Below are positions 1 to 64,000 of a stretch of DNA of 64,000 nt, one piece after another. The translations under genes were made by a program, and so were the position numbers. Source of the DNA: Bacteroidota bacterium (lineage in GTDB: Bacteria > Bacteroidota > Bacteroidia > Chitinophagales > Chitinophagaceae); the NCBI GenBank assembly GCA_013285915.1, contig JABDGS010000007.1:1-64000 (forward strand), given 5' to 3'. Below the pieces are notes generated by a model that was given only the letters and a program-made list of their open reading frames with translations, had not been told where the DNA came from and did not search any database. Numbering within the stretch: position 1 is the stretch's first letter; each line of letters begins with the position of its first letter.

Positions 1-1
1 C

Positions 2-364
2 AACCCTCAGGGCGTTACTGTTCTGCACGATATTAGTACAGGTACAACCTGTTTATTAATCTCGCTTGTTTTTTTAATGAGCATTTGCAGCGCTATGGTA
101 TATGGGCCAATGGGTGCCTTTATGCTTGAGCTTTTTCCTACAAACATTCGTTATACAAGTATGGGTTTTAGCTACAATATTGGTAACGGCGTATTTGGCG
201 GCTCTACCGCATTTGTAACCGAGTTTTTAAAAAGGAGCCTTGTGGTTGGGGTTGCTTTTGCACCCTTTATCGGGTTAATTTACCCCTTATCGCTTATTGT
301 TATCGCAATATGCATTAATGCTGCCTTTGTGCCTGAAACCTATAAAAGAAGCCTTGAGCAGTAG
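2..364 (+). CDS. MFS transporter, C-terminal fragment (starts upstream of window)
   Basis: Frame 2 is open from base 2; hydrophobic TM helices and an MFS-like 'ELFPTNIRYTSMGFSYNIGN' segment. Confidence 0.8.
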   Translation, partial: NPQGVTVLHDISTGTTCLLISLVFLMSICSAMVYGPMGAFMLELFPTNIRYTSMGFSYNIGNGVFGGSTAFVTEFLKRSLVVGVAFAPFIGLIYPLSLIVIAICINAAFVPETYKRSLEQ

Positions 365-442
365 GCACTTTACAGTATAATTGCTTACCGCCTGTCGTGA
401 AAAACCGGCAGTTCATCCGGCCATATATGCAGTTAACGCCTT

Positions 443-1588
443 ATGCTGTACCCGTTTTTGCAAAACACTAATTTTGATAGTTTAAACAACAGGGTGACTG
501 AAAATATTAAACATACTGATGCCCTTTTATTACAAACGCAGCTTGTGGGGCATGAGTTTAAAAAAGCAGGTTTTCTGCAAAAACGCTGGGTGTACCATAC
601 CATATTTTGGCTGGTGTACAACGCTTTTATGCTTACGGTAATTTTTTCTTATAAAACTTACGACACCATTTATTATTTTGAGTTTATCTCCCTTATTCCT
701 TTACAGCTTATTATTGCCTATTACAACCTTTACCAGTTAGTGCCACGTTTTTTACTTAAAAAAAAGTACACTGCATATATAACGGCATTACTTGTTTCTG
801 TAACGTTAACCTCTGTCTTAAATATTTTATTGCGTGGTTTTTATTTTCATTTAGATTCAAAATATTTTGCCAACTCATCCCACTTCACACTTTATAATGT
901 TGGTATACAACTGATGGATAATTTTTTTGTTGTAAGCCTTACTACAAGCCTTAAATTTTTAAAAAACTGGATGTTTAGCCAGCAGCAGTTAAAAGAAATA
1001 GAAAAACAATACCTAACCGCCGAGCTTAATTTTTTAAAGCTGCAGATACAGCCGCACTTTTTCTTTAATACGCTCAATAACCTGTACAGCCTAACACTTA
1101 AAAAATCTGACGAAGCGCCGGAAGTCGTATTAAAATTGTCTGACCTGATGAATTATATGCTTTATGAATCTAATACAGCCGGTGTACCATTGGAAAAAGA
1201 AATAATGCACTTACAGAGTTATCTTGACCTTGAACGGCTTCGTTTTGGAAAGCGCCTTAGCTTTTCGTTTAATATTGAAGGGCAAACTGAGCAGGCTATT
1301 ATTCCCCCCATGATATTAATTCCTTTTATTGAAAATAGTTTTAAACATGGGGCACGTAACAGCATAGACCAGGTGCGGATTGACATTAGTATAAAAGTTA
1401 AGGATGGGTATATACTTTTTGACGTAAAAAACCCGGTACCAAAAATAAAAGCGACTGCCGAAAGCACCGGTATTGGGCTTAAAAATGTAAAACGGAGATT
1501 AGACCTTTTATACGGTAGCAACTATGTTTTGAATTTGCGTGAAACAGAAAACGAATATGTTGTTTTTTTAAAAATACCGGTATGCTAA
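443..1588 (+). CDS. LytS/YehU-family sensor histidine kinase
   Basis: N-terminal TM helices; His-kinase motif 'LKLQIQPHFFFNTLNNLYSL'; C-terminal HATPase 'PFIENSFKHG...GIGLKNVKRRL'. Confidence 0.93.
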   Translation: MLYPFLQNTNFDSLNNRVTENIKHTDALLLQTQLVGHEFKKAGFLQKRWVYHTIFWLVYNAFMLTVIFSYKTYDTIYYFEFISLIPLQLIIAYYNLYQLVPRFLLKKKYTAYITALLVSVTLTSVLNILLRGFYFHLDSKYFANSSHFTLYNVGIQLMDNFFVVSLTTSLKFLKNWMFSQQQLKEIEKQYLTAELNFLKLQIQPHFFFNTLNNLYSLTLKKSDEAPEVVLKLSDLMNYMLYESNTAGVPLEKEIMHLQSYLDLERLRFGKRLSFSFNIEGQTEQAIIPPMILIPFIENSFKHGARNSIDQVRIDISIKVKDGYILFDVKNPVPKIKATAESTGIGLKNVKRRLDLLYGSNYVLNLRETENEYVVFLKIPVC

Positions 1589-2289
1589 AACCCTTACGGT
1601 GCCTTGTTGTAGATGATGAGCCGCTTGCAGTGGAGGTTATTGAAAATTACCTGCACCGCCTTGACAATATAGATGTTATGCGGCGTGAAAATGCGGTTGA
1701 AGCTTTTCAACTATTGCAGCAGGAAAAATTTGACGTTGTATTTCTTGATATTGAAATGCCGGTATTAAACGGCCTTGATTTTTTGAGGAGTATAAAGGAT
1801 GCACCTGCAATTATTATAACAACGGCATACCGCCACTATGCTGTTGAAAGCTTTGAATTTGAAGTGCTGGATTATTTACTGAAGCCTGTTTCTTTTCCAA
1901 GGTTTATGAAGTCATTTGAAAGGGCGCTAAAGTTCAGGCAGGGCATTAAAGAAGTTGATAAATCAGCACCGGCAAAAGAGGATGATTATTTGTTTTTAAA
2001 AGCCGAACGAAAGTTTATTAAAGTACTGGTACGGGATATTTTATACATTGAAAGCCTTAAGGACTACATAAAAGTTAAAACAAAAACACAAACGCTCGTG
2101 TCTTATCAGTCCCTCACCGCTATTACTGAAAAATTGCCGGCAGATAAATTTATGCGTATACACCGGTCGTTTACAGTGGGCATTGATAAGGTAAACAGCA
2201 TTGATGGCAATTGTGTTGAAATAGAAGGCGAGCTTATACCCATATCCCGCGAAAACCGGCAGGAAGTGCTTAAAAGAATTTGCAAATAA
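1582..2289 (+). CDS. LytTR-family response regulator
   Basis: Receiver domain 'VVDDEPLA...FLDIEMP' plus C-terminal LytTR DNA-binding domain ('YIESLKDYIKVKT...FMRIHRSFTV'). Overlaps the kinase by 7 nt. Confidence 0.95.
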   Translation: MLKPLRCLVVDDEPLAVEVIENYLHRLDNIDVMRRENAVEAFQLLQQEKFDVVFLDIEMPVLNGLDFLRSIKDAPAIIITTAYRHYAVESFEFEVLDYLLKPVSFPRFMKSFERALKFRQGIKEVDKSAPAKEDDYLFLKAERKFIKVLVRDILYIESLKDYIKVKTKTQTLVSYQSLTAITEKLPADKFMRIHRSFTVGIDKVNSIDGNCVEIEGELIPISRENRQEVLKRICK

Positions 2290-2320
2290 GTGGCAACAAT
2301 ACTCTGTTATACCTGTATTG

Positions 2321-2468
2321 CTTTGTACCCATCTTCGTGAACTTTGTTTTTCTTCAACTCTGTGCCTTTGCGTTAAAACTCTTCAATAATATCTTCAAAC
2401 TTTCTGTCCTTCTGCCTTACGCCTTAAACCTTCCCCCTTTTTAAACTTCAAACCGGAAACTTCAAACT
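2321..2468. repeat. Composite short-period repeat tract (8-bp units, then two 7-bp unit families)
   Basis: 2333-2372: CTTCGTGA|ACTTTGTT|TTTCTTCA|ACTCTGTG|CCTTTGCG. 2412-2439: CTGCCTT|ACGCCTT|AAACCTT|CCCCCTT. 2441-2468: TTAAACT|TCAAACC|GGAAACT|TCAAACT. Confidence 0.7.
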
Positions 2469-2472
2469 TCTT

Positions 2473-2521
2473 ACAGTTCGTCGTTAAAATATTACAGTTA
2501 AGCGAATATTACACGGTTAAG
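2473..2521 (+). promoter_or_regulatory. Three putative LytTR-type direct repeats upstream of the outer-membrane receptor gene
   Basis: ACAGTTCGT (2473-2481), ACAGTTAAG (2494-2502), ACGGTTAAG (2513-2521). Start-to-start spacing is 21 and 19 bp; compare the LytTR consensus [TA][AC][CA]GTTN[AG][TG]. Confidence 0.6.
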
Positions 2522-2582
2522 CGAAAACTGCCCATGCATCTTTTTAGGGCACGTTATTTTTAATTTGGCCAAACAAAAGTTT

Positions 2583-5018
2583 ATGAAGAGCAGTTTTTTG
2601 CTTGTTTGCCTGTTTGCAATGGCAACGGGCACGTTTGCGCAGGTTTCAGGCGTTGTTAAAGATGATAAAGGTAAACCGCTACCAGGCGTTACAATATCAT
2701 TAAACAGAAGCAGGGATTCTGCGATAGTGAAGTTAAACGTTACAGATGCAGGGGGTAACTACATGTTTAACAATCTGAACGAGGGTAATTACTTTATCAG
2801 CTTGTCGTGTATGGGGTATGCCGCAATCAATTCAAAGCCTTTCGCCGTTAATGCCGGCATGCAATTACGGGTACCCGGACTTATTATGACTGCGACCCTT
2901 GCTGACCTTAAAACGGTTGTTGTAACAGACCGCAAACCAATGATTGAAGTAAAAAGCGACCGCACAATTTTTAATGTTGAAAACAGCATAAATGCCGCCG
3001 GGCAAACCGCCCTGGAGTTATTGCGTAAATCGCCGGGCGTGGTAATTGATAAAGATGATAACATTAATTTAAACGGAAAAAACGGGGTGCAGATTTTTAT
3101 TGATGGCCGCCCGACACCGCTTACAGATAAGGATCTTTCCGATTACCTCAAGTCGCTGCAGTCGGCAGATATCGAAGCGATCGAAATTATTTCAAACCCA
3201 TCAGCAAAATATGAGGCAGCAGGCAACGGGGGCATCATCAATATCAGGCTCAAGAAAAATAAAACGTTTGGCAGCAACGGTTCAGTTACAACAGGGTATA
3301 ATATTAGTAATTTTTCAAAATACAATGGAGGAATCGTTTTTAATCACCGCAACCAGAGTCTGAATTTATTTGGCAATTATACCTATAGCAACATCACAGC
3401 TCCCGGGCATTTTGACCAGAGGCGGGAGGAATTGGATTCTTTGTTCGACCAGCATTCGATAATTCCAAGACATACCATCGCCAATAATTTTAAAACTGGC
3501 CTGGATTATTTTATTGATAAAAAAAGCACTGTTGGCATAATTATAAATGGCGCCCTTACGAAATATTTTACCAATACCAGCAGCAATACGCTGATTTCTT
3601 ATGTGCCAACAAACACACCTGAACGATTATTGGTTGCCAATAATACCCTTAACGCAATACGAAACAACATAAATATTAATACAAATTATCACTATGCCCG
3701 TGCTGATGGCAGCGAATTAAGCCTTGACGCAGACTACGGTAATTATAAGTTTAATACAGAACAATTACAGCCTAATGTTTACTATGATCCATCCGGGAAA
3801 ACGTTGTTATACAGCGACAAGTTTGATATATTATCACCAACAGGCATTAATATTTACAGTTTTAAAACCGACTTCGTGCAGCCCTTAAAAAAGGGGCGAC
3901 TGGACATAGGTATAAAACTATCTTATGTAAAAAGCGATAATGATTTTCAACAGTACCGCGTACTGTCTTCGGTTAAAATTTTTGATACGCTAAACAGCAG
4001 CGCTTTCAATTACCGGGAAAATATCAACGCGGGATATTTTAATTACAACAGGCAGTTTAAGTCCTGGGTCATACAGGCTGGGCTTCGTATAGAAAATACC
4101 ATTATTAACGGTTTTTCCAACGGCTATAAACCGGTTAATAATAATTATCTCGTGTACGATTCATCATTCAAAAGAAATTATACTGATTTGTTTCCCGGCA
4201 TGTCTGTTACTTATAATAAAGACCCGCTGAAACAATGGGTTCTATCATACAGCCGCCGTATTGATCGACCCGCTTATCGTGATTTAAACCCTTTTGAATT
4301 TAAGCTTGATGAATATACTTTTCAAAAAGGCAATACAGGGTTACGGCCGCAATATACCAACAGCACCGGTCTCACCTATATATACAAATATAACCTTGTT
4401 ATAACGCTTAATTACAGCCATATCCAGGATGTGTTTACTCAGTTGATTGATACAACGGGCGGTTCAAAGGCATTCCTTATCAAACAAAATCTTGCCACGC
4501 AGGATATTACAAGCCTCAACATAAGTTACCCTGTTCAATATAAATGGTATGGACTTCATTTTAACCTCAATTCATTTTATACTATCTACAAGGCCGATTT
4601 TGGGCCGGGTAGAACAATTAATCTTGACGTATATGCTTTTACCTTTTTTCACCAGCAAACTTTTAATTTAGGTAAAGGTATAACGGCGGAAGTTTCAGGA
4701 TATTATAATTCCCCATCAATACAGCAGGGTACTTTTAAAACTAAAGCTGTATGGACCCTGGACGCAGGTATGCAAAAAAATGTACTGGATAAAAACGGTA
4801 CGGTTAAAATATCTGTGAGTGATATTTTCCGCACTATAAGGTATTTATCAGTCAGCAATTTCGCCGGTCAGGTCGTGCATACATCAGCCAGGGCAGACAC
4901 AAGACAACTACGATTATTTTTCACTTACCGCTTTGGCAACAAGCAGGTGAAGGCAGCAAGGCAACATGCCAGTGGCGCCGAAGAAGAGAGTAGCCGCGTT
5001 GGTGCAAAAAGCAATTAG
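2583..5018 (+). CDS. Outer-membrane beta-barrel (TonB-dependent receptor-like) protein with N-terminal carboxypeptidase-regulatory-like domain
   Basis: Signal peptide 'MKSSFLLVCLFAMATGTFAQ', 'SGVVKDDKGKPLPGVTISL' CarboxypepD_reg-like domain, plug domain and long beta-barrel. The ATG at 2583 is preferred over the TTG at 2565. Confidence 0.9.
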   Translation: MKSSFLLVCLFAMATGTFAQVSGVVKDDKGKPLPGVTISLNRSRDSAIVKLNVTDAGGNYMFNNLNEGNYFISLSCMGYAAINSKPFAVNAGMQLRVPGLIMTATLADLKTVVVTDRKPMIEVKSDRTIFNVENSINAAGQTALELLRKSPGVVIDKDDNINLNGKNGVQIFIDGRPTPLTDKDLSDYLKSLQSADIEAIEIISNPSAKYEAAGNGGIINIRLKKNKTFGSNGSVTTGYNISNFSKYNGGIVFNHRNQSLNLFGNYTYSNITAPGHFDQRREELDSLFDQHSIIPRHTIANNFKTGLDYFIDKKSTVGIIINGALTKYFTNTSSNTLISYVPTNTPERLLVANNTLNAIRNNININTNYHYARADGSELSLDADYGNYKFNTEQLQPNVYYDPSGKTLLYSDKFDILSPTGINIYSFKTDFVQPLKKGRLDIGIKLSYVKSDNDFQQYRVLSSVKIFDTLNSSAFNYRENINAGYFNYNRQFKSWVIQAGLRIENTIINGFSNGYKPVNNNYLVYDSSFKRNYTDLFPGMSVTYNKDPLKQWVLSYSRRIDRPAYRDLNPFEFKLDEYTFQKGNTGLRPQYTNSTGLTYIYKYNLVITLNYSHIQDVFTQLIDTTGGSKAFLIKQNLATQDITSLNISYPVQYKWYGLHFNLNSFYTIYKADFGPGRTINLDVYAFTFFHQQTFNLGKGITAEVSGYYNSPSIQQGTFKTKAVWTLDAGMQKNVLDKNGTVKISVSDIFRTIRYLSVSNFAGQVVHTSARADTRQLRLFFTYRFGNKQVKAARQHASGAEEESSRVGAKSN

Positions 5019-5090
5019 TTGCCCGTAAATTTTTTCTCTTATGTGTGTTGTATAACGTACCTTATCTAAACACCGGTTTTGGATCTTTCA

Positions 5091-5124
5091 AAAAAAAATA
5101 CGGGCGAAAGCCCGTATTCATTTT
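5091..5124. terminator. Bidirectional hairpin terminator between convergent genes
   Basis: AATACGGGC-GAAA-GCCCGTATT (5097-5118), flanked by an A-tract on the left and TTTTAT on the right. Confidence 0.85.
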
Positions 5125-5141
5125 ATATAAGATGAATCAAT

Positions 5142-5984
5142 TTATTTTTTGCTTCTCTGCACCAACGGGTAATGGTCTATAGTTTCAAAAACATTACGCG
5201 GGTCTTGCTTAAGCACAGTTAGAAATTTTGTTAGTGAGTCTATATATTGCGGCTTTTCAAACATGCGGTCATGCGCCAGTATTACAACACTATTGCCTTC
5301 GTTGGTTAAGTCATTATCAAAGCTGTCGTTTATCTGTTTAATTAAGGCATCTACGCCTTGTACCGGTACTGAGCCAACATGGGGCTTATTTACAAACTGC
5401 CATTCAATATCCCAGCCAATAACATTGTAACCCAGGGAATCTAATATTTTACAAACCGGCATGGTTGATTTTGGGCCTTTCATTTCACCCTTACCCACCC
5501 ATGACGTATTGCCCGGCAGGCGTATTATCTTTACAGGCACTTCCAGCTCTTTCTCATTTCTTAAAAAATCATTCACTGCACTATCGGGGTGAGCATAGAA
5601 CTGTTTGTACTTATTATAAGCATGCGAATAGCTGTGATTGGCAATTAAAAACTGGGGGTAACTTACACGCAGGCTGTCAACGATCCTCTTTTTAGCTGGT
5701 GTGTTGGCGTTAAAACCTACCACAAAAAAAGTAGCTTTTACGCCCTGCTGTCGAAATATCCTTTTACAAATATTTGTACCGGGGGGTTGGGGGGCATCAT
5801 CCCAGGTTAAAAAGATATATCTTTTAGCGCTGTCATATTTTATAAGCGTACCCGGCACTGCTTTTGGGGCTGCGGCTAAAGAATCAGCAGCCGTTTTATC
5901 GCTGTTTCCTGAATTTCCTTTGCACCCTGTAAACAAAATAAAGCCTGTGAGGCATGCTAAAAAAACATGTGATAGTGTTTTCAT
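5142..5984 (-). CDS. Polysaccharide deacetylase (NodB-like) lipoprotein
   Basis: Lipobox-like 'FILFTGCKG'; NodB motif 'LTWDDAP' and 'NHSYSH'. Confidence 0.85.
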   Translation of the reverse strand: MKTLSHVFLACLTGFILFTGCKGNSGNSDKTAADSLAAAPKAVPGTLIKYDSAKRYIFLTWDDAPQPPGTNICKRIFRQQGVKATFFVVGFNANTPAKKRIVDSLRVSYPQFLIANHSYSHAYNKYKQFYAHPDSAVNDFLRNEKELEVPVKIIRLPGNTSWVGKGEMKGPKSTMPVCKILDSLGYNVIGWDIEWQFVNKPHVGSVPVQGVDALIKQINDSFDNDLTNEGNSVVILAHDRMFEKPQYIDSLTKFLTVLKQDPRNVFETIDHYPLVQRSKK

Positions 5985-6132
5985 TTTCCCGTGTTGTTTT
6001 TGAAGATTTTAAATTGTTAGCGAACAATTTTCAAGCCACAAAGGTACTGGTTTAAGCATTTATATATAAAAACGCCGTATTTATGTTATTCACATAGCTG
6101 CTTTTCATATATAGTGAAAGAGATGGTTACAT

Positions 6133-7302
6133 TTGCCGGGAAATGAGGTTTACATGATGCCAGCAAAAGCCAACCCGGCGGCGATTAATGTTTTATGTCT
6201 TGTATCGTATAATTTTTTGCCTGCTAAAATGGGTGGTCAAAAAGGCATTGCATCATTTTACACTTTTTTTTGCAAGTGGGTAAATATTATTTGTGTAACA
6301 ACTAAAAGCAATGACCCAAAAGCCGCTGACTACGAAGTGTTGAATATTCTGTCCAATTCACAAGTGCGTTACATAAATATATTTTACTTTTTTACCCTTC
6401 GCAAAATCATCAGGCAAAAGAACATTACCCACCTGCAAATTGAACATCCCTATTATGGTTGGCTGGCCTTGCTGTTAAAAAGGTTTTGCGGTGTTAAGCT
6501 TATACTGCACAGTCACAATATTGAAGGCGAGCGCTTTAAAAGTATGGGTAAATGGTGGGCTGGTATAATGTTAGCTTATGAGAAAAAAATACACCAAAAA
6601 GCCGATCATGTTTTTTTTGTTACTGAGGAAGACAGGCAATATTCCATCAATAATTTTAAAGTGGATGCATCCAAATGCCTTGCCACACCTTATGGAATTG
6701 AATGGCAGCAACCACCCACAGAAGAGGAGAGAAGCAGGGCTAAGAAACTTATACGAACGCAGTATAAGATTATGCCAAATGAAACAATATTGTTTTTAAA
6801 CGGCTCATTTAACTATAAGCCTAATTTAGACGCGCTGCTTTTTGTTGCTGAAAAACTTAACCCCTTAATGGCGGCAAACAGCGGGTTTAATTATAAGATA
6901 CTTATTTGCGGTAAAGGCATTCCGGCTGAAATCGCAGGTAAAGCCTACCCCAACGTGCATATTGCCGGCTTTGTAGATGATATAACGGTGTACTTTAAAG
7001 CCTCAGATATATTTTTAAACCCGCTTAGCAGCGGCGGCGGTATAAAAACAAAACTTGTGGAGGCCCTTGGGTATAATTTATCTGTAGTCTCACTGCGTGA
7101 CGGCGCTATAGGCATACCATTGGGTGTAACTGGTGATAAACTGGTTATAATAAGGGATGATAATGATGTGCAGGCATTTGCAAACGCCGTAATTGCTTTG
7201 CAGGGCAAAAACTCAACCATACCAGCCAGCTATTTCGCTTATTTTTATTGGGGCGATATAACTAAAAAAGCTGCTGAGTTTATCGGCGCCAGCCTTACCT
7301 GA
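6133..7302 (+). CDS. GT4-type glycosyltransferase
   Basis: 'LHSHNIEGERFKSMGKWW', 'ATPYGIE', 'FVDDITVYFKASDIFLNPLSSGGGIKTKLVEAL'. A start at the MMPAK Met is possible. Confidence 0.85.
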   Translation: MPGNEVYMMPAKANPAAINVLCLVSYNFLPAKMGGQKGIASFYTFFCKWVNIICVTTKSNDPKAADYEVLNILSNSQVRYINIFYFFTLRKIIRQKNITHLQIEHPYYGWLALLLKRFCGVKLILHSHNIEGERFKSMGKWWAGIMLAYEKKIHQKADHVFFVTEEDRQYSINNFKVDASKCLATPYGIEWQQPPTEEERSRAKKLIRTQYKIMPNETILFLNGSFNYKPNLDALLFVAEKLNPLMAANSGFNYKILICGKGIPAEIAGKAYPNVHIAGFVDDITVYFKASDIFLNPLSSGGGIKTKLVEALGYNLSVVSLRDGAIGIPLGVTGDKLVIIRDDNDVQAFANAVIALQGKNSTIPASYFAYFYWGDITKKAAEFIGASLT

Positions 7303-8179
7303 TAATTTTGCCGGACAGAATATAAACCAGCCATTTAACAGCATTGCGGCAATACTCCTTGGTTAAGTAAATAAGGCAAAACATATAATAATACAACCCT
7401 TTGCCACACCTCTCGCGCATTATTTCAAGTTCTGCCCGCCTCATCGTTTTTAAAAGCTGTAGTTGCCGTTTTTTATTACTGCTGCCCCTGTTAATGTGTA
7501 CAATGCTGGTTTCACTGAAAAAATAACATGTAAAACCAGCCTTTTTTACCTGGTAACACCAAAGCTGGTCTTCTCCATACATAAAAAAGCGTTCGTCTAG
7601 TTTATTGCCTGGCAACCTTGAAAGGATAGCCTTTGGAAACATAAAAAAAGCGCCGTTTAGCCAGTCGCATTCCGTATCAAAATCACCTTTAAAATATTTG
7701 CCCAGCATTAGCTGCGCCCTTTTTTTGTAGGGCATCATTAAGGGAATAAAGCGCAACAGGTCAAGCAATTCCCAGCCAATACCCCTGAATTTGCGCGCTG
7801 TATATTGCACACCACCAGAGGGGTAGAACATTTTAACACCTATAACCCCTGTATTCGTCTGCGCCGCTAATTTTTTAGTGCACTTGCTTATTGCATCCTC
7901 TGTTAACCATGTATCGTTATTAAGCAATAGAATAACATCACCCTTTGCGTGCTGTATGCCAAGGTTGTTGCCTTTGGCAAAGCCGCCGTTTTCGCTATTC
8001 TTAACTAAAACAACATTGGGGAATTTTTGAAAAAAAAGCGAGGCATCGCATTCGGCTGAATGGTTATCAACCAAAACAATTTCATACTCAATCCCTTTCG
8101 TAAACTTTATTATACTTTCAATACAATTACATGTTAGCTGAAAAGCATTATAATTGATGATGATTATAGAAACTAACAT
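7295..8179 (-). CDS. Family 2 glycosyltransferase (rhamnosyltransferase-like)
   Basis: 'VSIIIINYN', 'VDNHSAE', 'GGFAKGNNLGI', 'LLLNNDT', 'DWLNGAFFMFPKA'. Confidence 0.9.
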   Translation of the reverse strand: MLVSIIIINYNAFQLTCNCIESIIKFTKGIEYEIVLVDNHSAECDASLFFQKFPNVVLVKNSENGGFAKGNNLGIQHAKGDVILLLNNDTWLTEDAISKCTKKLAAQTNTGVIGVKMFYPSGGVQYTARKFRGIGWELLDLLRFIPLMMPYKKRAQLMLGKYFKGDFDTECDWLNGAFFMFPKAILSRLPGNKLDERFFMYGEDQLWCYQVKKAGFTCYFFSETSIVHINRGSSNKKRQLQLLKTMRRAELEIMRERCGKGLYYYMFCLIYLTKEYCRNAVKWLVYILSGKIIR

Positions 8180-8219
8180 GTGAATTATTGATCTTGATTA
8201 AACCTGTACAGTTTATCAC

Positions 8220-9074
8220 TTATTTTAAATACTTTCCCAATTTATTATTTTTATAATCTCGCCAAGCTCTTATTATATACTTAACAAGCGCATACCGGTG
8301 ATTGCAATATAAAAAGTTATTTTTTATACTTGTATATATTGCCTTTTTAAAATACTTAATATCTGCACTAAACTCATTCTTATATGCCTTCTTCACAAGC
8401 AAAAAATTTCTAAGCATATAATATATCCTTAAAGGGGAATGAAATACCCGTTCAGTTATTTTTAGTGTCAAGAGCGATCGGTAATATTTTATTTCGCCTA
8501 AGTTGTGGGTAAGATAAATATTATTAACCTTAACCACCCGGAAGCCCATTTTTATTGCGCGAAAACAATATTCAATATCCACAAAATCAATAAAATAATC
8601 CTCCTTAAAACAACCAATAGTTTCAGCGACAGAAACATTTATTATACTGCCCGATGTAATAAGATGGTTAACGTATATTAAAAAACAATCATCAACTGCA
8701 ACCACTTTTTTTTGGTAATCAATTCCAAATACCGCTATTGTTGTATCATCACTTTTGCTCTCAAAACAGTTTTTGTACGAATTGAAAAAGCCGTCCTCAA
8801 AATATGAATCCTGGTCCATTGTAAGCAACCAATTATAGCCATCGTTTTTTGAGTAGTTTATAGCCTCATTTAGTCTCGTCGCAATTCCTGCATTCTTTCC
8901 GTCATTAAAATATTTAATCTTGGGTATTTTTTTGAGTGCAGTAACCAAGGCTGGCATGCTTGTTTCTGTGTTATCAAACACATAAAGAACATTAACATAG
9001 GAAAGCCAGGAATGTATATTTAATATAACTTGTTCGGTGGGATGATAAATAATAATCGTACTCGCCAACTTCAT
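8220..9074 (-). CDS. Family 2 glycosyltransferase
   Basis: 'GIATRLNEAINYSKNDGYNWLLTMDQDSYFE' and 'DFVDIEYCFRAIKMGF'. Confidence 0.85.
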   Translation of the reverse strand: MKLASTIIIYHPTEQVILNIHSWLSYVNVLYVFDNTETSMPALVTALKKIPKIKYFNDGKNAGIATRLNEAINYSKNDGYNWLLTMDQDSYFEDGFFNSYKNCFESKSDDTTIAVFGIDYQKKVVAVDDCFLIYVNHLITSGSIINVSVAETIGCFKEDYFIDFVDIEYCFRAIKMGFRVVKVNNIYLTHNLGEIKYYRSLLTLKITERVFHSPLRIYYMLRNFLLVKKAYKNEFSADIKYFKKAIYTSIKNNFLYCNHRYALVKYIIRAWRDYKNNKLGKYLK

Positions 9075-9127
9075 AAAGTAAATAGCGTAAGCGGCAAAAA
9101 TATATGAATAACATGAGATTATATTTA

Positions 9128-9135
9128 TATTTTTG
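9128..9135 (+). promoter_or_regulatory. TAnnTTTG-type -7 promoter element (TATTTTTG), 5 nt upstream of the ATG
   Basis: TATTTTTGCCCGGATG. Matches the Bacteroidota -7 consensus TAnnTTTG. Confidence 0.5.
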
Positions 9136-9140
9136 CCCGG

Positions 9141-9893
9141 ATGACTATTGCTGATAAACTAGTTACTTTTATATCCTATTTACGCCAGAAAGAGAAGAGA
9201 CGGCTTATTTCGGCGGCACGTTCGTTAAGAAATAAAAAAGGCCTGGAAATTGGCGGCCCCAGTGCTTTTTTCAGTGTTAAAGGCGGTATGCCGGTTTACC
9301 TTTATGCATCTGCGGTTGATGGTGTTAATTTTAGCACTGATACAATTTGGGAAGGCTCCATAACCAGGGGCAATAATTACATTTACTATAAAGGCAAAAA
9401 AGGATTTCAATATATTGACGAAGCCACAGATCTGTTTGAAATTGAAAATTCCAGTTATGACTTTGTGCTATCATGCCACAGCTTAGAGCATGTCGCAAAC
9501 CCAATAAAGGCCTTATACGAGTGGAAGAGGGTTTTGAAAAATGATGGACAATTGATACTGGTTTTGCCTGATAAAGAAAAAACATTTGACCATAACAGGC
9601 CAATAACTGCAATTGAGCATTTGATTGATGATTATAATAATAACATAGGTGAGGGAGATGCAACACACTTTAAAGAAATTATTGAGATGCATGATTTGAG
9701 TTTCGACAAGCTTTTAATAAGCCAAGAAGATTTCACCACAAGGTTGTATAATAATTTATCTGAAAGAAGCGCGCACCACCACGTATTTAATTTGCAGCTT
9801 ATTAATAAGATGTTGTCGTATTGCGGGTTTACAGTGTATTATCAACAAAAAATGGCGCCGTTTCATTTAATATCGATAGCAGGTAAAAATTAA
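9141..9893 (+). CDS. Class I SAM-dependent methyltransferase
   Basis: 'LEIGGPSAFF', 'YDFVLSCHSLEHVANPIKALYEWKRVLKNDGQLILVLPD'. Confidence 0.85.
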   Translation: MTIADKLVTFISYLRQKEKRRLISAARSLRNKKGLEIGGPSAFFSVKGGMPVYLYASAVDGVNFSTDTIWEGSITRGNNYIYYKGKKGFQYIDEATDLFEIENSSYDFVLSCHSLEHVANPIKALYEWKRVLKNDGQLILVLPDKEKTFDHNRPITAIEHLIDDYNNNIGEGDATHFKEIIEMHDLSFDKLLISQEDFTTRLYNNLSERSAHHHVFNLQLINKMLSYCGFTVYYQQKMAPFHLISIAGKN

Positions 9894-9897
9894 GTTT

Positions 9898-10659
9898 ATG
9901 CGCCGTTTTGGATATAACGTTATTTATCTTGTGCAGCTAATAAGATATTTTGGCCCGATAGATGGGGTTAGCATTTTTTGTAAAATACTGTTTTCCCGGT
10001 CTTTATCTATAATATCTTCAAAGAAATTTAAAAATAAAGTTGAAATAAGGAAACAAGATTCCGACCTGCCCATTTTTTACCAGGTGTTTGCTGATTTGCA
10101 ATACGATATTTCATTTTCACTAAAATATACTCCGTTAAGAATTATTGACTGTGGTGCGAATGTTGGATACGCTTCATTGTATTTCTCGTCGCTTTTTCCA
10201 TCTGCTGAAATAATCGCCGTTGAACCAGATAATAAAAACTTTATACAATTATCCAGGAATACTCAAAATTATAAAAATATCACAGCTGTTAAAGCCGCTG
10301 TTTGGCATAGAAATACTGAGATGGTTATTAAAAATAAATCGCAGCTTAGTGCAGGCTTTGAAGTTGAAGAGTCTGGCAGTAATGATAATGTTGAATTAAT
10401 TGGAATAACGATTGATGAAGTAATAGCAAAAAATAATTTTGAGGAGGTAGACATTTTGAAAATTGACATTGAAGGAGCCGAGTATGAGCTTTTTACAAAC
10501 AACCCGCATAGTTGGCTTTCCAAAACAAGATGTTTGATAATTGAGTTACATGATAATTTAAAGCCTGGTATTTCAAAACATTTCTTTAAAGAAATGGCAG
10601 AATATAACTGGAGAACCGTAATAAGAGGAGAGAATATCATTTGTTTCAAGGAACATTAA
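9898..10659 (+). CDS. FkbM-family methyltransferase
   Basis: 'IIDCGANVGYASLYFSSLFPSAEIIAVEPDNKNF', 'VDILKIDIEGAEYELF'. Confidence 0.92.
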   Translation: MRRFGYNVIYLVQLIRYFGPIDGVSIFCKILFSRSLSIISSKKFKNKVEIRKQDSDLPIFYQVFADLQYDISFSLKYTPLRIIDCGANVGYASLYFSSLFPSAEIIAVEPDNKNFIQLSRNTQNYKNITAVKAAVWHRNTEMVIKNKSQLSAGFEVEESGSNDNVELIGITIDEVIAKNNFEEVDILKIDIEGAEYELFTNNPHSWLSKTRCLIIELHDNLKPGISKHFFKEMAEYNWRTVIRGENIICFKEH

Positions 10660-10739
10660 AGTGGTAACTTTTTCAGTGTTATTTTTCCTTTTTACATTTT
10701 CCGAAAGGGACATAATAACTTTAAATTTAAAAAGCCTGC

Positions 10740-11669
10740 ATGATTTCTATTTGCATTCCTGCATATAAACGCATCTCTTACCTTAGGCGCCTGCTTGATA
10801 GTATCGCAATTCAAACATTTACTGATTTTGAAGTTATTATTTCTGATGATAGTCCTGATGAAACGGTTAATGGATTGGTGACTGATTATGATACAAGGTT
10901 TACAATAAGATATTTTAAGAATATAACTCCTCTCGGCATGCCTGCAAACTGGAACTTCGTCATATCGCATGCACAGGGGGATTGGATTAAGCTGATGCAT
11001 GACGACGACTGGTTTTCATCTTCGGACAGCCTGCAGCAATTTGCTAATAAAGCAGCCTTGGGCCCAAAGTTTATTTTCTGCGCATACACAAATGTTTTTG
11101 GCGACACTGGCTCAACGCAGGTTGTAAAAATGCAACCAGTGAAAAAAAGTGTTATTATAAATGAGCCGTTGGTGCTAATGTCAAAAAATTTTATCGGGCC
11201 GCCAAGTGTGACGATGGTGCACAAAAGCATCTCGGAAAGCTACGACGAGAGGATGAAATGGCGGGTAGATATTGATTTTTATATTAGGGTACTGCATAAA
11301 GAAAAGGCATTTATTTTTATAGATAATCCACTTATCAATGTGGGCATAAGTAGTTACCAGGTTACCAACGAATGTTTTGAAAACCCTTTAATTGAATTGC
11401 CTGAAGGACTGCTGCTTTTAGATAAATATGGAACTGCGCCTCTGAAAAATATTACAGTATACGATGCATGGTGGCGCTTACTAAGAAACATGAATATTAC
11501 TGCTACAGGCGATTTAATAAAGTATTCTGAAGAAAGATGGCCTGATGCCATTATTAAGATGTTAAAAAATTTAAGCAAGGCACCTCCCGGATTGCTAAAA
11601 ATTGGAATTATATCAAAAATTTTTATGTTTATCTCTTTTCTTTCCAACAGAGTAAAAGGCATATTATAA
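10740..11669 (+). CDS. Family 2 glycosyltransferase
   Basis: 'ISICIPAYKRISYLRRLLDSIAIQTFTDFEVIISDDSPDE', 'WIKLMHDDDWF'. Confidence 0.92.
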   Translation: MISICIPAYKRISYLRRLLDSIAIQTFTDFEVIISDDSPDETVNGLVTDYDTRFTIRYFKNITPLGMPANWNFVISHAQGDWIKLMHDDDWFSSSDSLQQFANKAALGPKFIFCAYTNVFGDTGSTQVVKMQPVKKSVIINEPLVLMSKNFIGPPSVTMVHKSISESYDERMKWRVDIDFYIRVLHKEKAFIFIDNPLINVGISSYQVTNECFENPLIELPEGLLLLDKYGTAPLKNITVYDAWWRLLRNMNITATGDLIKYSEERWPDAIIKMLKNLSKAPPGLLKIGIISKIFMFISFLSNRVKGIL

Positions 11670-11707
11670 TAGCAAAAGCCACCAAACGGTGGCTTTTGCT
11701 ATTATAA
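11664..11707. terminator. Bidirectional terminator, 20-bp perfect stem overlapping a stop codon
   Basis: TTATAATAGCAAAAGCCACC-AAAC-GGTGGCTTTTGCTATTATAA between convergent genes. Confidence 0.85.
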
Positions 11708-11727
11708 GTATTTAGTTTTATTACTTC

Positions 11728-13977
11728 TTATTTTTGCGCAACCTGTTGCGGCAATGCAATTGTATTGGCATTTGCAGCTGCAACGGGTGCCTGGTATTTA
11801 ATTTCAACTTTGTTATTACCAGTTGGTGGCACTACGTTTTTTGTGGCAAACAGTTGTGCAAGGGTAGGAGCAACAACCAGTGAAACAATTGACATTAACT
11901 TGATAAGAATATTCATTGATGGACCTGAAGTATCTTTAAAAGGATCACCTACAGTATCACCGGTTACAGAGGCTTTATGGGGATCTGATTTCTTAAAATA
12001 CATCTGGCCGTTTATTTCAACACCTTTTTCAAAAGATTTTTTAGCGTTATCCCATGCACCACCAGCGTTGTTCTGAAACATACCCATCAATACGCCACTA
12101 ACTGTCGCCCCAGCGAGAAATCCGCCCAGTGCTTCGGGGCCCAATATAAACCCTATAATTAATGGTGATATAATTGCAATAGCACCCGGCAACATCATCT
12201 TTTTAATAGATGCTTCCGTTGATATTGCCACGCATTTATCATATTCAGGTTTGCCGGTACCTTCCATTATACCCGGGATGGTTTTAAATTGCCTCCTTAC
12301 TTCCTCCACCATTGCCATTGCAGCCTCGCCAACCGCGCGAATAGCTAACGATGAAAATATAAAGGGAACCATACCACCAACAAACAGGCTGGCTAATACT
12401 TTTGCTTTATAAATATCAATGCCAAGCATTGGGTAACCGTTGTGGTTAATAACGCCCACGTAAGCAGCAAACAACGCAAGAGCTGTTAATGCTGCAGAAG
12501 CAATAGCAAAACCCTTACCTGTTGCAGCAGTTGTGTTACCCACAGCATCAAGCACGTCAGTCTTTTCCCGTACTTCTTTGGGCAACTCACTCATTTCTGC
12601 AATGCCACCAGCGTTATCTGCTATGGGGCCAAAAGCATCAATAGCAAGCTGCATCGCGGTCGTTGCCATCATGCCCGCAGCAGCAATGGCAACGCCATAT
12701 AAACCTGCGCAAGCAAAAGATCCCCAAATACCAGCCGCTAAAACAAGTATTGGTAAAAATGTGCTTTCCATTCCCATGGCCAATCCACCAATTACGTTGG
12801 TAGCATGACCAGTGGCACTTTGGCGAATAATACTAAGCACAGGGCGTTTGCCCATAGCGGTATAATACTCTGTTATAATGCTCATTAAAGTTCCCACCGC
12901 CAAACCAACACCAATAGCCCCAAGCACACCCCATTTTGTAAACGGAATACCGCGTAAGGTCATTTCTCCATCAGGCAAAATGTAGTAAACCAGGCCTACG
13001 CATGCAAAAGCGGTAAGGATGATTGAACCCCAGTTGCCCATGTTAAGTGCTTTTTGCACATTGTGGGTATTTACGCCTGCACTATCACTTACTCGCACAA
13101 ATAAGGTTCCTATAATGGAGAAGATAATACCGGTACCGGCAATAAGCATTGGTAAAATAATTGGACCAAAGCCACCAAATTTGTCCAGGGAAGTTGTTTC
13201 TTGTCCTAATACTATTGTTGCTAACACTGTAGCTACATAAGAACCAAAAAGGTCTGCACCCATACCTGCAACATCACCCACATTATCACCAACATTATCT
13301 GCAATTGTGGCAGGGTTGCGCGGATCATCTTCCGGAATGCCGGCCTCAACTTTACCAACAAGATCAGCACCTACATCGGCAGCTTTGGTATAAATGCCAC
13401 CGCCAACACGTGCAAAAAGGGCTATGCTTTCGGCACCGAGTGAAAAACCTGTAAGTACCTCTATAGTGCGTCTCATTTCGTCTGAGTCAACTATACCAGC
13501 ATGAAACACCTGCCTTAACAATATAAACAGGCAGCCCAGGCCCATTACAGCCAGGCCTGCTACACCGAGTCCCATTACAGAACCACCAGTAAATGAAACA
13601 GACAGTGCTTTTGAAAGGCTTGTACGCGCAGCATTTGCAGTTCTAACATTTGCCTTTGTGGCCACCTTCATACCAATATAGCCTGCTGTGGCGCTTGATA
13701 CAGCACCGAAAATAAAAGCGAGGGCAATTGACCAATGAGAGTTTGCATTTTGTGTTGCCATAAGACCTAATAGTGCAGCAACAACAATAACAAAATAAAA
13801 AAGTATCCTCCATTCTGCTTTAAGAAAAGCCATAGCACCTTCGGCTATGTATTTACTGATCTCTTTCATGCGATCGTTGCCCGCATCCTGCTTCGAAACC
13901 CAGTTGAATTTAATTAAAGTGTAAATAAGGCCAATTAAACCCATGGCCGGAACGGCAAGAAATAGATATTTGGTCAT
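11728..13977 (-). CDS. hppA: Membrane-bound (Na+/H+-translocating) pyrophosphatase
   Basis: '[56 protein letters not shown]'; '[13 protein letters not shown]'. Confidence 0.97.
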
Positions 13978-14184
13978 AAGCGCTCTTGTATCTAAATATT
14001 AATTAGGTGGGCAAAAATAGGGGATAATCGTTAATCTGTTAAAAAAGATAGGTTTATCTCTATAAATAGCTTTTCAAACTGCCTTTCACCGAAAAAAAGA
14101 CATATTCTAACCAAAAAGCCTTTTTGAACGTATAATAGTTTTAATTAGTTTTTAATTTTGACTTGTCAATCAGAAATAATGCTT

Positions 14185-14268
14185 TTTTAAAGATACTATC
14201 CATAGGGGTATGGATTGTTTATGAAGGGTTACAAGGGATTCATTCTTGAATCCCTTTTCTTTTTTTAA
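14185..14268 (+). ncRNA. Candidate small RNA with intrinsic terminator on the strand opposite to both flanking genes
   Basis: Hairpin ATCCATA-GGGG-TATGGAT (14198-14215), then AAGGGATTCA-TTCT-TGAATCCCTT (14233-14256) followed by TTCTTTTTTT on +. Both flanking CDS are on -. Confidence 0.4.
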
Positions 14269-14269
14269 C

Positions 14270-15760
14270 TCACTCAATATCAGCCCTTATTTCATAGAAC
14301 GCTTCGCCTAAGCGGTCAATAATATCACTGGCTATCATACTTTCCTGGCTTTGTTCCTGTAATGTAAGGTCTGCTGCAAGGCCATGCAGGTACGTGCCGC
14401 ATATAGCTGCATCTAATCCAGTTAAGCCCTGGGACATAAAAGCGGTTATTATACCTGTTAATACATCGCCGCTGCCACCCTTAGCTAATCCAGCATTTCC
14501 TGTTGAGTTAAACCAGCCAGATCCATTATTCGCAATTAGTGTATAATGGCCTTTTAAAACAATGGTAAAATCATATTGCGAGGATAGCTCTACAGCTTTA
14601 TTTAACCTGTCCATTTCGTTAGCAAATTTTCCAAATAGCCGTTCAAATTCTTTTGGATGCGGCGTAATAACCGAACCCGCCGGAATATGTTGTAAAAGCT
14701 GTTTATTTTCAGCAATTATATTTAATGCATCAGCATCAATTACAACAGGCTTTTTAAAATTTTCCAACACGTGTTGCAGTGCACCTAAGGCATCATGATT
14801 CGTACCCAGTCCCGGGCCTATACCTATTGTTGTAAACCCTTCCCAATCCGTAGTTTCTTCCCTTATGGCACACATCGCTTCAGGCAAAGCAGTTTGGGGT
14901 ATATTGATAGCGTTTTGTGGAACGTTAAGGGTAACCAGCCCGGCCCCTGCACGCATGCAGGCTTTTGCGCTAAGCAGGGCAGCCCCCATTTTGCCGGTAT
15001 TGCCCGCTATTACTAAACTATGCCCGTAGTTACCTTTGTGCGCAAAAGCGCTGCGCGGCTTAACTGTTTCGGCTACCCGCGCTTTTTCTATAACCTGGAA
15101 TATCGTTTCAGTTTCTTGTAAAAATTGGGGTAGCAGGCCAATATCCTGCACAACAACTTTTCCAAACAACTCAGCATTTTCAGCCAATAAAAAACAAAGT
15201 TTAGTGGTTTGAAAAGTAAGGGTATAAGTTGCATTTATTACAGCGTCGCCCTTACAGCTTTTATCAATATACATACCGCTGGGCACATCAATAGCAATTA
15301 CCGTTGCCGATGCATTATTGATATGGGTAACCAGGGCTGCACTTAAATCAAGTAAAGGCCTGTTAAGGCCTGAGCCAAATAAAGCATCTATTACCAAATC
15401 GTTCCGGTTAATTTCAGGGAAAAATTCTTGGGCCTGTATAAAATATATGGCTGATGATAGCTGGTGCAGCTTATGCAGGTTAACCTGGAAGTCGTCAGTG
15501 CCCCTTGCACCAAATTCTAAAATATAAACCACCGGTTGAAAGCCTGTATCTATTAACTGGCGTGCAATTGCCAGGCCGTCACCACCGTTATTGCCCTTGC
15601 CGCAAAATATTTTAACGGCCTGTGCCGCAAGATTTTTTTCCAATATAAACTCTGTGCACCTTGCAGCGGCGCGTTCCATTAAATCAAGTGACGCAATTGG
15701 CTCATGCTCTATCGTATAGGCATCCCATTGGTGTATTTGTTGTGAAGTCAGAAGTTTCAT
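14270..15760 (-). CDS. nnrDE-like: Bifunctional NAD(P)H-hydrate epimerase / ADP-dependent NAD(P)H-hydrate dehydratase
   Basis: N-terminal YjeF 'CGKGNNGGDGLAIARQL'; C-terminal 'VIDADALNIIAEN...VITPHPKEFERLFG...NSTGNAGLAKGGSGDVLTGII'. Confidence 0.95.
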   Translation of the reverse strand: MKLLTSQQIHQWDAYTIEHEPIASLDLMERAAARCTEFILEKNLAAQAVKIFCGKGNNGGDGLAIARQLIDTGFQPVVYILEFGARGTDDFQVNLHKLHQLSSAIYFIQAQEFFPEINRNDLVIDALFGSGLNRPLLDLSAALVTHINNASATVIAIDVPSGMYIDKSCKGDAVINATYTLTFQTTKLCFLLAENAELFGKVVVQDIGLLPQFLQETETIFQVIEKARVAETVKPRSAFAHKGNYGHSLVIAGNTGKMGAALLSAKACMRAGAGLVTLNVPQNAINIPQTALPEAMCAIREETTDWEGFTTIGIGPGLGTNHDALGALQHVLENFKKPVVIDADALNIIAENKQLLQHIPAGSVITPHPKEFERLFGKFANEMDRLNKAVELSSQYDFTIVLKGHYTLIANNGSGWFNSTGNAGLAKGGSGDVLTGIITAFMSQGLTGLDAAICGTYLHGLAADLTLQEQSQESMIASDIIDRLGEAFYEIRADIE

Positions 15761-15884
15761 ACGTTATGCAAAAGAGTTTTAAATGTAAGATTTATTAGCA
15801 AAAATGTGGCATTATTTAAAAGGTTTGTACAATAGTCAAGTAGTCTATCGGTCTGCCATCTAATTAAGGCTGGGTATAATGCGT

Positions 15885-16964
15885 TTATTCAGCAATATAC
15901 ATCGGTGGTTCGTTGCAGGATATTATTATAGCATTAGCCATATCGTCTGTGTTCGTTGTGGCAAACAATTGTTTATAAATGCTAATTACTTCACTGGAAA
16001 ATACAGTGCTTTGGTTATCTGGGTTCTCTACGGTGTAAACTGGGATGCACTCAAAATAAATATATTGGCGGGCGGCAATATTATATACTGCAATTCTTGT
16101 AATATCCGTAGTTTGTCTTATTTCGGGCAATAAAAACACCGGGTAATCAAGCAGATTGGTCCAAAGGGTAATGCTCAACGGGGCGTCAAAAAAACGGTAA
16201 TATAATACCTTAGCGCTTACTTTTTTTGAAAGCAGGCTGGTTTTTAACTCGAACAACTTTTCATACATATCTGTAAGCGGTTTATACATATTGTGCACCG
16301 TTGTAAACGCTGCCCACATATTAGCCGACCGGTTATAATATTGCATGTTTTGTGTGCCTATTTGCAGCTTATAGTCAAAAGCCGGGTAACCCGGTACCGT
16401 GTAGCCGGGGTAGAAGTATAGTAATTTGTTTTGCCTGCAATAATCAATCTTGGTGTAGATAAGGCATTTGCCAAGGCTGTATTTTTTAAATGCAGGGTTG
16501 TAAATACACACAATGCCTTGTGCGCTTGTTTTGCCTGTGTCAAAAAAACCAGAGGCTATAAGGTCTTCACCCGCATATATATTTACCTGCAAAGTATTGT
16601 ATATGCTATAAGTGTTGTTTGCCAACAACAGTTGCCGCAACGATGAATAAGATTCAAATGCAACACCAGCTTTATATTTTTCATATAAAACCTCGTGCTC
16701 CCGGGTTATTTGTGCAGGCTGAACTTCAGTTCTAAATGCTTTTATGCCTTTTAGCGCTAATCGGTGGTTTTTATCCGGCACATAACGGGCAATATCAATT
16801 CTTAACCATATTGCGCTGTAAAAAATATTGTTGAACTGCAAAAAATGAGTAGTGAATATTGTTTGGTTCATTCTAAACCAACCCCTGGCCAGGTAATCAT
16901 CCAATTGTTCCGGTGAAATTGATAAAGGAGATTCAGAAATGGCAAACATATTACCTGCGTGCAT
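15885..16964 (-). CDS. Divergent Ate/Bpt (aminoacyl-tRNA--protein transferase)-like GNAT-fold protein with extended C-terminus
   Basis: 'LARGWFRMNQTIF', 'LYEKYK', 'YNPAFKKYSLGKCLIYTKIDYCRQNKLLYFYPGYTVPGYPAFDYKLQIG' resembles the R/L-transferase signature, but the N-terminal Cys cluster is absent. Confidence 0.65.
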   Translation of the reverse strand: MHAGNMFAISESPLSISPEQLDDYLARGWFRMNQTIFTTHFLQFNNIFYSAIWLRIDIARYVPDKNHRLALKGIKAFRTEVQPAQITREHEVLYEKYKAGVAFESYSSLRQLLLANNTYSIYNTLQVNIYAGEDLIASGFFDTGKTSAQGIVCIYNPAFKKYSLGKCLIYTKIDYCRQNKLLYFYPGYTVPGYPAFDYKLQIGTQNMQYYNRSANMWAAFTTVHNMYKPLTDMYEKLFELKTSLLSKKVSAKVLYYRFFDAPLSITLWTNLLDYPVFLLPEIRQTTDITRIAVYNIAARQYIYFECIPVYTVENPDNQSTVFSSEVISIYKQLFATTNTDDMANAIIISCNEPPMYIAE

Positions 16965-17106
16965 TTGTATAATGCGATATTACGGTATTTTAAATTATCC
17001 CCTTTAGAAACGGCCCACAATCGCAGTGACGTAATTTTTTGTTTTTGCCATTATATATTTTACATCAATCCTATATCTTTATGCCCCTGTAAAATGGAAT
17101 AAAGTA

Positions 17107-17574
17107 ATGGGAATTATTGATATAAGACAAGCAACAATGTATGATGTGCCTCAAGTGCGCCTGCTTGAAAAAGAATTAATCGAGCATGAAAGAGGGATCG
17201 AACTGCCTATTAAAGAAGGCGATGATGTTTATTATTACGATATTCCACAACTTATTAACGACGCTACAAACAGTCATTTATTGGTTATGGAGCATGACGG
17301 AGAAATTATTGCCTGCGGACTGGGTCAAATACGGGAGAATAAGCATTATTATACCGAGAAATATTTTGGTTACGTCGGCCTGATGAGCGTAAAGAAAGAA
17401 TACCGGGGCAGGGGTTACGGCAGAGACATTATAAACTTGTTGTTGCAATGGTTTAAAACAAAAAATATTACAGAAGTAAAGCTTAAGGTGTTTGCTAATA
17501 ATCCCGGCGCAATTAAGGCTTATAGAAAGCTTGGATTTGAAGATTTTTCAATTGATATGCGTGTTGAGATATAA
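17107..17574 (+). CDS. GNAT-family N-acetyltransferase
   Basis: 'VGLMSVKKEYRGRGYGRDIINLLLQWFK...NNPGAIKAYRKLGFEDF'. Confidence 0.92.
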   Translation: MGIIDIRQATMYDVPQVRLLEKELIEHERGIELPIKEGDDVYYYDIPQLINDATNSHLLVMEHDGEIIACGLGQIRENKHYYTEKYFGYVGLMSVKKEYRGRGYGRDIINLLLQWFKTKNITEVKLKVFANNPGAIKAYRKLGFEDFSIDMRVEI

Positions 17575-17589
17575 AACCGCACACATTTT

Positions 17590-18201
17590 ATGAATTTCCC
17601 TTTAATTTGCTGTATGATGAAAGCTAAATTATTTATTTGTACCACGTTGCTTTTTTTAGTAGCCCTAAATTTAAAAGCTCAAAAACTTGATACCACAGTT
17701 ACTATGAATGGCGAAGGGTACCGTGTGGTATGCAGCAATAAAGATTTAGACAATAATTATGTTACCCTTACCCTGGTCAAGCTCCCACTTAACAATTCAA
17801 GACAAATAGATTTTCCTATAAAAGGTAAAGTAGTTAAAGCGGTTGTTGATGACCTGAATGATGATGGCCAGCCAGACCTTATAATTTGCTGGTATAATGG
17901 TGCAAACTATGAAATGGGTAATGTAATCGGCATATCATATTCAAAAGCTGATAAGTCAATTGTACCAATTTACTTCCCGGATATTTATACTGACCCAAAA
18001 ATTCGGGAAGGCTATAAAGGATACGACACTTTTTCGCTAACAATAGGAACATTAATGCGCAAATTCCCTATTTATCTTGCAAATGATGCACCTGATAAGC
18101 CTACGGGCGGTATACGTACAGTGCAATATAATGTTGTTAGCGAGCAGGGTCGCCTGAAGTTTAAAGTATTGCGAACTTTTGAAACCCAGCCGGAGAATTA
18201 A
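17590..18201 (+). CDS. Secreted protein with VCBS/FG-GAP-like motif
   Basis: Signal peptide 'MKAKLFICTTLLFLVALNLKAQ'; 'VVDDLNDDGQPDLIICW'. Start probably at the internal Met (~17614-17617). Confidence 0.6.
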   Translation: MNFPLICCMMKAKLFICTTLLFLVALNLKAQKLDTTVTMNGEGYRVVCSNKDLDNNYVTLTLVKLPLNNSRQIDFPIKGKVVKAVVDDLNDDGQPDLIICWYNGANYEMGNVIGISYSKADKSIVPIYFPDIYTDPKIREGYKGYDTFSLTIGTLMRKFPIYLANDAPDKPTGGIRTVQYNVVSEQGRLKFKVLRTFETQPEN

Positions 18202-18208
18202 GAAAGTC

Positions 18209-18239
18209 TGCCCAATTATCCTAACATTTTAACTGGGCA
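18209..18239. terminator. Hairpin between convergent genes
   Basis: TGCCCAATT ... AACTGGGCA inverted repeat. Confidence 0.5.
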
Positions 18240-18259
18240 AACCCGCTGATTTTTACCTG

Positions 18260-19399
18260 CTATTTTAACTTTCTTGCCAATAGCGTAGTACCCAAGCCCA
18301 TTAATGCAATTACACTAAATGACCAGCGCAAACTTGCGGCCTGCGCAATAAAGCCGATTAGCGGTGGCCCCATTAAAAACCCTAAAAAACTAATGCTTGA
18401 TACGGTGGCCAATGCCAACCCCGGCGACATTTTTGCTGACCTGCCTGCCAATGCAAAAACCATGGGCACAACGCACGATACCCCAACACCTATTAATAAA
18501 CAACCAACAGTAGCAGTAGCCATATATGGAAATAATACCAGTACTAACAACCCCGTGGCAATAAATATTCCACTTAATTGCAATATATTTTTTACACCAA
18601 ATTTTGTTACCAGCCTGTCGCCAACAAAACGGCCTGTTGCCATTGTGGCTGTAAACGCTACATAGCCAATTGTAATAAAAGTTTTTGCCTGCACAATTTT
18701 TTGAAAATAAACGCCACTCCAGTCTGCCATGGCGCCTTCGCACAACATGCAGCAAAAGGCTATTAGGCCCAATAGCAAAATATCCTTACCTGGCTTTGCA
18801 AACAACGGCTGCTTACCCTTTACATCAAACTCATTTGGCAAGGTGTACTTATATGCTGCTAATGCTAATATTGAAGACAACACAAATATTATGGAGAAGT
18901 GAATTAAAGGCGATATACCTGCAGTTACAAAAAGGCTGCCTATTGCCGCTCCGCTAAACCCTGCAAGGCTCCACAACCCGTGAAACGACGCCATAATTGA
19001 CCTGCCATATAATTTTTCTACCCCCACTGCCTGTGTGTTCATTGCAATATTTACCAGATTGGCCCACAAACCAAAAAAGAACAGGCCGCATATAAGCTGA
19101 AACGCGGTTGTGGTTAATGCCAATAAAATTAGCGTCAATGGATATAAAAGTGCCGCCCCAATAATTAGTTGCCTGCTGCCAAAGCGGCTAATAAGCCACC
19201 CTGATAATGGCAGGCTAACCAATTGGCCAACGGGCAATGCAAATAATACTGCGCCTAAAACAGCATCATTTAAATGCAGGGCATTTTTTATGTCGGGTAT
19301 CCTGCTTGCCCAACTTGAGAAAGTTAAGCCAGCAACAAAAAAGAAAACACCTACCGCGATACGGTAAGCTTTTGAATTTAAACTTAATGATACATTCAT
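18260..19399 (-). CDS. MFS transporter
   Basis: 'FFVAGLTFSSWASRIPDIKNALHLNDAVLGAVLFALPVGQLVSLPLSGWLISRFGSR'; multiple TM helices. Confidence 0.9.
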   Translation of the reverse strand: MNVSLSLNSKAYRIAVGVFFFVAGLTFSSWASRIPDIKNALHLNDAVLGAVLFALPVGQLVSLPLSGWLISRFGSRQLIIGAALLYPLTLILLALTTTAFQLICGLFFFGLWANLVNIAMNTQAVGVEKLYGRSIMASFHGLWSLAGFSGAAIGSLFVTAGISPLIHFSIIFVLSSILALAAYKYTLPNEFDVKGKQPLFAKPGKDILLLGLIAFCCMLCEGAMADWSGVYFQKIVQAKTFITIGYVAFTATMATGRFVGDRLVTKFGVKNILQLSGIFIATGLLVLVLFPYMATATVGCLLIGVGVSCVVPMVFALAGRSAKMSPGLALATVSSISFLGFLMGPPLIGFIAQAASLRWSFSVIALMGLGTTLLARKLK

Positions 19400-19478
19400 A
19401 CTTGTTCCTTTTGGCTGTTAATGTTTTAATCTTGTATTTTAATAAGAATGGGAGAGAAGTTAACCCTCCCATCTTTAT

Positions 19479-19958
19479 TTACGCTGCGTTATTTTTTTTT
19501 AGCTCATTGTTATTATCGTCATTATCATTTATCTCCAATAGATTTTCAACCGCGTGTTTTTTATTGTTCATCAATGGAGAGGTAATAATGAAATCAGCGG
19601 TGGTTTTATTGTTGGCTATAATAATGTCAGCTTCAAGGGCCGCATGTATTATGCCCCTTATGCCATTGCGCTGTAATGGTGTTTCGTCATTGCTCCAAAA
19701 CAATACCACGGCGTCAACACCGCCCTCGTTAATCAGGGTGCATAATTCCTGGTAACCTTCATAAGGGCCGGTTAAATATGTTGTGATTGCTTTATTTAAT
19801 GTGCCTTCCAATACTTTGGCTGCATCACCAGTTGCTATTATTTCGTGTTGCTGTAAAAGGCTTTTATTAAAGTAACTCCATTCAATTAGCTCCGTCTTTT
19901 TGTCAGGGTGTACTACAAAAGCTATCCGTTTTACTCTGTTTATTTTTGTTTTGCTCAT
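19479..19958 (-). CDS. Methylglyoxal synthase-like domain protein lacking canonical catalytic residues
   Basis: 'RIAFVVHPDKKTELIEW...ATGDAAKVLEG...TGPYEGYQELCTLINEGGVDAVVLFWSNDETPL...TTADFIITSP' aligns to MgsA; Asp71, Asp91, His98 and Asp101 equivalents are replaced. Start at MSKTKI. Confidence 0.8.
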   Translation of the reverse strand: MSKTKINRVKRIAFVVHPDKKTELIEWSYFNKSLLQQHEIIATGDAAKVLEGTLNKAITTYLTGPYEGYQELCTLINEGGVDAVVLFWSNDETPLQRNGIRGIIHAALEADIIIANNKTTADFIITSPLMNNKKHAVENLLEINDNDDNNNELKKNNAA

Positions 19959-19996
19959 ACTAATGTTAATTATTTTAACAATCTTACCTAAAACAA

Positions 19997-20021
19997 TTGC
20001 CCCACCATAATGGCGGGGCAA
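19997..20021. promoter_or_regulatory. 25-bp near-perfect palindrome in the leader of the MgsA-like gene
   Basis: TTGCCCC-A-CCAT-A-ATGG-C-GGGGCAA. Confidence 0.5.
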
Positions 20022-20255
20022 CGTTATATTATCGGCTTCTTTTTCTTTTTTGTTATTACAAATATGTACTGTTTACACAATAATAATACCAATATTCAGT
20101 AAAGGTAACCCACCGGGTATGTTAACAATAAACTACAGCATTTTTAACGGCGGCTAAAAGTGTTTATTGCAACATCTAAGTTTAAGCACTTTTGGTTAGT
20201 AAATTTTACCTGCATTAGCAGGTTTATTTAACTTTACGGGTATATTTTATTTATT

Positions 20256-20603
20256 ATGCCTTACGATGAAAAACTTACACAAAGAATTAGAGAAGCATTG
20301 GCCGGGGTACCCAATGTTGAAGAAAAGAAAATGTTTCGCGGCGTAACATTTATGGTTAACGATAAGATGTGTATAAGTGTTAGCGCCGAAAGGTTGATGT
20401 GCCGCATTGGGGCTGAAAAACAGCAGCAAATGGTTGAAAAACCGGGTTGCACCGAGGTAATAATGCGGGGGAAGGTGATGAAGGATTTTGTATTTGTTTG
20501 GCCCGAAGCGTTTAAGAATAAGAGAGATTTAGAATTATGGATAAATCTTTGCCTTGATTTTAATGGCGAGGCAAAATCTTCAAAAGCCAAGAAGAAGAAA
20601 TAA
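20256..20603 (+). CDS. TfoX/Sxy N-terminal domain protein
   Basis: 'VEEKKMFRGVTFMVNDKMCISVSAERLMCRIG' is TfoX_N-like. Confidence 0.85.
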   Translation: MPYDEKLTQRIREALAGVPNVEEKKMFRGVTFMVNDKMCISVSAERLMCRIGAEKQQQMVEKPGCTEVIMRGKVMKDFVFVWPEAFKNKRDLELWINLCLDFNGEAKSSKAKKKK

Positions 20604-20940
20604 ATATCTTCCAGTTACGCCAATACTCCAAAAATTTTGTAAAAATCATAGGCCTTTTTTAACCGCCATCAGCCATAATTCAATTTTCCACCCTTTCTCC
20701 ACCCCTTAAGTCATCCATTTCCACCTGATGTTTTGGACAAACTAGTAAGTCGCATGCTATATTGCATGTGAAATTCGTGTGTCTAAAAAAAATCAATACT
20801 GTATTGTTTAAAACTACCTGGTTATGTCTTTTGAAACTTTAAAGTACATAGCATCTTTTCTCCACCCTAATAATGCATTTTTCCATCCGTCGTTTTTATT
20901 ATAACATTTGCAAGGCGGCTACTTTGCACAAAAATTATTT

Positions 20941-21342
20941 ATGAAAAAAATTAGTATTTCGGCAATGTTCATTTTAAGCGCTTTTTTATTAAGAGCGCAG
21001 ATAATTGGCAAAAGTGAACTTACAAAAACCATCATTCTTACAGACAGCAGTATTAATCGCCGCTTGTATTTACCAATTACAAAAGGAATGGCTTATATCC
21101 ATTTCTTTTTTAAAGTGAATGTTTCAGACGGGGGGGTTACGGTAAACATTGAAGACCCTGAAGGCAAGCAGGAGGGGGGCTTTCGTGTGACTGCGGATAC
21201 GGAAATGGAAGAAAATGGTGAAAAGGGCTCAAAGGGGCAAATGACACATGAAGTAAACTTTCCCATACAGGGTAACTGGCTTATTTTGCTAAAATCAAAA
21301 CATGCATCAGGCACATTATCGTACGAAATAAAACTTAACTAA
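20941..21342 (+). CDS. Small secreted protein of unknown function
   Basis: Signal peptide 'MKKISISAMFILSAFLLRAQ'. Ends 5 nt before the downstream HTH regulator. Confidence 0.65.
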   Translation: MKKISISAMFILSAFLLRAQIIGKSELTKTIILTDSSINRRLYLPITKGMAYIHFFFKVNVSDGGVTVNIEDPEGKQEGGFRVTADTEMEENGEKGSKGQMTHEVNFPIQGNWLILLKSKHASGTLSYEIKLN

Positions 21343-21347
21343 GGTTG

Positions 21348-22319
21348 ATGCGCAAATTATTAATACTGTTATTATTATCTGGCTGCGTCTTTAGCGGCTT
21401 TGGCCAGCAGTGTGAAATATCAGGACAAATTATGCTTGATTCGTCCTGGGCAAAACAGGTTTATATCTGCGCCATACCCGAGTTTAACCAAATGTACACA
21501 GCAAGTGATGAACTAATAACCGGCAGAGGTGTAATTGACTCTGCCGGTTACTTCACACTTAAATTTTCATGTAAGCAGGAGCCATTATTATACAGGCTGC
21601 ACGTTATTAAAAAAAGCGACCCTGCATCAACCCTTATTATTGGCGGCAAAGATGAAAATTTTGTTTTTTTTATAGCCAAAGCGCAGGATTATATTTACCT
21701 GAAGCATATAAATAAAAATATGCCCCTGAGCCAGAACGATGTGCAGAATACACCTGCGAATAAAGAACTTGCGCGGCTATTCAGCATACTTAATTACAGC
21801 AGTAACCAAAAAGTACGTACAGACCGTGAGCGGTTAAAAAACCAGTTAATTGATCTGGCAGATTCCTCATCGTCGCAATTGGTTTCGTTGCTGGCAATAT
21901 CAAATACATTTGGATTGAGTGACCGGCAAAAAGAGAGAATCGCAAACACGGTAGAAAAGTTTAACAGGCAGAACCCTTACGGTGCAAACATTTTTGAACA
22001 ATATAAAAAAACGGGCCCTGGATATATTTTAGTAATAGCAGCACTTTTGTTGATTGTTACAGGTGTTTTTGTAATCATCGCAATACAAACGCGTAAAAAA
22101 AACACTGCGCTTAAAATATTTAAAACATTAAGCCAGCGTGAAACAACAATAATAAAATTTATAGCAGACGGCAAAAGTAACAAGGAGATAGCCGCTGAAC
22201 TTAACGTTGAGCTAAGTACTGTAAAAACACACGTAAACAACATTTATACAAAGCTTAATGTTAAAGGACGAAAAGATGTTCTGGCATATAAAGCCCTGTT
22301 TAAAAAGTATGGTTTATAG
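21348..22319 (+). CDS. Membrane-anchored LuxR-type HTH regulator with extracytoplasmic (DUF4369-like) domain
   Basis: Signal peptide, 'CEISGQIMLDSSWAKQVYICAIPEF' domain, single TM 'YILVIAALLLIVTGVFVIIAI', C-terminal LuxR HTH 'LSQRETTIIKFIADGKSNKEIAAELNVELSTVKTHVNNIYTKLNVKGR'. Confidence 0.85.
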   Translation: MRKLLILLLLSGCVFSGFGQQCEISGQIMLDSSWAKQVYICAIPEFNQMYTASDELITGRGVIDSAGYFTLKFSCKQEPLLYRLHVIKKSDPASTLIIGGKDENFVFFIAKAQDYIYLKHINKNMPLSQNDVQNTPANKELARLFSILNYSSNQKVRTDRERLKNQLIDLADSSSSQLVSLLAISNTFGLSDRQKERIANTVEKFNRQNPYGANIFEQYKKTGPGYILVIAALLLIVTGVFVIIAIQTRKKNTALKIFKTLSQRETTIIKFIADGKSNKEIAAELNVELSTVKTHVNNIYTKLNVKGRKDVLAYKALFKKYGL

Positions 22320-22509
22320 CATTTTCACATAACCGTAATAGTTAATTATAGTTAAATAATAACACCTATATATTTCTGTCGCCGTTCTTCACAAACACAC
22401 AAAATGTCAGTTTTCGCCTGTAAGCTATCCAGTAACTTGAAGTAGCATTGCCTGTAATAAAGCATGCCGTGTACCAAAAATATTTGCTTACAAAAACTAA
22501 AAACTGGTT

Positions 22510-23232
22510 ATGAAACTGCTTTATGTTTTATGTGCTGCGCTTGGCTTTTGTTATGCCGCCGCGCAGGAGCCGCCTTATGTAAAAAAATTTTCTTTGAACG
22601 AAATACTGGTATCAAATTCGGGTGATACCTGGAAGGAGTTTTTAAACACGTCAACCATGCGCGCCGGGGTCTACAATTTTAAAAGCAACGCGCAGGATGC
22701 TGTGAAAACCGCTGCTGAAGATGGGGCTTATTACATAATAAAAGGTAAGGCAACACTTAATGCGGGTGGCGAAAACCATACAGCGTTAGCAGGAAACATT
22801 TTTTATATAAAAGGCGGCACGGCATATAATTTTTCAGCAATTGAAAATGACCTGGTTGTATTGGTTATATACTCAAAAGCCACACCGCCTGCCGACGAAA
22901 AGCCTTTTGACACGTACAATATGGCCGACATTGAGCAAAAAAGAGTGCCTGGTGAAAATGATTGGGAGCCGTTTATACGTTCTAAAACAATGACGTTCGG
23001 GTTGTATATGCTGCCCCAAAAAACCGGCGGCGACAGTACGTTAACCCATAAGATGGAAGAGCTAAATTATGTAACTGCCGGAACATCAAAATTTACTATT
23101 GACGGTTATACAATGGATGTTACCGAGGGGGACATTATGTATGTTGATAAAGGCCACGGACATTATTTTCATGATCTTAAAAATGATTTTGACGTGTTGA
23201 TTTTTTGGGAGAAGAAATCATTGCAGCAGTAA
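22510..23232 (+). CDS. Secreted bicupin protein
   Basis: Signal peptide; two cupin-like modules ('YYIIKGKATLNAGGENHTALAGNIFYIKGGTAYNF' and 'NYVTAGTSKFTIDGYTMDVTEGDIMYVDKGHGHYF'). Confidence 0.75.
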   Translation: MKLLYVLCAALGFCYAAAQEPPYVKKFSLNEILVSNSGDTWKEFLNTSTMRAGVYNFKSNAQDAVKTAAEDGAYYIIKGKATLNAGGENHTALAGNIFYIKGGTAYNFSAIENDLVVLVIYSKATPPADEKPFDTYNMADIEQKRVPGENDWEPFIRSKTMTFGLYMLPQKTGGDSTLTHKMEELNYVTAGTSKFTIDGYTMDVTEGDIMYVDKGHGHYFHDLKNDFDVLIFWEKKSLQQ

Positions 23233-24206
23233 GTAAATACTTTATTGTGCATATACCTGTAAAATATCTATTAAAGATTAAGCTTAAAGCTTGCATGTTG
23301 CTTGCCTGCGCTGGTTTTATAATATCAGCAAAATGCCAGAACAACCAGAACGATGTTAAAAAAGCAGACTCGTTGTACAATGTACAAAACTGGAGCGGTG
23401 CATCAACTGTGTACCAGCAATTGCTTACCAATACTCAACTACAGCTTTTAGTAAACGGAAGGCTGGGCCTTTGTTATTATCACCTCGGCAATTACGGTAA
23501 AGCACTCTACCATTACAATCAAGCGCTCGGCTGTAAAAATTCGGCGCCTGTAGCCAATGTTATTTATGCAAGAATGGCGCGCGTTTATGCAAAACAGGGC
23601 AAGAGCAATATGTCGCTCACATTACTTGACAGCGCTGTAACAAAAGGCTATAGCAACAGCATTGAGCTGGATTCGCTGGATGAATATAAAGACCTGCATA
23701 GCAACGGTCTATTCAAAAACATTGTTGCAAAAGCATATAAAAATGCTTACCCTTGTTCAACAGACCCGCAATCACGGTTATACGATTTTTGGCTGGGCAA
23801 CTGGATAGTATATAATACAGGCAGCAATGCAATTATTGGATATAGCTATAACGAAAAGCAATCAGGTGAATGTATGATACTGGAAAGCTGGGTATCGTAC
23901 CCAAACCAGTACAGCGGAGTTGCCATGAATTTTTTTGATCCTGAGAAAGGCAAATGGGAAAAGGTTTGGGTAGGCTCAGAAGGCGGCCCCGGTGTAGTGC
24001 ACCATTATGTTGCGGGCGATGTAACAGATAACGCCATGCGTTTTGTGTACGAGTTAAAGGATGAGAAAGGCGAAATGCAGCCCGGAAGATATACCATATA
24101 TAACCTTGCCGATGGTAAAGCAAGGCTTGTAAAAGAGCTATCGCCTGATAAAGGCAAAACGTTTGATGTGCTGATGGACCTTACTTATGTAAGAACGAAA
24201 TTATAA
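23205..24206 (+). CDS. TPR protein with DUF1579-like C-terminal domain
   Basis: TPR 'GRLGLCYYHLGNYGKALYHYNQAL'; 'YDFWLGNWIVY...' lipocalin-like domain. Start may be the internal Met at 23295 (MLLACAGF). Confidence 0.65.
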   Translation: MGEEIIAAVSKYFIVHIPVKYLLKIKLKACMLLACAGFIISAKCQNNQNDVKKADSLYNVQNWSGASTVYQQLLTNTQLQLLVNGRLGLCYYHLGNYGKALYHYNQALGCKNSAPVANVIYARMARVYAKQGKSNMSLTLLDSAVTKGYSNSIELDSLDEYKDLHSNGLFKNIVAKAYKNAYPCSTDPQSRLYDFWLGNWIVYNTGSNAIIGYSYNEKQSGECMILESWVSYPNQYSGVAMNFFDPEKGKWEKVWVGSEGGPGVVHHYVAGDVTDNAMRFVYELKDEKGEMQPGRYTIYNLADGKARLVKELSPDKGKTFDVLMDLTYVRTKL

Positions 24207-24229
24207 AACATACAAAAGAGATAGTGCTG

Positions 24230-25069
24230 CTACCGGGATACGCGGCTGTATTCATCAAGCACCTGCTTCTCTTTTGGGGTGAGGCTTTTAATGCCGCTGC
24301 GGTTTATTTTATCAAGTATCCTGTCCACTTCCTTTTGCCTGTCAATTTTCTCTATGTTATAGCGCTGGTCTACAGTATAGTTCTTGTTATGCCTGTTAAA
24401 AAACACACTGTCAATAAATAAAAAACCCGGTTTGGCTATGATCATACAAATAAAAAAAATACAGGGTATTGTAATAACCAGTATAGTAACATAATTATCA
24501 AAGAAAACATCGGGGTGCAGCACTGTTGCTACAAGCATGCCTATTAAAGCGCCGCCCAGGTGCGCATCGTGGCCAATATTATCCCTTCTTGACCTTATAC
24601 CGTAAATAGAAAATAAAACAAATGCAATACCGTATAACCAGCCCGGTATTCTAACAAAAATGAGGTTTATACTCATGCCCGGTAGTAAGGCTATTGACGC
24701 GAATATAATACCGCATACCGCACCGGAGGCGCCTACAGAACTATAATCGCCTTCATTTTTATGAATAAACAGCGACAGCAGGTTGCCGCCAATTAAGCTT
24801 GCAAAATAAATAAGAAGGTATTGAAGGCTGCCGGTTATTGATTCAACCACACCGCTAAAAAAGTATAATGAAAATACATTAAATGCAAGGTGCACCCAGC
24901 CAACATGTAAAAAGCCTGATGTGACAAGGCGTTTATAATCTTTGTTTAAGAGTATCTTATCTACTTCAAATTTGTAACGGTCAAAAAACAGGAAATTCTT
25001 AAACCCGTTGTACGAAACGATAATGTTAATGATGATAATGACAAGACTTATAATTCCGGTACCGCTCAT
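24230..25069 (-). CDS. Rhomboid-family intramembrane serine protease
   Basis: 'GASGAVCGIIFAS' (catalytic Ser) and 'GHDAHLGGALIGM' (catalytic His). Confidence 0.92.
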   Translation of the reverse strand: MSGTGIISLVIIIINIIVSYNGFKNFLFFDRYKFEVDKILLNKDYKRLVTSGFLHVGWVHLAFNVFSLYFFSGVVESITGSLQYLLIYFASLIGGNLLSLFIHKNEGDYSSVGASGAVCGIIFASIALLPGMSINLIFVRIPGWLYGIAFVLFSIYGIRSRRDNIGHDAHLGGALIGMLVATVLHPDVFFDNYVTILVITIPCIFFICMIIAKPGFLFIDSVFFNRHNKNYTVDQRYNIEKIDRQKEVDRILDKINRSGIKSLTPKEKQVLDEYSRVSR

Positions 25070-25172
25070 TGCTGCAAAATTTATACAGGGTTATTGCGTA
25101 AATTAAGCAACTTTTTCATGCTGATGTAATAAGCGCATAAAAATTAATATTTTGTGTGGTTAAATCCTCCGT

Positions 25173-25207
25173 AAAAACTTTAAACCGGAAACTTTAAACT
25201 GGAAACT
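25173..25207. repeat. Heptameric repeat array (NNAAACY x5) overlapping the cutC 3' end
   Basis: AAAC cores at 25175, 25182, 25189, 25196 and 25203 (exact 7-nt spacing). Confidence 0.75.
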
Positions 25208-25947
25208 GTATTTGCCAGTGCGCTTTTCATCTTTGCTACCTCTTCAGTATCAACACTTACCATACTCAGATCCTCCAGCATACTTTGTTTTTGGTAATGC
25301 ATAGCAGATGTTTGTGATGTTCTCGCCGATGAATGGAGTTCTATGGCCCCCGTGAATTGTGCCAGTAAGGCTATATTGTTGCTGCGCACACCGCTGCCGG
25401 GCATAATAACAATGCGGTCATCAGCCTGCTCAACTAATTGTTTTATTAACTCTTTCCCGTCAAATGCATTGGGCACCTGGCCACTGGTTAAAATACGGCT
25501 GCATCCGCATGCTATTATATCTTCCAGTGCCTGTAACGGCTCTACGGTGCGGTCAAATGCGCGGTGAAAGGTAACTTCAAGCGGGTAAGCAAGGTCAACC
25601 AGCCGCTTTGTTCTGTCAATATCAATACTACCATAGCTATTTAGCAGGCCGGTTACCAACCCTTGAAAGCCCAGTTCTTTCACCAATTTTATATCATACT
25701 TCATCGCTTCAAATTCAGCATCGCTGTATAAAAAATCGCCGCCCCGTGGGCGGATTATAGGGAATACAGGAATGCCTGTTTTTTCCCTAACTAATTTTAA
25801 AGTACCATAACCCGGTGTTGTTCCGCCTTCAGCAGCATTTTCACACAGTTCAATACGGTCAGCACCTGCTTTTGCAGCCAAGAGGGCAGAAGCGAGATTA
25901 AAAACAGCTATTTCAAGTGTGTAATTTTGATTATTCATTGGTATCAA
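25180..25947 (-). CDS. cutC: Copper homeostasis protein CutC family
   Basis: 'LEIAVFNLASALLAAKAGADRIELCENAAEGGTTPGYGTLKLV', 'FPIIRPRGGDFLYSDAEFEAMKYDI', 'VTFHRAFD'. Confidence 0.95.
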   Translation of the reverse strand: MIPMNNQNYTLEIAVFNLASALLAAKAGADRIELCENAAEGGTTPGYGTLKLVREKTGIPVFPIIRPRGGDFLYSDAEFEAMKYDIKLVKELGFQGLVTGLLNSYGSIDIDRTKRLVDLAYPLEVTFHRAFDRTVEPLQALEDIIACGCSRILTSGQVPNAFDGKELIKQLVEQADDRIVIMPGSGVRSNNIALLAQFTGAIELHSSARTSQTSAMHYQKQSMLEDLSMVSVDTEEVAKMKSALANTVSSLKFPV

Positions 25948-25952
25948 CTCTG

Positions 25953-26741
25953 CTATTTATTATTTAAATCGTATAATAAGTCCTTAAGCATTTTAACCTT
26001 TCCGTTTATTTCGTCACTTTCAATATTGCAAACTGAAAGAACTGGGGGAAGCTTTGCATATAATGCTGGCTTGTTAAGCCAGTTCGCAACCTGCTCTTTA
26101 ATCCATTTGTTATAAGCAATAGGATAGGTTTTGTTAACTATAAACAGGGCCTGCAAATATTTTTGAAATGCCTTGCACAAAATATCAAACGCCTGGAAAT
26201 GCAATCCGCGCTTTACAAAAAATGGAATATGGTCCAGGTCATATTCACATGCCTCTTTTACTATTGCCAAACGTTGCAAGCGCAGTTCTTCATGGTAGTA
26301 TGGCAACCATTTATTCCGCAATTCGGTAAAAAAAGGACCAGCGTGGTACAAAGGTGCAGCATAGCAGACCTGGTTGCCTATTTCAATTTCAAAGCTATCG
26401 GCAGCAACGCCTTCTTCAAAAACAGGCAGGTTATAATTTCCGTCAATAATATCCAAATGCAAATGGCAAAATTTGCTTTGTTTCCGGTATTCAGCAATTG
26501 TGCTATCCGCATGCGAGTATGTTATCCAGCCAGCTTCAATATCAGCTCTTTCACAAGCGGTTGTGCCGGGTTTTACCAATATGGCAAAATCAAGGTCACT
26601 TTCAGGAACGGCTTGACCGCGGGCACATGAATTAACCACAAGTACAGTATCAACAACAGGCAGTTTTGAAAAGTATTCCCCAACAATATTAGCTGCCCCC
26701 TGGTGTAATTTTGTGGGGAACCCGGGTTTGAAGACAACCAT
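25953..26741 (-). CDS. Nucleotidyltransferase-domain protein
   Basis: 'VVNSCARGQAVPESDLDFAILV' minimal NTase motif. Confidence 0.8.
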   Translation of the reverse strand: MVVFKPGFPTKLHQGAANIVGEYFSKLPVVDTVLVVNSCARGQAVPESDLDFAILVKPGTTACERADIEAGWITYSHADSTIAEYRKQSKFCHLHLDIIDGNYNLPVFEEGVAADSFEIEIGNQVCYAAPLYHAGPFFTELRNKWLPYYHEELRLQRLAIVKEACEYDLDHIPFFVKRGLHFQAFDILCKAFQKYLQALFIVNKTYPIAYNKWIKEQVANWLNKPALYAKLPPVLSVCNIESDEINGKVKMLKDLLYDLNNK

Positions 26742-26782
26742 AATTTTATCATTTTAAAATCCATAGGAGCAGGCTGGCAACA

Positions 26783-27826
26783 CTACATAATATGCTTGCC
26801 ATCAATAAGCGTATTATACTCGTCAGCATAACATACGGCATAGTTAAAGCCTTTCTGTATACAATAAGCGCCGTGTTCGCCCTGCTTATTTATGGCTATA
26901 AAGCCAACCTGGGTGTCTTTTAATTTAGCTTCTCTTCCTTTAAAGTTTTTAATTATTTTTTCCACCGCTTTCCTGCATGCCTCTTCAGGGTGCAGGCCCT
27001 GCGCCATTAACTGAACCACCAGGTGCGTTCCGCAGGTTTTTATTACTTCTTCGCCAACCCCCGTAGCTGTTGCAGCACCAATTTCATTATCTACAAACAG
27101 GCCGGCGCCAATAATAGGGGAGTCGCCCACGCGACCCCGTACTTTAAATGCCATCCCGCTGGTTGTACAGCTACCGCTAAGGTTTCCGTGTGCATCCAAC
27201 GCCACCATACCAATTGTATCGTGGTTAAAGTCGCCGTTTGGCAGCCTTAGCGGGGCAAAAGCGCTGCTGCCTTTGTTTTCAACATTTACTATTGGCTTAT
27301 ATTCCGATTTTTTCAACCATTCCTCGTATGCTTTTTTAGCGTCGCCGGATAACTGCCCGTTTTCCAGGGGGAAACCCTGTTCAATAGCAAACTGCTGGGC
27401 ACCAACGCCGGCAAGCATTACATGGGGCGTTTTTTCCATTACCCTGCGCGCAACGCTTATGGGGTGTTTAATTCTTTCCAAAAAAGCCACGCTGCCGCAA
27501 TTTCCGTTTTCGTCCATAATACTTGCGTCAAGGGTTACAAATCCATCCCTGTCCGGCCATGCACCCAGCCCTACACAACAGCTTTGTTCGCTTTCTGTAA
27601 CCATTACGCCCTGTTCTACAGCATCTAACGCCCTTCCGCCATCGCGCAGTACTTTCCAGGCGCCCTTATTGGCGTTTATTCCTGCTTCCCAGGTCGAAAT
27701 TACAATTGGCTTGCGGCCAGAACCTTCTGTATTCGGTCTGTTTATTTTCCCCAAAGCCCTGCCTGTAAAAAATGTACCCAATCCCATGGTGCCTAATTGT
27801 AATAATCGCCTGCGTGCAATACTCAT
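26783..27826 (-). CDS. N4-(beta-N-acetylglucosaminyl)-L-asparaginase (glycosylasparaginase), Tat-like signal
   Basis: 'ARRRLLQLGTMGLGTFFTG' twin-Arg-type signal; 'HDTIGMVALDAHGNLSGSCTTSG' Thr-nucleophile motif. Confidence 0.92.
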   Translation of the reverse strand: MSIARRRLLQLGTMGLGTFFTGRALGKINRPNTEGSGRKPIVISTWEAGINANKGAWKVLRDGGRALDAVEQGVMVTESEQSCCVGLGAWPDRDGFVTLDASIMDENGNCGSVAFLERIKHPISVARRVMEKTPHVMLAGVGAQQFAIEQGFPLENGQLSGDAKKAYEEWLKKSEYKPIVNVENKGSSAFAPLRLPNGDFNHDTIGMVALDAHGNLSGSCTTSGMAFKVRGRVGDSPIIGAGLFVDNEIGAATATGVGEEVIKTCGTHLVVQLMAQGLHPEEACRKAVEKIIKNFKGREAKLKDTQVGFIAINKQGEHGAYCIQKGFNYAVCYADEYNTLIDGKHIM

Positions 27827-27942
27827 ATAATATTAGTTTTGTACATATATTAATGGCATAAAAGTAGCTTGTTGTAAACAATTATAAGCGCAAGTGAATC
27901 AAATAATATTATTTGTATTTTCAATAAATTCTGAAAATTTAG

Positions 27943-27950
27943 TATCTTTG
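27943..27950 (+). promoter_or_regulatory. TAnnTTTG-type -7 element (TATCTTTG) for the NDH-2-like gene
   Basis: TATCTTTGCA located 20 nt upstream of the ATG. Confidence 0.55.
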
Positions 27951-27970
27951 CATTATAAATAAGACAACCT

Positions 27971-29248
27971 ATGAGGGTAATTATTGCGGGAGGCGGATTT
28001 GCCGGCTTACAATTGGCAAAAAGGTTAAATGATAAAGAAGGAATAGAAGTTTTACTAATTGATAAATTAAACTTTCACCAGTTTCAACCATTATTTTACC
28101 AGGTTGCTACAGCGGGGCTTGACGCCAGTAACATATCATTTCCGCTGCGGAAAGTTTTCCAGAACAGTAAGAATATCCGTATAAGGCTGGCAGATATTAC
28201 TGAAATAAAGACCGCCGAAAATATTGTAGTTACAGCAAATGACGAATTTAAGTATGATGTGCTTGTAATTGCTACAGGAGCTAACACAAATTTTTTTAAT
28301 AATGCAAACCTGCAGGGAAAGAGTTTTCCAATGAAAACAACCATTGAGGCACTGCAGATCAAGTATCATCTGATCAAGAACTTAGAAGAGGCGCTTGACA
28401 TAAAAGATAAAGAAGAACTTAGGCAAAAACTTAGCGTGGTGGTTGCGGGCGGTGGACCAACAGGAGTAGAACTGAGCGGGGCCATTGCAGAAATGCGCAA
28501 TAAAATATTGCCGCGCGATTACCCGGAAATTGATTTTTCAGTAATGGATATACACCTGGTGGAGGGCAGCCCAAGAACTTTAGCAGCAATGAGCGAAAAG
28601 AGCAGCAGCCAAAGCAGGCGTTACCTGGAAAGGCTTGGGGTAAAAGTGCGTACCGAAACACATGTAAAAGACTATGACGGCGATAAAGTGCTGTTGCAAA
28701 ATGGTGATACCATACCAGCCAAAACCGTTATTTGGGCTGCGGGTATTAAGGGCAATGTGCCTAAAGGCATTGATAAAGACCTGGTTGCGCGCGGTAACCG
28801 CATTAAAGTTGACCGGCAAAACCGGGTGCAGGGTTTTGAACATGTATATGCCATTGGTGATGTAGCTTATATGGAAACGCCAAAATACCCTAATGGCCAC
28901 CCGCAGGTAGCCAACGTTGCCATAAACCAGGGAAAAAACCTGGCAAAAAATTTAATACGCCAGGTAAACGGCAATAAGCATTACCAGGACGAATTTGAAT
29001 ACCATGATAAGGGCAGCCTGGCGACCGTTGGGCGCAACCTGGCCGTAGTTGATTTTCCTAAAAACCGCGGCCACCTTGGCGGTTTTGTTGCCTGGGTAAT
29101 TTGGATGGTGCTGCACCTGGTATTAATATTAGGTGTAAAAAACCGCCTGCAGATTTTTGTGAACTGGGTGTACAAGTATTTTACTTACGACCAAAGCCTG
29201 CGGTTGCTTTTTAAGGATTTTTACAGCAAGCAGGCCAATGAGGAATAA
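27971..29248 (+). CDS. NAD(P)/FAD-dependent oxidoreductase (type II NADH dehydrogenase-like)
   Basis: 'RVIIAGGGFAGLQLAKRL', 'PLFYQVATAGLDAS', 'VVVAGGGPTGVELSGAIAEM', 'VYAIGDVAYMETP'. Confidence 0.93.
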   Translation: MRVIIAGGGFAGLQLAKRLNDKEGIEVLLIDKLNFHQFQPLFYQVATAGLDASNISFPLRKVFQNSKNIRIRLADITEIKTAENIVVTANDEFKYDVLVIATGANTNFFNNANLQGKSFPMKTTIEALQIKYHLIKNLEEALDIKDKEELRQKLSVVVAGGGPTGVELSGAIAEMRNKILPRDYPEIDFSVMDIHLVEGSPRTLAAMSEKSSSQSRRYLERLGVKVRTETHVKDYDGDKVLLQNGDTIPAKTVIWAAGIKGNVPKGIDKDLVARGNRIKVDRQNRVQGFEHVYAIGDVAYMETPKYPNGHPQVANVAINQGKNLAKNLIRQVNGNKHYQDEFEYHDKGSLATVGRNLAVVDFPKNRGHLGGFVAWVIWMVLHLVLILGVKNRLQIFVNWVYKYFTYDQSLRLLFKDFYSKQANEE

Positions 29249-29252
29249 AACT

Positions 29253-29272
29253 GCCGGTTAAGACTAACCGGC
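29253..29272 (+). terminator. Hairpin downstream of the NDH-2-like gene
   Basis: GCCGGTTA-AGAC-TAACCGGC. Confidence 0.5.
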
Positions 29273-29470
29273 GGTACTTACGGAAACATTAAAAATAAAA
29301 TACAAAGATAATCTTTCTTATAATTAATATTATGTTAACCAAACTCGTTAATTTTCTTAATTTTTTCTTCTCCCACCCGCGTGCGGACGTATCTAAGCGA
29401 AGATTAATAAGAAGATTGTTTGGTAAATATGAAAGGCTAATCGCCTTTTCCGTGAAGCTTACTATATTGA

Positions 29471-30049
29471 TTACATTGTCGAATACAGTTTCTTTCCTAT
29501 TGGGATATTTTGTTTTTCGATTAAAGTATTCGCAGGAGCAACAGGATGATGCAAGCTATCGTTAATATGATCTATTTCCATTTGTAAATCTTTTACCTGC
29601 CTCTTTAGTTCAACATTTTGTATATCAGATATATATTTACCTAATCCGGCTATTATTGCAAACGCAAGTCCAATCCAAAAAATTAACCACGCTTCACTAA
29701 TGGTAGATAAAAAATTCTTCTTTGGCTTTTTATATAAATAATTTCTTTTTTCAAGAATTTCTACGCAATTTTTTAAAAAATCCTTTGCTATAATATTTCT
29801 ATCAGCAGGATTGTAATTTTTATTTGGTACCCATACATCGTCTCCAAACCAATTTTCATATTGTCCTTTAGAGCTTTGAAATAATGAAAATGACTTTATC
29901 CTTAAATAGTTTTCGTCCGTTTCTCCAAAATAATCCCTTATATAAGAACTTGTTTGAATAACCCAATTAATTTTAAATTCGTCATCAACTGGTAATTTAT
30001 CCGATTGTTCTTTAAGTGTATTTATTGCTTTTAAAACTTTAGGGTTCAT
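29471..30049 (-). CDS. Hypothetical protein with one TM segment, AT-rich
   Basis: ORF with internal Met start (MNPKVLKAINTLKEQSDKL); TM 'AWLIFWIGLAFAIIAGLG'. No family recognised. Confidence 0.6.
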   Translation of the reverse strand: MNPKVLKAINTLKEQSDKLPVDDEFKINWVIQTSSYIRDYFGETDENYLRIKSFSLFQSSKGQYENWFGDDVWVPNKNYNPADRNIIAKDFLKNCVEILEKRNYLYKKPKKNFLSTISEAWLIFWIGLAFAIIAGLGKYISDIQNVELKRQVKDLQMEIDHINDSLHHPVAPANTLIEKQNIPIGKKLYSTM

Positions 30050-30178
30050 AGTGCGAGTATTAGTGTGCGCTCCACGCGCCCATAAGAGAAAGAAGCTCCG
30101 CAGCACGGAAGAAAAAACTAAGAAAATTAAAGCTCGGCGCAAGGGCGGCAAACAGCCATGAGCCGCCCCCTGTTGGGG

Positions 30179-30365
30179 TTAAACATAATATGAGTTATAA
30201 AATAAATTATGCGAATATGCGTTGCATTGCGCCTAAGGGCGCTGGCGGCATTGCTATATTGCGATTTTATTCCCTGCTCACAATACCATGTGCTCATATA
30301 AAATCGCAATATAGCAAAGCCGTAGGACAATCGCAAATTTATCTTATAACAATACGTTATGTTAA
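30179..30365. repeat. Large imperfect inverted repeat (attC-/MITE-like)
   Basis: Perfect 20-bp arms 30251-30270 / 30298-30317 (TTGCTATATTGCGATTTTAT). Outer arms TTAAACATAATATGAGTTATAA (30179-30200) and TTATAACAATACGTTATGTTAA (30344-30365). Confidence 0.65.
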
Positions 30366-30541
30366 ATAGGTTATAAAAACGACCTGTGGGCCATGGATTC
30401 ACCTCTGTTCCCAAGCTATTTGTTTAGACCTTCTTCAGATTTTGGTAACAATTTCTTAATATACGTCTTTTAGAGAAAAGGTAGTTTTACCTGTTAAAAC
30501 ACCTGACCATGACATTAAGTTACCGATCATCTAAAGAACCT

Positions 30542-30778
30542 ATGGCAAAGGCGTTTGAATACGACCTGATTGCCGAAATTTACACCAATTACGAAATGCA
30601 GCCGCTTTGGGTAAAGTACAGGGACCATGTAAAACTGCCTGTGCATGACGATGAAAATGTAAGCTTTGACGAAGGCGACGCTGAAAATGAGTATCAAAAA
30701 CTTGGCGAATACCAAAAGCTGAAGGACTTTATCCTGGAGTTTGAGCACCAGTTATACGGGCAAAAACACATGGCCTAA
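30542..30778 (+). CDS. Small hypothetical acidic protein
   Basis: ORF beginning MAKAFEYDLIAEIYTNYEMQPLW, followed by a good terminator. Confidence 0.6.
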   Translation: MAKAFEYDLIAEIYTNYEMQPLWVKYRDHVKLPVHDDENVSFDEGDAENEYQKLGEYQKLKDFILEFEHQLYGQKHMA

Positions 30779-30800
30779 GTTTGGCCTGAAACTATAAATA

Positions 30801-30836
30801 AAAAATCCTCCTGTAAAACAGGGGGATTTTTGTTTT
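30801..30836 (+). terminator. Intrinsic terminator
   Basis: AAAAATCCTCCTGT-AAA-ACAGGGGGATTTTTGTTTT. Confidence 0.85.
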
Positions 30837-30883
30837 GAGGGCTGTGCACCCGTGAAAAAACAGGATTTTGGTTTAGCCTTATT

Positions 30884-31621
30884 TTATTTATTGCGCACAA
30901 AAACCTCATTTATAGTCTGAAACGTCGTTGATCCCCTGCCCCCGACACGTGGTCCATTCGGATAGCCAAGTTCACACCCTGCCAGGTCAAAAAGGTTGGT
31001 ATTGCCGGATGCCGTTAATTTTAAAGTATCACCAATAACCTGGTATTTTAAAGTGGTTGGCAACCAGTAATATTCGTCATCTGATAAATCAGCATGAAAC
31101 AAATCTTTTCGTGGGTTCAAAAGAAATTCGTAAAAATTTGAGCCCGGTGAAGGGTTGGCGTATAAGGATATAGTATCATTTATCGGTGGTATATAGGAAT
31201 TAGAATCCAGGTGGTTAAGCGTTTCAAAAACAGTATATTTTGAAGTACGATCAACAGCTGATATAAAAGTGTCAATCACCTTTTCATAAGCAACATCTAT
31301 ATTAGGATAGGGAGAGTTTAAAAGATTGACTGAACCGGCGATGTGCCCTTTTATAGTACACTTTACATTTTGCGTTATTATAGAGTCGTCAGTAAATTCA
31401 ACAATACCGGAAAAACCACTTAAGTTAAACGTATCCAATTCGTTGGCGCTTCCTGCCCCAGGCGAAAACCCGGACATATTTAAAATTATATTCGCAGTTA
31501 AGGGAGTCCATTTTCCAAAAAGCCGGGTATGGTGTTCTGGTGGTGTGTTAGATTTATTACACGAAAGAACGGCTAACCCCAAAGCAACTAATAAAGGATA
31601 TAAAAGATTTTTCTTAAACAT
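30884..31621 (-). CDS. Hypothetical lipoprotein
   Basis: Lipobox 'LGLAVLSCNKSN'. Confidence 0.65.
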   Translation of the reverse strand: MFKKNLLYPLLVALGLAVLSCNKSNTPPEHHTRLFGKWTPLTANIILNMSGFSPGAGSANELDTFNLSGFSGIVEFTDDSIITQNVKCTIKGHIAGSVNLLNSPYPNIDVAYEKVIDTFISAVDRTSKYTVFETLNHLDSNSYIPPINDTISLYANPSPGSNFYEFLLNPRKDLFHADLSDDEYYWLPTTLKYQVIGDTLKLTASGNTNLFDLAGCELGYPNGPRVGGRGSTTFQTINEVFVRNK

Positions 31622-31659
31622 ATTTTAGGATTGACAACTAAAGCTAACACTAAAGTGAC

Positions 31660-31697
31660 AAAAAAAACCCCTTAGGCCACAGCTAAGGGATTTTTTC
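31660..31697 (-). terminator. Intrinsic terminator downstream of 31716..33137
   Basis: AAAAAACCCCTTAG ... GCTAAGGGATTTTTT inverted repeat. Confidence 0.75.
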
Positions 31698-31715
31698 TAT
31701 TACAACCTGCAGGTA

Positions 31716-33137
31716 TTAATTTGTTTTTGGTGCCGCCTTGTACATTGCATCGTACTTATCAGTTTCCGCATCAAATTGTTTAGCCAGGGCTTCATACTTA
31801 TCATAGTCCTTAGGATTTACGCCCCTGGCCCTTTCTTTTTTCCAATCGTAAATTACATAAAGCGTTTGTGCAGAAGCCTTTGTGTAGTTTATCTCACGTT
31901 TTGAAAGATCAGTTCTTACTTTATAAGTGTTGTAAGTGTTTGTAGCCCAAACAATGGCAGAATCACCATATTGGCTTTCCAGCCTTTCAGTTTCATCCCT
32001 TTTTGCTTTTAAAGAAGCATCGCCGCCCTTTAAGCTGTTAAAACGGTCGTCAAGCAACTGGTAAACATTGGTGTAAAGAACGCTTGCGTCATACGCATAA
32101 ATACCAATGAGGTTAACACCCTGGGCGGGAGTTGAAGCTGACGAACCATTTTTGCCAATGGTAACTTCCTGAACGCCCGCGCCTGGTGAAGTTGCGGCTA
32201 TAAAAGCTTTGGAATAGGCATCCGCTGCCGCAAGCTTAACCTGTGACTGTGTGGCGCTGTCTAATTTGGCCAGTTCATCCTTATCGGGCTGCGAAAAAGC
32301 GTCGGCATAAGTTGCATATTGAGCCTCGGTTAAGGTACTGGCAGAAGCCTTATATTTCGCCATAAGGTCTGTAAGAGACGAATTGGCGGTTAAATTCTGC
32401 ATGCTCATCTGGTCAATTTTGCCACCATATTGCGGAAGCAATTTTTTTACAACAACAGAATATTTTTTAAAATCATCCTGGTTGTTGCTGTTTACATAAT
32501 AACCGAGCATGGTGTAGTAAATACTGTTTTCAAAAGTGCTGCTCTGTACCACTATCCCCTTGTCTGTAAGATATTTATAGTTTACAACTGCCCCGGCAAG
32601 GTTACCTGAATTTTGCGCTGCGTAACCGGCATACAGGTATGTATTGGTGTCAACAAAACTTGGTGAACTGTATGGCCCTATCCTGTGCTGCTCCATAAAT
32701 TTATCAGCCCTGACAGTTGTGTTGAAGCCATCGGAAGCGGCCTGCCAGCTTTTTGTGTTAAAACCGGTAACACCATGGTTAAAGCCTGTGGCGCGTATGT
32801 ATGCAAAATCGTTAGTCAGGCTGCTGTTTTCTTTCAGCGCTTTAAGAGAGGTATCCTGCTGTGCATAGCTATCAAGCGCATCAAACGCTTTTGCATCAGA
32901 GCCAGGGTATTTTTTTGAGAGGGCGCTATCACCGTAAAAATTAGCATAAATAGCAAAGGTCCAATAAAGGCCTGCAGCTTTATCTTTTGTTTTTGGGTTG
33001 CTGGTTATTTTGTCAAGTTCAGTTTTGGCATCTTCGGGCTTCCTGAGTACAAGCATGTCACTCACCTTCTTATATTCCTGTGCAAAAGATGAAAAGCCCA
33101 AACTAACAAGCAAAAACATTAGAATTACCTTTTTCAT
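31716..33137 (-). CDS. Secreted TPR-like protein of unknown function
   Basis: Signal peptide 'MKKVILMFLLVSLGFSSFAQ'; helical-repeat-like sequence. Confidence 0.6.
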   Translation of the reverse strand: MKKVILMFLLVSLGFSSFAQEYKKVSDMLVLRKPEDAKTELDKITSNPKTKDKAAGLYWTFAIYANFYGDSALSKKYPGSDAKAFDALDSYAQQDTSLKALKENSSLTNDFAYIRATGFNHGVTGFNTKSWQAASDGFNTTVRADKFMEQHRIGPYSSPSFVDTNTYLYAGYAAQNSGNLAGAVVNYKYLTDKGIVVQSSTFENSIYYTMLGYYVNSNNQDDFKKYSVVVKKLLPQYGGKIDQMSMQNLTANSSLTDLMAKYKASASTLTEAQYATYADAFSQPDKDELAKLDSATQSQVKLAAADAYSKAFIAATSPGAGVQEVTIGKNGSSASTPAQGVNLIGIYAYDASVLYTNVYQLLDDRFNSLKGGDASLKAKRDETERLESQYGDSAIVWATNTYNTYKVRTDLSKREINYTKASAQTLYVIYDWKKERARGVNPKDYDKYEALAKQFDAETDKYDAMYKAAPKTN

Positions 33138-33161
33138 ATCGGGGATTTTTAAATTGATTTT

Positions 33162-35855
33162 TTACTCATTTTCCGGTTCAGGGCTGCTTTCTGCGCTGTT
33201 CTCATTCTCTTCTCCAGGTATATCAGCGCTGTTTATGCCAGCGCTTGTATCGTTTAAAGAAGTGGCATCTTTTACCTCGATACCTTCTGCTTCGATTACT
33301 TCTGTTTCATCTTTTTCCACCTTTGATATGGCCGCAATTGCATCGGTGTCGTCTAACCGTATTATTATCACACCCTGCGTAGCGCGCCCGGCTTCCTTAA
33401 TACTGTCCACCGGTGTTCGCAATGTTATGCCCGATTTACAGGTTATAATAAGATCTTCATTGCCCTTAACATCCAAAATGCCTACAAGCTTCCCGGTTTT
33501 CTCGGTAACATTAATGGTTTTTACGCCTTTGCCGCCACGGTTTGTAATGCGGTATTCGTCAACAGATGTTCTTTTACCAAACCCCTTTTCACTAATTACA
33601 AGCACTGTGTGACCAGGATCGCCCTTAGCAACACATATCATGCCAATAACTTCATCATTTTGATCATCAACTTCAATACCAAAAACGCCGATAGCGCCAC
33701 GGCCTGTAGGGCGAACCTTCTCTTCAGGAAACCTTATGGCCTGGCCGCTTTTTAAGCCCATCATTATTTCGCAATTGCCGTCGGTCATTTTAGCGGCCAA
33801 AAGCTCGTCACCTTCGTTGACAGTAATTGCGTTCACACCGTTTGCCCTGGGGCGGCTAAACTCTTCCAGCAATGTTTTCTTAATTATCCCCTTCTTGGTA
33901 CAAAGAACTATGTAATGGTTATTTATAAACTCAGCATCCTCGTAATTCTTCACATTTATGATGGCCATTATCTTGTCTTCCTGCGGCAGTTGAATAAGGT
34001 TTTGAATTGCCCTGCCCTTGCCCTGCTTCTCCCCTTCGGGTATTTCGTACACTTTAAGCCAATAGCACCTGCCTTTTTGGGTAAAGAACATCATTATATC
34101 GTGGGTGGAAGCTACGAATAAATGTTCAACAAAATCTTCCTCCCTTGTTTTACTGCCTATTGCCCCCCTGCCCCCGCGGCGTTGCTGGCGGTACTCAGAG
34201 GCACTTGTGCGTTTAATATAACCTAAATGTGAAATAGTGATTATAACATCCTCTTGTTCAATAAGATCTTCAATACGCATTTCGTCTGCCAGGTATTGAA
34301 TCTCTGTTTTACGGGCGTCGCCAAACTTATCTTTTATTTCAAGTAATTCTTTCTTTATCAGGTCGTAGCGCACCTGCTCACTGCCCAATAATTCCTGTAA
34401 CCTTGCGATGGTGTGCATTATCTCCGCAAATTCCTGGTGAATCTTTTCACGCTCCATACCAGTTAAACGCTGCAGGCGCAATTCAAGAATAGCTTTTGCC
34501 TGGGCCTCACTTAGCCCTTCTTCCTGCCGGTAAATATGTTCCTGTATGTCAGCAAAAAGCTGTTCGCGCAAAAACCAGCGTTCTTCGCGGCTTTTATTAA
34601 TAAGCGCTTCCTTTGCAATATCGGGCGTATTGCTGGCACGTATAAGGCTTATTACTTCATCAAGGTGATCAAGCGCTTTAAGGTAACCTTCTAAAATATG
34701 GGCCTTTTCCTTGGCCTTTTTTAGCTCAAACTGGGCGCGGCGTATAACCACTTCCATCCTGAAATCAATAAACTCGCTTATAAGGTGCTGCAGGTTTAAT
34801 GTTTTAGGCCGGCCCTTACTTAATGCCACATTATTAATACCAAAGCTGGTTTGCAGCTCGGTAAATTTATATATCTGGTTTATTATTACGTTGGCAACAG
34901 CATCCCTTTTAAGGTCAACCACAATACGGGTGCCTTCGCGTTTATTGCTCTCGTTATTTACATGCGCAATGCCTTCAAGCACCTTGTCGTTCACCAGTTG
35001 GCCAATCCTGTCGGTAAGGGCATCAAGGCCTACCTGGTAAGGCACTTCGGTAATAATAATTTGCTCCCTGCCGCTTGCCTTGGTATCAATGTGGCATTTA
35101 CCACGCAGCACTACCCTGCCCCTGCCGGTAAGCATAGCCTGCTTTACCTCTTCCATGCCATATATAACACCACCGGTTGGAAAATCGGGGGCCTTTACAT
35201 ATTTCATCAGCTCTTCTGCGGTAATTTCCCTGTTATCAATATAGGCTATGCAGCCGTCAACTACTTCGCCAAGGTTATGGGGCATCATGTTGGTTGCCAT
35301 ACCCACGGCAATACCCGATGAACCATTTACCAGCAACTGCGGTATGCGCGCAGGCAGAACGGTAGGCTCTTCAAGGCTATCATCAAAATTCAACTGAAAG
35401 TCAACAGTTTCCTTTTCAATGTCCTCCATCATTGCCTCGGCAAAGCGGTGTAACCTAACCTCGGTATAACGCATAGCGGCCGGAGGGTCGCCATCCTGTG
35501 TACCAAAGTTACCCTGGCTGTCAACCAGCACGTAACGCATGGTGAAATCCTGAGCCATGCGCACAACGGTATCATAAATAGCTTTATCGCCGTGCGGGTG
35601 ATATTTACCCATTACCTCACCAACAATACGGGCGCTCTTTTTAAAAGGCTTGTTACTGTTATTGCCTAATTCGTTCATCGCAAATAACACGCGGCGGTGC
35701 ACGGGTTTAAAACCATCCCGTACATCGGGCAGAGCACGCCCAACGATCACCGACATTGAATAATCAATGTACGATGTCTTCATTTGCTCTTCAATATTTA
35801 CCTGTGTTATTCTGTCGTTATCGCTTGTTTCCAGCGGCAGTAAATTATCTTCCAT
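33162..35855 (-). CDS. gyrA: DNA gyrase subunit A
   Basis: '[37 protein letters not shown]', '[21 protein letters not shown]'; C-terminal beta-pinwheel; acidic tail. Confidence 0.97.
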
Positions 35856-36074
35856 TAATAGTATTTAACTCCTGGGATAAACCCTTGTTTTGAGGGATGG
35901 CAAATTTAACCCATTACGCGCCAATAACCGCAAAAAAACACCTAAAATTTAAAGCTTGCGGCATAAATAAACTTTATCTGCAATTAGCAGTCAAATAAAA
36001 TAATTTATAACACCCCCTTTGCAATAAAAGGTATGTATTTATCCTTTTATAGTGAGAAAGTTAAATGTGAGAAT

Positions 36075-37676
36075 ATGAATACTTACCTTCTTTTGCGCAA
36101 CAACAAGGAAACAGGCCCCCATACAACTGATGACCTGGTAAAAATGGGCCTAAAATCTTATGATCTAATTTGGGTAGAAGGAAAAAGCGCCGCCTGGCGT
36201 TACCCCTGCGAGGTTGATGAGCTTAAAAAGTACGCGCCGTCCGTAGAGGAACAGCCATTTGACCGTTTTTTTAAAAAAGATGTGGCGGGGGCAACTACCA
36301 GTATAAGCAATGTTAAAAATGTTGCTGAGGCACAAACTGCAACAATAAAACAAAAGCCCAGGATAAGGATAAAAGCGGAATGGAGCATGGTTGAGACGGC
36401 GGCGCCTATAGCCGCCCCACAACACGCGACTACGCAGGCTTCAGCGATGTATATACCTGCTGCGCCCAAACAGTCAGAAATACGGCCTAAGCAGGAGGCC
36501 GTGACAGCAAAACAAATTCAAAAGCCTGGTTGGGAAAACTCGTGGCTTGACTGGCAGCAGGAGAAATCTGCGGTTAAACAGGCATCCCAAAAGGCCGATT
36601 CGGATGAAGACCAGCTACAAGCACAAAAGGTACAGCCGGTACTGGAAAACAAATTCTCACAATCGTTAAATGAAATAAAAGAAAAATACGCAGCAACCGT
36701 GCTTAAGGCAAAGAATAAGGCCATTGAGTGGAGAAGTTTTAAAAGTGTTGCCGTGATAATAATGTTAGCTGTGCCTTTAATGTGCTTTGGGGTTTGGCTT
36801 GGGCATAAATGGACTGCCAAAGAAGAAGCCGGTAAAGTTGTTTATGCTAAAACAGCACCTGCCACCCCTGCTGATAACCAGCAGGCAGCAACAGACGCAA
36901 AAAACCCTGTTGATAATACTGATAACACCACGCCTGCAGAAAATAAAAAAGCAGTGCAAAATGAGAACAGCAAAGAAATGATACCGGGTTTTGATGATGC
37001 TGACAATAACAATGCTAAGCCGGAAGCTAAACAACAGCCAAAGCAGGCTGTTGTAAAACATAATGCCAGCTTAAATGTTCCCCAGCGCCAACAGGTATTA
37101 CCTTCAAAGCCATTACCGCAGGCAGTTGCTAAAAATCAAAATAACATTCAGCCGGTGTATAAAAAAACCGGCGCACCCCAACAGCAATATGGGTACCAGG
37201 TGCCCGGTAATGCCAGCCCCGGTACGCGTACAAAAACAATCAACCCGGCATTGCTTGGCAATCAAAATGGCTATGCAGCAAATAGCCAAAGGGCGGTTGC
37301 CGTACAACAGGCTTCAATAAAAAAGAATGATGACGATGAGGAGAACAGCCCGGTTTATACCCGCGCAACACATAAGCAAAAGATGGCCGATTTTGTGAGT
37401 GTTGAAGCAGAGCAGCCATATAATGAAAACGTGCAGGACCTGAAATTGAATGTACAAAACATTGCAGATATACCGCTTGACCTTGTGGTAATAGATATTG
37501 AGTATTTTGATGCAGCAAACAGGTTTAGAAACGGGCAAACTATTCACATAAAAAACCTTCCTGCCGGCGAAGCACTAAATGTAAAAGTGCCCGACAATGC
37601 CTCTGCCACCAGGATACGGTATAAAGTATCATTGATAAGCGCTGAGCAAAAAGGAGTATACCTTGTTGGTGATTAA
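36075..37676 (+). CDS. GYF_2-domain, single-TM protein with low-complexity linker and C-terminal FxLYD-like domain
   Basis: 'YLLLRNNKETGPHTTDDLVKMGLKSYDLIWVEGKSAAWRYPCEVDEL'; TM 'VAVIIMLAVPLMCFGVWLG'; C-terminal 'DLKLNVQNIADIPLDLVVIDIEYFDAANRFRNGQTIHIKNLPAGEALNVKVPD'. Confidence 0.7.
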   Translation: MNTYLLLRNNKETGPHTTDDLVKMGLKSYDLIWVEGKSAAWRYPCEVDELKKYAPSVEEQPFDRFFKKDVAGATTSISNVKNVAEAQTATIKQKPRIRIKAEWSMVETAAPIAAPQHATTQASAMYIPAAPKQSEIRPKQEAVTAKQIQKPGWENSWLDWQQEKSAVKQASQKADSDEDQLQAQKVQPVLENKFSQSLNEIKEKYAATVLKAKNKAIEWRSFKSVAVIIMLAVPLMCFGVWLGHKWTAKEEAGKVVYAKTAPATPADNQQAATDAKNPVDNTDNTTPAENKKAVQNENSKEMIPGFDDADNNNAKPEAKQQPKQAVVKHNASLNVPQRQQVLPSKPLPQAVAKNQNNIQPVYKKTGAPQQQYGYQVPGNASPGTRTKTINPALLGNQNGYAANSQRAVAVQQASIKKNDDDEENSPVYTRATHKQKMADFVSVEAEQPYNENVQDLKLNVQNIADIPLDLVVIDIEYFDAANRFRNGQTIHIKNLPAGEALNVKVPDNASATRIRYKVSLISAEQKGVYLVGD

Positions 37677-37770
37677 GTAATTTAAGCAGTACAACTAATG
37701 CATCATTTTCTTCGCGCAAAATAGGCTGCTTAATTATTGCCAGTCTGCAATCAATTTGCATCTTTGTAAC

Positions 37771-39282
37771 ATGTTACAGGCAAAACACATCCTTTTGTTC
37801 GGGGCAGGCAAATCGGCAACGGCGTTAATAGCATATTTAAAGCAGGTATCTCTCGAAAATAACTGGCAGGTAACTGTAGCAGACAGTAACCTTATGGCGG
37901 TTCATGCAAAGGTTGGTGAACATCCCAATACAAAAGCCGTACAGCTAAATATTGAGACTGTTGACGACAGGCAAAAGCTGATACAGCAGGCCGATGTGGT
38001 AATATCCCTTTTACCACCCGCATTGCATTATATAGTTGCTCTTGATTGCCTGGCGTTTAATAAACACCTGCTTACAGCGTCATACATTGACGAAAAAATT
38101 AAAGCGCTTTCAACCGACATAAAAAATAAAGGCCTGCTGTTTTTATGCGAAATGGGCCTTGACCCCGGCATTGACCACATGAGTGCTATGCAATTGCTGC
38201 ACCGCATACAAAAAGATAATGGCATTGTTACTTCGTTCCTCTCCCACTGCGGCGGTCTTGTTGCGCCGGAAAGTGATGATAACCCGTGGCACTATAAAAT
38301 TAGCTGGAACCCCCGCAATGTTGTATTAGCAGGTAAAGCAGGCGCCACATTTAAGCAAAAAGGGCAACAGGTACACACAACTTACGAACAATTATTTGCA
38401 GCAAACCCCGTGGTTAACGTACCGGGCTTAGGCACACTGGTGTATTACCCTAACAGGGATTCGTTAAGTTATGCTTCTTTATACGGAATTGAAACAGCTT
38501 ATACTTTTATGCGTACCACATTACGGCACCCTGAATTTTGTACCGGGTGGAAAAATATTGTTGACCTTAAACTTACCGATGAAGAAAGGGTGTATGAAAC
38601 GGATGGAATGACCATTGCCGCTTTTTTTAAACTGCATTTTGAAAAACATGGCTTTGCCACCTGGCTAAATGATATGCTGGGCAGCCGCCTTAGCTATGCG
38701 CGCGAGATGATGGAAAAATTAATGGAATTGATGGAGGCAGAAGAACTTGAAGATGATGACCGGGAAGACGGGGATGATGACGAACAATTTATGATGGTGA
38801 ACGAAAAAGGCGATTTAAGTGTAATAGATGTTGAAGACGTGAAAGACAAAGCGGCAGAGACCGTTGCCAGTACCATGCACGAAGCTAACCTTAGCATGAA
38901 ACAATTGTTTTTTTTGGGGCTGGATGATGAACAGTTTATTGATAAGGGCTTGTGCAGTGCAGCAGATGTATTACAGCTTATAATAGAACGCAAACTCGCA
39001 TTGCTTGCTGCTGATAAGGATATGGTTGTAATGATGCATGAGATAGAATACGAAGCAGCGGGAGTTAAGCATGCCATTAAAAGCTCGCTGATCGTAAAAG
39101 GTGATGACAATGTACATACAGCGATGGCAAAAACTGTGGGCCTGCCATTAGGTATTGCGGCGAGGCTTATTGCAGAAGGCAGGATAACTGAAACGGGCTT
39201 ACATATACCCATTATCGCATCAATTTATGAACCTGTGCTGGAAGAACTAAAAAAGCAGGGTATAGTGTTTGAAGAGGAATAA
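37771..39282 (+). CDS. Saccharopine dehydrogenase family protein with acidic insertion
   Basis: 'HILLFGAGKSATALIAYL', 'MGLDPGIDHMSAMQLLHRI', 'HCGGLVAPESDDNPWHYKISWNPRNVVLAGKAGATF', 'GDDNVHTAMAKTVGLPLGIAA'. Confidence 0.92.
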   Translation: MLQAKHILLFGAGKSATALIAYLKQVSLENNWQVTVADSNLMAVHAKVGEHPNTKAVQLNIETVDDRQKLIQQADVVISLLPPALHYIVALDCLAFNKHLLTASYIDEKIKALSTDIKNKGLLFLCEMGLDPGIDHMSAMQLLHRIQKDNGIVTSFLSHCGGLVAPESDDNPWHYKISWNPRNVVLAGKAGATFKQKGQQVHTTYEQLFAANPVVNVPGLGTLVYYPNRDSLSYASLYGIETAYTFMRTTLRHPEFCTGWKNIVDLKLTDEERVYETDGMTIAAFFKLHFEKHGFATWLNDMLGSRLSYAREMMEKLMELMEAEELEDDDREDGDDDEQFMMVNEKGDLSVIDVEDVKDKAAETVASTMHEANLSMKQLFFLGLDDEQFIDKGLCSAADVLQLIIERKLALLAADKDMVVMMHEIEYEAAGVKHAIKSSLIVKGDDNVHTAMAKTVGLPLGIAARLIAEGRITETGLHIPIIASIYEPVLEELKKQGIVFEEE

Positions 39283-39310
39283 GCTTGCACAAAAAAAATC
39301 ATAACACAAT

Positions 39311-39634
39311 ATGTGGCATATAACTAAGGACAATGCACAGCGTGCCTTGCAACAGGCTGCTTCTCTCCCATTTATAAAGCTCATGGAACATGGCACCATG
39401 AGTATAGAATATTATGCGCCTGTATTAATTGATAAACAAACGCCACACAGGCAGGATGAATTATACATAATTGCAAAAGGCAGCGGTACCTTTTACCGGG
39501 GAGGAGAAAGAATACCGTTTGGTGAAAACGATGTTTTATTTGTGCCCGCAGGTATGGAACACCGGTTTGAAGGTTTTACGGTTGATTTTGCGACGTGGGT
39601 TATTTTTTATGGAGCTGATGGTGGCGAAAGTTAA
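39311..39634 (+). CDS. Cupin-domain protein
   Basis: 'HRQDELYIIAKGSGTFYRGGERIPFGENDVLFVPAGMEHRFEGF'. Confidence 0.9.
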   Translation: MWHITKDNAQRALQQAASLPFIKLMEHGTMSIEYYAPVLIDKQTPHRQDELYIIAKGSGTFYRGGERIPFGENDVLFVPAGMEHRFEGFTVDFATWVIFYGADGGES

Positions 39635-39715
39635 TATTCCACTGTTAAATACCCTTACGCGGGTATATGCGGAATTTTTATAGCACGATAGATTTGTTGA
39701 AATAATCTATCAGCT

Positions 39716-40345
39716 ATGAAAAAAATACTCTTCTTTACCCTTATTTCTTTTGCCTGTTGCACAGCCCGCGCACAATTTGGTATTACCGGCGGCCTTAATA
39801 TTGCCAAGTATGATTATGTTTCAGACCGTACCAATGTTCTCTCATTTAACACAGGCATATTTTACAGGTCAATAAAGAAAAAAGGTGTGCTGGCTGTGCA
39901 GCCTGCACTACTATATACCGGAAAAGGTGCTGTAAAATACCCGGAAATTGATGTTAACAACGACATATTAAAATATACCAACCACATTAACTATGCAGAA
40001 TTAAGCCTGCCTTTTATATTTAGCCTGCCAATTGATGATGAGGGAATTTTAAGATTTGAGTTTGGCGTTGGCCCTTATGCAGCTTATGCAGTACACGCAA
40101 CATATACAGCCGAAACTTATGAAGGAGACAAAACAACAGCCAATTATAAAATTGGCAGCACCAATACTGACGACTTTAAACCCTTTGATGCGGGGCTAAG
40201 CATAATGGGGTCAATGAAAATATCAAGCGTAGGCTTTACCCTTCAATACGATCTTGGTTTATCAAACGTAAACCCGGTTACAACAGCGCCACCCCTAAAA
40301 ATGCGCGCTTTAATGTTTAACATGTTTATATATTTTGGCAAGTAA
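39716..40345 (+). CDS. Outer-membrane beta-barrel (PorT-like) protein
   Basis: Signal peptide 'MKKILFFTLISFACCTARAQ'; 'FGITGGLNIAKYDYV' and alternating beta pattern. Confidence 0.8.
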   Translation: MKKILFFTLISFACCTARAQFGITGGLNIAKYDYVSDRTNVLSFNTGIFYRSIKKKGVLAVQPALLYTGKGAVKYPEIDVNNDILKYTNHINYAELSLPFIFSLPIDDEGILRFEFGVGPYAAYAVHATYTAETYEGDKTTANYKIGSTNTDDFKPFDAGLSIMGSMKISSVGFTLQYDLGLSNVNPVTTAPPLKMRALMFNMFIYFGK

Positions 40346-40371
40346 GGGTTAAAAACACTTTATGATAAATA

Positions 40372-40405
40372 AAAAGCCGCCCCGAAAATTTGAGGCGGCT
40401 TCTTA
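40372..40405. terminator. Hairpin terminator between convergent genes
   Basis: AAGCCGCC (40374-40381) ... GGCGGCTT (40394-40401) with flanking A/T tracts. Confidence 0.8.
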
Positions 40406-40423
40406 TTTATATCTAATATTTTT

Positions 40424-41338
40424 TTATCTGCGCTGCTGGGGTTGTGCCTGTGGGTTAGGCTGAGGTGGGGCATCTTTTACATCTGTAATTTCAACGTCAA
40501 ATACAAGGATCGAACCACCGGGTATTTGGCCATTGGGCTGAGGCCCATACCCTAAATCTGATGGAACAATTATTACGCCTTTGCCACCTTTGGCAAAATA
40601 AGGTAATGCTTCATCCCAACCCTGTATAACCCCATGCATACCTACACGAACAGGATAAGCGCCAACATGGCCCCTTGAACTATCCATGTTAGTATCAAAC
40701 ACCTGGCTTGTATTTATAAAGTACCCTTTATACAGTACCATAGCTACTTTTCCTGAATCGGCTTTTGGCCCGCTACCGCCATCCTGAACCACTACATAAG
40801 CACCATTTTTTGTTTTTTGGGCGTTGTAATGTTTTTTAGCAATATAATCTGTAATAGTAGTTCCTTCCTTTAGCTTTTGTTTTTGCTGCTCTTTGTTTAT
40901 GTCAGCCATTATTTCATCACGGGTAGTAAATGCTGCCAATATTTTCAAACGGCCTTTTATGAAATCACCTTTGGGAAAAATATCCAGTGGCAGGTTTATA
41001 TTGCGTTTTCTTAGTGTATCTGCGCTCAACGAAAATTCCACACTGTCACCAACACTGCATTTTGGCAATATTTCCATGTATGAATATGCTACACCTGCAC
41101 CCGTATCAATAGGGTTATATTGAGGCACTTTGCCAAAGCTTGAATTTAATACTGAATCTTTTCCTCTTCTTTTTACAATATATTCTATATCAAGTTTTAC
41201 AAATTTGGCAGTAGATAATTTAGCTCCTCCTTTTCCGGGGAATATCTTGTACACCAATCCTGATGGGGCTTTGTCGTAGTTTGCGTGGCAGGATGCAATT
41301 ATAGTAAGTGCCACAATTGCGATGATCGCTTTTTTCAT
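40424..41338 (-). CDS. FKBP-type peptidyl-prolyl cis-trans isomerase lipoprotein
   Basis: 'VAMVLYKGYFINTSQVFDTN', 'VIQGWDEALPYFAKGGKGVIIVPSDLGYGPQPNGQIPGGSILVFDVEI'. Confidence 0.93.
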   Translation of the reverse strand: MKKAIIAIVALTIIASCHANYDKAPSGLVYKIFPGKGGAKLSTAKFVKLDIEYIVKRRGKDSVLNSSFGKVPQYNPIDTGAGVAYSYMEILPKCSVGDSVEFSLSADTLRKRNINLPLDIFPKGDFIKGRLKILAAFTTRDEIMADINKEQQKQKLKEGTTITDYIAKKHYNAQKTKNGAYVVVQDGGSGPKADSGKVAMVLYKGYFINTSQVFDTNMDSSRGHVGAYPVRVGMHGVIQGWDEALPYFAKGGKGVIIVPSDLGYGPQPNGQIPGGSILVFDVEITDVKDAPPQPNPQAQPQQRR

Positions 41339-41344
41339 ATTTAT

Positions 41345-42385
41345 TTATTGTAATTGATTTTCGTATTGTTCCAAAACCGCCTTAAATTTTCTTACATTTT
41401 CTTCAATGCCATCGTTACTTCTGCCGCCGGCTGCGTTTTTATGGCCGCCACCTTCAAAGTTTGCGCGGGCAAATATATTAACATCAAAATCTCCTTTGCT
41501 TCTAAAGCTCCATTTTCTTTCTTCATCCCTGTCAATCAACAATGCCCCCAGTTTCATGCCGTCTATTGTAAGCAGGTAATTAACCAGGCCCTCGGTGTCC
41601 CCTGTTTTAATTTCATATTTAAGCAGGTCCCGCTTTGGTATAACCATCAGCGCTGTATTATATTCGTACAAAACTTCTAACCGGTTTAGCAAGGCGTTAC
41701 CTATAAAATGAAGCCGGTTTTCTGAAAGATTATCGTAAATGTTGTCGTGAATAATACTATGGTTTAGCCCGAGGTCTTTTAAATGCGCCACAGCCCTGTG
41801 CACAGATGCAGTGGTTGAAGTGAACCTGAATGAACCTGTGTCTGTCATTATACCAGTATAAATGCAGGTTGCCATATCAAGGTTAAGGTTGGCTGCATAA
41901 GGCGACTGTATAATAAAATCGTATACCATTTCGCAGGTTGAACTTTTTTCAACGTTGCTTATTCCGTAATCAAACGCGTCTTCCTGTGGCTGCTGATGAT
42001 GGTCTATCAGCACTTTTATACAGCCTGCACCTAAAAGTACGTGCTCCATATTTTTAGTGCGGTGCATTATATTAAAATCAAGGCAAAACAAAATATCAGC
42101 TTCTTTTACAAGCTGTTTTGCAAGGTCAGTTTTTTTATCAAAATCTATTACTTCGCTGCAGCCCGGCATCCAGTTTAAAAAAGTGGCCCAGTTTGTTGGG
42201 GAAATTACTTTTACATCGTGCCCGATAGATCTGAAAAAATGCAGCAATGCCAAAGAAGAACCCATTGCATCGCCATCGGGTTTTTGATGCGTTGTTATTA
42301 CAATCTTTTTCGCCTGGCCTAATAAAGGATAGATGCCCTGAACCTCTTGCATAGAATGGCGGCAAAATTGCTGTTTTAAAGCCAT
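41345..42385 (-). CDS. nrnA-like: DHH-family phosphoesterase (NrnA-like oligoribonuclease/pAp phosphatase)
   Basis: 'KIVITTHQKPDGDAMGSSLAL', 'VLIDHHQQP', 'DTGSFRFTSTT', 'GGGHKNAAGG'. Confidence 0.92.
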   Translation of the reverse strand: MALKQQFCRHSMQEVQGIYPLLGQAKKIVITTHQKPDGDAMGSSLALLHFFRSIGHDVKVISPTNWATFLNWMPGCSEVIDFDKKTDLAKQLVKEADILFCLDFNIMHRTKNMEHVLLGAGCIKVLIDHHQQPQEDAFDYGISNVEKSSTCEMVYDFIIQSPYAANLNLDMATCIYTGIMTDTGSFRFTSTTASVHRAVAHLKDLGLNHSIIHDNIYDNLSENRLHFIGNALLNRLEVLYEYNTALMVIPKRDLLKYEIKTGDTEGLVNYLLTIDGMKLGALLIDRDEERKWSFRSKGDFDVNIFARANFEGGGHKNAAGGRSNDGIEENVRKFKAVLEQYENQLQ

Positions 42386-42475
42386 AAACGCAAAACAAAT
42401 TGCATTTACCTGCTTATAATGCGGTTAAAATGGATAAAAGGTTACTGGATCCCGCCCAAAGTTTTACAATTACAG

Positions 42476-42573
42476 GGTAGGTAAACCCAAAATCCGTTAT
42501 CATTAAACACTGAAAAATATCAGCTCTTTCATTGAAACCACAGGCATTAACCTGCAAGTTGGGTTTACCTGCC
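42476..42573. repeat. 15-nt inverted repeat flanking 68 nt at the 3' end of the LRR gene
   Basis: GGTAGGTAAACCCAA (42476-42490) vs TTGGGTTTACCTGCC (42559-42573), one mismatch. Confidence 0.6.
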
Positions 42574-44307
42574 TTTTATCATTTGCACGCTTTGTTTGCG
42601 GCCATCTTTATCAGTAACCATAATAAAATAAGCCCCTTGTGCGTAGCTATGCACGTCAATAGCAAGCCTGTTTACGCCATTTGCTGCAACGCCACATATT
42701 TGCTTTAAGCGCCTGCCTTCTACATCGGCTATATCAATGCAATACGCACCCGCAGGGGCCGTAAACGACAGCGATACGCTGTTTTGCACCGGGTTTGGTA
42801 AAAGCTGCAGGCTAACTGCATCATCCGTAGTTTTTACGCTTATTATATTGCTGTAATTAACCTGCCCGTCCTTATCAATCATTTTAAGGCGGTAGTAGTT
42901 AGTGCCAGGCAATGGCGCATTATCAATAAACTTATATAAGTGTGCACCCTGGGTGTTTGCCGCCTCAATAGTGCCCAGCGCTTCGGGAGGCGTAAGCGGC
43001 ATAACGCGCTGCACTTCAAACGCTGATGTATTGTCTTCATCGGTTGTTTGCCATTGCAGGGCAACGCTGGCTTTGGCAAGCGTGCCGGTAAAGCTTAGCA
43101 AGCGCAGGGGCAAAGCGTCTACCGTTATTTTGGTGCTGTAGAGAAGAGCTTGATTGTTAGTATAATGATTTATTATGCTATCGTACACTTGCACTTCGTA
43201 TAAGCCGGGCTCAGTAAGCGCTAATATGGAATCTCCCTTTTTACTGGTGTAATAACCACCATTTTTATACCAGTTGTAAGTACATGCGCTCAATGTGCCG
43301 CCAGCCGTTATTGATAGTTGATTGCCTGTACGATGTAATGGTATCCCAGATTGCGGCATAAGGGTGTTGGGATAACTCTTTATTAGGCCCTCTATCTTTT
43401 CTAAGGTAAACGAGTTGCCTCCAAGCCCCAACAATGTATATTTGTGGTTTACAATCTCATCTGGTATGGGGCCTGACAACAAGTTGTTACCGGTAAGGTC
43501 AAGGCTGCTTAGCTTATGCAATCCAAGAGCCGCGGGCAAACTGCCGCTTAACTGATTATAGCCAAAATCGAGGTTATACAATACAGGTAGGCTTGCCAAT
43601 GCTTCTGGTATCGGGCCACTAAAGTAATTACTACGTGCATAAAACGAAATTAGCTTTGACAAATTGCCTAAAAAAGAAGGGACTTGGCCATTAAGCTGAT
43701 CTCCACTTAAATTTATGAATACTACCTGTGTAAGGTTGCCAATGGAAGACGGGATTGAGCCGCCCAAAGATTGGTTAAGCCCTAGGTCAAGCGTTTCAAG
43801 TTTCACAAGGTTACCCAAAGAATCAGGGATTTCACCATTAAGATGGTCGTCACTTAAATTCAACACTTCCAGTTGTTGAAGCCTGCCTAACGAAGCCGGT
43901 ATTGGCCCAGCGCTTAGCTTTTCATTGTAGGCCAGATTAAGTTCTTTTAACTGGCTTAAATCGCCAAACGAGGCAGAAAGCTTGTTCTTCAGTGAATTAC
44001 TGCCTAAGTTCAGCTTCGTTACACGCCCGGTACTATCCACAGTTACTCCATACCAGGTAGCTATGGAATGGCTTGTGAGCCAATTGTCATTGTGGCTCCA
44101 TCCCAGGCCGTTCATGTCATAGTATATACCCACAAGCGCCAGCGAATCCTGCGTATGCCCATCCTGGGCACTAACTGCCGTTGGCCCGACCAAGAGGCAG
44201 AGGCCCAAAAAAAGGGTTGAAATGTTTTTCATAGTTTTAAAATTAGTGGTGCAGTGCCGGTTAACGTAGGTTGTGTTAGCAATTTCTTTGATGTTAAGTA
44301 AGTACAC
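42565..44307 (-). CDS. Secreted plant-type leucine-rich repeat protein with T9SS C-terminal sorting domain
   Basis: 'IPASLGRLQQLEVLNLSDDHLNGEIPDSLGNL...' LRRs; C-terminal 'LQLLPNPVQNSVSLSFTAPAG...YAQGAYFIMVTDKDGRKQSVQMIKGR'. Likely start at MKNISTL (~44232). Confidence 0.88.
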   Translation of the reverse strand: MYLLNIKEIANTTYVNRHCTTNFKTMKNISTLFLGLCLLVGPTAVSAQDGHTQDSLALVGIYYDMNGLGWSHNDNWLTSHSIATWYGVTVDSTGRVTKLNLGSNSLKNKLSASFGDLSQLKELNLAYNEKLSAGPIPASLGRLQQLEVLNLSDDHLNGEIPDSLGNLVKLETLDLGLNQSLGGSIPSSIGNLTQVVFINLSGDQLNGQVPSFLGNLSKLISFYARSNYFSGPIPEALASLPVLYNLDFGYNQLSGSLPAALGLHKLSSLDLTGNNLLSGPIPDEIVNHKYTLLGLGGNSFTLEKIEGLIKSYPNTLMPQSGIPLHRTGNQLSITAGGTLSACTYNWYKNGGYYTSKKGDSILALTEPGLYEVQVYDSIINHYTNNQALLYSTKITVDALPLRLLSFTGTLAKASVALQWQTTDEDNTSAFEVQRVMPLTPPEALGTIEAANTQGAHLYKFIDNAPLPGTNYYRLKMIDKDGQVNYSNIISVKTTDDAVSLQLLPNPVQNSVSLSFTAPAGAYCIDIADVEGRRLKQICGVAANGVNRLAIDVHSYAQGAYFIMVTDKDGRKQSVQMIKGR

Positions 44308-44491
44308 TTAATAATATATGCTAAAATTAAACAATAATGGTTTTGCAATCCTGCATGAGTAAAAATTTAATTAACAGGCAGCCAAAACGCCGTTGCCTTA
44401 CTATTTGTAAATTTTTGCAGCACGCGCGTCGCCCATCCTTAAACCGCCAAAATTTGCGGCTGGTACGCATACAAATGTAAAAACCGACCCG

Positions 44492-44499
44492 TACCTTTG
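44492..44499 (+). promoter_or_regulatory. TAnnTTTG-type -7 element (TACCTTTG) for ndk
   Basis: TACCTTTGCGGCC upstream of the ATG at 44518. Confidence 0.6.
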
Positions 44500-44517
44500 C
44501 GGCCAATTAATTAAATT

Positions 44518-44934
44518 ATGAGCAACAGGACATTTACTATGGTAAAGCCAGACGCTACAGGCAAAGGCTATACAGGCGCCATTATTGACCAAATTATTAA
44601 AGGTGGTTTTAGCATTAAAGCAATGAAATGGACAAAACTAACAAAGGAACAGGCTGGTGAATTTTACGCTGTACATAAAGAAAGAGGTTTTTACGCCGAG
44701 CTGGTGGAATTTATGAGCAGCGGGCCAATAGTTGCCGCTATACTTGAAAAGGATAATGCCGTGGCTGATTTTAGAAAATTAATTGGCGCTACAAACCCGG
44801 CCAATGCCGAAGAAGGCACCATAAGAAAGAATTTTGCGGCATCAATTGGGGAAAACGCAGTGCACGGAAGTGACAGCGATGAAAATGCTGCAATTGAAGG
44901 GAATTTCTTCTTCTCGTTTCTTGAACGATTTTAA
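44518..44934 (+). CDS. ndk: Nucleoside-diphosphate kinase
   Basis: '[23 protein letters not shown]', '[20 protein letters not shown]'. Confidence 0.97.
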
Positions 44935-44956
44935 CAAATGAGGATATTATTTAACG

Positions 44957-44981
44957 CCCCGCCAAAAGCGGGGTTTTTTTT
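44957..44981 (+). terminator. Intrinsic terminator of ndk
   Basis: CCCCGC-CAAAA-GCGGGG-TTTTTTTT. Confidence 0.92.
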
Positions 44982-45115
44982 ACCCGTTTCCATAGGTGAT
45001 TGATATTGAATATTTAATGAGAAACCAGGTGTTTTATATTGCTTTTTAATGTGTTGCATACCAAAGGCAAAATGTTAAACTTTCAAATAAAATTCTGGCA
45101 TAATTTTTTCTATTA

Positions 45116-45186
45116 TATCTTTGTTTTTTAAGGGTTTAGGGTTGAAAAAAGGGCCAGTTATTCCTAACAGGCCCTATTTTTTTGTA
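45116..45186 (+). ncRNA. Candidate very short transcript: -7 element followed by terminator
   Basis: TATCTTTG (45116-45123), then AAAAAAGGGCC-A-GTTA-TTCC-TAAC-A-GGCCCTATTTTTTT with no ORF between. Confidence 0.3.
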
Positions 45187-45403
45187 CCTGGCACACAGCA
45201 ACGTGCTTTGGCTCAAAAGCTTATACTAAATATTATTCGTAAACGCGAGAGTTAACAGTCTCCAGATTGGCCATGAACACTGCCTTATTACAAATTAAGC
45301 AAGTGGATCTTTAATGACAATACAACGCTATAAAACTGAGGTTTTGCAAGTTGGGAATTGAAAGAAAATAAAGTAAAAGCGCTTTTAGCAAATTAGTAAG
45401 CCT

Positions 45404-46417
45404 CTAAGCATGGGACAATATATATTGGTTCTTCAGGCAAAGTCTTAACTCGCTTACGGCAAGGCTGCTGCCCATAAACACGGGGCAGGGCTGGTGTAAA
45501 TCTGCGGGCATTATATCAACAATTCGTTCGTAGCCATTAATAGCTTTGCCGCCGGCAACTTCCATTATAAAAGCGAACGGATTACATTCATACATAAGCC
45601 TCAATTTGCCACCTGGTTTGCTGTGCATAGCAGGGTATAAAAAAATACCACCTTTTATAAGCGTGCGGTGCACATCGGCAACCATACTGCCGGCATAACG
45701 CTGCGACATGCCTTTCTGCTGGCAGCGCACAATAAAATCCTGCACGCCCTGTTCAAACTGGCACCAGTAACCCTGGTTAACAGAATAAGTGTCTGTTTCT
45801 GACGGGCAATGTATATCAGGATGGCTTAAAGAAAACTCGCCAATAGCGGGGTCAAGTGTAAAGCCGTTCACCCCCCTCCTTGTGGCATAAACCATCATTG
45901 CAGATGAGCCGTAAATAATATACCCCGCTGCAACCTGGTTAACACCGGGCTGCAAAAAATCTTCAAGCGCGCAGGGTGAGCCTATGGATGTTTTACGGCG
46001 GTACACACCGAATATAGTACCTACGGCAGTATTTGTATCAATATTAGTGCTGCCGTCAAGTGGATCAAACATTACCACATACTTACTCTTGTTATTCATT
46101 ACATCATCAAAAACCTCAATGCCGTCCATTTCCTCACTGGCAATGCCCGCGCAGCTAAGCCCATTGCGTAAAACATTTCTCAACTGGTTTTGGGCAAAAG
46201 CGTCAAGCTGCTGCACAGTTTCGGCATGTATATTTTTATACCCGGCTGAGCCTAATATATCTGCCAGGCCAGCTTTGCTTACCTCGGCATAAATGCGTTT
46301 TGCCGCCAGGCCAATATCGCGCAGCAGGCTGCTTAACTCACCGGTAGCATTTGGAAACATTCGTAACTGCTGAATAGTAAATTCATCCAGCGTTAAATTT
46401 TTTTTATGTAAAGGCAT
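45404..46417 (-). CDS. fbp: Class 1 fructose-1,6-bisphosphatase
   Basis: 'VVMFDPLDGSTNIDTNTAVGTIFGVYR', 'YAGSMVADVHRTLIKGGIFLYPA', 'GKLRLMYECNPFAFIMEVAGG'. Confidence 0.96.
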   Translation of the reverse strand: MPLHKKNLTLDEFTIQQLRMFPNATGELSSLLRDIGLAAKRIYAEVSKAGLADILGSAGYKNIHAETVQQLDAFAQNQLRNVLRNGLSCAGIASEEMDGIEVFDDVMNNKSKYVVMFDPLDGSTNIDTNTAVGTIFGVYRRKTSIGSPCALEDFLQPGVNQVAAGYIIYGSSAMMVYATRRGVNGFTLDPAIGEFSLSHPDIHCPSETDTYSVNQGYWCQFEQGVQDFIVRCQQKGMSQRYAGSMVADVHRTLIKGGIFLYPAMHSKPGGKLRLMYECNPFAFIMEVAGGKAINGYERIVDIMPADLHQPCPVFMGSSLAVSELRLCLKNQYILSHA

Positions 46418-46425
46418 AGGAATAA

Positions 46426-48045
46426 TTAAGAGAAATGAGCAATGCGTTTTTTGGGTACAGCTTTTTTAATGCTGTCGTCAAAGTCATTTATATTATACTG
46501 CTCAAAGTTTTTTCTAAATAGTTCGGCCAAATCATCTGCAGCCTCGTCGTAGGCATCCCTGTCGCGCCATGTGTACCGCGGGTTTAATAGTGTTTCGGGT
46601 ACACCGGGGCACCTTTTTGGTATCTGCATTCCAAACACGGGGTGTGTTTCGTATGCTGCGTTATTTAGCCAGCCGCTAAGTGCTGCATGTATTATAGCCC
46701 GTGTGTGCTGCAGCGAAATTCGTTTACCCACGCCATAAGCGCCACCGATCCACCCGGTGTTGATCATCCAAATATTTACATTATGCTCCTGCATTTTTTT
46801 ACCCAGCAATTTTGCATAACGGGCTGGGTGCAGCGGTAAAAATGGTGCACCAAAACAGGCGCTGAATGTTGCTTTTGGTTCTGTTATCCCGGTTTCGGTA
46901 CCTGCAATTTTTGCAGTATAACCGCTTATAAACTGGAACATTGCCTGCCCGGGGGTTAGCCTGCTTACAGGCGGCAATATGCCATAGGCATCGCAGGTAA
47001 GAAAGAAAATATTTTCAGGCACACCGCCTTTTGATGGCTTAACCGCATTAGCAATATAATCAACCGGGTAGCTAACCCTTGTATTTTCGGTAATAGAGCT
47101 ATTTGAAAAATCAATCTTTTTTGTGCCGCCCAAAAAACAAACGTTTTCTACAAGGGCGCCTTCTTTTACTGCGTTATAAATGGCCGGCTCTTTTTCTTTG
47201 CTAAGGTTTATTACCTTGGCATAGCAACCGCCTTCAAAATTAAAAATTCCCTCATCCGTCCATCCGTGTTCATCATCACCAATAAGGTTTCTTAAAGGGT
47301 CAGCACTTAAAGTTGTTTTACCAGTACCGCTTAAGCCAAAAAACAGGGCAACATCGCCTTTTTCGCCAATATTGGCGCTGCAATGCATACTTAGCACGTT
47401 TTGGTTATGTGGCAATAAAAAATTCAGCACCGTAAAAACACCTTTCTTCATTTCACCTGTGTAAGCGGTACCGCCTATAAGTATTGTTTTATGGGTGAAT
47501 GAAATAATGGCAAAATGCGGTGACCGTGTGCCATCAGTTGCGGGGTCGGCCAAAAAGTCAGGGGCGTGGATTATTGTCCATGAAGGTTTAAAATCAGCGA
47601 GTTCCCGTTCCGAAGGCCTTAAAAACATATTGTAACAAAAAAGGTTACTCCAGCTATTTTCGTTTATTACGCGTAAGCTTAACCTGTAATTTTCGTCTGC
47701 ACATGCATAACAATCCCTCACCCATAACTCCTGCAGGCCACCCAAATAAGAAAGCATCCTGTTTTTTAAACGGGTAAAATATTTTTCTTCAATGGGAATA
47801 TTAAATTTATTCCAGTCAACAACTTGCGCCGTTATGGCGTCTTTTACTATAAACTTATCCTGTGGGCTTCTGCCGGTAAATTTGCCGGTATTTATGCATA
47901 AAGCCCCAGTGTCGTTTAAAACACCTTCCCCCCTTTGTATGGTTTGTTGTACTAACTGGTTAGGTGAAAACTGGTAGTGTACGGTTGCAGTAGTTGTAAA
48001 ACCCGGAAATACATCACCAGGTGCGATCTTCATGGCTGGCATCAT
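46426..48045 (-). CDS. pckA: Phosphoenolpyruvate carboxykinase (ATP)
   Basis: 'GRSPQDKFIVKD', 'FFGLSGTGKTTLSADPLRNLIGDDEHGW', 'NTGWIGGAYGVGKRISLQHTRAIIHAAL'. Confidence 0.97.
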   Translation of the reverse strand: MMPAMKIAPGDVFPGFTTTATVHYQFSPNQLVQQTIQRGEGVLNDTGALCINTGKFTGRSPQDKFIVKDAITAQVVDWNKFNIPIEEKYFTRLKNRMLSYLGGLQELWVRDCYACADENYRLSLRVINENSWSNLFCYNMFLRPSERELADFKPSWTIIHAPDFLADPATDGTRSPHFAIISFTHKTILIGGTAYTGEMKKGVFTVLNFLLPHNQNVLSMHCSANIGEKGDVALFFGLSGTGKTTLSADPLRNLIGDDEHGWTDEGIFNFEGGCYAKVINLSKEKEPAIYNAVKEGALVENVCFLGGTKKIDFSNSSITENTRVSYPVDYIANAVKPSKGGVPENIFFLTCDAYGILPPVSRLTPGQAMFQFISGYTAKIAGTETGITEPKATFSACFGAPFLPLHPARYAKLLGKKMQEHNVNIWMINTGWIGGAYGVGKRISLQHTRAIIHAALSGWLNNAAYETHPVFGMQIPKRCPGVPETLLNPRYTWRDRDAYDEAADDLAELFRKNFEQYNINDFDDSIKKAVPKKRIAHFS

Positions 48046-48289
48046 ATAAAACTATCATTTGTTAGTTTTTCAAAAGTAAAGGCTTTCTGGAAACAAAAAA
48101 ATGTTTTTGATATAAATTTTTCAAAAAACACTCATTTTAATAATACGAAATCTAATAATTATGGTTGCCGCAGCCCTATTATTAAATATTCTTTAATAAA
48201 AATAAAAAACCGCTTTTTTTAAGACATTAACCAAAGTAAAAAACTAAAACGCCAAAACTTATCGAAATTTGCGGTACAATTAATATTAG

Positions 48290-48997
48290 ATGATTATGAG
48301 CAAAACGGGAAAGCTTGTTATTATAACAGGGGCTAATGGCAACCTGGGTGTTGCAACTGTAAGCAGGTTTTTAAATGAGGGGTATAATGTTGTGGCTGTT
48401 GATGGGCACAATAATCACCTTGGCTTTGCAAAAAATAACCCTGGGTTTGAGTTTTATGCCGTTAACCTTACAAATGAGCAGGAAACGGGCGATCTTGTAA
48501 ATACGGTGATTGAAAAACATGGCGTTGTACATGCCGCTTTATTATTGGTGGGTGGTTTTGCTATGGGGAAGATTGAAGATACAGCCGGCACAGACGTAAG
48601 CAAAATGTTTTCGCTTAATTTTGAAACAGCCTATTTTGTGGCAAGGCCTTTATTAAAACACATGCAGCAACATGGTTATGGAAGGCTTGTGTTTATTGGC
48701 ACACGCCCTGCGTTGGAAGCAGCACAGGGAAAAAGCATGATAGCTTATTCATTATCAAAGTCGCTGTTGTTTAAACTGGCCGATTTTATTAATGCCGAAG
48801 CAAAAGGCACTAATATTGTTGCATCTGTTGTAGTGCCCAGCACTATTGACACAGCTATTAACAGGCAAAGCATGCCCGGCACCAACCCTGGTGCCTGGGT
48901 GAAGCCCGAACAATTAGCTGATATAATGGAATTTATTTGCAGCGAAAAGGGAATGCCGGTAAGGGAAGCTGTTTACAAGGTGTATAACAACGCATAA
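48290..48997 (+). CDS. SDR-family oxidoreductase
   Basis: 'KLVIITGANGNLGVATVSRFLNEGYNVVAVD'; YxxxK 'YSLSKS'. Confidence 0.9.
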   Translation: MIMSKTGKLVIITGANGNLGVATVSRFLNEGYNVVAVDGHNNHLGFAKNNPGFEFYAVNLTNEQETGDLVNTVIEKHGVVHAALLLVGGFAMGKIEDTAGTDVSKMFSLNFETAYFVARPLLKHMQQHGYGRLVFIGTRPALEAAQGKSMIAYSLSKSLLFKLADFINAEAKGTNIVASVVVPSTIDTAINRQSMPGTNPGAWVKPEQLADIMEFICSEKGMPVREAVYKVYNNA

Positions 48998-49006
48998 AAC
49001 AAGAAT

Positions 49007-49204
49007 ATGAAGAATTTGCTGAAGAAAAATGTATTGCCTGTTATTGGTGTGTTTGCTGGTGCGGTTGGTGGATTTTTTTATTGGAAGTATGTTGGGTGCA
49101 CACATGGTTGCCCTATTCAGTCCAACCCTTACAGGATGACGGCCTATGGCGCAGTTATGGGCGGGCTTATATTTAGCATTTTTCAGCCTTCTGTAAAGGC
49201 ATAG
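49007..49204 (+). CDS. Small membrane protein (DUF6132-like)
   Basis: 'VFAGAVGGFFYWKYVGCTHGCPIQSNPYRMTAYGAVMGGLIFS'. Confidence 0.7.
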   Translation: MKNLLKKNVLPVIGVFAGAVGGFFYWKYVGCTHGCPIQSNPYRMTAYGAVMGGLIFSIFQPSVKA

Positions 49205-49242
49205 GGTACTGGTAAAACACCACAATGATACACGTTGCGTGC

Positions 49243-49842
49243 TTACTGAATATTTACCTGCGGAACAGTATATGCAATTAACTGGTTTATTATATGCTCC
49301 CTTAAATCTCTAAGCGAACCAAAAAAATCCGCGGCTGTATTACCATAACTGCGTATGCTTATACCAAACAGCATTACGCCTTTGTGACCGTTAATATCTT
49401 TAAAAGCCTTATACAGGTAGGCATTCCACTCAACAAAGTCAGTTTTAGGCACACCTTCGCTTTCAACAAAGTCTACAATATATTCAGTTGAATCAGGGCT
49501 TTGTATAAGATTGTAGTTTACCACCGCATCCGTTTTCTTTCGCTCCTTAAGGTCTTTCAGTTTTAGCAATACAAGCTCTTTTGGCTTTATCGTATCTTCA
49601 AGCACATCTATCAATACTAATTTGCTAAAATGTTCCAGGCTGTCACCTTTTGCCAGGTATTCCTGTTTGTAGTAATTATCTACAGGTCTTGAACTCCATG
49701 CCAAATAATAATTGGCATTGCCAAATAATACAGGCCCGGGCACATTCAGGTAGTCTGTTACAACCTGCTGGGCAAAGGAGCTTTTAGTGCTTAAAAGCGC
49801 AGCAAGTATTATAAAAAACTGACAACAATATTTTTTAACCAT
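49243..49842 (-). CDS. Secreted hypothetical protein
   Basis: Signal peptide from MVKKYCCQFFIILAALLSTKSSFAQ. Confidence 0.6.
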   Translation of the reverse strand: MVKKYCCQFFIILAALLSTKSSFAQQVVTDYLNVPGPVLFGNANYYLAWSSRPVDNYYKQEYLAKGDSLEHFSKLVLIDVLEDTIKPKELVLLKLKDLKERKKTDAVVNYNLIQSPDSTEYIVDFVESEGVPKTDFVEWNAYLYKAFKDINGHKGVMLFGISIRSYGNTAADFFGSLRDLREHIINQLIAYTVPQVNIQ

Positions 49843-50005
49843 ATACCCGGCAAAAGTATTGTGCATAAACAATAACAAAAGTTAAATACAAAGCCGGACG
49901 CACCAAAATTGGTGCTAAAATAATCTTGATGTTTTGAGGTTGCTTTAGTATTTAAGCAGAAAGTGCCCAGCAAATGCATTGGCAAAAATCAGCTGCAATA
50001 TTGTA

Positions 50006-50584
50006 TCAGCGCCCGGTTGTATCTTCAAGCCTTTTGCTTATCTCGTCATTTATTTTGGTAAACAGGTGTTCGGGCTTAAATACACGCCAGTTGGGTATAT
50101 CCATTAGTTCGATGTAATAATTAAGTTTTTTACGCTTAAAATCGTGCTGGGTGGCTTCGGGCATGTTAACTGCTACTATCCAGCCGTATTCATCGGTAAC
50201 TTCTTCAAACCATTCTGTATAATAGTCCTTATCGCCGCTGTGAAAGTTTAAAACATTTTCAGCTATCAAAATATATTTGGTAATGCCTGCCGCAAAAAGT
50301 TCGTCAATAATATCACGTTTCAGCATCATTATATCATTTTCAATAGCATCATTCCACTCCCCTATCATTTCAATTATAACAAACTGCTGCTCGTAATCTG
50401 CATATAATATTTTCATGTATAGTGTACGGCTGCCAAACTCATCCCACTGCGGGTGTATGTAATAGTTATATACTGTTTGGCTAAATTCAAACTCACTGTA
50501 AGTACGGCCAAAAAAAGGCGACCGCGGGTCTGTTTCCGCAGTGTACAAATGCCGCCAGTTATAAAAAGGTTCAATCTCGTGCAT
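50006..50584 (-). CDS. Hypothetical protein
   Basis: Long ORF (MHEIEPFYNWRHLYTAETDPRSPFFGRTYSEFEF); TAAATTTG-type element upstream. Confidence 0.65.
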   Translation of the reverse strand: MHEIEPFYNWRHLYTAETDPRSPFFGRTYSEFEFSQTVYNYYIHPQWDEFGSRTLYMKILYADYEQQFVIIEMIGEWNDAIENDIMMLKRDIIDELFAAGITKYILIAENVLNFHSGDKDYYTEWFEEVTDEYGWIVAVNMPEATQHDFKRKKLNYYIELMDIPNWRVFKPEHLFTKINDEISKRLEDTTGR

Positions 50585-50758
50585 ACATCAATTTCGTCAT
50601 AGCAAATTTATAGCAAAAAACAGGCAAAAGCTGAAGGCAGGTATGGGTAAAGCGGCTAATATTTTATAGTTTGAAACAGAACGTTGGCTGCCTTATTTTA
50701 ACTGTACGGTATTTAGTGGTTAACAACACATCCGGTACCCAGGAAATTGCCTGCAACA

Positions 50759-50795
50759 AAAACCCCGCAGACTTTAAAAGCATACGGGGTTATTT
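50759..50795 (-). terminator. Hairpin downstream of metK
   Basis: AACCCCG (50761-50767) ... CGGGGTT (50785-50791), with AAAAA on the left giving a U-tract on the minus strand. Confidence 0.65.
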
Positions 50796-50818
50796 TATTG
50801 CTCAAATAAAAATACGGG

Positions 50819-52072
50819 TTATTTTATTTTAAAAGCCTTTTTTACCTTATCAACAAAATCTAATTTCTCCCAGGTAAAAAGTTCTACCTTCCTGGTAATT
50901 TTCCGGCCGTCAGGTGAAGTAAATTCTTTTGTAACCTCCTCATTCTTTCTGCCCATGTGGCCGTAGGCTGCAGTTTCACTATAGATGGGGTTACGCAATT
51001 TAAGGCGCTGCTCAATAAAGTAAGGGCGCATATCAAAAATGCTGTCTACTTTTTTTGCAATCTCGCCGTCGCTAAGTTCAACATTCGCTGTACCGTACGT
51101 GTTAACGTATATGCCCATTGGCTTTGCTACACCGATAGCGTATGATACCTGAACCAGCACTTCGCTGCAAACACCTGCGGCCACAAGGTTTTTGGCAATA
51201 TGGCGTGTGGCATAAGCAGCAGAGCGGTCAACCTTTGAAGGATCTTTCCCGCTAAAAGCGCCACCACCGTGTGCGCCCTTGCCGCCGTAGGTATCAACAA
51301 TTATTTTACGGCCGGTTAAACCAGTATCGCCGTGAGGGCCGCCAATTACAAATTTGCCGGTTGGGTTAATATGATAGTTTATTTCATCGTCAAAAAGCTT
51401 AGCATATTTTTTGTATTTGCTTTTAACGCGCGGTATAAGAATATTTATAATATCGGTTTTAATTTTCTCCAGCATTTTTTCTTCTTTGTCAAAATCATCA
51501 TGCTGGGTAGATACCACAATAGCATCAATTCTTACAGGTTTGTTGTTATCGTCGTATTCAAGCGTTACCTGGCTTTTTGCATCAGGCCTCAGGTATTTTA
51601 TTTGTTTATTTTCCCGGCGCAATACTGCAAGTTCTATTAAAATTTTATGTGCAAGGTCTAATGCCAATGGCATATAATCCTCTGTTTCGTTGGTGGCATA
51701 CCCAAACATCATGCCCTGGTCGCCAGCACCTTGTTCTTCTTTCTTTTTACGGTCAACACCCTGGTTAATGTCAGCAGACTGTTCGTGAATAGCAGACAAA
51801 ACACCACAACTGTTGGCCTCAAACATATATTCACTCTTTGTATATCCAATGCGGCGTATAACATTACGTGCAATATCCTGAACATCCAGGTAGGCTTTGC
51901 TTTTAACTTCACCAGCCAATATAACCTGCCCTGTGGTAACTAAGGTTTCGCAAGCCACCTTGCTATTGGGATCAAAAGCAAGAAAATTATCAATTAAAGC
52001 ATCAGAAATCTGGTCGGCCACTTTGTCTGGATGCCCTTCGGATACACTTTCAGAAGTAAATAAATAAGGCAT
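50819..52072 (-). CDS. metK: S-adenosylmethionine synthase
   Basis: '[25 protein letters not shown]', '[13 protein letters not shown]', '[45 protein letters not shown]'. Confidence 0.98.
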
Positions 52073-52091
52073 AATTTTTTAAATAAGGCTG

Positions 52092-52099
52092 CAAATATA
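52092..52099 (-). promoter_or_regulatory. TAnnTTTG-type -7 element (TATATTTG) for metK
   Basis: Minus strand TATATTTGCAGCC. Confidence 0.55.
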
Positions 52100-52131
52100 C
52101 TATACCCGGCTATTTATAAAACAGGTATTTA

Positions 52132-53601
52132 TTAAGGTACCGGTGAATAAACTATATGCAGGCGCATTTTATGTGCTGTATTATTGCCTCCACCAAGCCG
52201 CACCCGGCCTTCAGAAGGCGCATTAAGCGGGGGCGAAGATAAAGGTACCCTTACAGATGAGGATTCGCTGGCATATATATAGTTATTACCCGGCGCGTAC
52301 AGCACAAAATTATTGTAGGCAGTTTGCCCATGGCTTACAACGCCCTGTACATAGCTGGTAATGTCAAAGCTATAAGAGTAATGGGTTCTGCCACTCAATG
52401 GGTCAATAGTGGCTGTAGGTATGGCCCCTAATGCGGCCACGTTTGTAACTGAGGTGCTGTCTGTTGCCAGTACCTGGCTGCCCGGCATAAGAAAACGCCA
52501 TTTGTATTGGGTGCTATATGGACTAACAAATATTTGCGGTGGTGTTAAAAACAGATCTGATTGATAGGTATCATCGGGTATTTGATCCATTATCAATTCT
52601 GCACGCTGAATGATTATCTTTGAGAGCCCGGCAAGGCTTGGCATAGTAATATTTGTAAAAATGCCAGGATTTGCTTCTAAGTATAAAATGCTGTCCTCTG
52701 CGGCTGGTGACGGGAAATTAGCCTGCACTTCTGCCCCACTCCTGTCCTTCTTAATATAGTTCGCCCCGGCTGTTACACCCGCACTTGCTTTAAAATATGT
52801 AACCGCAGTGTCTTTGGCGCCAGTGAGATTATACCTGTAATAAATTGCCAGCTTTGTATTTGTATCCTGCAGGTTTATACGAAGCAATGAATTGCCTGTG
52901 GCTTCAGGCACAACCTGGAACCCCCTGAAATATTGGTTAAACGTTGTTCCGCTTTTATAAGCGTTTGAGGTATCAAACCCGTAAATAAGCTTGTTGCCAA
53001 TTGCCTCTTTATCAAGCCTAATGCGTAACTGGTTAACAGCAGCTTCGTTACGGGGGTAAACCGAATCGCGAAGTGTGCGGGGGGCAACCTGTACAGGCTG
53101 GTAATTTTCAGTTAATTCTACATAATTTTTCTGAAAAAAATGATTTGTTGAATAAACTGAATCAGCCGTAAAAGGCTCGTCATTTGAAATTTGATAAACC
53201 CTGAACGCAAGATTTGGAAATGAATCTCCATATACGCCTTTATAACTTAACACCAGCACAACAGAATCAAGGTATATACTATCTTTTTTATAGGTACCAA
53301 ACTCAACTGGAAATGCTGTTGGTATAACCTGAAGGTTAACTGAAGCACTTAATTTTCCGAAAAGAGGGTCGTTTGAAATATAGCCGAGCGACATGTCCTG
53401 TGCAGCCCCGACGTTGTTTGCACTGTCACCGCCATTTTTTGTTTTTATGTCTAAATACAGGTCATTTGCCTGTACATTATCACCGGGAGGTAATAAACCG
53501 CTTCCTATATCAGTAGTTATAATTTTGGTACAACCGCAAAAAATGAAGGATAATAAAACAAGAAAAAGAATAGAATTTTTTTTCACAATAGCTAAATTCA
53601 T
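52132..53601 (-). CDS. DUF4270-type lipoprotein
   Basis: Lipobox 'LSFIFCGCTK'; repeated 'DSIYLDSVVLVLSYKGVYGD...' beta-rich sequence typical of DUF4270. Confidence 0.75.
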   Translation of the reverse strand: MNLAIVKKNSILFLVLLSFIFCGCTKIITTDIGSGLLPPGDNVQANDLYLDIKTKNGGDSANNVGAAQDMSLGYISNDPLFGKLSASVNLQVIPTAFPVEFGTYKKDSIYLDSVVLVLSYKGVYGDSFPNLAFRVYQISNDEPFTADSVYSTNHFFQKNYVELTENYQPVQVAPRTLRDSVYPRNEAAVNQLRIRLDKEAIGNKLIYGFDTSNAYKSGTTFNQYFRGFQVVPEATGNSLLRINLQDTNTKLAIYYRYNLTGAKDTAVTYFKASAGVTAGANYIKKDRSGAEVQANFPSPAAEDSILYLEANPGIFTNITMPSLAGLSKIIIQRAELIMDQIPDDTYQSDLFLTPPQIFVSPYSTQYKWRFLMPGSQVLATDSTSVTNVAALGAIPTATIDPLSGRTHYSYSFDITSYVQGVVSHGQTAYNNFVLYAPGNNYIYASESSSVRVPLSSPPLNAPSEGRVRLGGGNNTAHKMRLHIVYSPVP

Positions 53602-53609
53602 GGGTTTAA

Positions 53610-54428
53610 TTACTTCGCTGCAAGCTCGTTATACAATTCTAAATAGTCTGTTAAATCGCTATCCCACCCACTGAACGATAATACTTTTTTACCTTTTACT
53701 TTAGAAAATTCGTCGGCAAGTTTTTTATCAACTTTATCGGCACCAAAGGTAATTGCATCTGCAAAAGTCGCTCCGCCCCTAAACATAGCAGTATCGGTAC
53801 CTTCTTTGAAGAGCTCAAGATCTTTTTCCTTAATAACTGAATGTATATTGGCCCGCTCAACAAAATGAGCGCCCAGTTTTTCTTTAAACGTATGCTGGCC
53901 AATGGTGAATACTACTTTGCTGTGGACAAATACAGGCTCTCTTTTGTACGCTGTTTTAAGGTACATAGGTATCAAGCCTGTCATCCACCCGCTGCAATGA
54001 ATAATGTCAGGCGGCCATCCAAACTTTTTTACGGTTTCTAATGCCCCTTTGCAAAAAAATATTGTTCTCAGGTCGTTATCATCAAACCAATTATCATTAT
54101 CGTCAGTAAAAATGTGCTTTCTCTTAAAAAAATCCTCATTATCCAAAAAATACACCTGCAGCCTTGCATTAGGCAGCGATGCCACTTTTATTTGCAATGG
54201 ATAGTCGTCGTTGTCAACAGAAACATTTATACCCGATAAACGAACAACCTCATGCAGCCGGTGCCTTCTTTCGTTTATAACGCCAAAACGCGGCATAATA
54301 CACCGAACCTCAAGTCCGCTGTCATTGCTTTTTATAGCCAGCCTATTTACTAATTCCGCAAATTCGGTAAGCTCTAAATAAGGCGACATTTCCGTAGCAA
54401 TGAATAAAATTCTTTTCTTTGTTGACAT
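53610..54428 (-). CDS. Stand-alone glycogen/starch synthase N-terminal (GT5) domain-like protein
   Basis: 'KKRILFIATEMSPYLELTEFAELVNRLA...PDIIHCSGWMTGLIPMYLK'. The C-terminal nucleotide-sugar-binding half is absent and KTGGL is degenerate. Start at MSTKKR. Confidence 0.8.
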   Translation of the reverse strand: MSTKKRILFIATEMSPYLELTEFAELVNRLAIKSNDSGLEVRCIMPRFGVINERRHRLHEVVRLSGINVSVDNDDYPLQIKVASLPNARLQVYFLDNEDFFKRKHIFTDDNDNWFDDNDLRTIFFCKGALETVKKFGWPPDIIHCSGWMTGLIPMYLKTAYKREPVFVHSKVVFTIGQHTFKEKLGAHFVERANIHSVIKEKDLELFKEGTDTAMFRGGATFADAITFGADKVDKKLADEFSKVKGKKVLSFSGWDSDLTDYLELYNELAAK

Positions 54429-54462
54429 TAGCGTGCAATGTTTAGGCAAAAAAATAAGGCTG

Positions 54463-54470
54463 CAAAGGTA
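54463..54470 (-). promoter_or_regulatory. TAnnTTTG-type -7 element (TACCTTTG) for the GT5-like gene
   Basis: Minus strand TACCTTTGCAGCC. Confidence 0.6.
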
Positions 54471-54520
54471 CAAAAAATGCTTATACACTCAACACGTTAC
54501 TTTGTTTATTACCATTTTAA

Positions 54521-55375
54521 ATGCAAAGAATGATTGTTCTTAAAGACTCAAAAGCCCTTAAAAAACGCCTGGCAACTATGAGGAGCCAGTCGCAATCCAT
54601 TGGTTTTGTGCCTACTATGGGGGCGCTGCATCAAGGTCATCTTGCCCTGGTGCAGCAAAGCAAACGACAGTGTTCTGTTACCGTTTGCTCAATATTTGTG
54701 AACCCCACCCAGTTTAATGACCCGCGCGATTTTGAAAAATACCCCGTTACTATTGAGAATGACATTTTACTGCTTGAGCAAAATAATACCGATATCCTGT
54801 TTATTCCGTCGGTTGCGGAAATGTATCCAGAGGGGCTAAAGGATGGTATACATTACGATATAGGATACCTGGAAAATATTTTGGAGGGATATTACAGGCC
54901 GGGGCATTTCCAGGGCGTTTGCCGGGTGCTGCACAAATTTCTTGATATTGTTGAACCTGATGTAATGTTTATGGGCAGCAAAGACTATCAACAATGCATG
55001 GTAGTTAAACGCCTTATAGAATTATTTGCAATACCAACCCGGTTGCAAATTGTTGACACCCTGCGTGAACCTGATGGATTGGCCATGAGCAGCAGGAACC
55101 TGCGACTAAATGCAAGAGACAGGCAAAGCGCCACGGCCATTTACCATGCGCTTAATTTTATAAAAGAAAACATACACTACAAAGAAATAGTGGGTTTAAG
55201 GCAAGGGGCGGCGAAAATGATAAGCGAAGCAGGTTTTGAAAAAATAGACTATATTGAAATATGCGATGCGCAAACCCTGCAGCCGGTTACTAATATTGAG
55301 GGCCAAACTAAACTGGTAGCCCTTGTTGCGGCCTTTATTGGCGGTGTACGGCTTATTGACAACATGATGATTTAA
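54521..55375 (+). CDS. panC: Pantothenate synthetase
   Basis: 'IGFVPTMGALHQGHLALV', 'SIFVNPTQFNDPRDFEKYP', 'MFMGSKDYQQCMVVKRL', 'REPDGLAMSSRNLRL'. Confidence 0.97.
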   Translation: MQRMIVLKDSKALKKRLATMRSQSQSIGFVPTMGALHQGHLALVQQSKRQCSVTVCSIFVNPTQFNDPRDFEKYPVTIENDILLLEQNNTDILFIPSVAEMYPEGLKDGIHYDIGYLENILEGYYRPGHFQGVCRVLHKFLDIVEPDVMFMGSKDYQQCMVVKRLIELFAIPTRLQIVDTLREPDGLAMSSRNLRLNARDRQSATAIYHALNFIKENIHYKEIVGLRQGAAKMISEAGFEKIDYIEICDAQTLQPVTNIEGQTKLVALVAAFIGGVRLIDNMMI

Positions 55376-55457
55376 CAAGTTTTAGGGCTATACGTTACCG
55401 GTGATTATAATTCGGCACGTATTACCCACTCAACTAACCGGGCAATTAACAATTTAT

Positions 55458-55465
55458 TACCTTTG
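55458..55465 (+). promoter_or_regulatory. TAnnTTTG-type -7 element (TACCTTTG), 8 nt upstream of the panD ATG
   Basis: TACCTTTGCCGCCTTTATG. Confidence 0.55.
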
Positions 55466-55473
55466 CCGCCTTT

Positions 55474-55818
55474 ATGCAGATAGAAGTATTAAAATCGAAG
55501 ATCCACCGCGCTGTTATTACCGAGGCAAACCTTAACTATGTTGGCAGCCTTACGCTTGATGAGGACCTTATGGATGCTGCCAATATGATTGAAAATGAAA
55601 AAATACAGGTAGTTAATGTAAATAACGGCGAACGCATTGAGACCTATATAATTAAAGGTAAACGTGGCAGCGGTACTGTGTGCCTTAACGGCCCTGCAGC
55701 ACGCAGGGGAGCGGTTGGCGATATAATAATAGTCATTTCGTACGCAACCATGGATTTTGATATTGCTAAAACTTTTAAACCGTCTATAATATTCCCTAAA
55801 GAGGGTAACAAGCTGTAG
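55474..55818 (+). CDS. panD: Aspartate 1-decarboxylase
   Basis: '[55 protein letters not shown]' with Gly-Ser processing site and '[13 protein letters not shown]'. Confidence 0.96.
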
Positions 55819-55876
55819 TTAATAGTACTTTAACGATGCCTGTTAATTTTTCTTGCTTATATTGCCTGTTGTTTGC

Positions 55877-56890
55877 ATGAAAAAAACATACCCCATTATA
55901 TTAAAGTATGCCCTTGTATTTGGAATAATAGCTTTTTTAATTTGGCTTTCTTTCCATCATTTTACCAGTAAAAACTGGGAAGAAATGAGAAGTGCATTAC
56001 AACAGGCAAGATATATTTTACTGTTGCCTGTTTTTATATTGCTGTTGCTGAGCCATATTTTCAGAACACTTAGATGGAAGCAGCTTGTTGAACCAATGGG
56101 TTACAACCCGCCCTTATTCGATTTGTACTGCGCTTTACTTGTGGGGTACCTGACCAACCAGTTTTTACCCCGTGGCGGCGAGGTAATACGGTGCACAGTA
56201 ATAGCCAGGCAGCATAAAATACCTTTGGAAAAACTAATAGGCACCATTATTACCGAGAGGGCGGTTGACCTAATTTGCCTGTTGCTATTGGGTGTATCGA
56301 TATTCTTTATACAATATGGTTTATTTGGCATGTATTTAAAAAACATCCTGAATATAATAACATCTGCACCAAAAGGTGAACAAATAAAACACTGGCTTAT
56401 TTTGCTGGGAGTATTGGTGACCATTGTGGGCGCAGTATATGTTATAAGAAGAGTTAGCAGAAAATTTTCAGTTTTTTTTGTAAGGATATTTAAAGGGTTT
56501 AAAGAAGGTTTTTCAAGTATAAAAAAAGTGCGCAGCAGGTTTAAGTTTGTTGCGTTTACGCTGCTTATGTGGTGCTGCTATATATTTTCTACATGGTTAG
56601 GTTGTTTTGCCATGCACGAGACACAAGACCTTAATCTTTCATGTGGTATAATTTTACTTTTCGCCGGCACATTAGGCATTATAGTAACACCAGGCGGGGT
56701 GGGTGCCTACCCTATTGCTATACAACAAGCTTTGCTGTTATACAACATTAACGATAGTATCGGGTTAGCGTTTGGCTGGCTTTTATGGGGCTCACAATTT
56801 ATTTTTACAACAGTTTTTGGTACATTAGCCTACATAGCCATAAACGTTAGGAAAAGGAATTATGAAAAACACAGCATTCGCACCGCATAA
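55877..56890 (+). CDS. Lysylphosphatidylglycerol synthase-like TM (flippase-like) protein
   Basis: 'LLVGYLTNQFLPRGGEVIRCTVIARQHKIPLEKLIGTIITERAVDLICLLLL' and 'TPGGVGAYPIAIQQALLLY'. Confidence 0.9.
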   Translation: MKKTYPIILKYALVFGIIAFLIWLSFHHFTSKNWEEMRSALQQARYILLLPVFILLLLSHIFRTLRWKQLVEPMGYNPPLFDLYCALLVGYLTNQFLPRGGEVIRCTVIARQHKIPLEKLIGTIITERAVDLICLLLLGVSIFFIQYGLFGMYLKNILNIITSAPKGEQIKHWLILLGVLVTIVGAVYVIRRVSRKFSVFFVRIFKGFKEGFSSIKKVRSRFKFVAFTLLMWCCYIFSTWLGCFAMHETQDLNLSCGIILLFAGTLGIIVTPGGVGAYPIAIQQALLLYNINDSIGLAFGWLLWGSQFIFTTVFGTLAYIAINVRKRNYEKHSIRTA

Positions 56891-57356
56891 AATTATAACC
56901 CTTAAGCAATTACAGCCATTTTTAGCCACGGCAAGGCTTACCGGCAAAACAATTGCTTTTACCAATGGTTGTTACGACATTTTACACGAAGGGCATATTT
57001 TTTCGCTTTCGCAGGCCGCGTCACAGGCTGATATTCTTATTGTAGGCGTAAATTCAGATGCAAGTGTAAGAAAGCTAAAAGGCGAAGGCAGACCGGTTAA
57101 CAATCAACATTCCCGGTCTCTTATACTTGCCTCGCTGATAATAACAGATGCTGTGGTTATTTTTGATGAGGACACGCCCCTTAGCCTGATAACATCCATA
57201 AAACCAGACGTATTGGTTAAAGGGGGCGACTACACCATTGAACAGATTGTTGGCGCTAAAGAGGTAATTGATAATGGTGGCCGCGTGGTTATTAACCCTA
57301 TAATCCCTAATTTTTCAACAACTGCAATAATTGACAAAATAAAGCAGCTTAACTAA
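56862..57356 (+). CDS. rfaE2-like: Glycero-manno-heptose 1-phosphate adenylyltransferase-like (RfaE2 domain)
   Basis: 'KTIAFTNGCYDILHEGHIFSLSQAASQADILIVGVNSDASVRKLKGEGRPVN', 'KPDVLVKGGDY'. Confidence 0.92.
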   Translation: MKNTAFAPHKIITLKQLQPFLATARLTGKTIAFTNGCYDILHEGHIFSLSQAASQADILIVGVNSDASVRKLKGEGRPVNNQHSRSLILASLIITDAVVIFDEDTPLSLITSIKPDVLVKGGDYTIEQIVGAKEVIDNGGRVVINPIIPNFSTTAIIDKIKQLN

Positions 57357-57536
57357 TAGCATAACAGCATTTTATATAAACTTAACATTGCATCTGCCCG
57401 CTTCTTATTTACTTTGGCTGCCGCCTTGGTAAACTATTTACAAAACCCGGATCGTTATTTAGCGCACGCGCAAAAATTATATTTCCGCCGGTTTTAGTGC
57501 AGGGCTGGTGCTTGCCATTAAGAAAACTATTTTCAA

Positions 57537-59621
57537 ATGAAAAACTTAATTGCCAGGGATATTAGCTGGTTAAGCTTTAACGCACGGGTATTGCAGGAAG
57601 CAAACGACGCAACTGTACCTTTACGCGAACGGATACGCTTTTTGGGCATCCACTCCAACAATCTTGACGAATTTTTCAGGGTACGCGTGGCTACCCTTAG
57701 GCGTATGATCGAGCTGGGTGCAAAAAAAGGTAATATGCACCTGGAAAAAAACCCACAACAGATTTTAGACCAGATACAAACCATTGTATTGCAGCAGCAA
57801 AATGAGTTTCACCGCATTTGGGACGGCATTTTGGAAGAATTGAAGAAAGACCAGATACTACTGGTGTCTGAAAAACAATTGAACAAGGATCAAAAATTGT
57901 TTGTAAAAAGATTTTTTGACGAGGAGGTCCGCTCAAATATCATCCCCCTGCTTATTGAAACGCTGCCCCAACTACCTTACCTGCGCGATAAAAGCCTGTA
58001 CTTAGGTGTTGTAATGCGCAAGAAAGAGTCTGCTTACGACCAAAAATATGCGTTGATCGAGATACCCAGCCGCATACTGGGCCGCTTTGTAAAATTGCCC
58101 GCAAAAGATGGGGAGACAAACATAATGCTGCTTGAAGATGTGGTGCGGTTTAACCTGCCATATATATTCTCTTATTTTGGCTATGATACGTTTGATGCCC
58201 ATATTTTTAAGGTAACCAAGGACGCAGAGATAGATATTGACAATGACGTTTCAACTTCGTTTGTTCAAAAAATTGAAAGTGGTTTAAAAAACAGGCGTAA
58301 GGGCAAGCCCGTAAGGTTTATTTACGACAAAGAAATGGACGCCGGGCTGCTTGAGTATTTGATGAAACGGTTAAACCTTGCCAGGAAAGATAATATTATA
58401 CCCGGCGGCCGCATACATAATTTCAGGCATTTTATGGATTTCCCCGACGTGTTTAAAAGCAAGAGTACCCGCCGCCAGGCATTTACCCATCCTGAATTAA
58501 AAGATACATTGCGTGTAACCGACGTAATTGTGGAGAAGGATGTAATGCTGCATTTTCCATTTCATTCTTTCGATTCTGTGATTGACTTGTTGCGCGAAGC
58601 GGCCATGGACCCATTTGTAACATCTATTAAAATTACCGCATACAGGCTGGCTTCAAATTCAAAAGTTATTAATGCCCTTATTAATGCTGTGCGCAATGGC
58701 AAGGAAGTAGTGGTGATGCTTGAGCTTAGGGCAAGGTTTGACGAGGAAGCCAACCTTGAATGGAAAAAAATATTGGAAGAAGAAGGTGTTAAGGTATTAC
58801 TGGGGATTAACAATTTAAAAGTGCATGCCAAGCTTTGTATAATTAAAAGGCGTGTAAATAAAAAAATAATACAATACGGCTTTGTAAGCACCGGAAACCT
58901 TAATGAAAAAACAGCAAGGGTATATGCAGACCATTGCCTGCTTACCAGCAACCGGAATATTATGGCCGATATTAACAGGATATTTCGTTACCTGGAAAAC
59001 CCTAAAACCGGACACGCCCAGTTAAAAGCCTGTAAAACTTTAATGGTTTGCCCCGTAGGCATGCGGATGCAACTCGTAAAATTGATCAATGCCGAAATAA
59101 AAAATGCAAAGGCTGGCAAGCCTGCTTCAATTATTATAAAGATTAACTCATTAAGCGACACGGGCTTTATTTTAAAGCTATATGAAGCGGCGGCATCGGG
59201 TGTTGATGTGCAGTTTGTAGTACGGGGCATTTTTTGTGCTGTACCACAGCAGAAAAAACTTAAGAACAACATGCACGCCATAAGCATTGTAGATGAGTAC
59301 CTGGAGCATGCAAGGGTGATGATATTTGGTAATGCCGGCAAAGAAAAAATATACATTTCATCTGCCGACTGGATGGTGCGTAACCTTGATCACCGTGTTG
59401 AGGCCGCTACGCCGGTTACTGACCCGCAAATAAAGCAGGAACTGAAGGATATTATCCACATTCAATTAAGAGATAATGTAAAGGCACGGATATTGGATAA
59501 TGAGCTTTTAAATAACTATGTATCTTCCGCGGGTAAAAAGAAAATACGCAGCCAGGTGGAAACGTATAATTACCTGCACCAGAAAATAACTAAAATTGTA
59601 AATGAAGCTGGCAGCAATTGA
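57537..59621 (+). CDS. ppk1: Polyphosphate kinase 1
   Basis: 'RDISWLSFNARVLQEANDATVPLRERIRFLGIHSNNLDEFFRVRVA', 'LHFPFHSFDSVIDLLREAAMDPFVTSIKITAYR', 'KVHAKLCII', 'LEHARVMIFGNAG'. Confidence 0.97.
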   Translation: MKNLIARDISWLSFNARVLQEANDATVPLRERIRFLGIHSNNLDEFFRVRVATLRRMIELGAKKGNMHLEKNPQQILDQIQTIVLQQQNEFHRIWDGILEELKKDQILLVSEKQLNKDQKLFVKRFFDEEVRSNIIPLLIETLPQLPYLRDKSLYLGVVMRKKESAYDQKYALIEIPSRILGRFVKLPAKDGETNIMLLEDVVRFNLPYIFSYFGYDTFDAHIFKVTKDAEIDIDNDVSTSFVQKIESGLKNRRKGKPVRFIYDKEMDAGLLEYLMKRLNLARKDNIIPGGRIHNFRHFMDFPDVFKSKSTRRQAFTHPELKDTLRVTDVIVEKDVMLHFPFHSFDSVIDLLREAAMDPFVTSIKITAYRLASNSKVINALINAVRNGKEVVVMLELRARFDEEANLEWKKILEEEGVKVLLGINNLKVHAKLCIIKRRVNKKIIQYGFVSTGNLNEKTARVYADHCLLTSNRNIMADINRIFRYLENPKTGHAQLKACKTLMVCPVGMRMQLVKLINAEIKNAKAGKPASIIIKINSLSDTGFILKLYEAAASGVDVQFVVRGIFCAVPQQKKLKNNMHAISIVDEYLEHARVMIFGNAGKEKIYISSADWMVRNLDHRVEAATPVTDPQIKQELKDIIHIQLRDNVKARILDNELLNNYVSSAGKKKIRSQVETYNYLHQKITKIVNEAGSN

Positions 59622-60492
59622 TATTGGAAGTAATGCAGCACGGCTGCTGATATCAGAAGTAACGGTTAGTGACGATGGGAAGCCCCTTTTTAACAAGCTT
59701 AACCTGGTGCGCGTGCCTTTGCGGCTTGGTTTTGATGTATTTGAAAGAGGTGAAATAAGCGCAGCAAGGGTTAACATGATAATGGAAACCATGCTGGCAT
59801 ATAAGCACCTTATAAAGGTGTACGGCGTTAGCCATACAAAAGCCTGCGCCACCAGTGCTATGCGCGATGCCGTAAATGCGCAGGATATTATTAAAAAGGT
59901 TAAGCAGGAAACTGGAATTGAAATAAAAGTAATTAGCGGTGATGATGAAGCATCGTTTATTTATGAGAACCATATAGCTGAGAACCTTGATAAAGAGCAT
60001 AGTTACCTGTATATTGATGTTGGTGGCGGCAGTACGGAACTTACATTTTTTGCGGAAGGCAAATTAAAATACAAAGACTCTTTCAATATTGGTACCATAC
60101 GCCTGCTAAAGAACATGGTTACCGAAGCACACTGGGATGAAATGCGCGACCATATAAAAACAAACACAAAAAGTAAACTGCCCCTTATTGCAATTGGATC
60201 TGGCGGCAACATAAACAAGATATTTTCAGTAAGTAAGAAGAAGGAAGGCCGCCCCCTGCAACTTGACTTACTGAAAGATTATTACAAAGAACTTTCAAGC
60301 GTTAGCCTTGAAGAACGCATACGCATTTATAAACTTCGTGAAGACCGCGCCGATGTTATTGTACCAGCCTTACAGATATACATAAACGTTATGCGCTGGG
60401 CAGATATTAATGAAATTTATGTACCCAAAATTGGGTTGGCCGACGGCCTGATCCAAAACCTGTACGAGGAGATTAATAAAGAAGCTGTATAA
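59602..60492 (+). CDS. ppx: Ppx/GppA-family exopolyphosphatase
   Basis: 'LAAIDIGSNAARLLI', 'YLYIDVGGGSTELTFF'. Overlaps ppk1 by 20 nt. Confidence 0.93.
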   Translation: MKLAAIDIGSNAARLLISEVTVSDDGKPLFNKLNLVRVPLRLGFDVFERGEISAARVNMIMETMLAYKHLIKVYGVSHTKACATSAMRDAVNAQDIIKKVKQETGIEIKVISGDDEASFIYENHIAENLDKEHSYLYIDVGGGSTELTFFAEGKLKYKDSFNIGTIRLLKNMVTEAHWDEMRDHIKTNTKSKLPLIAIGSGGNINKIFSVSKKKEGRPLQLDLLKDYYKELSSVSLEERIRIYKLREDRADVIVPALQIYINVMRWADINEIYVPKIGLADGLIQNLYEEINKEAV

Positions 60493-60496
60493 AAAG

Positions 60497-60526
60497 GGTC
60501 AATAAGTCATTGGTCAATAGTCATTC
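60497..60526. repeat. Short-period GTCA repeat tract
   Basis: GTCA cores at 60498, 60506, 60513 and 60520 (8, 7, 7-nt spacing). Confidence 0.55.
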
Positions 60527-60568
60527 AATTGTTGTTTTATTCTCTCCGCTTTAATCATTCAATCTCCA

Positions 60569-60946
60569 TTATATCTCCACAACTTTCGTTTTACTTACAA
60601 AATCATGCAGGGTTGCGTCAAGAAATGGGATGAATAAGAAATCAATAATAATAACACGCGTAAAGCTGCGCACTAAAACCTGCCAAAACGCGGGGCGCTT
60701 ATTCCGCAAATTAACAACCTTGCTCATTGAAAGCCACTTACCGGGTGTGCGTGTAAAAATGGTTTCAAAAATAATATAATATATTACGAGGGTTACCCAA
60801 AAGAAAATGTAAAAATCAATGTCGCCCACATGGTAATAAAACACGTAAAAACTATGCCACCTGTAAAAGCCAAAACTTATAAAAAAAACAAGCAGTGTAT
60901 CAATAATAAAATTTAATATCCTTGTACCAACGCCAACATTATTCAT
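60569..60946 (-). CDS. RDD-family membrane protein
   Basis: 'GVGTRILNFIIDTLLVFFISF', 'YYIIFETIFTRTPGKWLSMSKVV'. Confidence 0.9.
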   Translation of the reverse strand: MNNVGVGTRILNFIIDTLLVFFISFGFYRWHSFYVFYYHVGDIDFYIFFWVTLVIYYIIFETIFTRTPGKWLSMSKVVNLRNKRPAFWQVLVRSFTRVIIIDFLFIPFLDATLHDFVSKTKVVEI

Positions 60947-60996
60947 GCTGCAAAGATGAAGTTTTTAAATTTTAAAAAATCTGTAAAATTTAGTTG

Positions 60997-62235
60997 TTAC
61001 TTTTTTTCCAGCTTATCCAGTTTTTTCTGTGTTTCGGGCAAATCTTTTTGTATTGCCAGTGCCTTTTTAAAGCTCTCAATAGCTTTGGCCCTGTTGCCTG
61101 CATCGCTGTAAATATCCCCCAGCGTATCAAAAGCACCGGCACTTTCAGGGTAATTTGTGGTATTTAACAGGGCTAAGTATTCGGCAGCATCACTGTGTTT
61201 TGTGGCAGAGGCCTGGTAAGCCAGTTGGTTGATAAAATCTTCCGGTGGCGATACTTTTATACCCATGCGTGCGGAAATGGTATCGTAATGGCTTACAAAC
61301 CTGCTGGCTACAACCATTGTGATGTCCGAGAAATCCTTTCCGGTAAAACGGGGCTTGAAATAATCAAAAATAAAATGAAGCCCATCATATTCCGTAATAA
61401 GCGGTACCGAGCCATGGTCGTCATTGTTATAATACCTGCTTAAAAACCGGAGGCCACTTGAGCCACCCGCGCTCAATGTATGATTTAACGCCAGAATTGA
61501 ACGTATGTGCTTACTATCCGGTACAGTATCAAGCTGCACTTTTGTAGTATCCATACCGGCTTCCATGGTATTGGCAATACCAAGAAACAAAGAAGTACCT
61601 TTAAAGTCTGTGGTCACTAAATTTTTTTGAACCTCGCCAAGCAGTTTTTTACCATCCCACCACATGCTTGGGTCAATAGCAATATAGGCGTTGAATAATT
61701 TCGGCCGGTGCATTAAAGTGTTTATCACGGTAAGGCCGCCAAACGAGTGGCCTATCAATATCTTGTAGGGATTTGCAGGGTATAACGAGTCAATATGCGG
61801 CATCAATTCTTTTTCAATAAACGACATAAACTGTTCGCCGCCGCCAGACGTTTTAGAGCTGGCGCTATCCATATAAGGCGGGTCAACCGTTACATGTGTG
61901 GGGGTTAAATCCCTGGTACGGTCGGTATTTGGGATACCCACAATTATCATTTCAGGGCAAACATTATTACCGGCCAGCTGCTCAACCATTGCCGATACGG
62001 GTGAAAAATGCGAATCTCCGTCAAGGAGGTAAATTACCGGGTAATGCTGCTTGCTGCCGGGCTTAGTTGTATAACTATTTGGCAAATGCACATAAATTCT
62101 TCTTTCTTCCTTTAACAGGTTGGAATGCAGGCTGTCAATTGTACCGATATTTATTTTATTGTCGGTATTGCTGCCGGGCTTAGTACAGGCGGCAAAAAAA
62201 GAAATGCCTATAACGCAGGCAAAAAAATATTTCAT
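60997..62235 (-). CDS. Esterase-like alpha/beta hydrolase lipoprotein with C-terminal TPR
   Basis: 'YPVIYLLDGDSHF', 'LIGHSFGGLTVINTL', C-terminal 'AGAFDTLGDIYSDAGNRAKAIESFKKALAI'. Confidence 0.9.
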   Translation of the reverse strand: MKYFFACVIGISFFAACTKPGSNTDNKINIGTIDSLHSNLLKEERRIYVHLPNSYTTKPGSKQHYPVIYLLDGDSHFSPVSAMVEQLAGNNVCPEMIIVGIPNTDRTRDLTPTHVTVDPPYMDSASSKTSGGGEQFMSFIEKELMPHIDSLYPANPYKILIGHSFGGLTVINTLMHRPKLFNAYIAIDPSMWWDGKKLLGEVQKNLVTTDFKGTSLFLGIANTMEAGMDTTKVQLDTVPDSKHIRSILALNHTLSAGGSSGLRFLSRYYNNDDHGSVPLITEYDGLHFIFDYFKPRFTGKDFSDITMVVASRFVSHYDTISARMGIKVSPPEDFINQLAYQASATKHSDAAEYLALLNTTNYPESAGAFDTLGDIYSDAGNRAKAIESFKKALAIQKDLPETQKKLDKLEKK

Positions 62236-62341
62236 GCAGTGTTAGTGTTGGTTTGAAGACTGAATGTAGTAAATATAATGGTTTAACCAGCACCGATTAT
62301 GTAATCTGCAAATTAACGTGGGCAATGGCATTAGCCGCGAT

Positions 62342-63205
62342 TCAACTGGATATTGCGGGGGTATTTGACGGTTGCAAAACGCCGCCATCTTTCACAGGAT
62401 TATTACCCGCGCCTGGATATAACGTAAGCAGTAAGGGCAATACCTCAAAGTATGGAATACGCATTATAAAGTAGTCCATCACTAAAAAAAGAAGAAATAA
62501 AGCAACCAAAAGTTTGTCAAATTTTTTTGTGAAGAAACCAACTATAAAAAACAGCTCAAGTAATGTTGCCAGCAGGTATAATGTGTATGCCAGCCACGGA
62601 TTTTGCACAAGCCATAAAATAACACGGGATTGCCAATATTCCGGTGAGTTTGTGAGCAACTGTGTGTGCTGATAAAGAAGCACACCGCTCATCTGCAATG
62701 GTTGAAATATACCCCCCTGCCTTAGTTTCCATAAAGCTGCGGACACAAAAAAGAAAAGAAAAAAATACCGCAGGCCATCAAGCAATATTTTAAACATCTC
62801 CTGCTTTTGTGCCATAAAAATCAAAGGAAATAATAGCCATGCTGTATGTCCTTCAATGGAATTTGATGGGTACAGCGTATAACATTGAACGTACACCCAG
62901 TTTATTACCAGCATGCAAGCAGCGGTTATAAAAGCAGTACGCTGGTTGTTGCGGTAGTGCAAAAAATACAGGGCAGGGGCTGTGTAAAATAAGGCGTCAA
63001 ACAACATGCACCCTGCGTTGTTGTTCAATAACCATTTGTGCAGCCCTGTTTGCATAAATACCCAGGTAAACATATCCTCACGGGTGTAAAAAAAAGATGG
63101 CTGCAATTGGAACAAAAACATACCATTAATGTATTTATACAGCATTAGACCGTAAAAAATAATGCAGTATAAAACTATAACGGTGTATCGGTTGTCCTTC
63201 CTCAA
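62342..63205 (-). CDS. Polytopic membrane protein (HTTM/DoxX-like character), unknown function
   Basis: Multiple TM helices. Overlaps the upstream gene by 4 nt. Confidence 0.6.
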   Translation of the reverse strand: MRKDNRYTVIVLYCIIFYGLMLYKYINGMFLFQLQPSFFYTREDMFTWVFMQTGLHKWLLNNNAGCMLFDALFYTAPALYFLHYRNNQRTAFITAACMLVINWVYVQCYTLYPSNSIEGHTAWLLFPLIFMAQKQEMFKILLDGLRYFFLFFFVSAALWKLRQGGIFQPLQMSGVLLYQHTQLLTNSPEYWQSRVILWLVQNPWLAYTLYLLATLLELFFIVGFFTKKFDKLLVALFLLFLVMDYFIMRIPYFEVLPLLLTLYPGAGNNPVKDGGVLQPSNTPAISS

Positions 63206-63753
63206 AATAATTGTTTTGTCTGTGCAGTAAGGTTATTACCATCAAATATATATGGCACAGTATTGATGCTCAGGCTGTCAATTTTTATACGCAGCATTTC
63301 GCTCAAATAGTTTTTATACCAAGAATTGAACTGCTGACCGGTAAGGGTATCAACGTATTTTGACGAATCAGTAAAATGGAGCAGCCTTTTTATTTCGGTG
63401 TTAAACACCTGGGTGTTCCAGCTTTGCTGGCGGTTAAATAAGTCAACAGGGAGGGTTATTCTGTCCCATTGGTAAGGGGTGAAATTTTTTGTTTGAAGCT
63501 TTTTACCGTTTACATTTATTTCAGTAACCATGTACTCTTTTTGAGGCAATATAACGGCGGAGTACATGCCATAGTGATATATTGGTGATATTGATATACC
63601 CTGCTTTACATCCATAACCAGTTGCACAATTATGAAAAGCACAATTAAAACAAACCACCATTTGTTGGCATTAAACAACCTTTTTAAATACATGCTGGTA
63701 AAGTTATTATTTTGTTTTAAGACGAGGCATGAATAAGAATCAGCTGGCAACAA
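63202..63753 (-). CDS. Single-TM hypothetical protein, partner of 62342..63205
   Basis: N-terminal TM 'WWFVLIVLFIIVQLVM'. Start probably MYLKRLF (~63693). Confidence 0.6.
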   Translation of the reverse strand: MLPADSYSCLVLKQNNNFTSMYLKRLFNANKWWFVLIVLFIIVQLVMDVKQGISISPIYHYGMYSAVILPQKEYMVTEINVNGKKLQTKNFTPYQWDRITLPVDLFNRQQSWNTQVFNTEIKRLLHFTDSSKYVDTLTGQQFNSWYKNYLSEMLRIKIDSLSINTVPYIFDGNNLTAQTKQLF

Positions 63754-63757
63754 CGCC

Positions 63758-64000
63758 CTAACGCATTAAATACATTTTACCATACCCTTTATTAAAGTAT
63801 TGGTCAGTATTTACCTGCTGGCCGCTGGCATCAAGCGTGGAGAATTTATCAAGTGAATGGCCGTTAAGGTTTGTGAGTACGCGGTACAGGTACACGCCAT
63901 TTGCCAACTTTTGACCATATTGGTCGGTGCCATTCCATTTATAGGTTGTTATATTACGGCCTATGTGCAGCGGCCCAAGTTCCTCAGTAGTGATTTCCTT
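63758..64000 (-). CDS. Secreted protein, C-terminal FlgD-Ig-like domain (continues beyond window)
   Basis: Minus-strand reading to the right edge: 'KEITTEELGPLHIGRNITTYKWNGTDQYGQKLANGVYLYRVLTNLNGHSLDKFSTLDASGQQVNTDQYFNKGYGKMYLMR*'. Confidence 0.75.
   Translation of the reverse strand, partial: KEITTEELGPLHIGRNITTYKWNGTDQYGQKLANGVYLYRVLTNLNGHSLDKFSTLDASGQQVNTDQYFNKGYGKMYLMR

Follow-up and report, generated by a model that had tools for sequence, protein, structure and literature searches.

An array of direct repeats in front of a TonB-dependent-receptor-like gene, found in the 64,000-nucleotide stretch of Bacteroidota DNA analysed here (the window), is likely to be an operator for a LytTR response regulator. 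The regulator encoded next to the array, activated by its kinase, would in turn activate both the receptor promoter and its own operon. We infer binding by the adjacent regulator, activation rather than repression, positive feedback and direct control of the receptor by this particular pair.

The original prediction placed the repeats between a LytTR regulator ending at 2289 and a beta-barrel receptor reading frame beginning at 2583, and Pfam agrees on both genes. The receptor gene (2583..5018, plus strand) has CarboxypepD_reg, Plug and OMP_b-brl_3 matches. The regulator (1582..2289, plus strand) consists of receiver and LytTR domains, with Response_reg and LytTR (PF04397) both above the gathering score (E 1.7e-21 and 1.6e-17), and carries FMRIHRS, an instance of the FhRhHRS motif which contacts DNA in AgrA. 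The sensor histidine kinase (443..1588, plus strand) had been called LytS, a name which holds by analogy only: its His_kinase domain (PF06580, E 2.1e-25) is LytS-like, but no other Pfam family was matched, the N-terminal half being without a Pfam match and the 5TM-5TMR_LYT sensor domain of true LytS not being found. An Rfam search gave no match, and a search of solved structures returned receiver domains among the matches listed and no LytTR–DNA complex. A paralogous operon of the same genome (L051, G000:C5:54500-60500) has the order reversed, with receptor, kinase and then a LytTR regulator 57% identical to that of the window, and no clear 21-bp CAGTT pair is present upstream of it. At a further locus (L154, G000:C8:26000-37500) another OMP_b-brl_3 receptor is divergent to a kinase–LytTR pair, with a second receptor nearby. 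The gene families, promoters and relatives of the stretch point to Bacteroidota.

Phased half-sites at the receptor and kinase promoters

Scored against the LytTR consensus [TA][AC][CA]GTTN[AG][TG], the distal half-site ACAGTTCGT (2473..2481) and the middle half-site ACAGTTAAG (2494..2502) are exact matches, whilst the proximal half-site ACGGTTAAG (2513..2521) has one mismatch, a G at position 3. All three are on the plus strand, in an array reading ...CTTACAGTTCGTCGTTAAAATATTACAGTTAAGCGAATATTACACGGTTAAGCGAAAACTG..., and form imperfect direct repeats of 9 bp. The positions, spacings and consensus fit originally given for them are all correct. The first two start 21 bp apart, which corresponds to the spacer of about 12 bp typical of LytTR operators and recurs in a second pair at 408/429, while the proximal copy follows the middle one at 19 bp. 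Degenerate AAACTTCAAACTTC-like repeats, intergenic and present at several places in the genome, occupy positions 2390–2470 of the window and are also seen at L208 and L209.

The pair at 2473/2494 is the sole perfect LytTR pair with a spacing of 20–22 bp on either strand of the 64 kb. Dinucleotide shuffling of the intergenic region (2290–2582) yields a perfect pair in 0.32% of cases; triples allowing no more than one mismatch arise in 0.04%. The middle and third copies have flanks in common, AATATTACA at 2488 and 2505 and GCGAA after each, and therefore look like a recent tandem duplication of 17–19 bp; ACAGTTAAGCGAA at the middle copy and ACGGTTAAGCGAA at the third differ at one of 13 bases. 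These shared flanks, and the low complexity of the intergenic region upstream of 2470, are what chance together with local duplication of 17–19 bp would leave behind, with no regulatory role for the repeats. Such an origin is barely credible in view of the shuffles (p 0.003 for the pair and 0.0004 for the triple), the independent pair at 408/429 and the conservation of the phased array in orthologues.

The second pair, which like both candidate -7 elements described below is absent from the original prediction, lies upstream of the kinase–regulator operon. Its half-sites GCAGTTCAT (408..416) and GCAGTTAAC (429..437), both on the plus strand, are exactly 21 bp apart, and a weaker ACCGCCTGT at 387 continues their phase. 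Plain CAGTT-N16-CAGTT arises in 0.01% of shuffles of the kinase upstream region. The fuller pattern CAGTTNR-N14-CAGTTNR has two matches in the 64 kb, where 0.05 would be expected, precisely at the kinase and receptor promoters, and arises in 0.005% of shuffles of 365–545 (p ~5e-5), although exact p-values are somewhat flattering here, the pattern having been framed after both sites were seen. Across the whole genome (an assembly of 4.26 Mb, 63% complete) there are 11 matches, and five in the reversed control. The genome-wide scan that had been proposed as a means of defining the regulon thus picks out both window promoters; the remaining nine matches, which fall within long reading frames or where no clear gene start follows, do not look like promoter sites. 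Therefore the private regulon seems to comprise the receptor and the LytTR pair, as far as the incomplete assembly shows.

Both pairs precede a candidate -7 element of the Bacteroidota promoter consensus TAnnTTTG. That of the kinase–regulator operon, TAATTTTG (469..476, plus strand), is exact and lies 40 bp from the half-site at 429. That of the receptor, TATTTTTA (2555..2562, plus strand), has one mismatch and is set in AT-rich DNA, with alternative one-mismatch candidates at 2560 and 2561; it lies 42 bp from the proximal half-site at 2513, a distance kept at 41–43 bp in orthologous promoters. Reckoned from the -7 element, the centre of the proximal half-site would fall near -50 and that of the pair near -60. 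The array is thus upstream of its target promoter, with a start site deduced from these distances, and its geometry fits an activator. If TAATTTTG is indeed a -7 element, transcription of the kinase operon would begin near 483. The true start codon of the kinase is probably GTG 545 rather than ATG 443, since the N-termini of its relatives align from about 545 and the exact TAnnTTTG element falls downstream of ATG 443.

The array in orthologous receptor promoters

Orthologues of the receptor, 45–57% identical, are present in many genomes of the same family. From 69 upstream regions gathered, 63 non-redundant ones were kept, the window being left out. Self-similarity over lags of 9–45 bp is highest at exactly 21 bp (z 7.8), and counted promoter by promoter a 21-bp dyad is found in 30 of the 63 against 9.6 expected (z 7.3). 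Expectation maximisation for an ungapped motif of 34 bp, which was free of any repeat constraint and trained without the window, returned T.CCGNTCA........TTT.T.CCGTTTGTC, in which a single half-site appears twice at a distance of 21 bp. This dyad mostly lies near -100 from the start codon; in 36/60 promoters its proximal half-site is followed at 41–43 bp by TAnnTTTG, which has one other occurrence. In the receptor promoter of the window the model fits best at 2472, matching the register of the dyad. Its score of 6.6 bits, which ranks 38 of 127,934 window positions, is low because the window has CAGTT/CGGTT where its relatives have CCGTT/CCATT. As a stand-alone detector the matrix was discarded as insufficiently specific, its best window match (240, 16.4 bits) being inside a transporter gene.

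The original prediction had staked itself on conservation of the repeats upstream of orthologous receptors. What is conserved is the architecture, namely the 21-bp phase, the position at about -100 from the ATG and the fixed distance to TAnnTTTG; the letters of the half-sites are not, being CCGTT or CCATT in the relatives and CAGTT in the window. With this shared architecture and the matching CAGTT dyad at the promoter of the pair itself, the prediction of LytTR-type operators is supported. Scans with strict patterns of the orthologous motif matched little besides the receptor promoter, and thus give no sign of a wide regulon. One extra match (L168) was set aside, as no receptor, kinase or regulator of such kind adjoins it.

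In 17/54 orthologous receptor promoters there is a strong third repeat on the distal side (GCATTTCACCGGAAA), not evident in the others; the third site is therefore a recurrent variant. In the window the third repeat is out of step with the 21-bp phase, at a spacing of 19 bp, which points to a candidate site of weaker or accessory character. The earlier proposal that three half-sites rather than two suggest graded or cooperative binding is speculation.

The probable regulator of the array

A LytTR pair lies within 1.5 kb in only two of the 29 nearest receptor orthologues (L077 and L080), so that the array is independent of linkage to a LytTR gene. As most orthologous arrays lack a linked LytTR gene and have half-sites of CCGTT/CCATT rather than CAGTT, another LytTR protein may act at them. 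The regulator of the window groups with that of one other genome, G036 (66% identical), and with its own-genome paralogue (57%), apart from the others; a search of contigs with it returned mostly relatives of 35–42% identity belonging to other groups. In G036 this closest orthologue is not beside the receptor, and upstream of the orthologous kinase are TGCATTTCAT and TGCAATTCAT, 21 bp apart.

A candidate for the regulator of the orthologous arrays is the L172-type LytTR/kinase group, which is present in 48/294 genomes of the family. It carries CCGTTTGTCG-type repeats upstream of the kinase which resemble the receptor half-site in those genomes (CCGTTTGTCGCC..CCGTAYGACGA, compared with CCATTTGTCGG), and it co-occurs with the receptor orthologue in 36 of the 48 against 13.6 expected, a comparison not corrected for phylogeny. 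At L172, L174, L184 and L212–L236 a conserved element, CRTTTGTCGNCGAAAA, is seen upstream of the kinase, followed in 20–21-bp phase by a weaker second copy.

These observations, the persistence of the array at receptors with no linked LytTR gene and the approximately 23 LytTR-type matches in the window's genome would accord with an operator read mainly by a LytTR protein encoded elsewhere, with control by the adjacent pair directed chiefly at itself. For the window this is unlikely: its half-sites are CAGTT, as in the promoter of the adjacent pair and unlike CCGTT, and the L172 group has no match at E <= 1e-85 in this 63% complete assembly.

A still less probable alternative is that the consensus match is coincidental, with the repeats recognised by a regulator outside the LytTR family or serving in DNA bending. 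Direct repeats two turns apart are used by other factors too. Yet the two promoters around a LytTR gene carry the same 21-bp CAGTT pair, and consensus and spacing agree with published LytTR sites. Furthermore, among LytTR operons from other genomes, 12/30 have a dyad at a lag of 21 bp ahead of the kinase, where 2.8 would be expected. In the LytTR operons of the window's own genome, the window excluded, there is no significant excess per sequence (3/15 against 1.7 expected); a first lag test on these operons (z 5.8) was discarded because a handful of sequences, the window among them, accounted for it.

Activation by the adjacent pair thus remains the favoured reading. The PF06580 kinase (443–1588) would phosphorylate and so activate the response regulator (1582–2289), which would bind pairs of half-sites separated by two helical turns on one face of the DNA. 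Bound between about -100 and -50, it would activate the receptor's sigma-70-type (TAnnTTTG) promoter and, through the CAGTT pair at 408/429, its own operon, resulting in positive feedback. Most simply, the receptor promoter would be a long-standing target of LytTR proteins, under the control of an unlinked one in many relatives and of the linked pair in the window's lineage; the promoter of that pair shares the CAGTT half-site. A bolder history, somewhat doubtful as it stands, is that of a family-wide, rigidly placed LytTR operator at one conserved receptor, which in the window's lineage was taken over by a different pair that moved beside the receptor, the half-sites changing from CCGTT to CAGTT at both promoters. 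If true, this would be a rewired regulator–target pair.

Relation to known LytTR operators

Published LytTR sites have repeats of 9–11 bp and spacers of 11–13 bp (PMC4847170). The closest parallels are with the AgrA operators of agr P2/P3 in Staphylococcus aureus, which share with the window a LytTR response regulator with an FhRhHRS-type motif and 9-bp direct repeats with a spacer of about 12 bp. The promoter-proximal AgrA repeats are centred near -60 (PMC4227749), as the window pair would be from its deduced start. By contrast, the window belongs to a different phylum, and has a TAnnTTTG promoter, an outer-membrane receptor as target, three sites and no peptide-signal genes seen beside the pair. 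YpdA/YpdB of Escherichia coli, acting on yhjX, is likewise a LytS/LytTR-type two-component pair controlling a transporter. YpdB recognises the direct repeat GGCATTTCAT, with an 11-bp spacer and thus the same phase of 21 bp start to start, and fills its A and B sites sequentially and cooperatively (PMC4847170). The E. coli target, however, is an inner-membrane transporter with two sites, whereas that of the window is a beta-barrel receptor. The YpdB half-site also differs from that of the window, while TGCATTTCAT/TGCAATTCAT of G036 are very close to the YpdB repeat. The operators of SilA, VirR, PlnC and AlgR are similarly imperfect direct repeats, of 8–13 bp and about 12 bp apart, upstream of their target promoters (PMC2766830, PMC4064291), although organisms, targets and half-site sequences differ.

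The regulon proposed here is new and well bounded, and of a kind already known. This Bacteroidota genome encodes many LytTR regulators, yet a limited search of the open literature found no defined operator for a LytTR regulator of this phylum. The window and its orthologues supply one that can be tested, consisting of half-sites in 21-bp phase placed 41–43 bp from TAnnTTTG, and a two-promoter regulon of the receptor and the kinase–regulator operon is likely. The approximately 55 natural variants of the array provide material for studying DNA recognition by LytTR proteins and the exchange of regulators at receptor genes.
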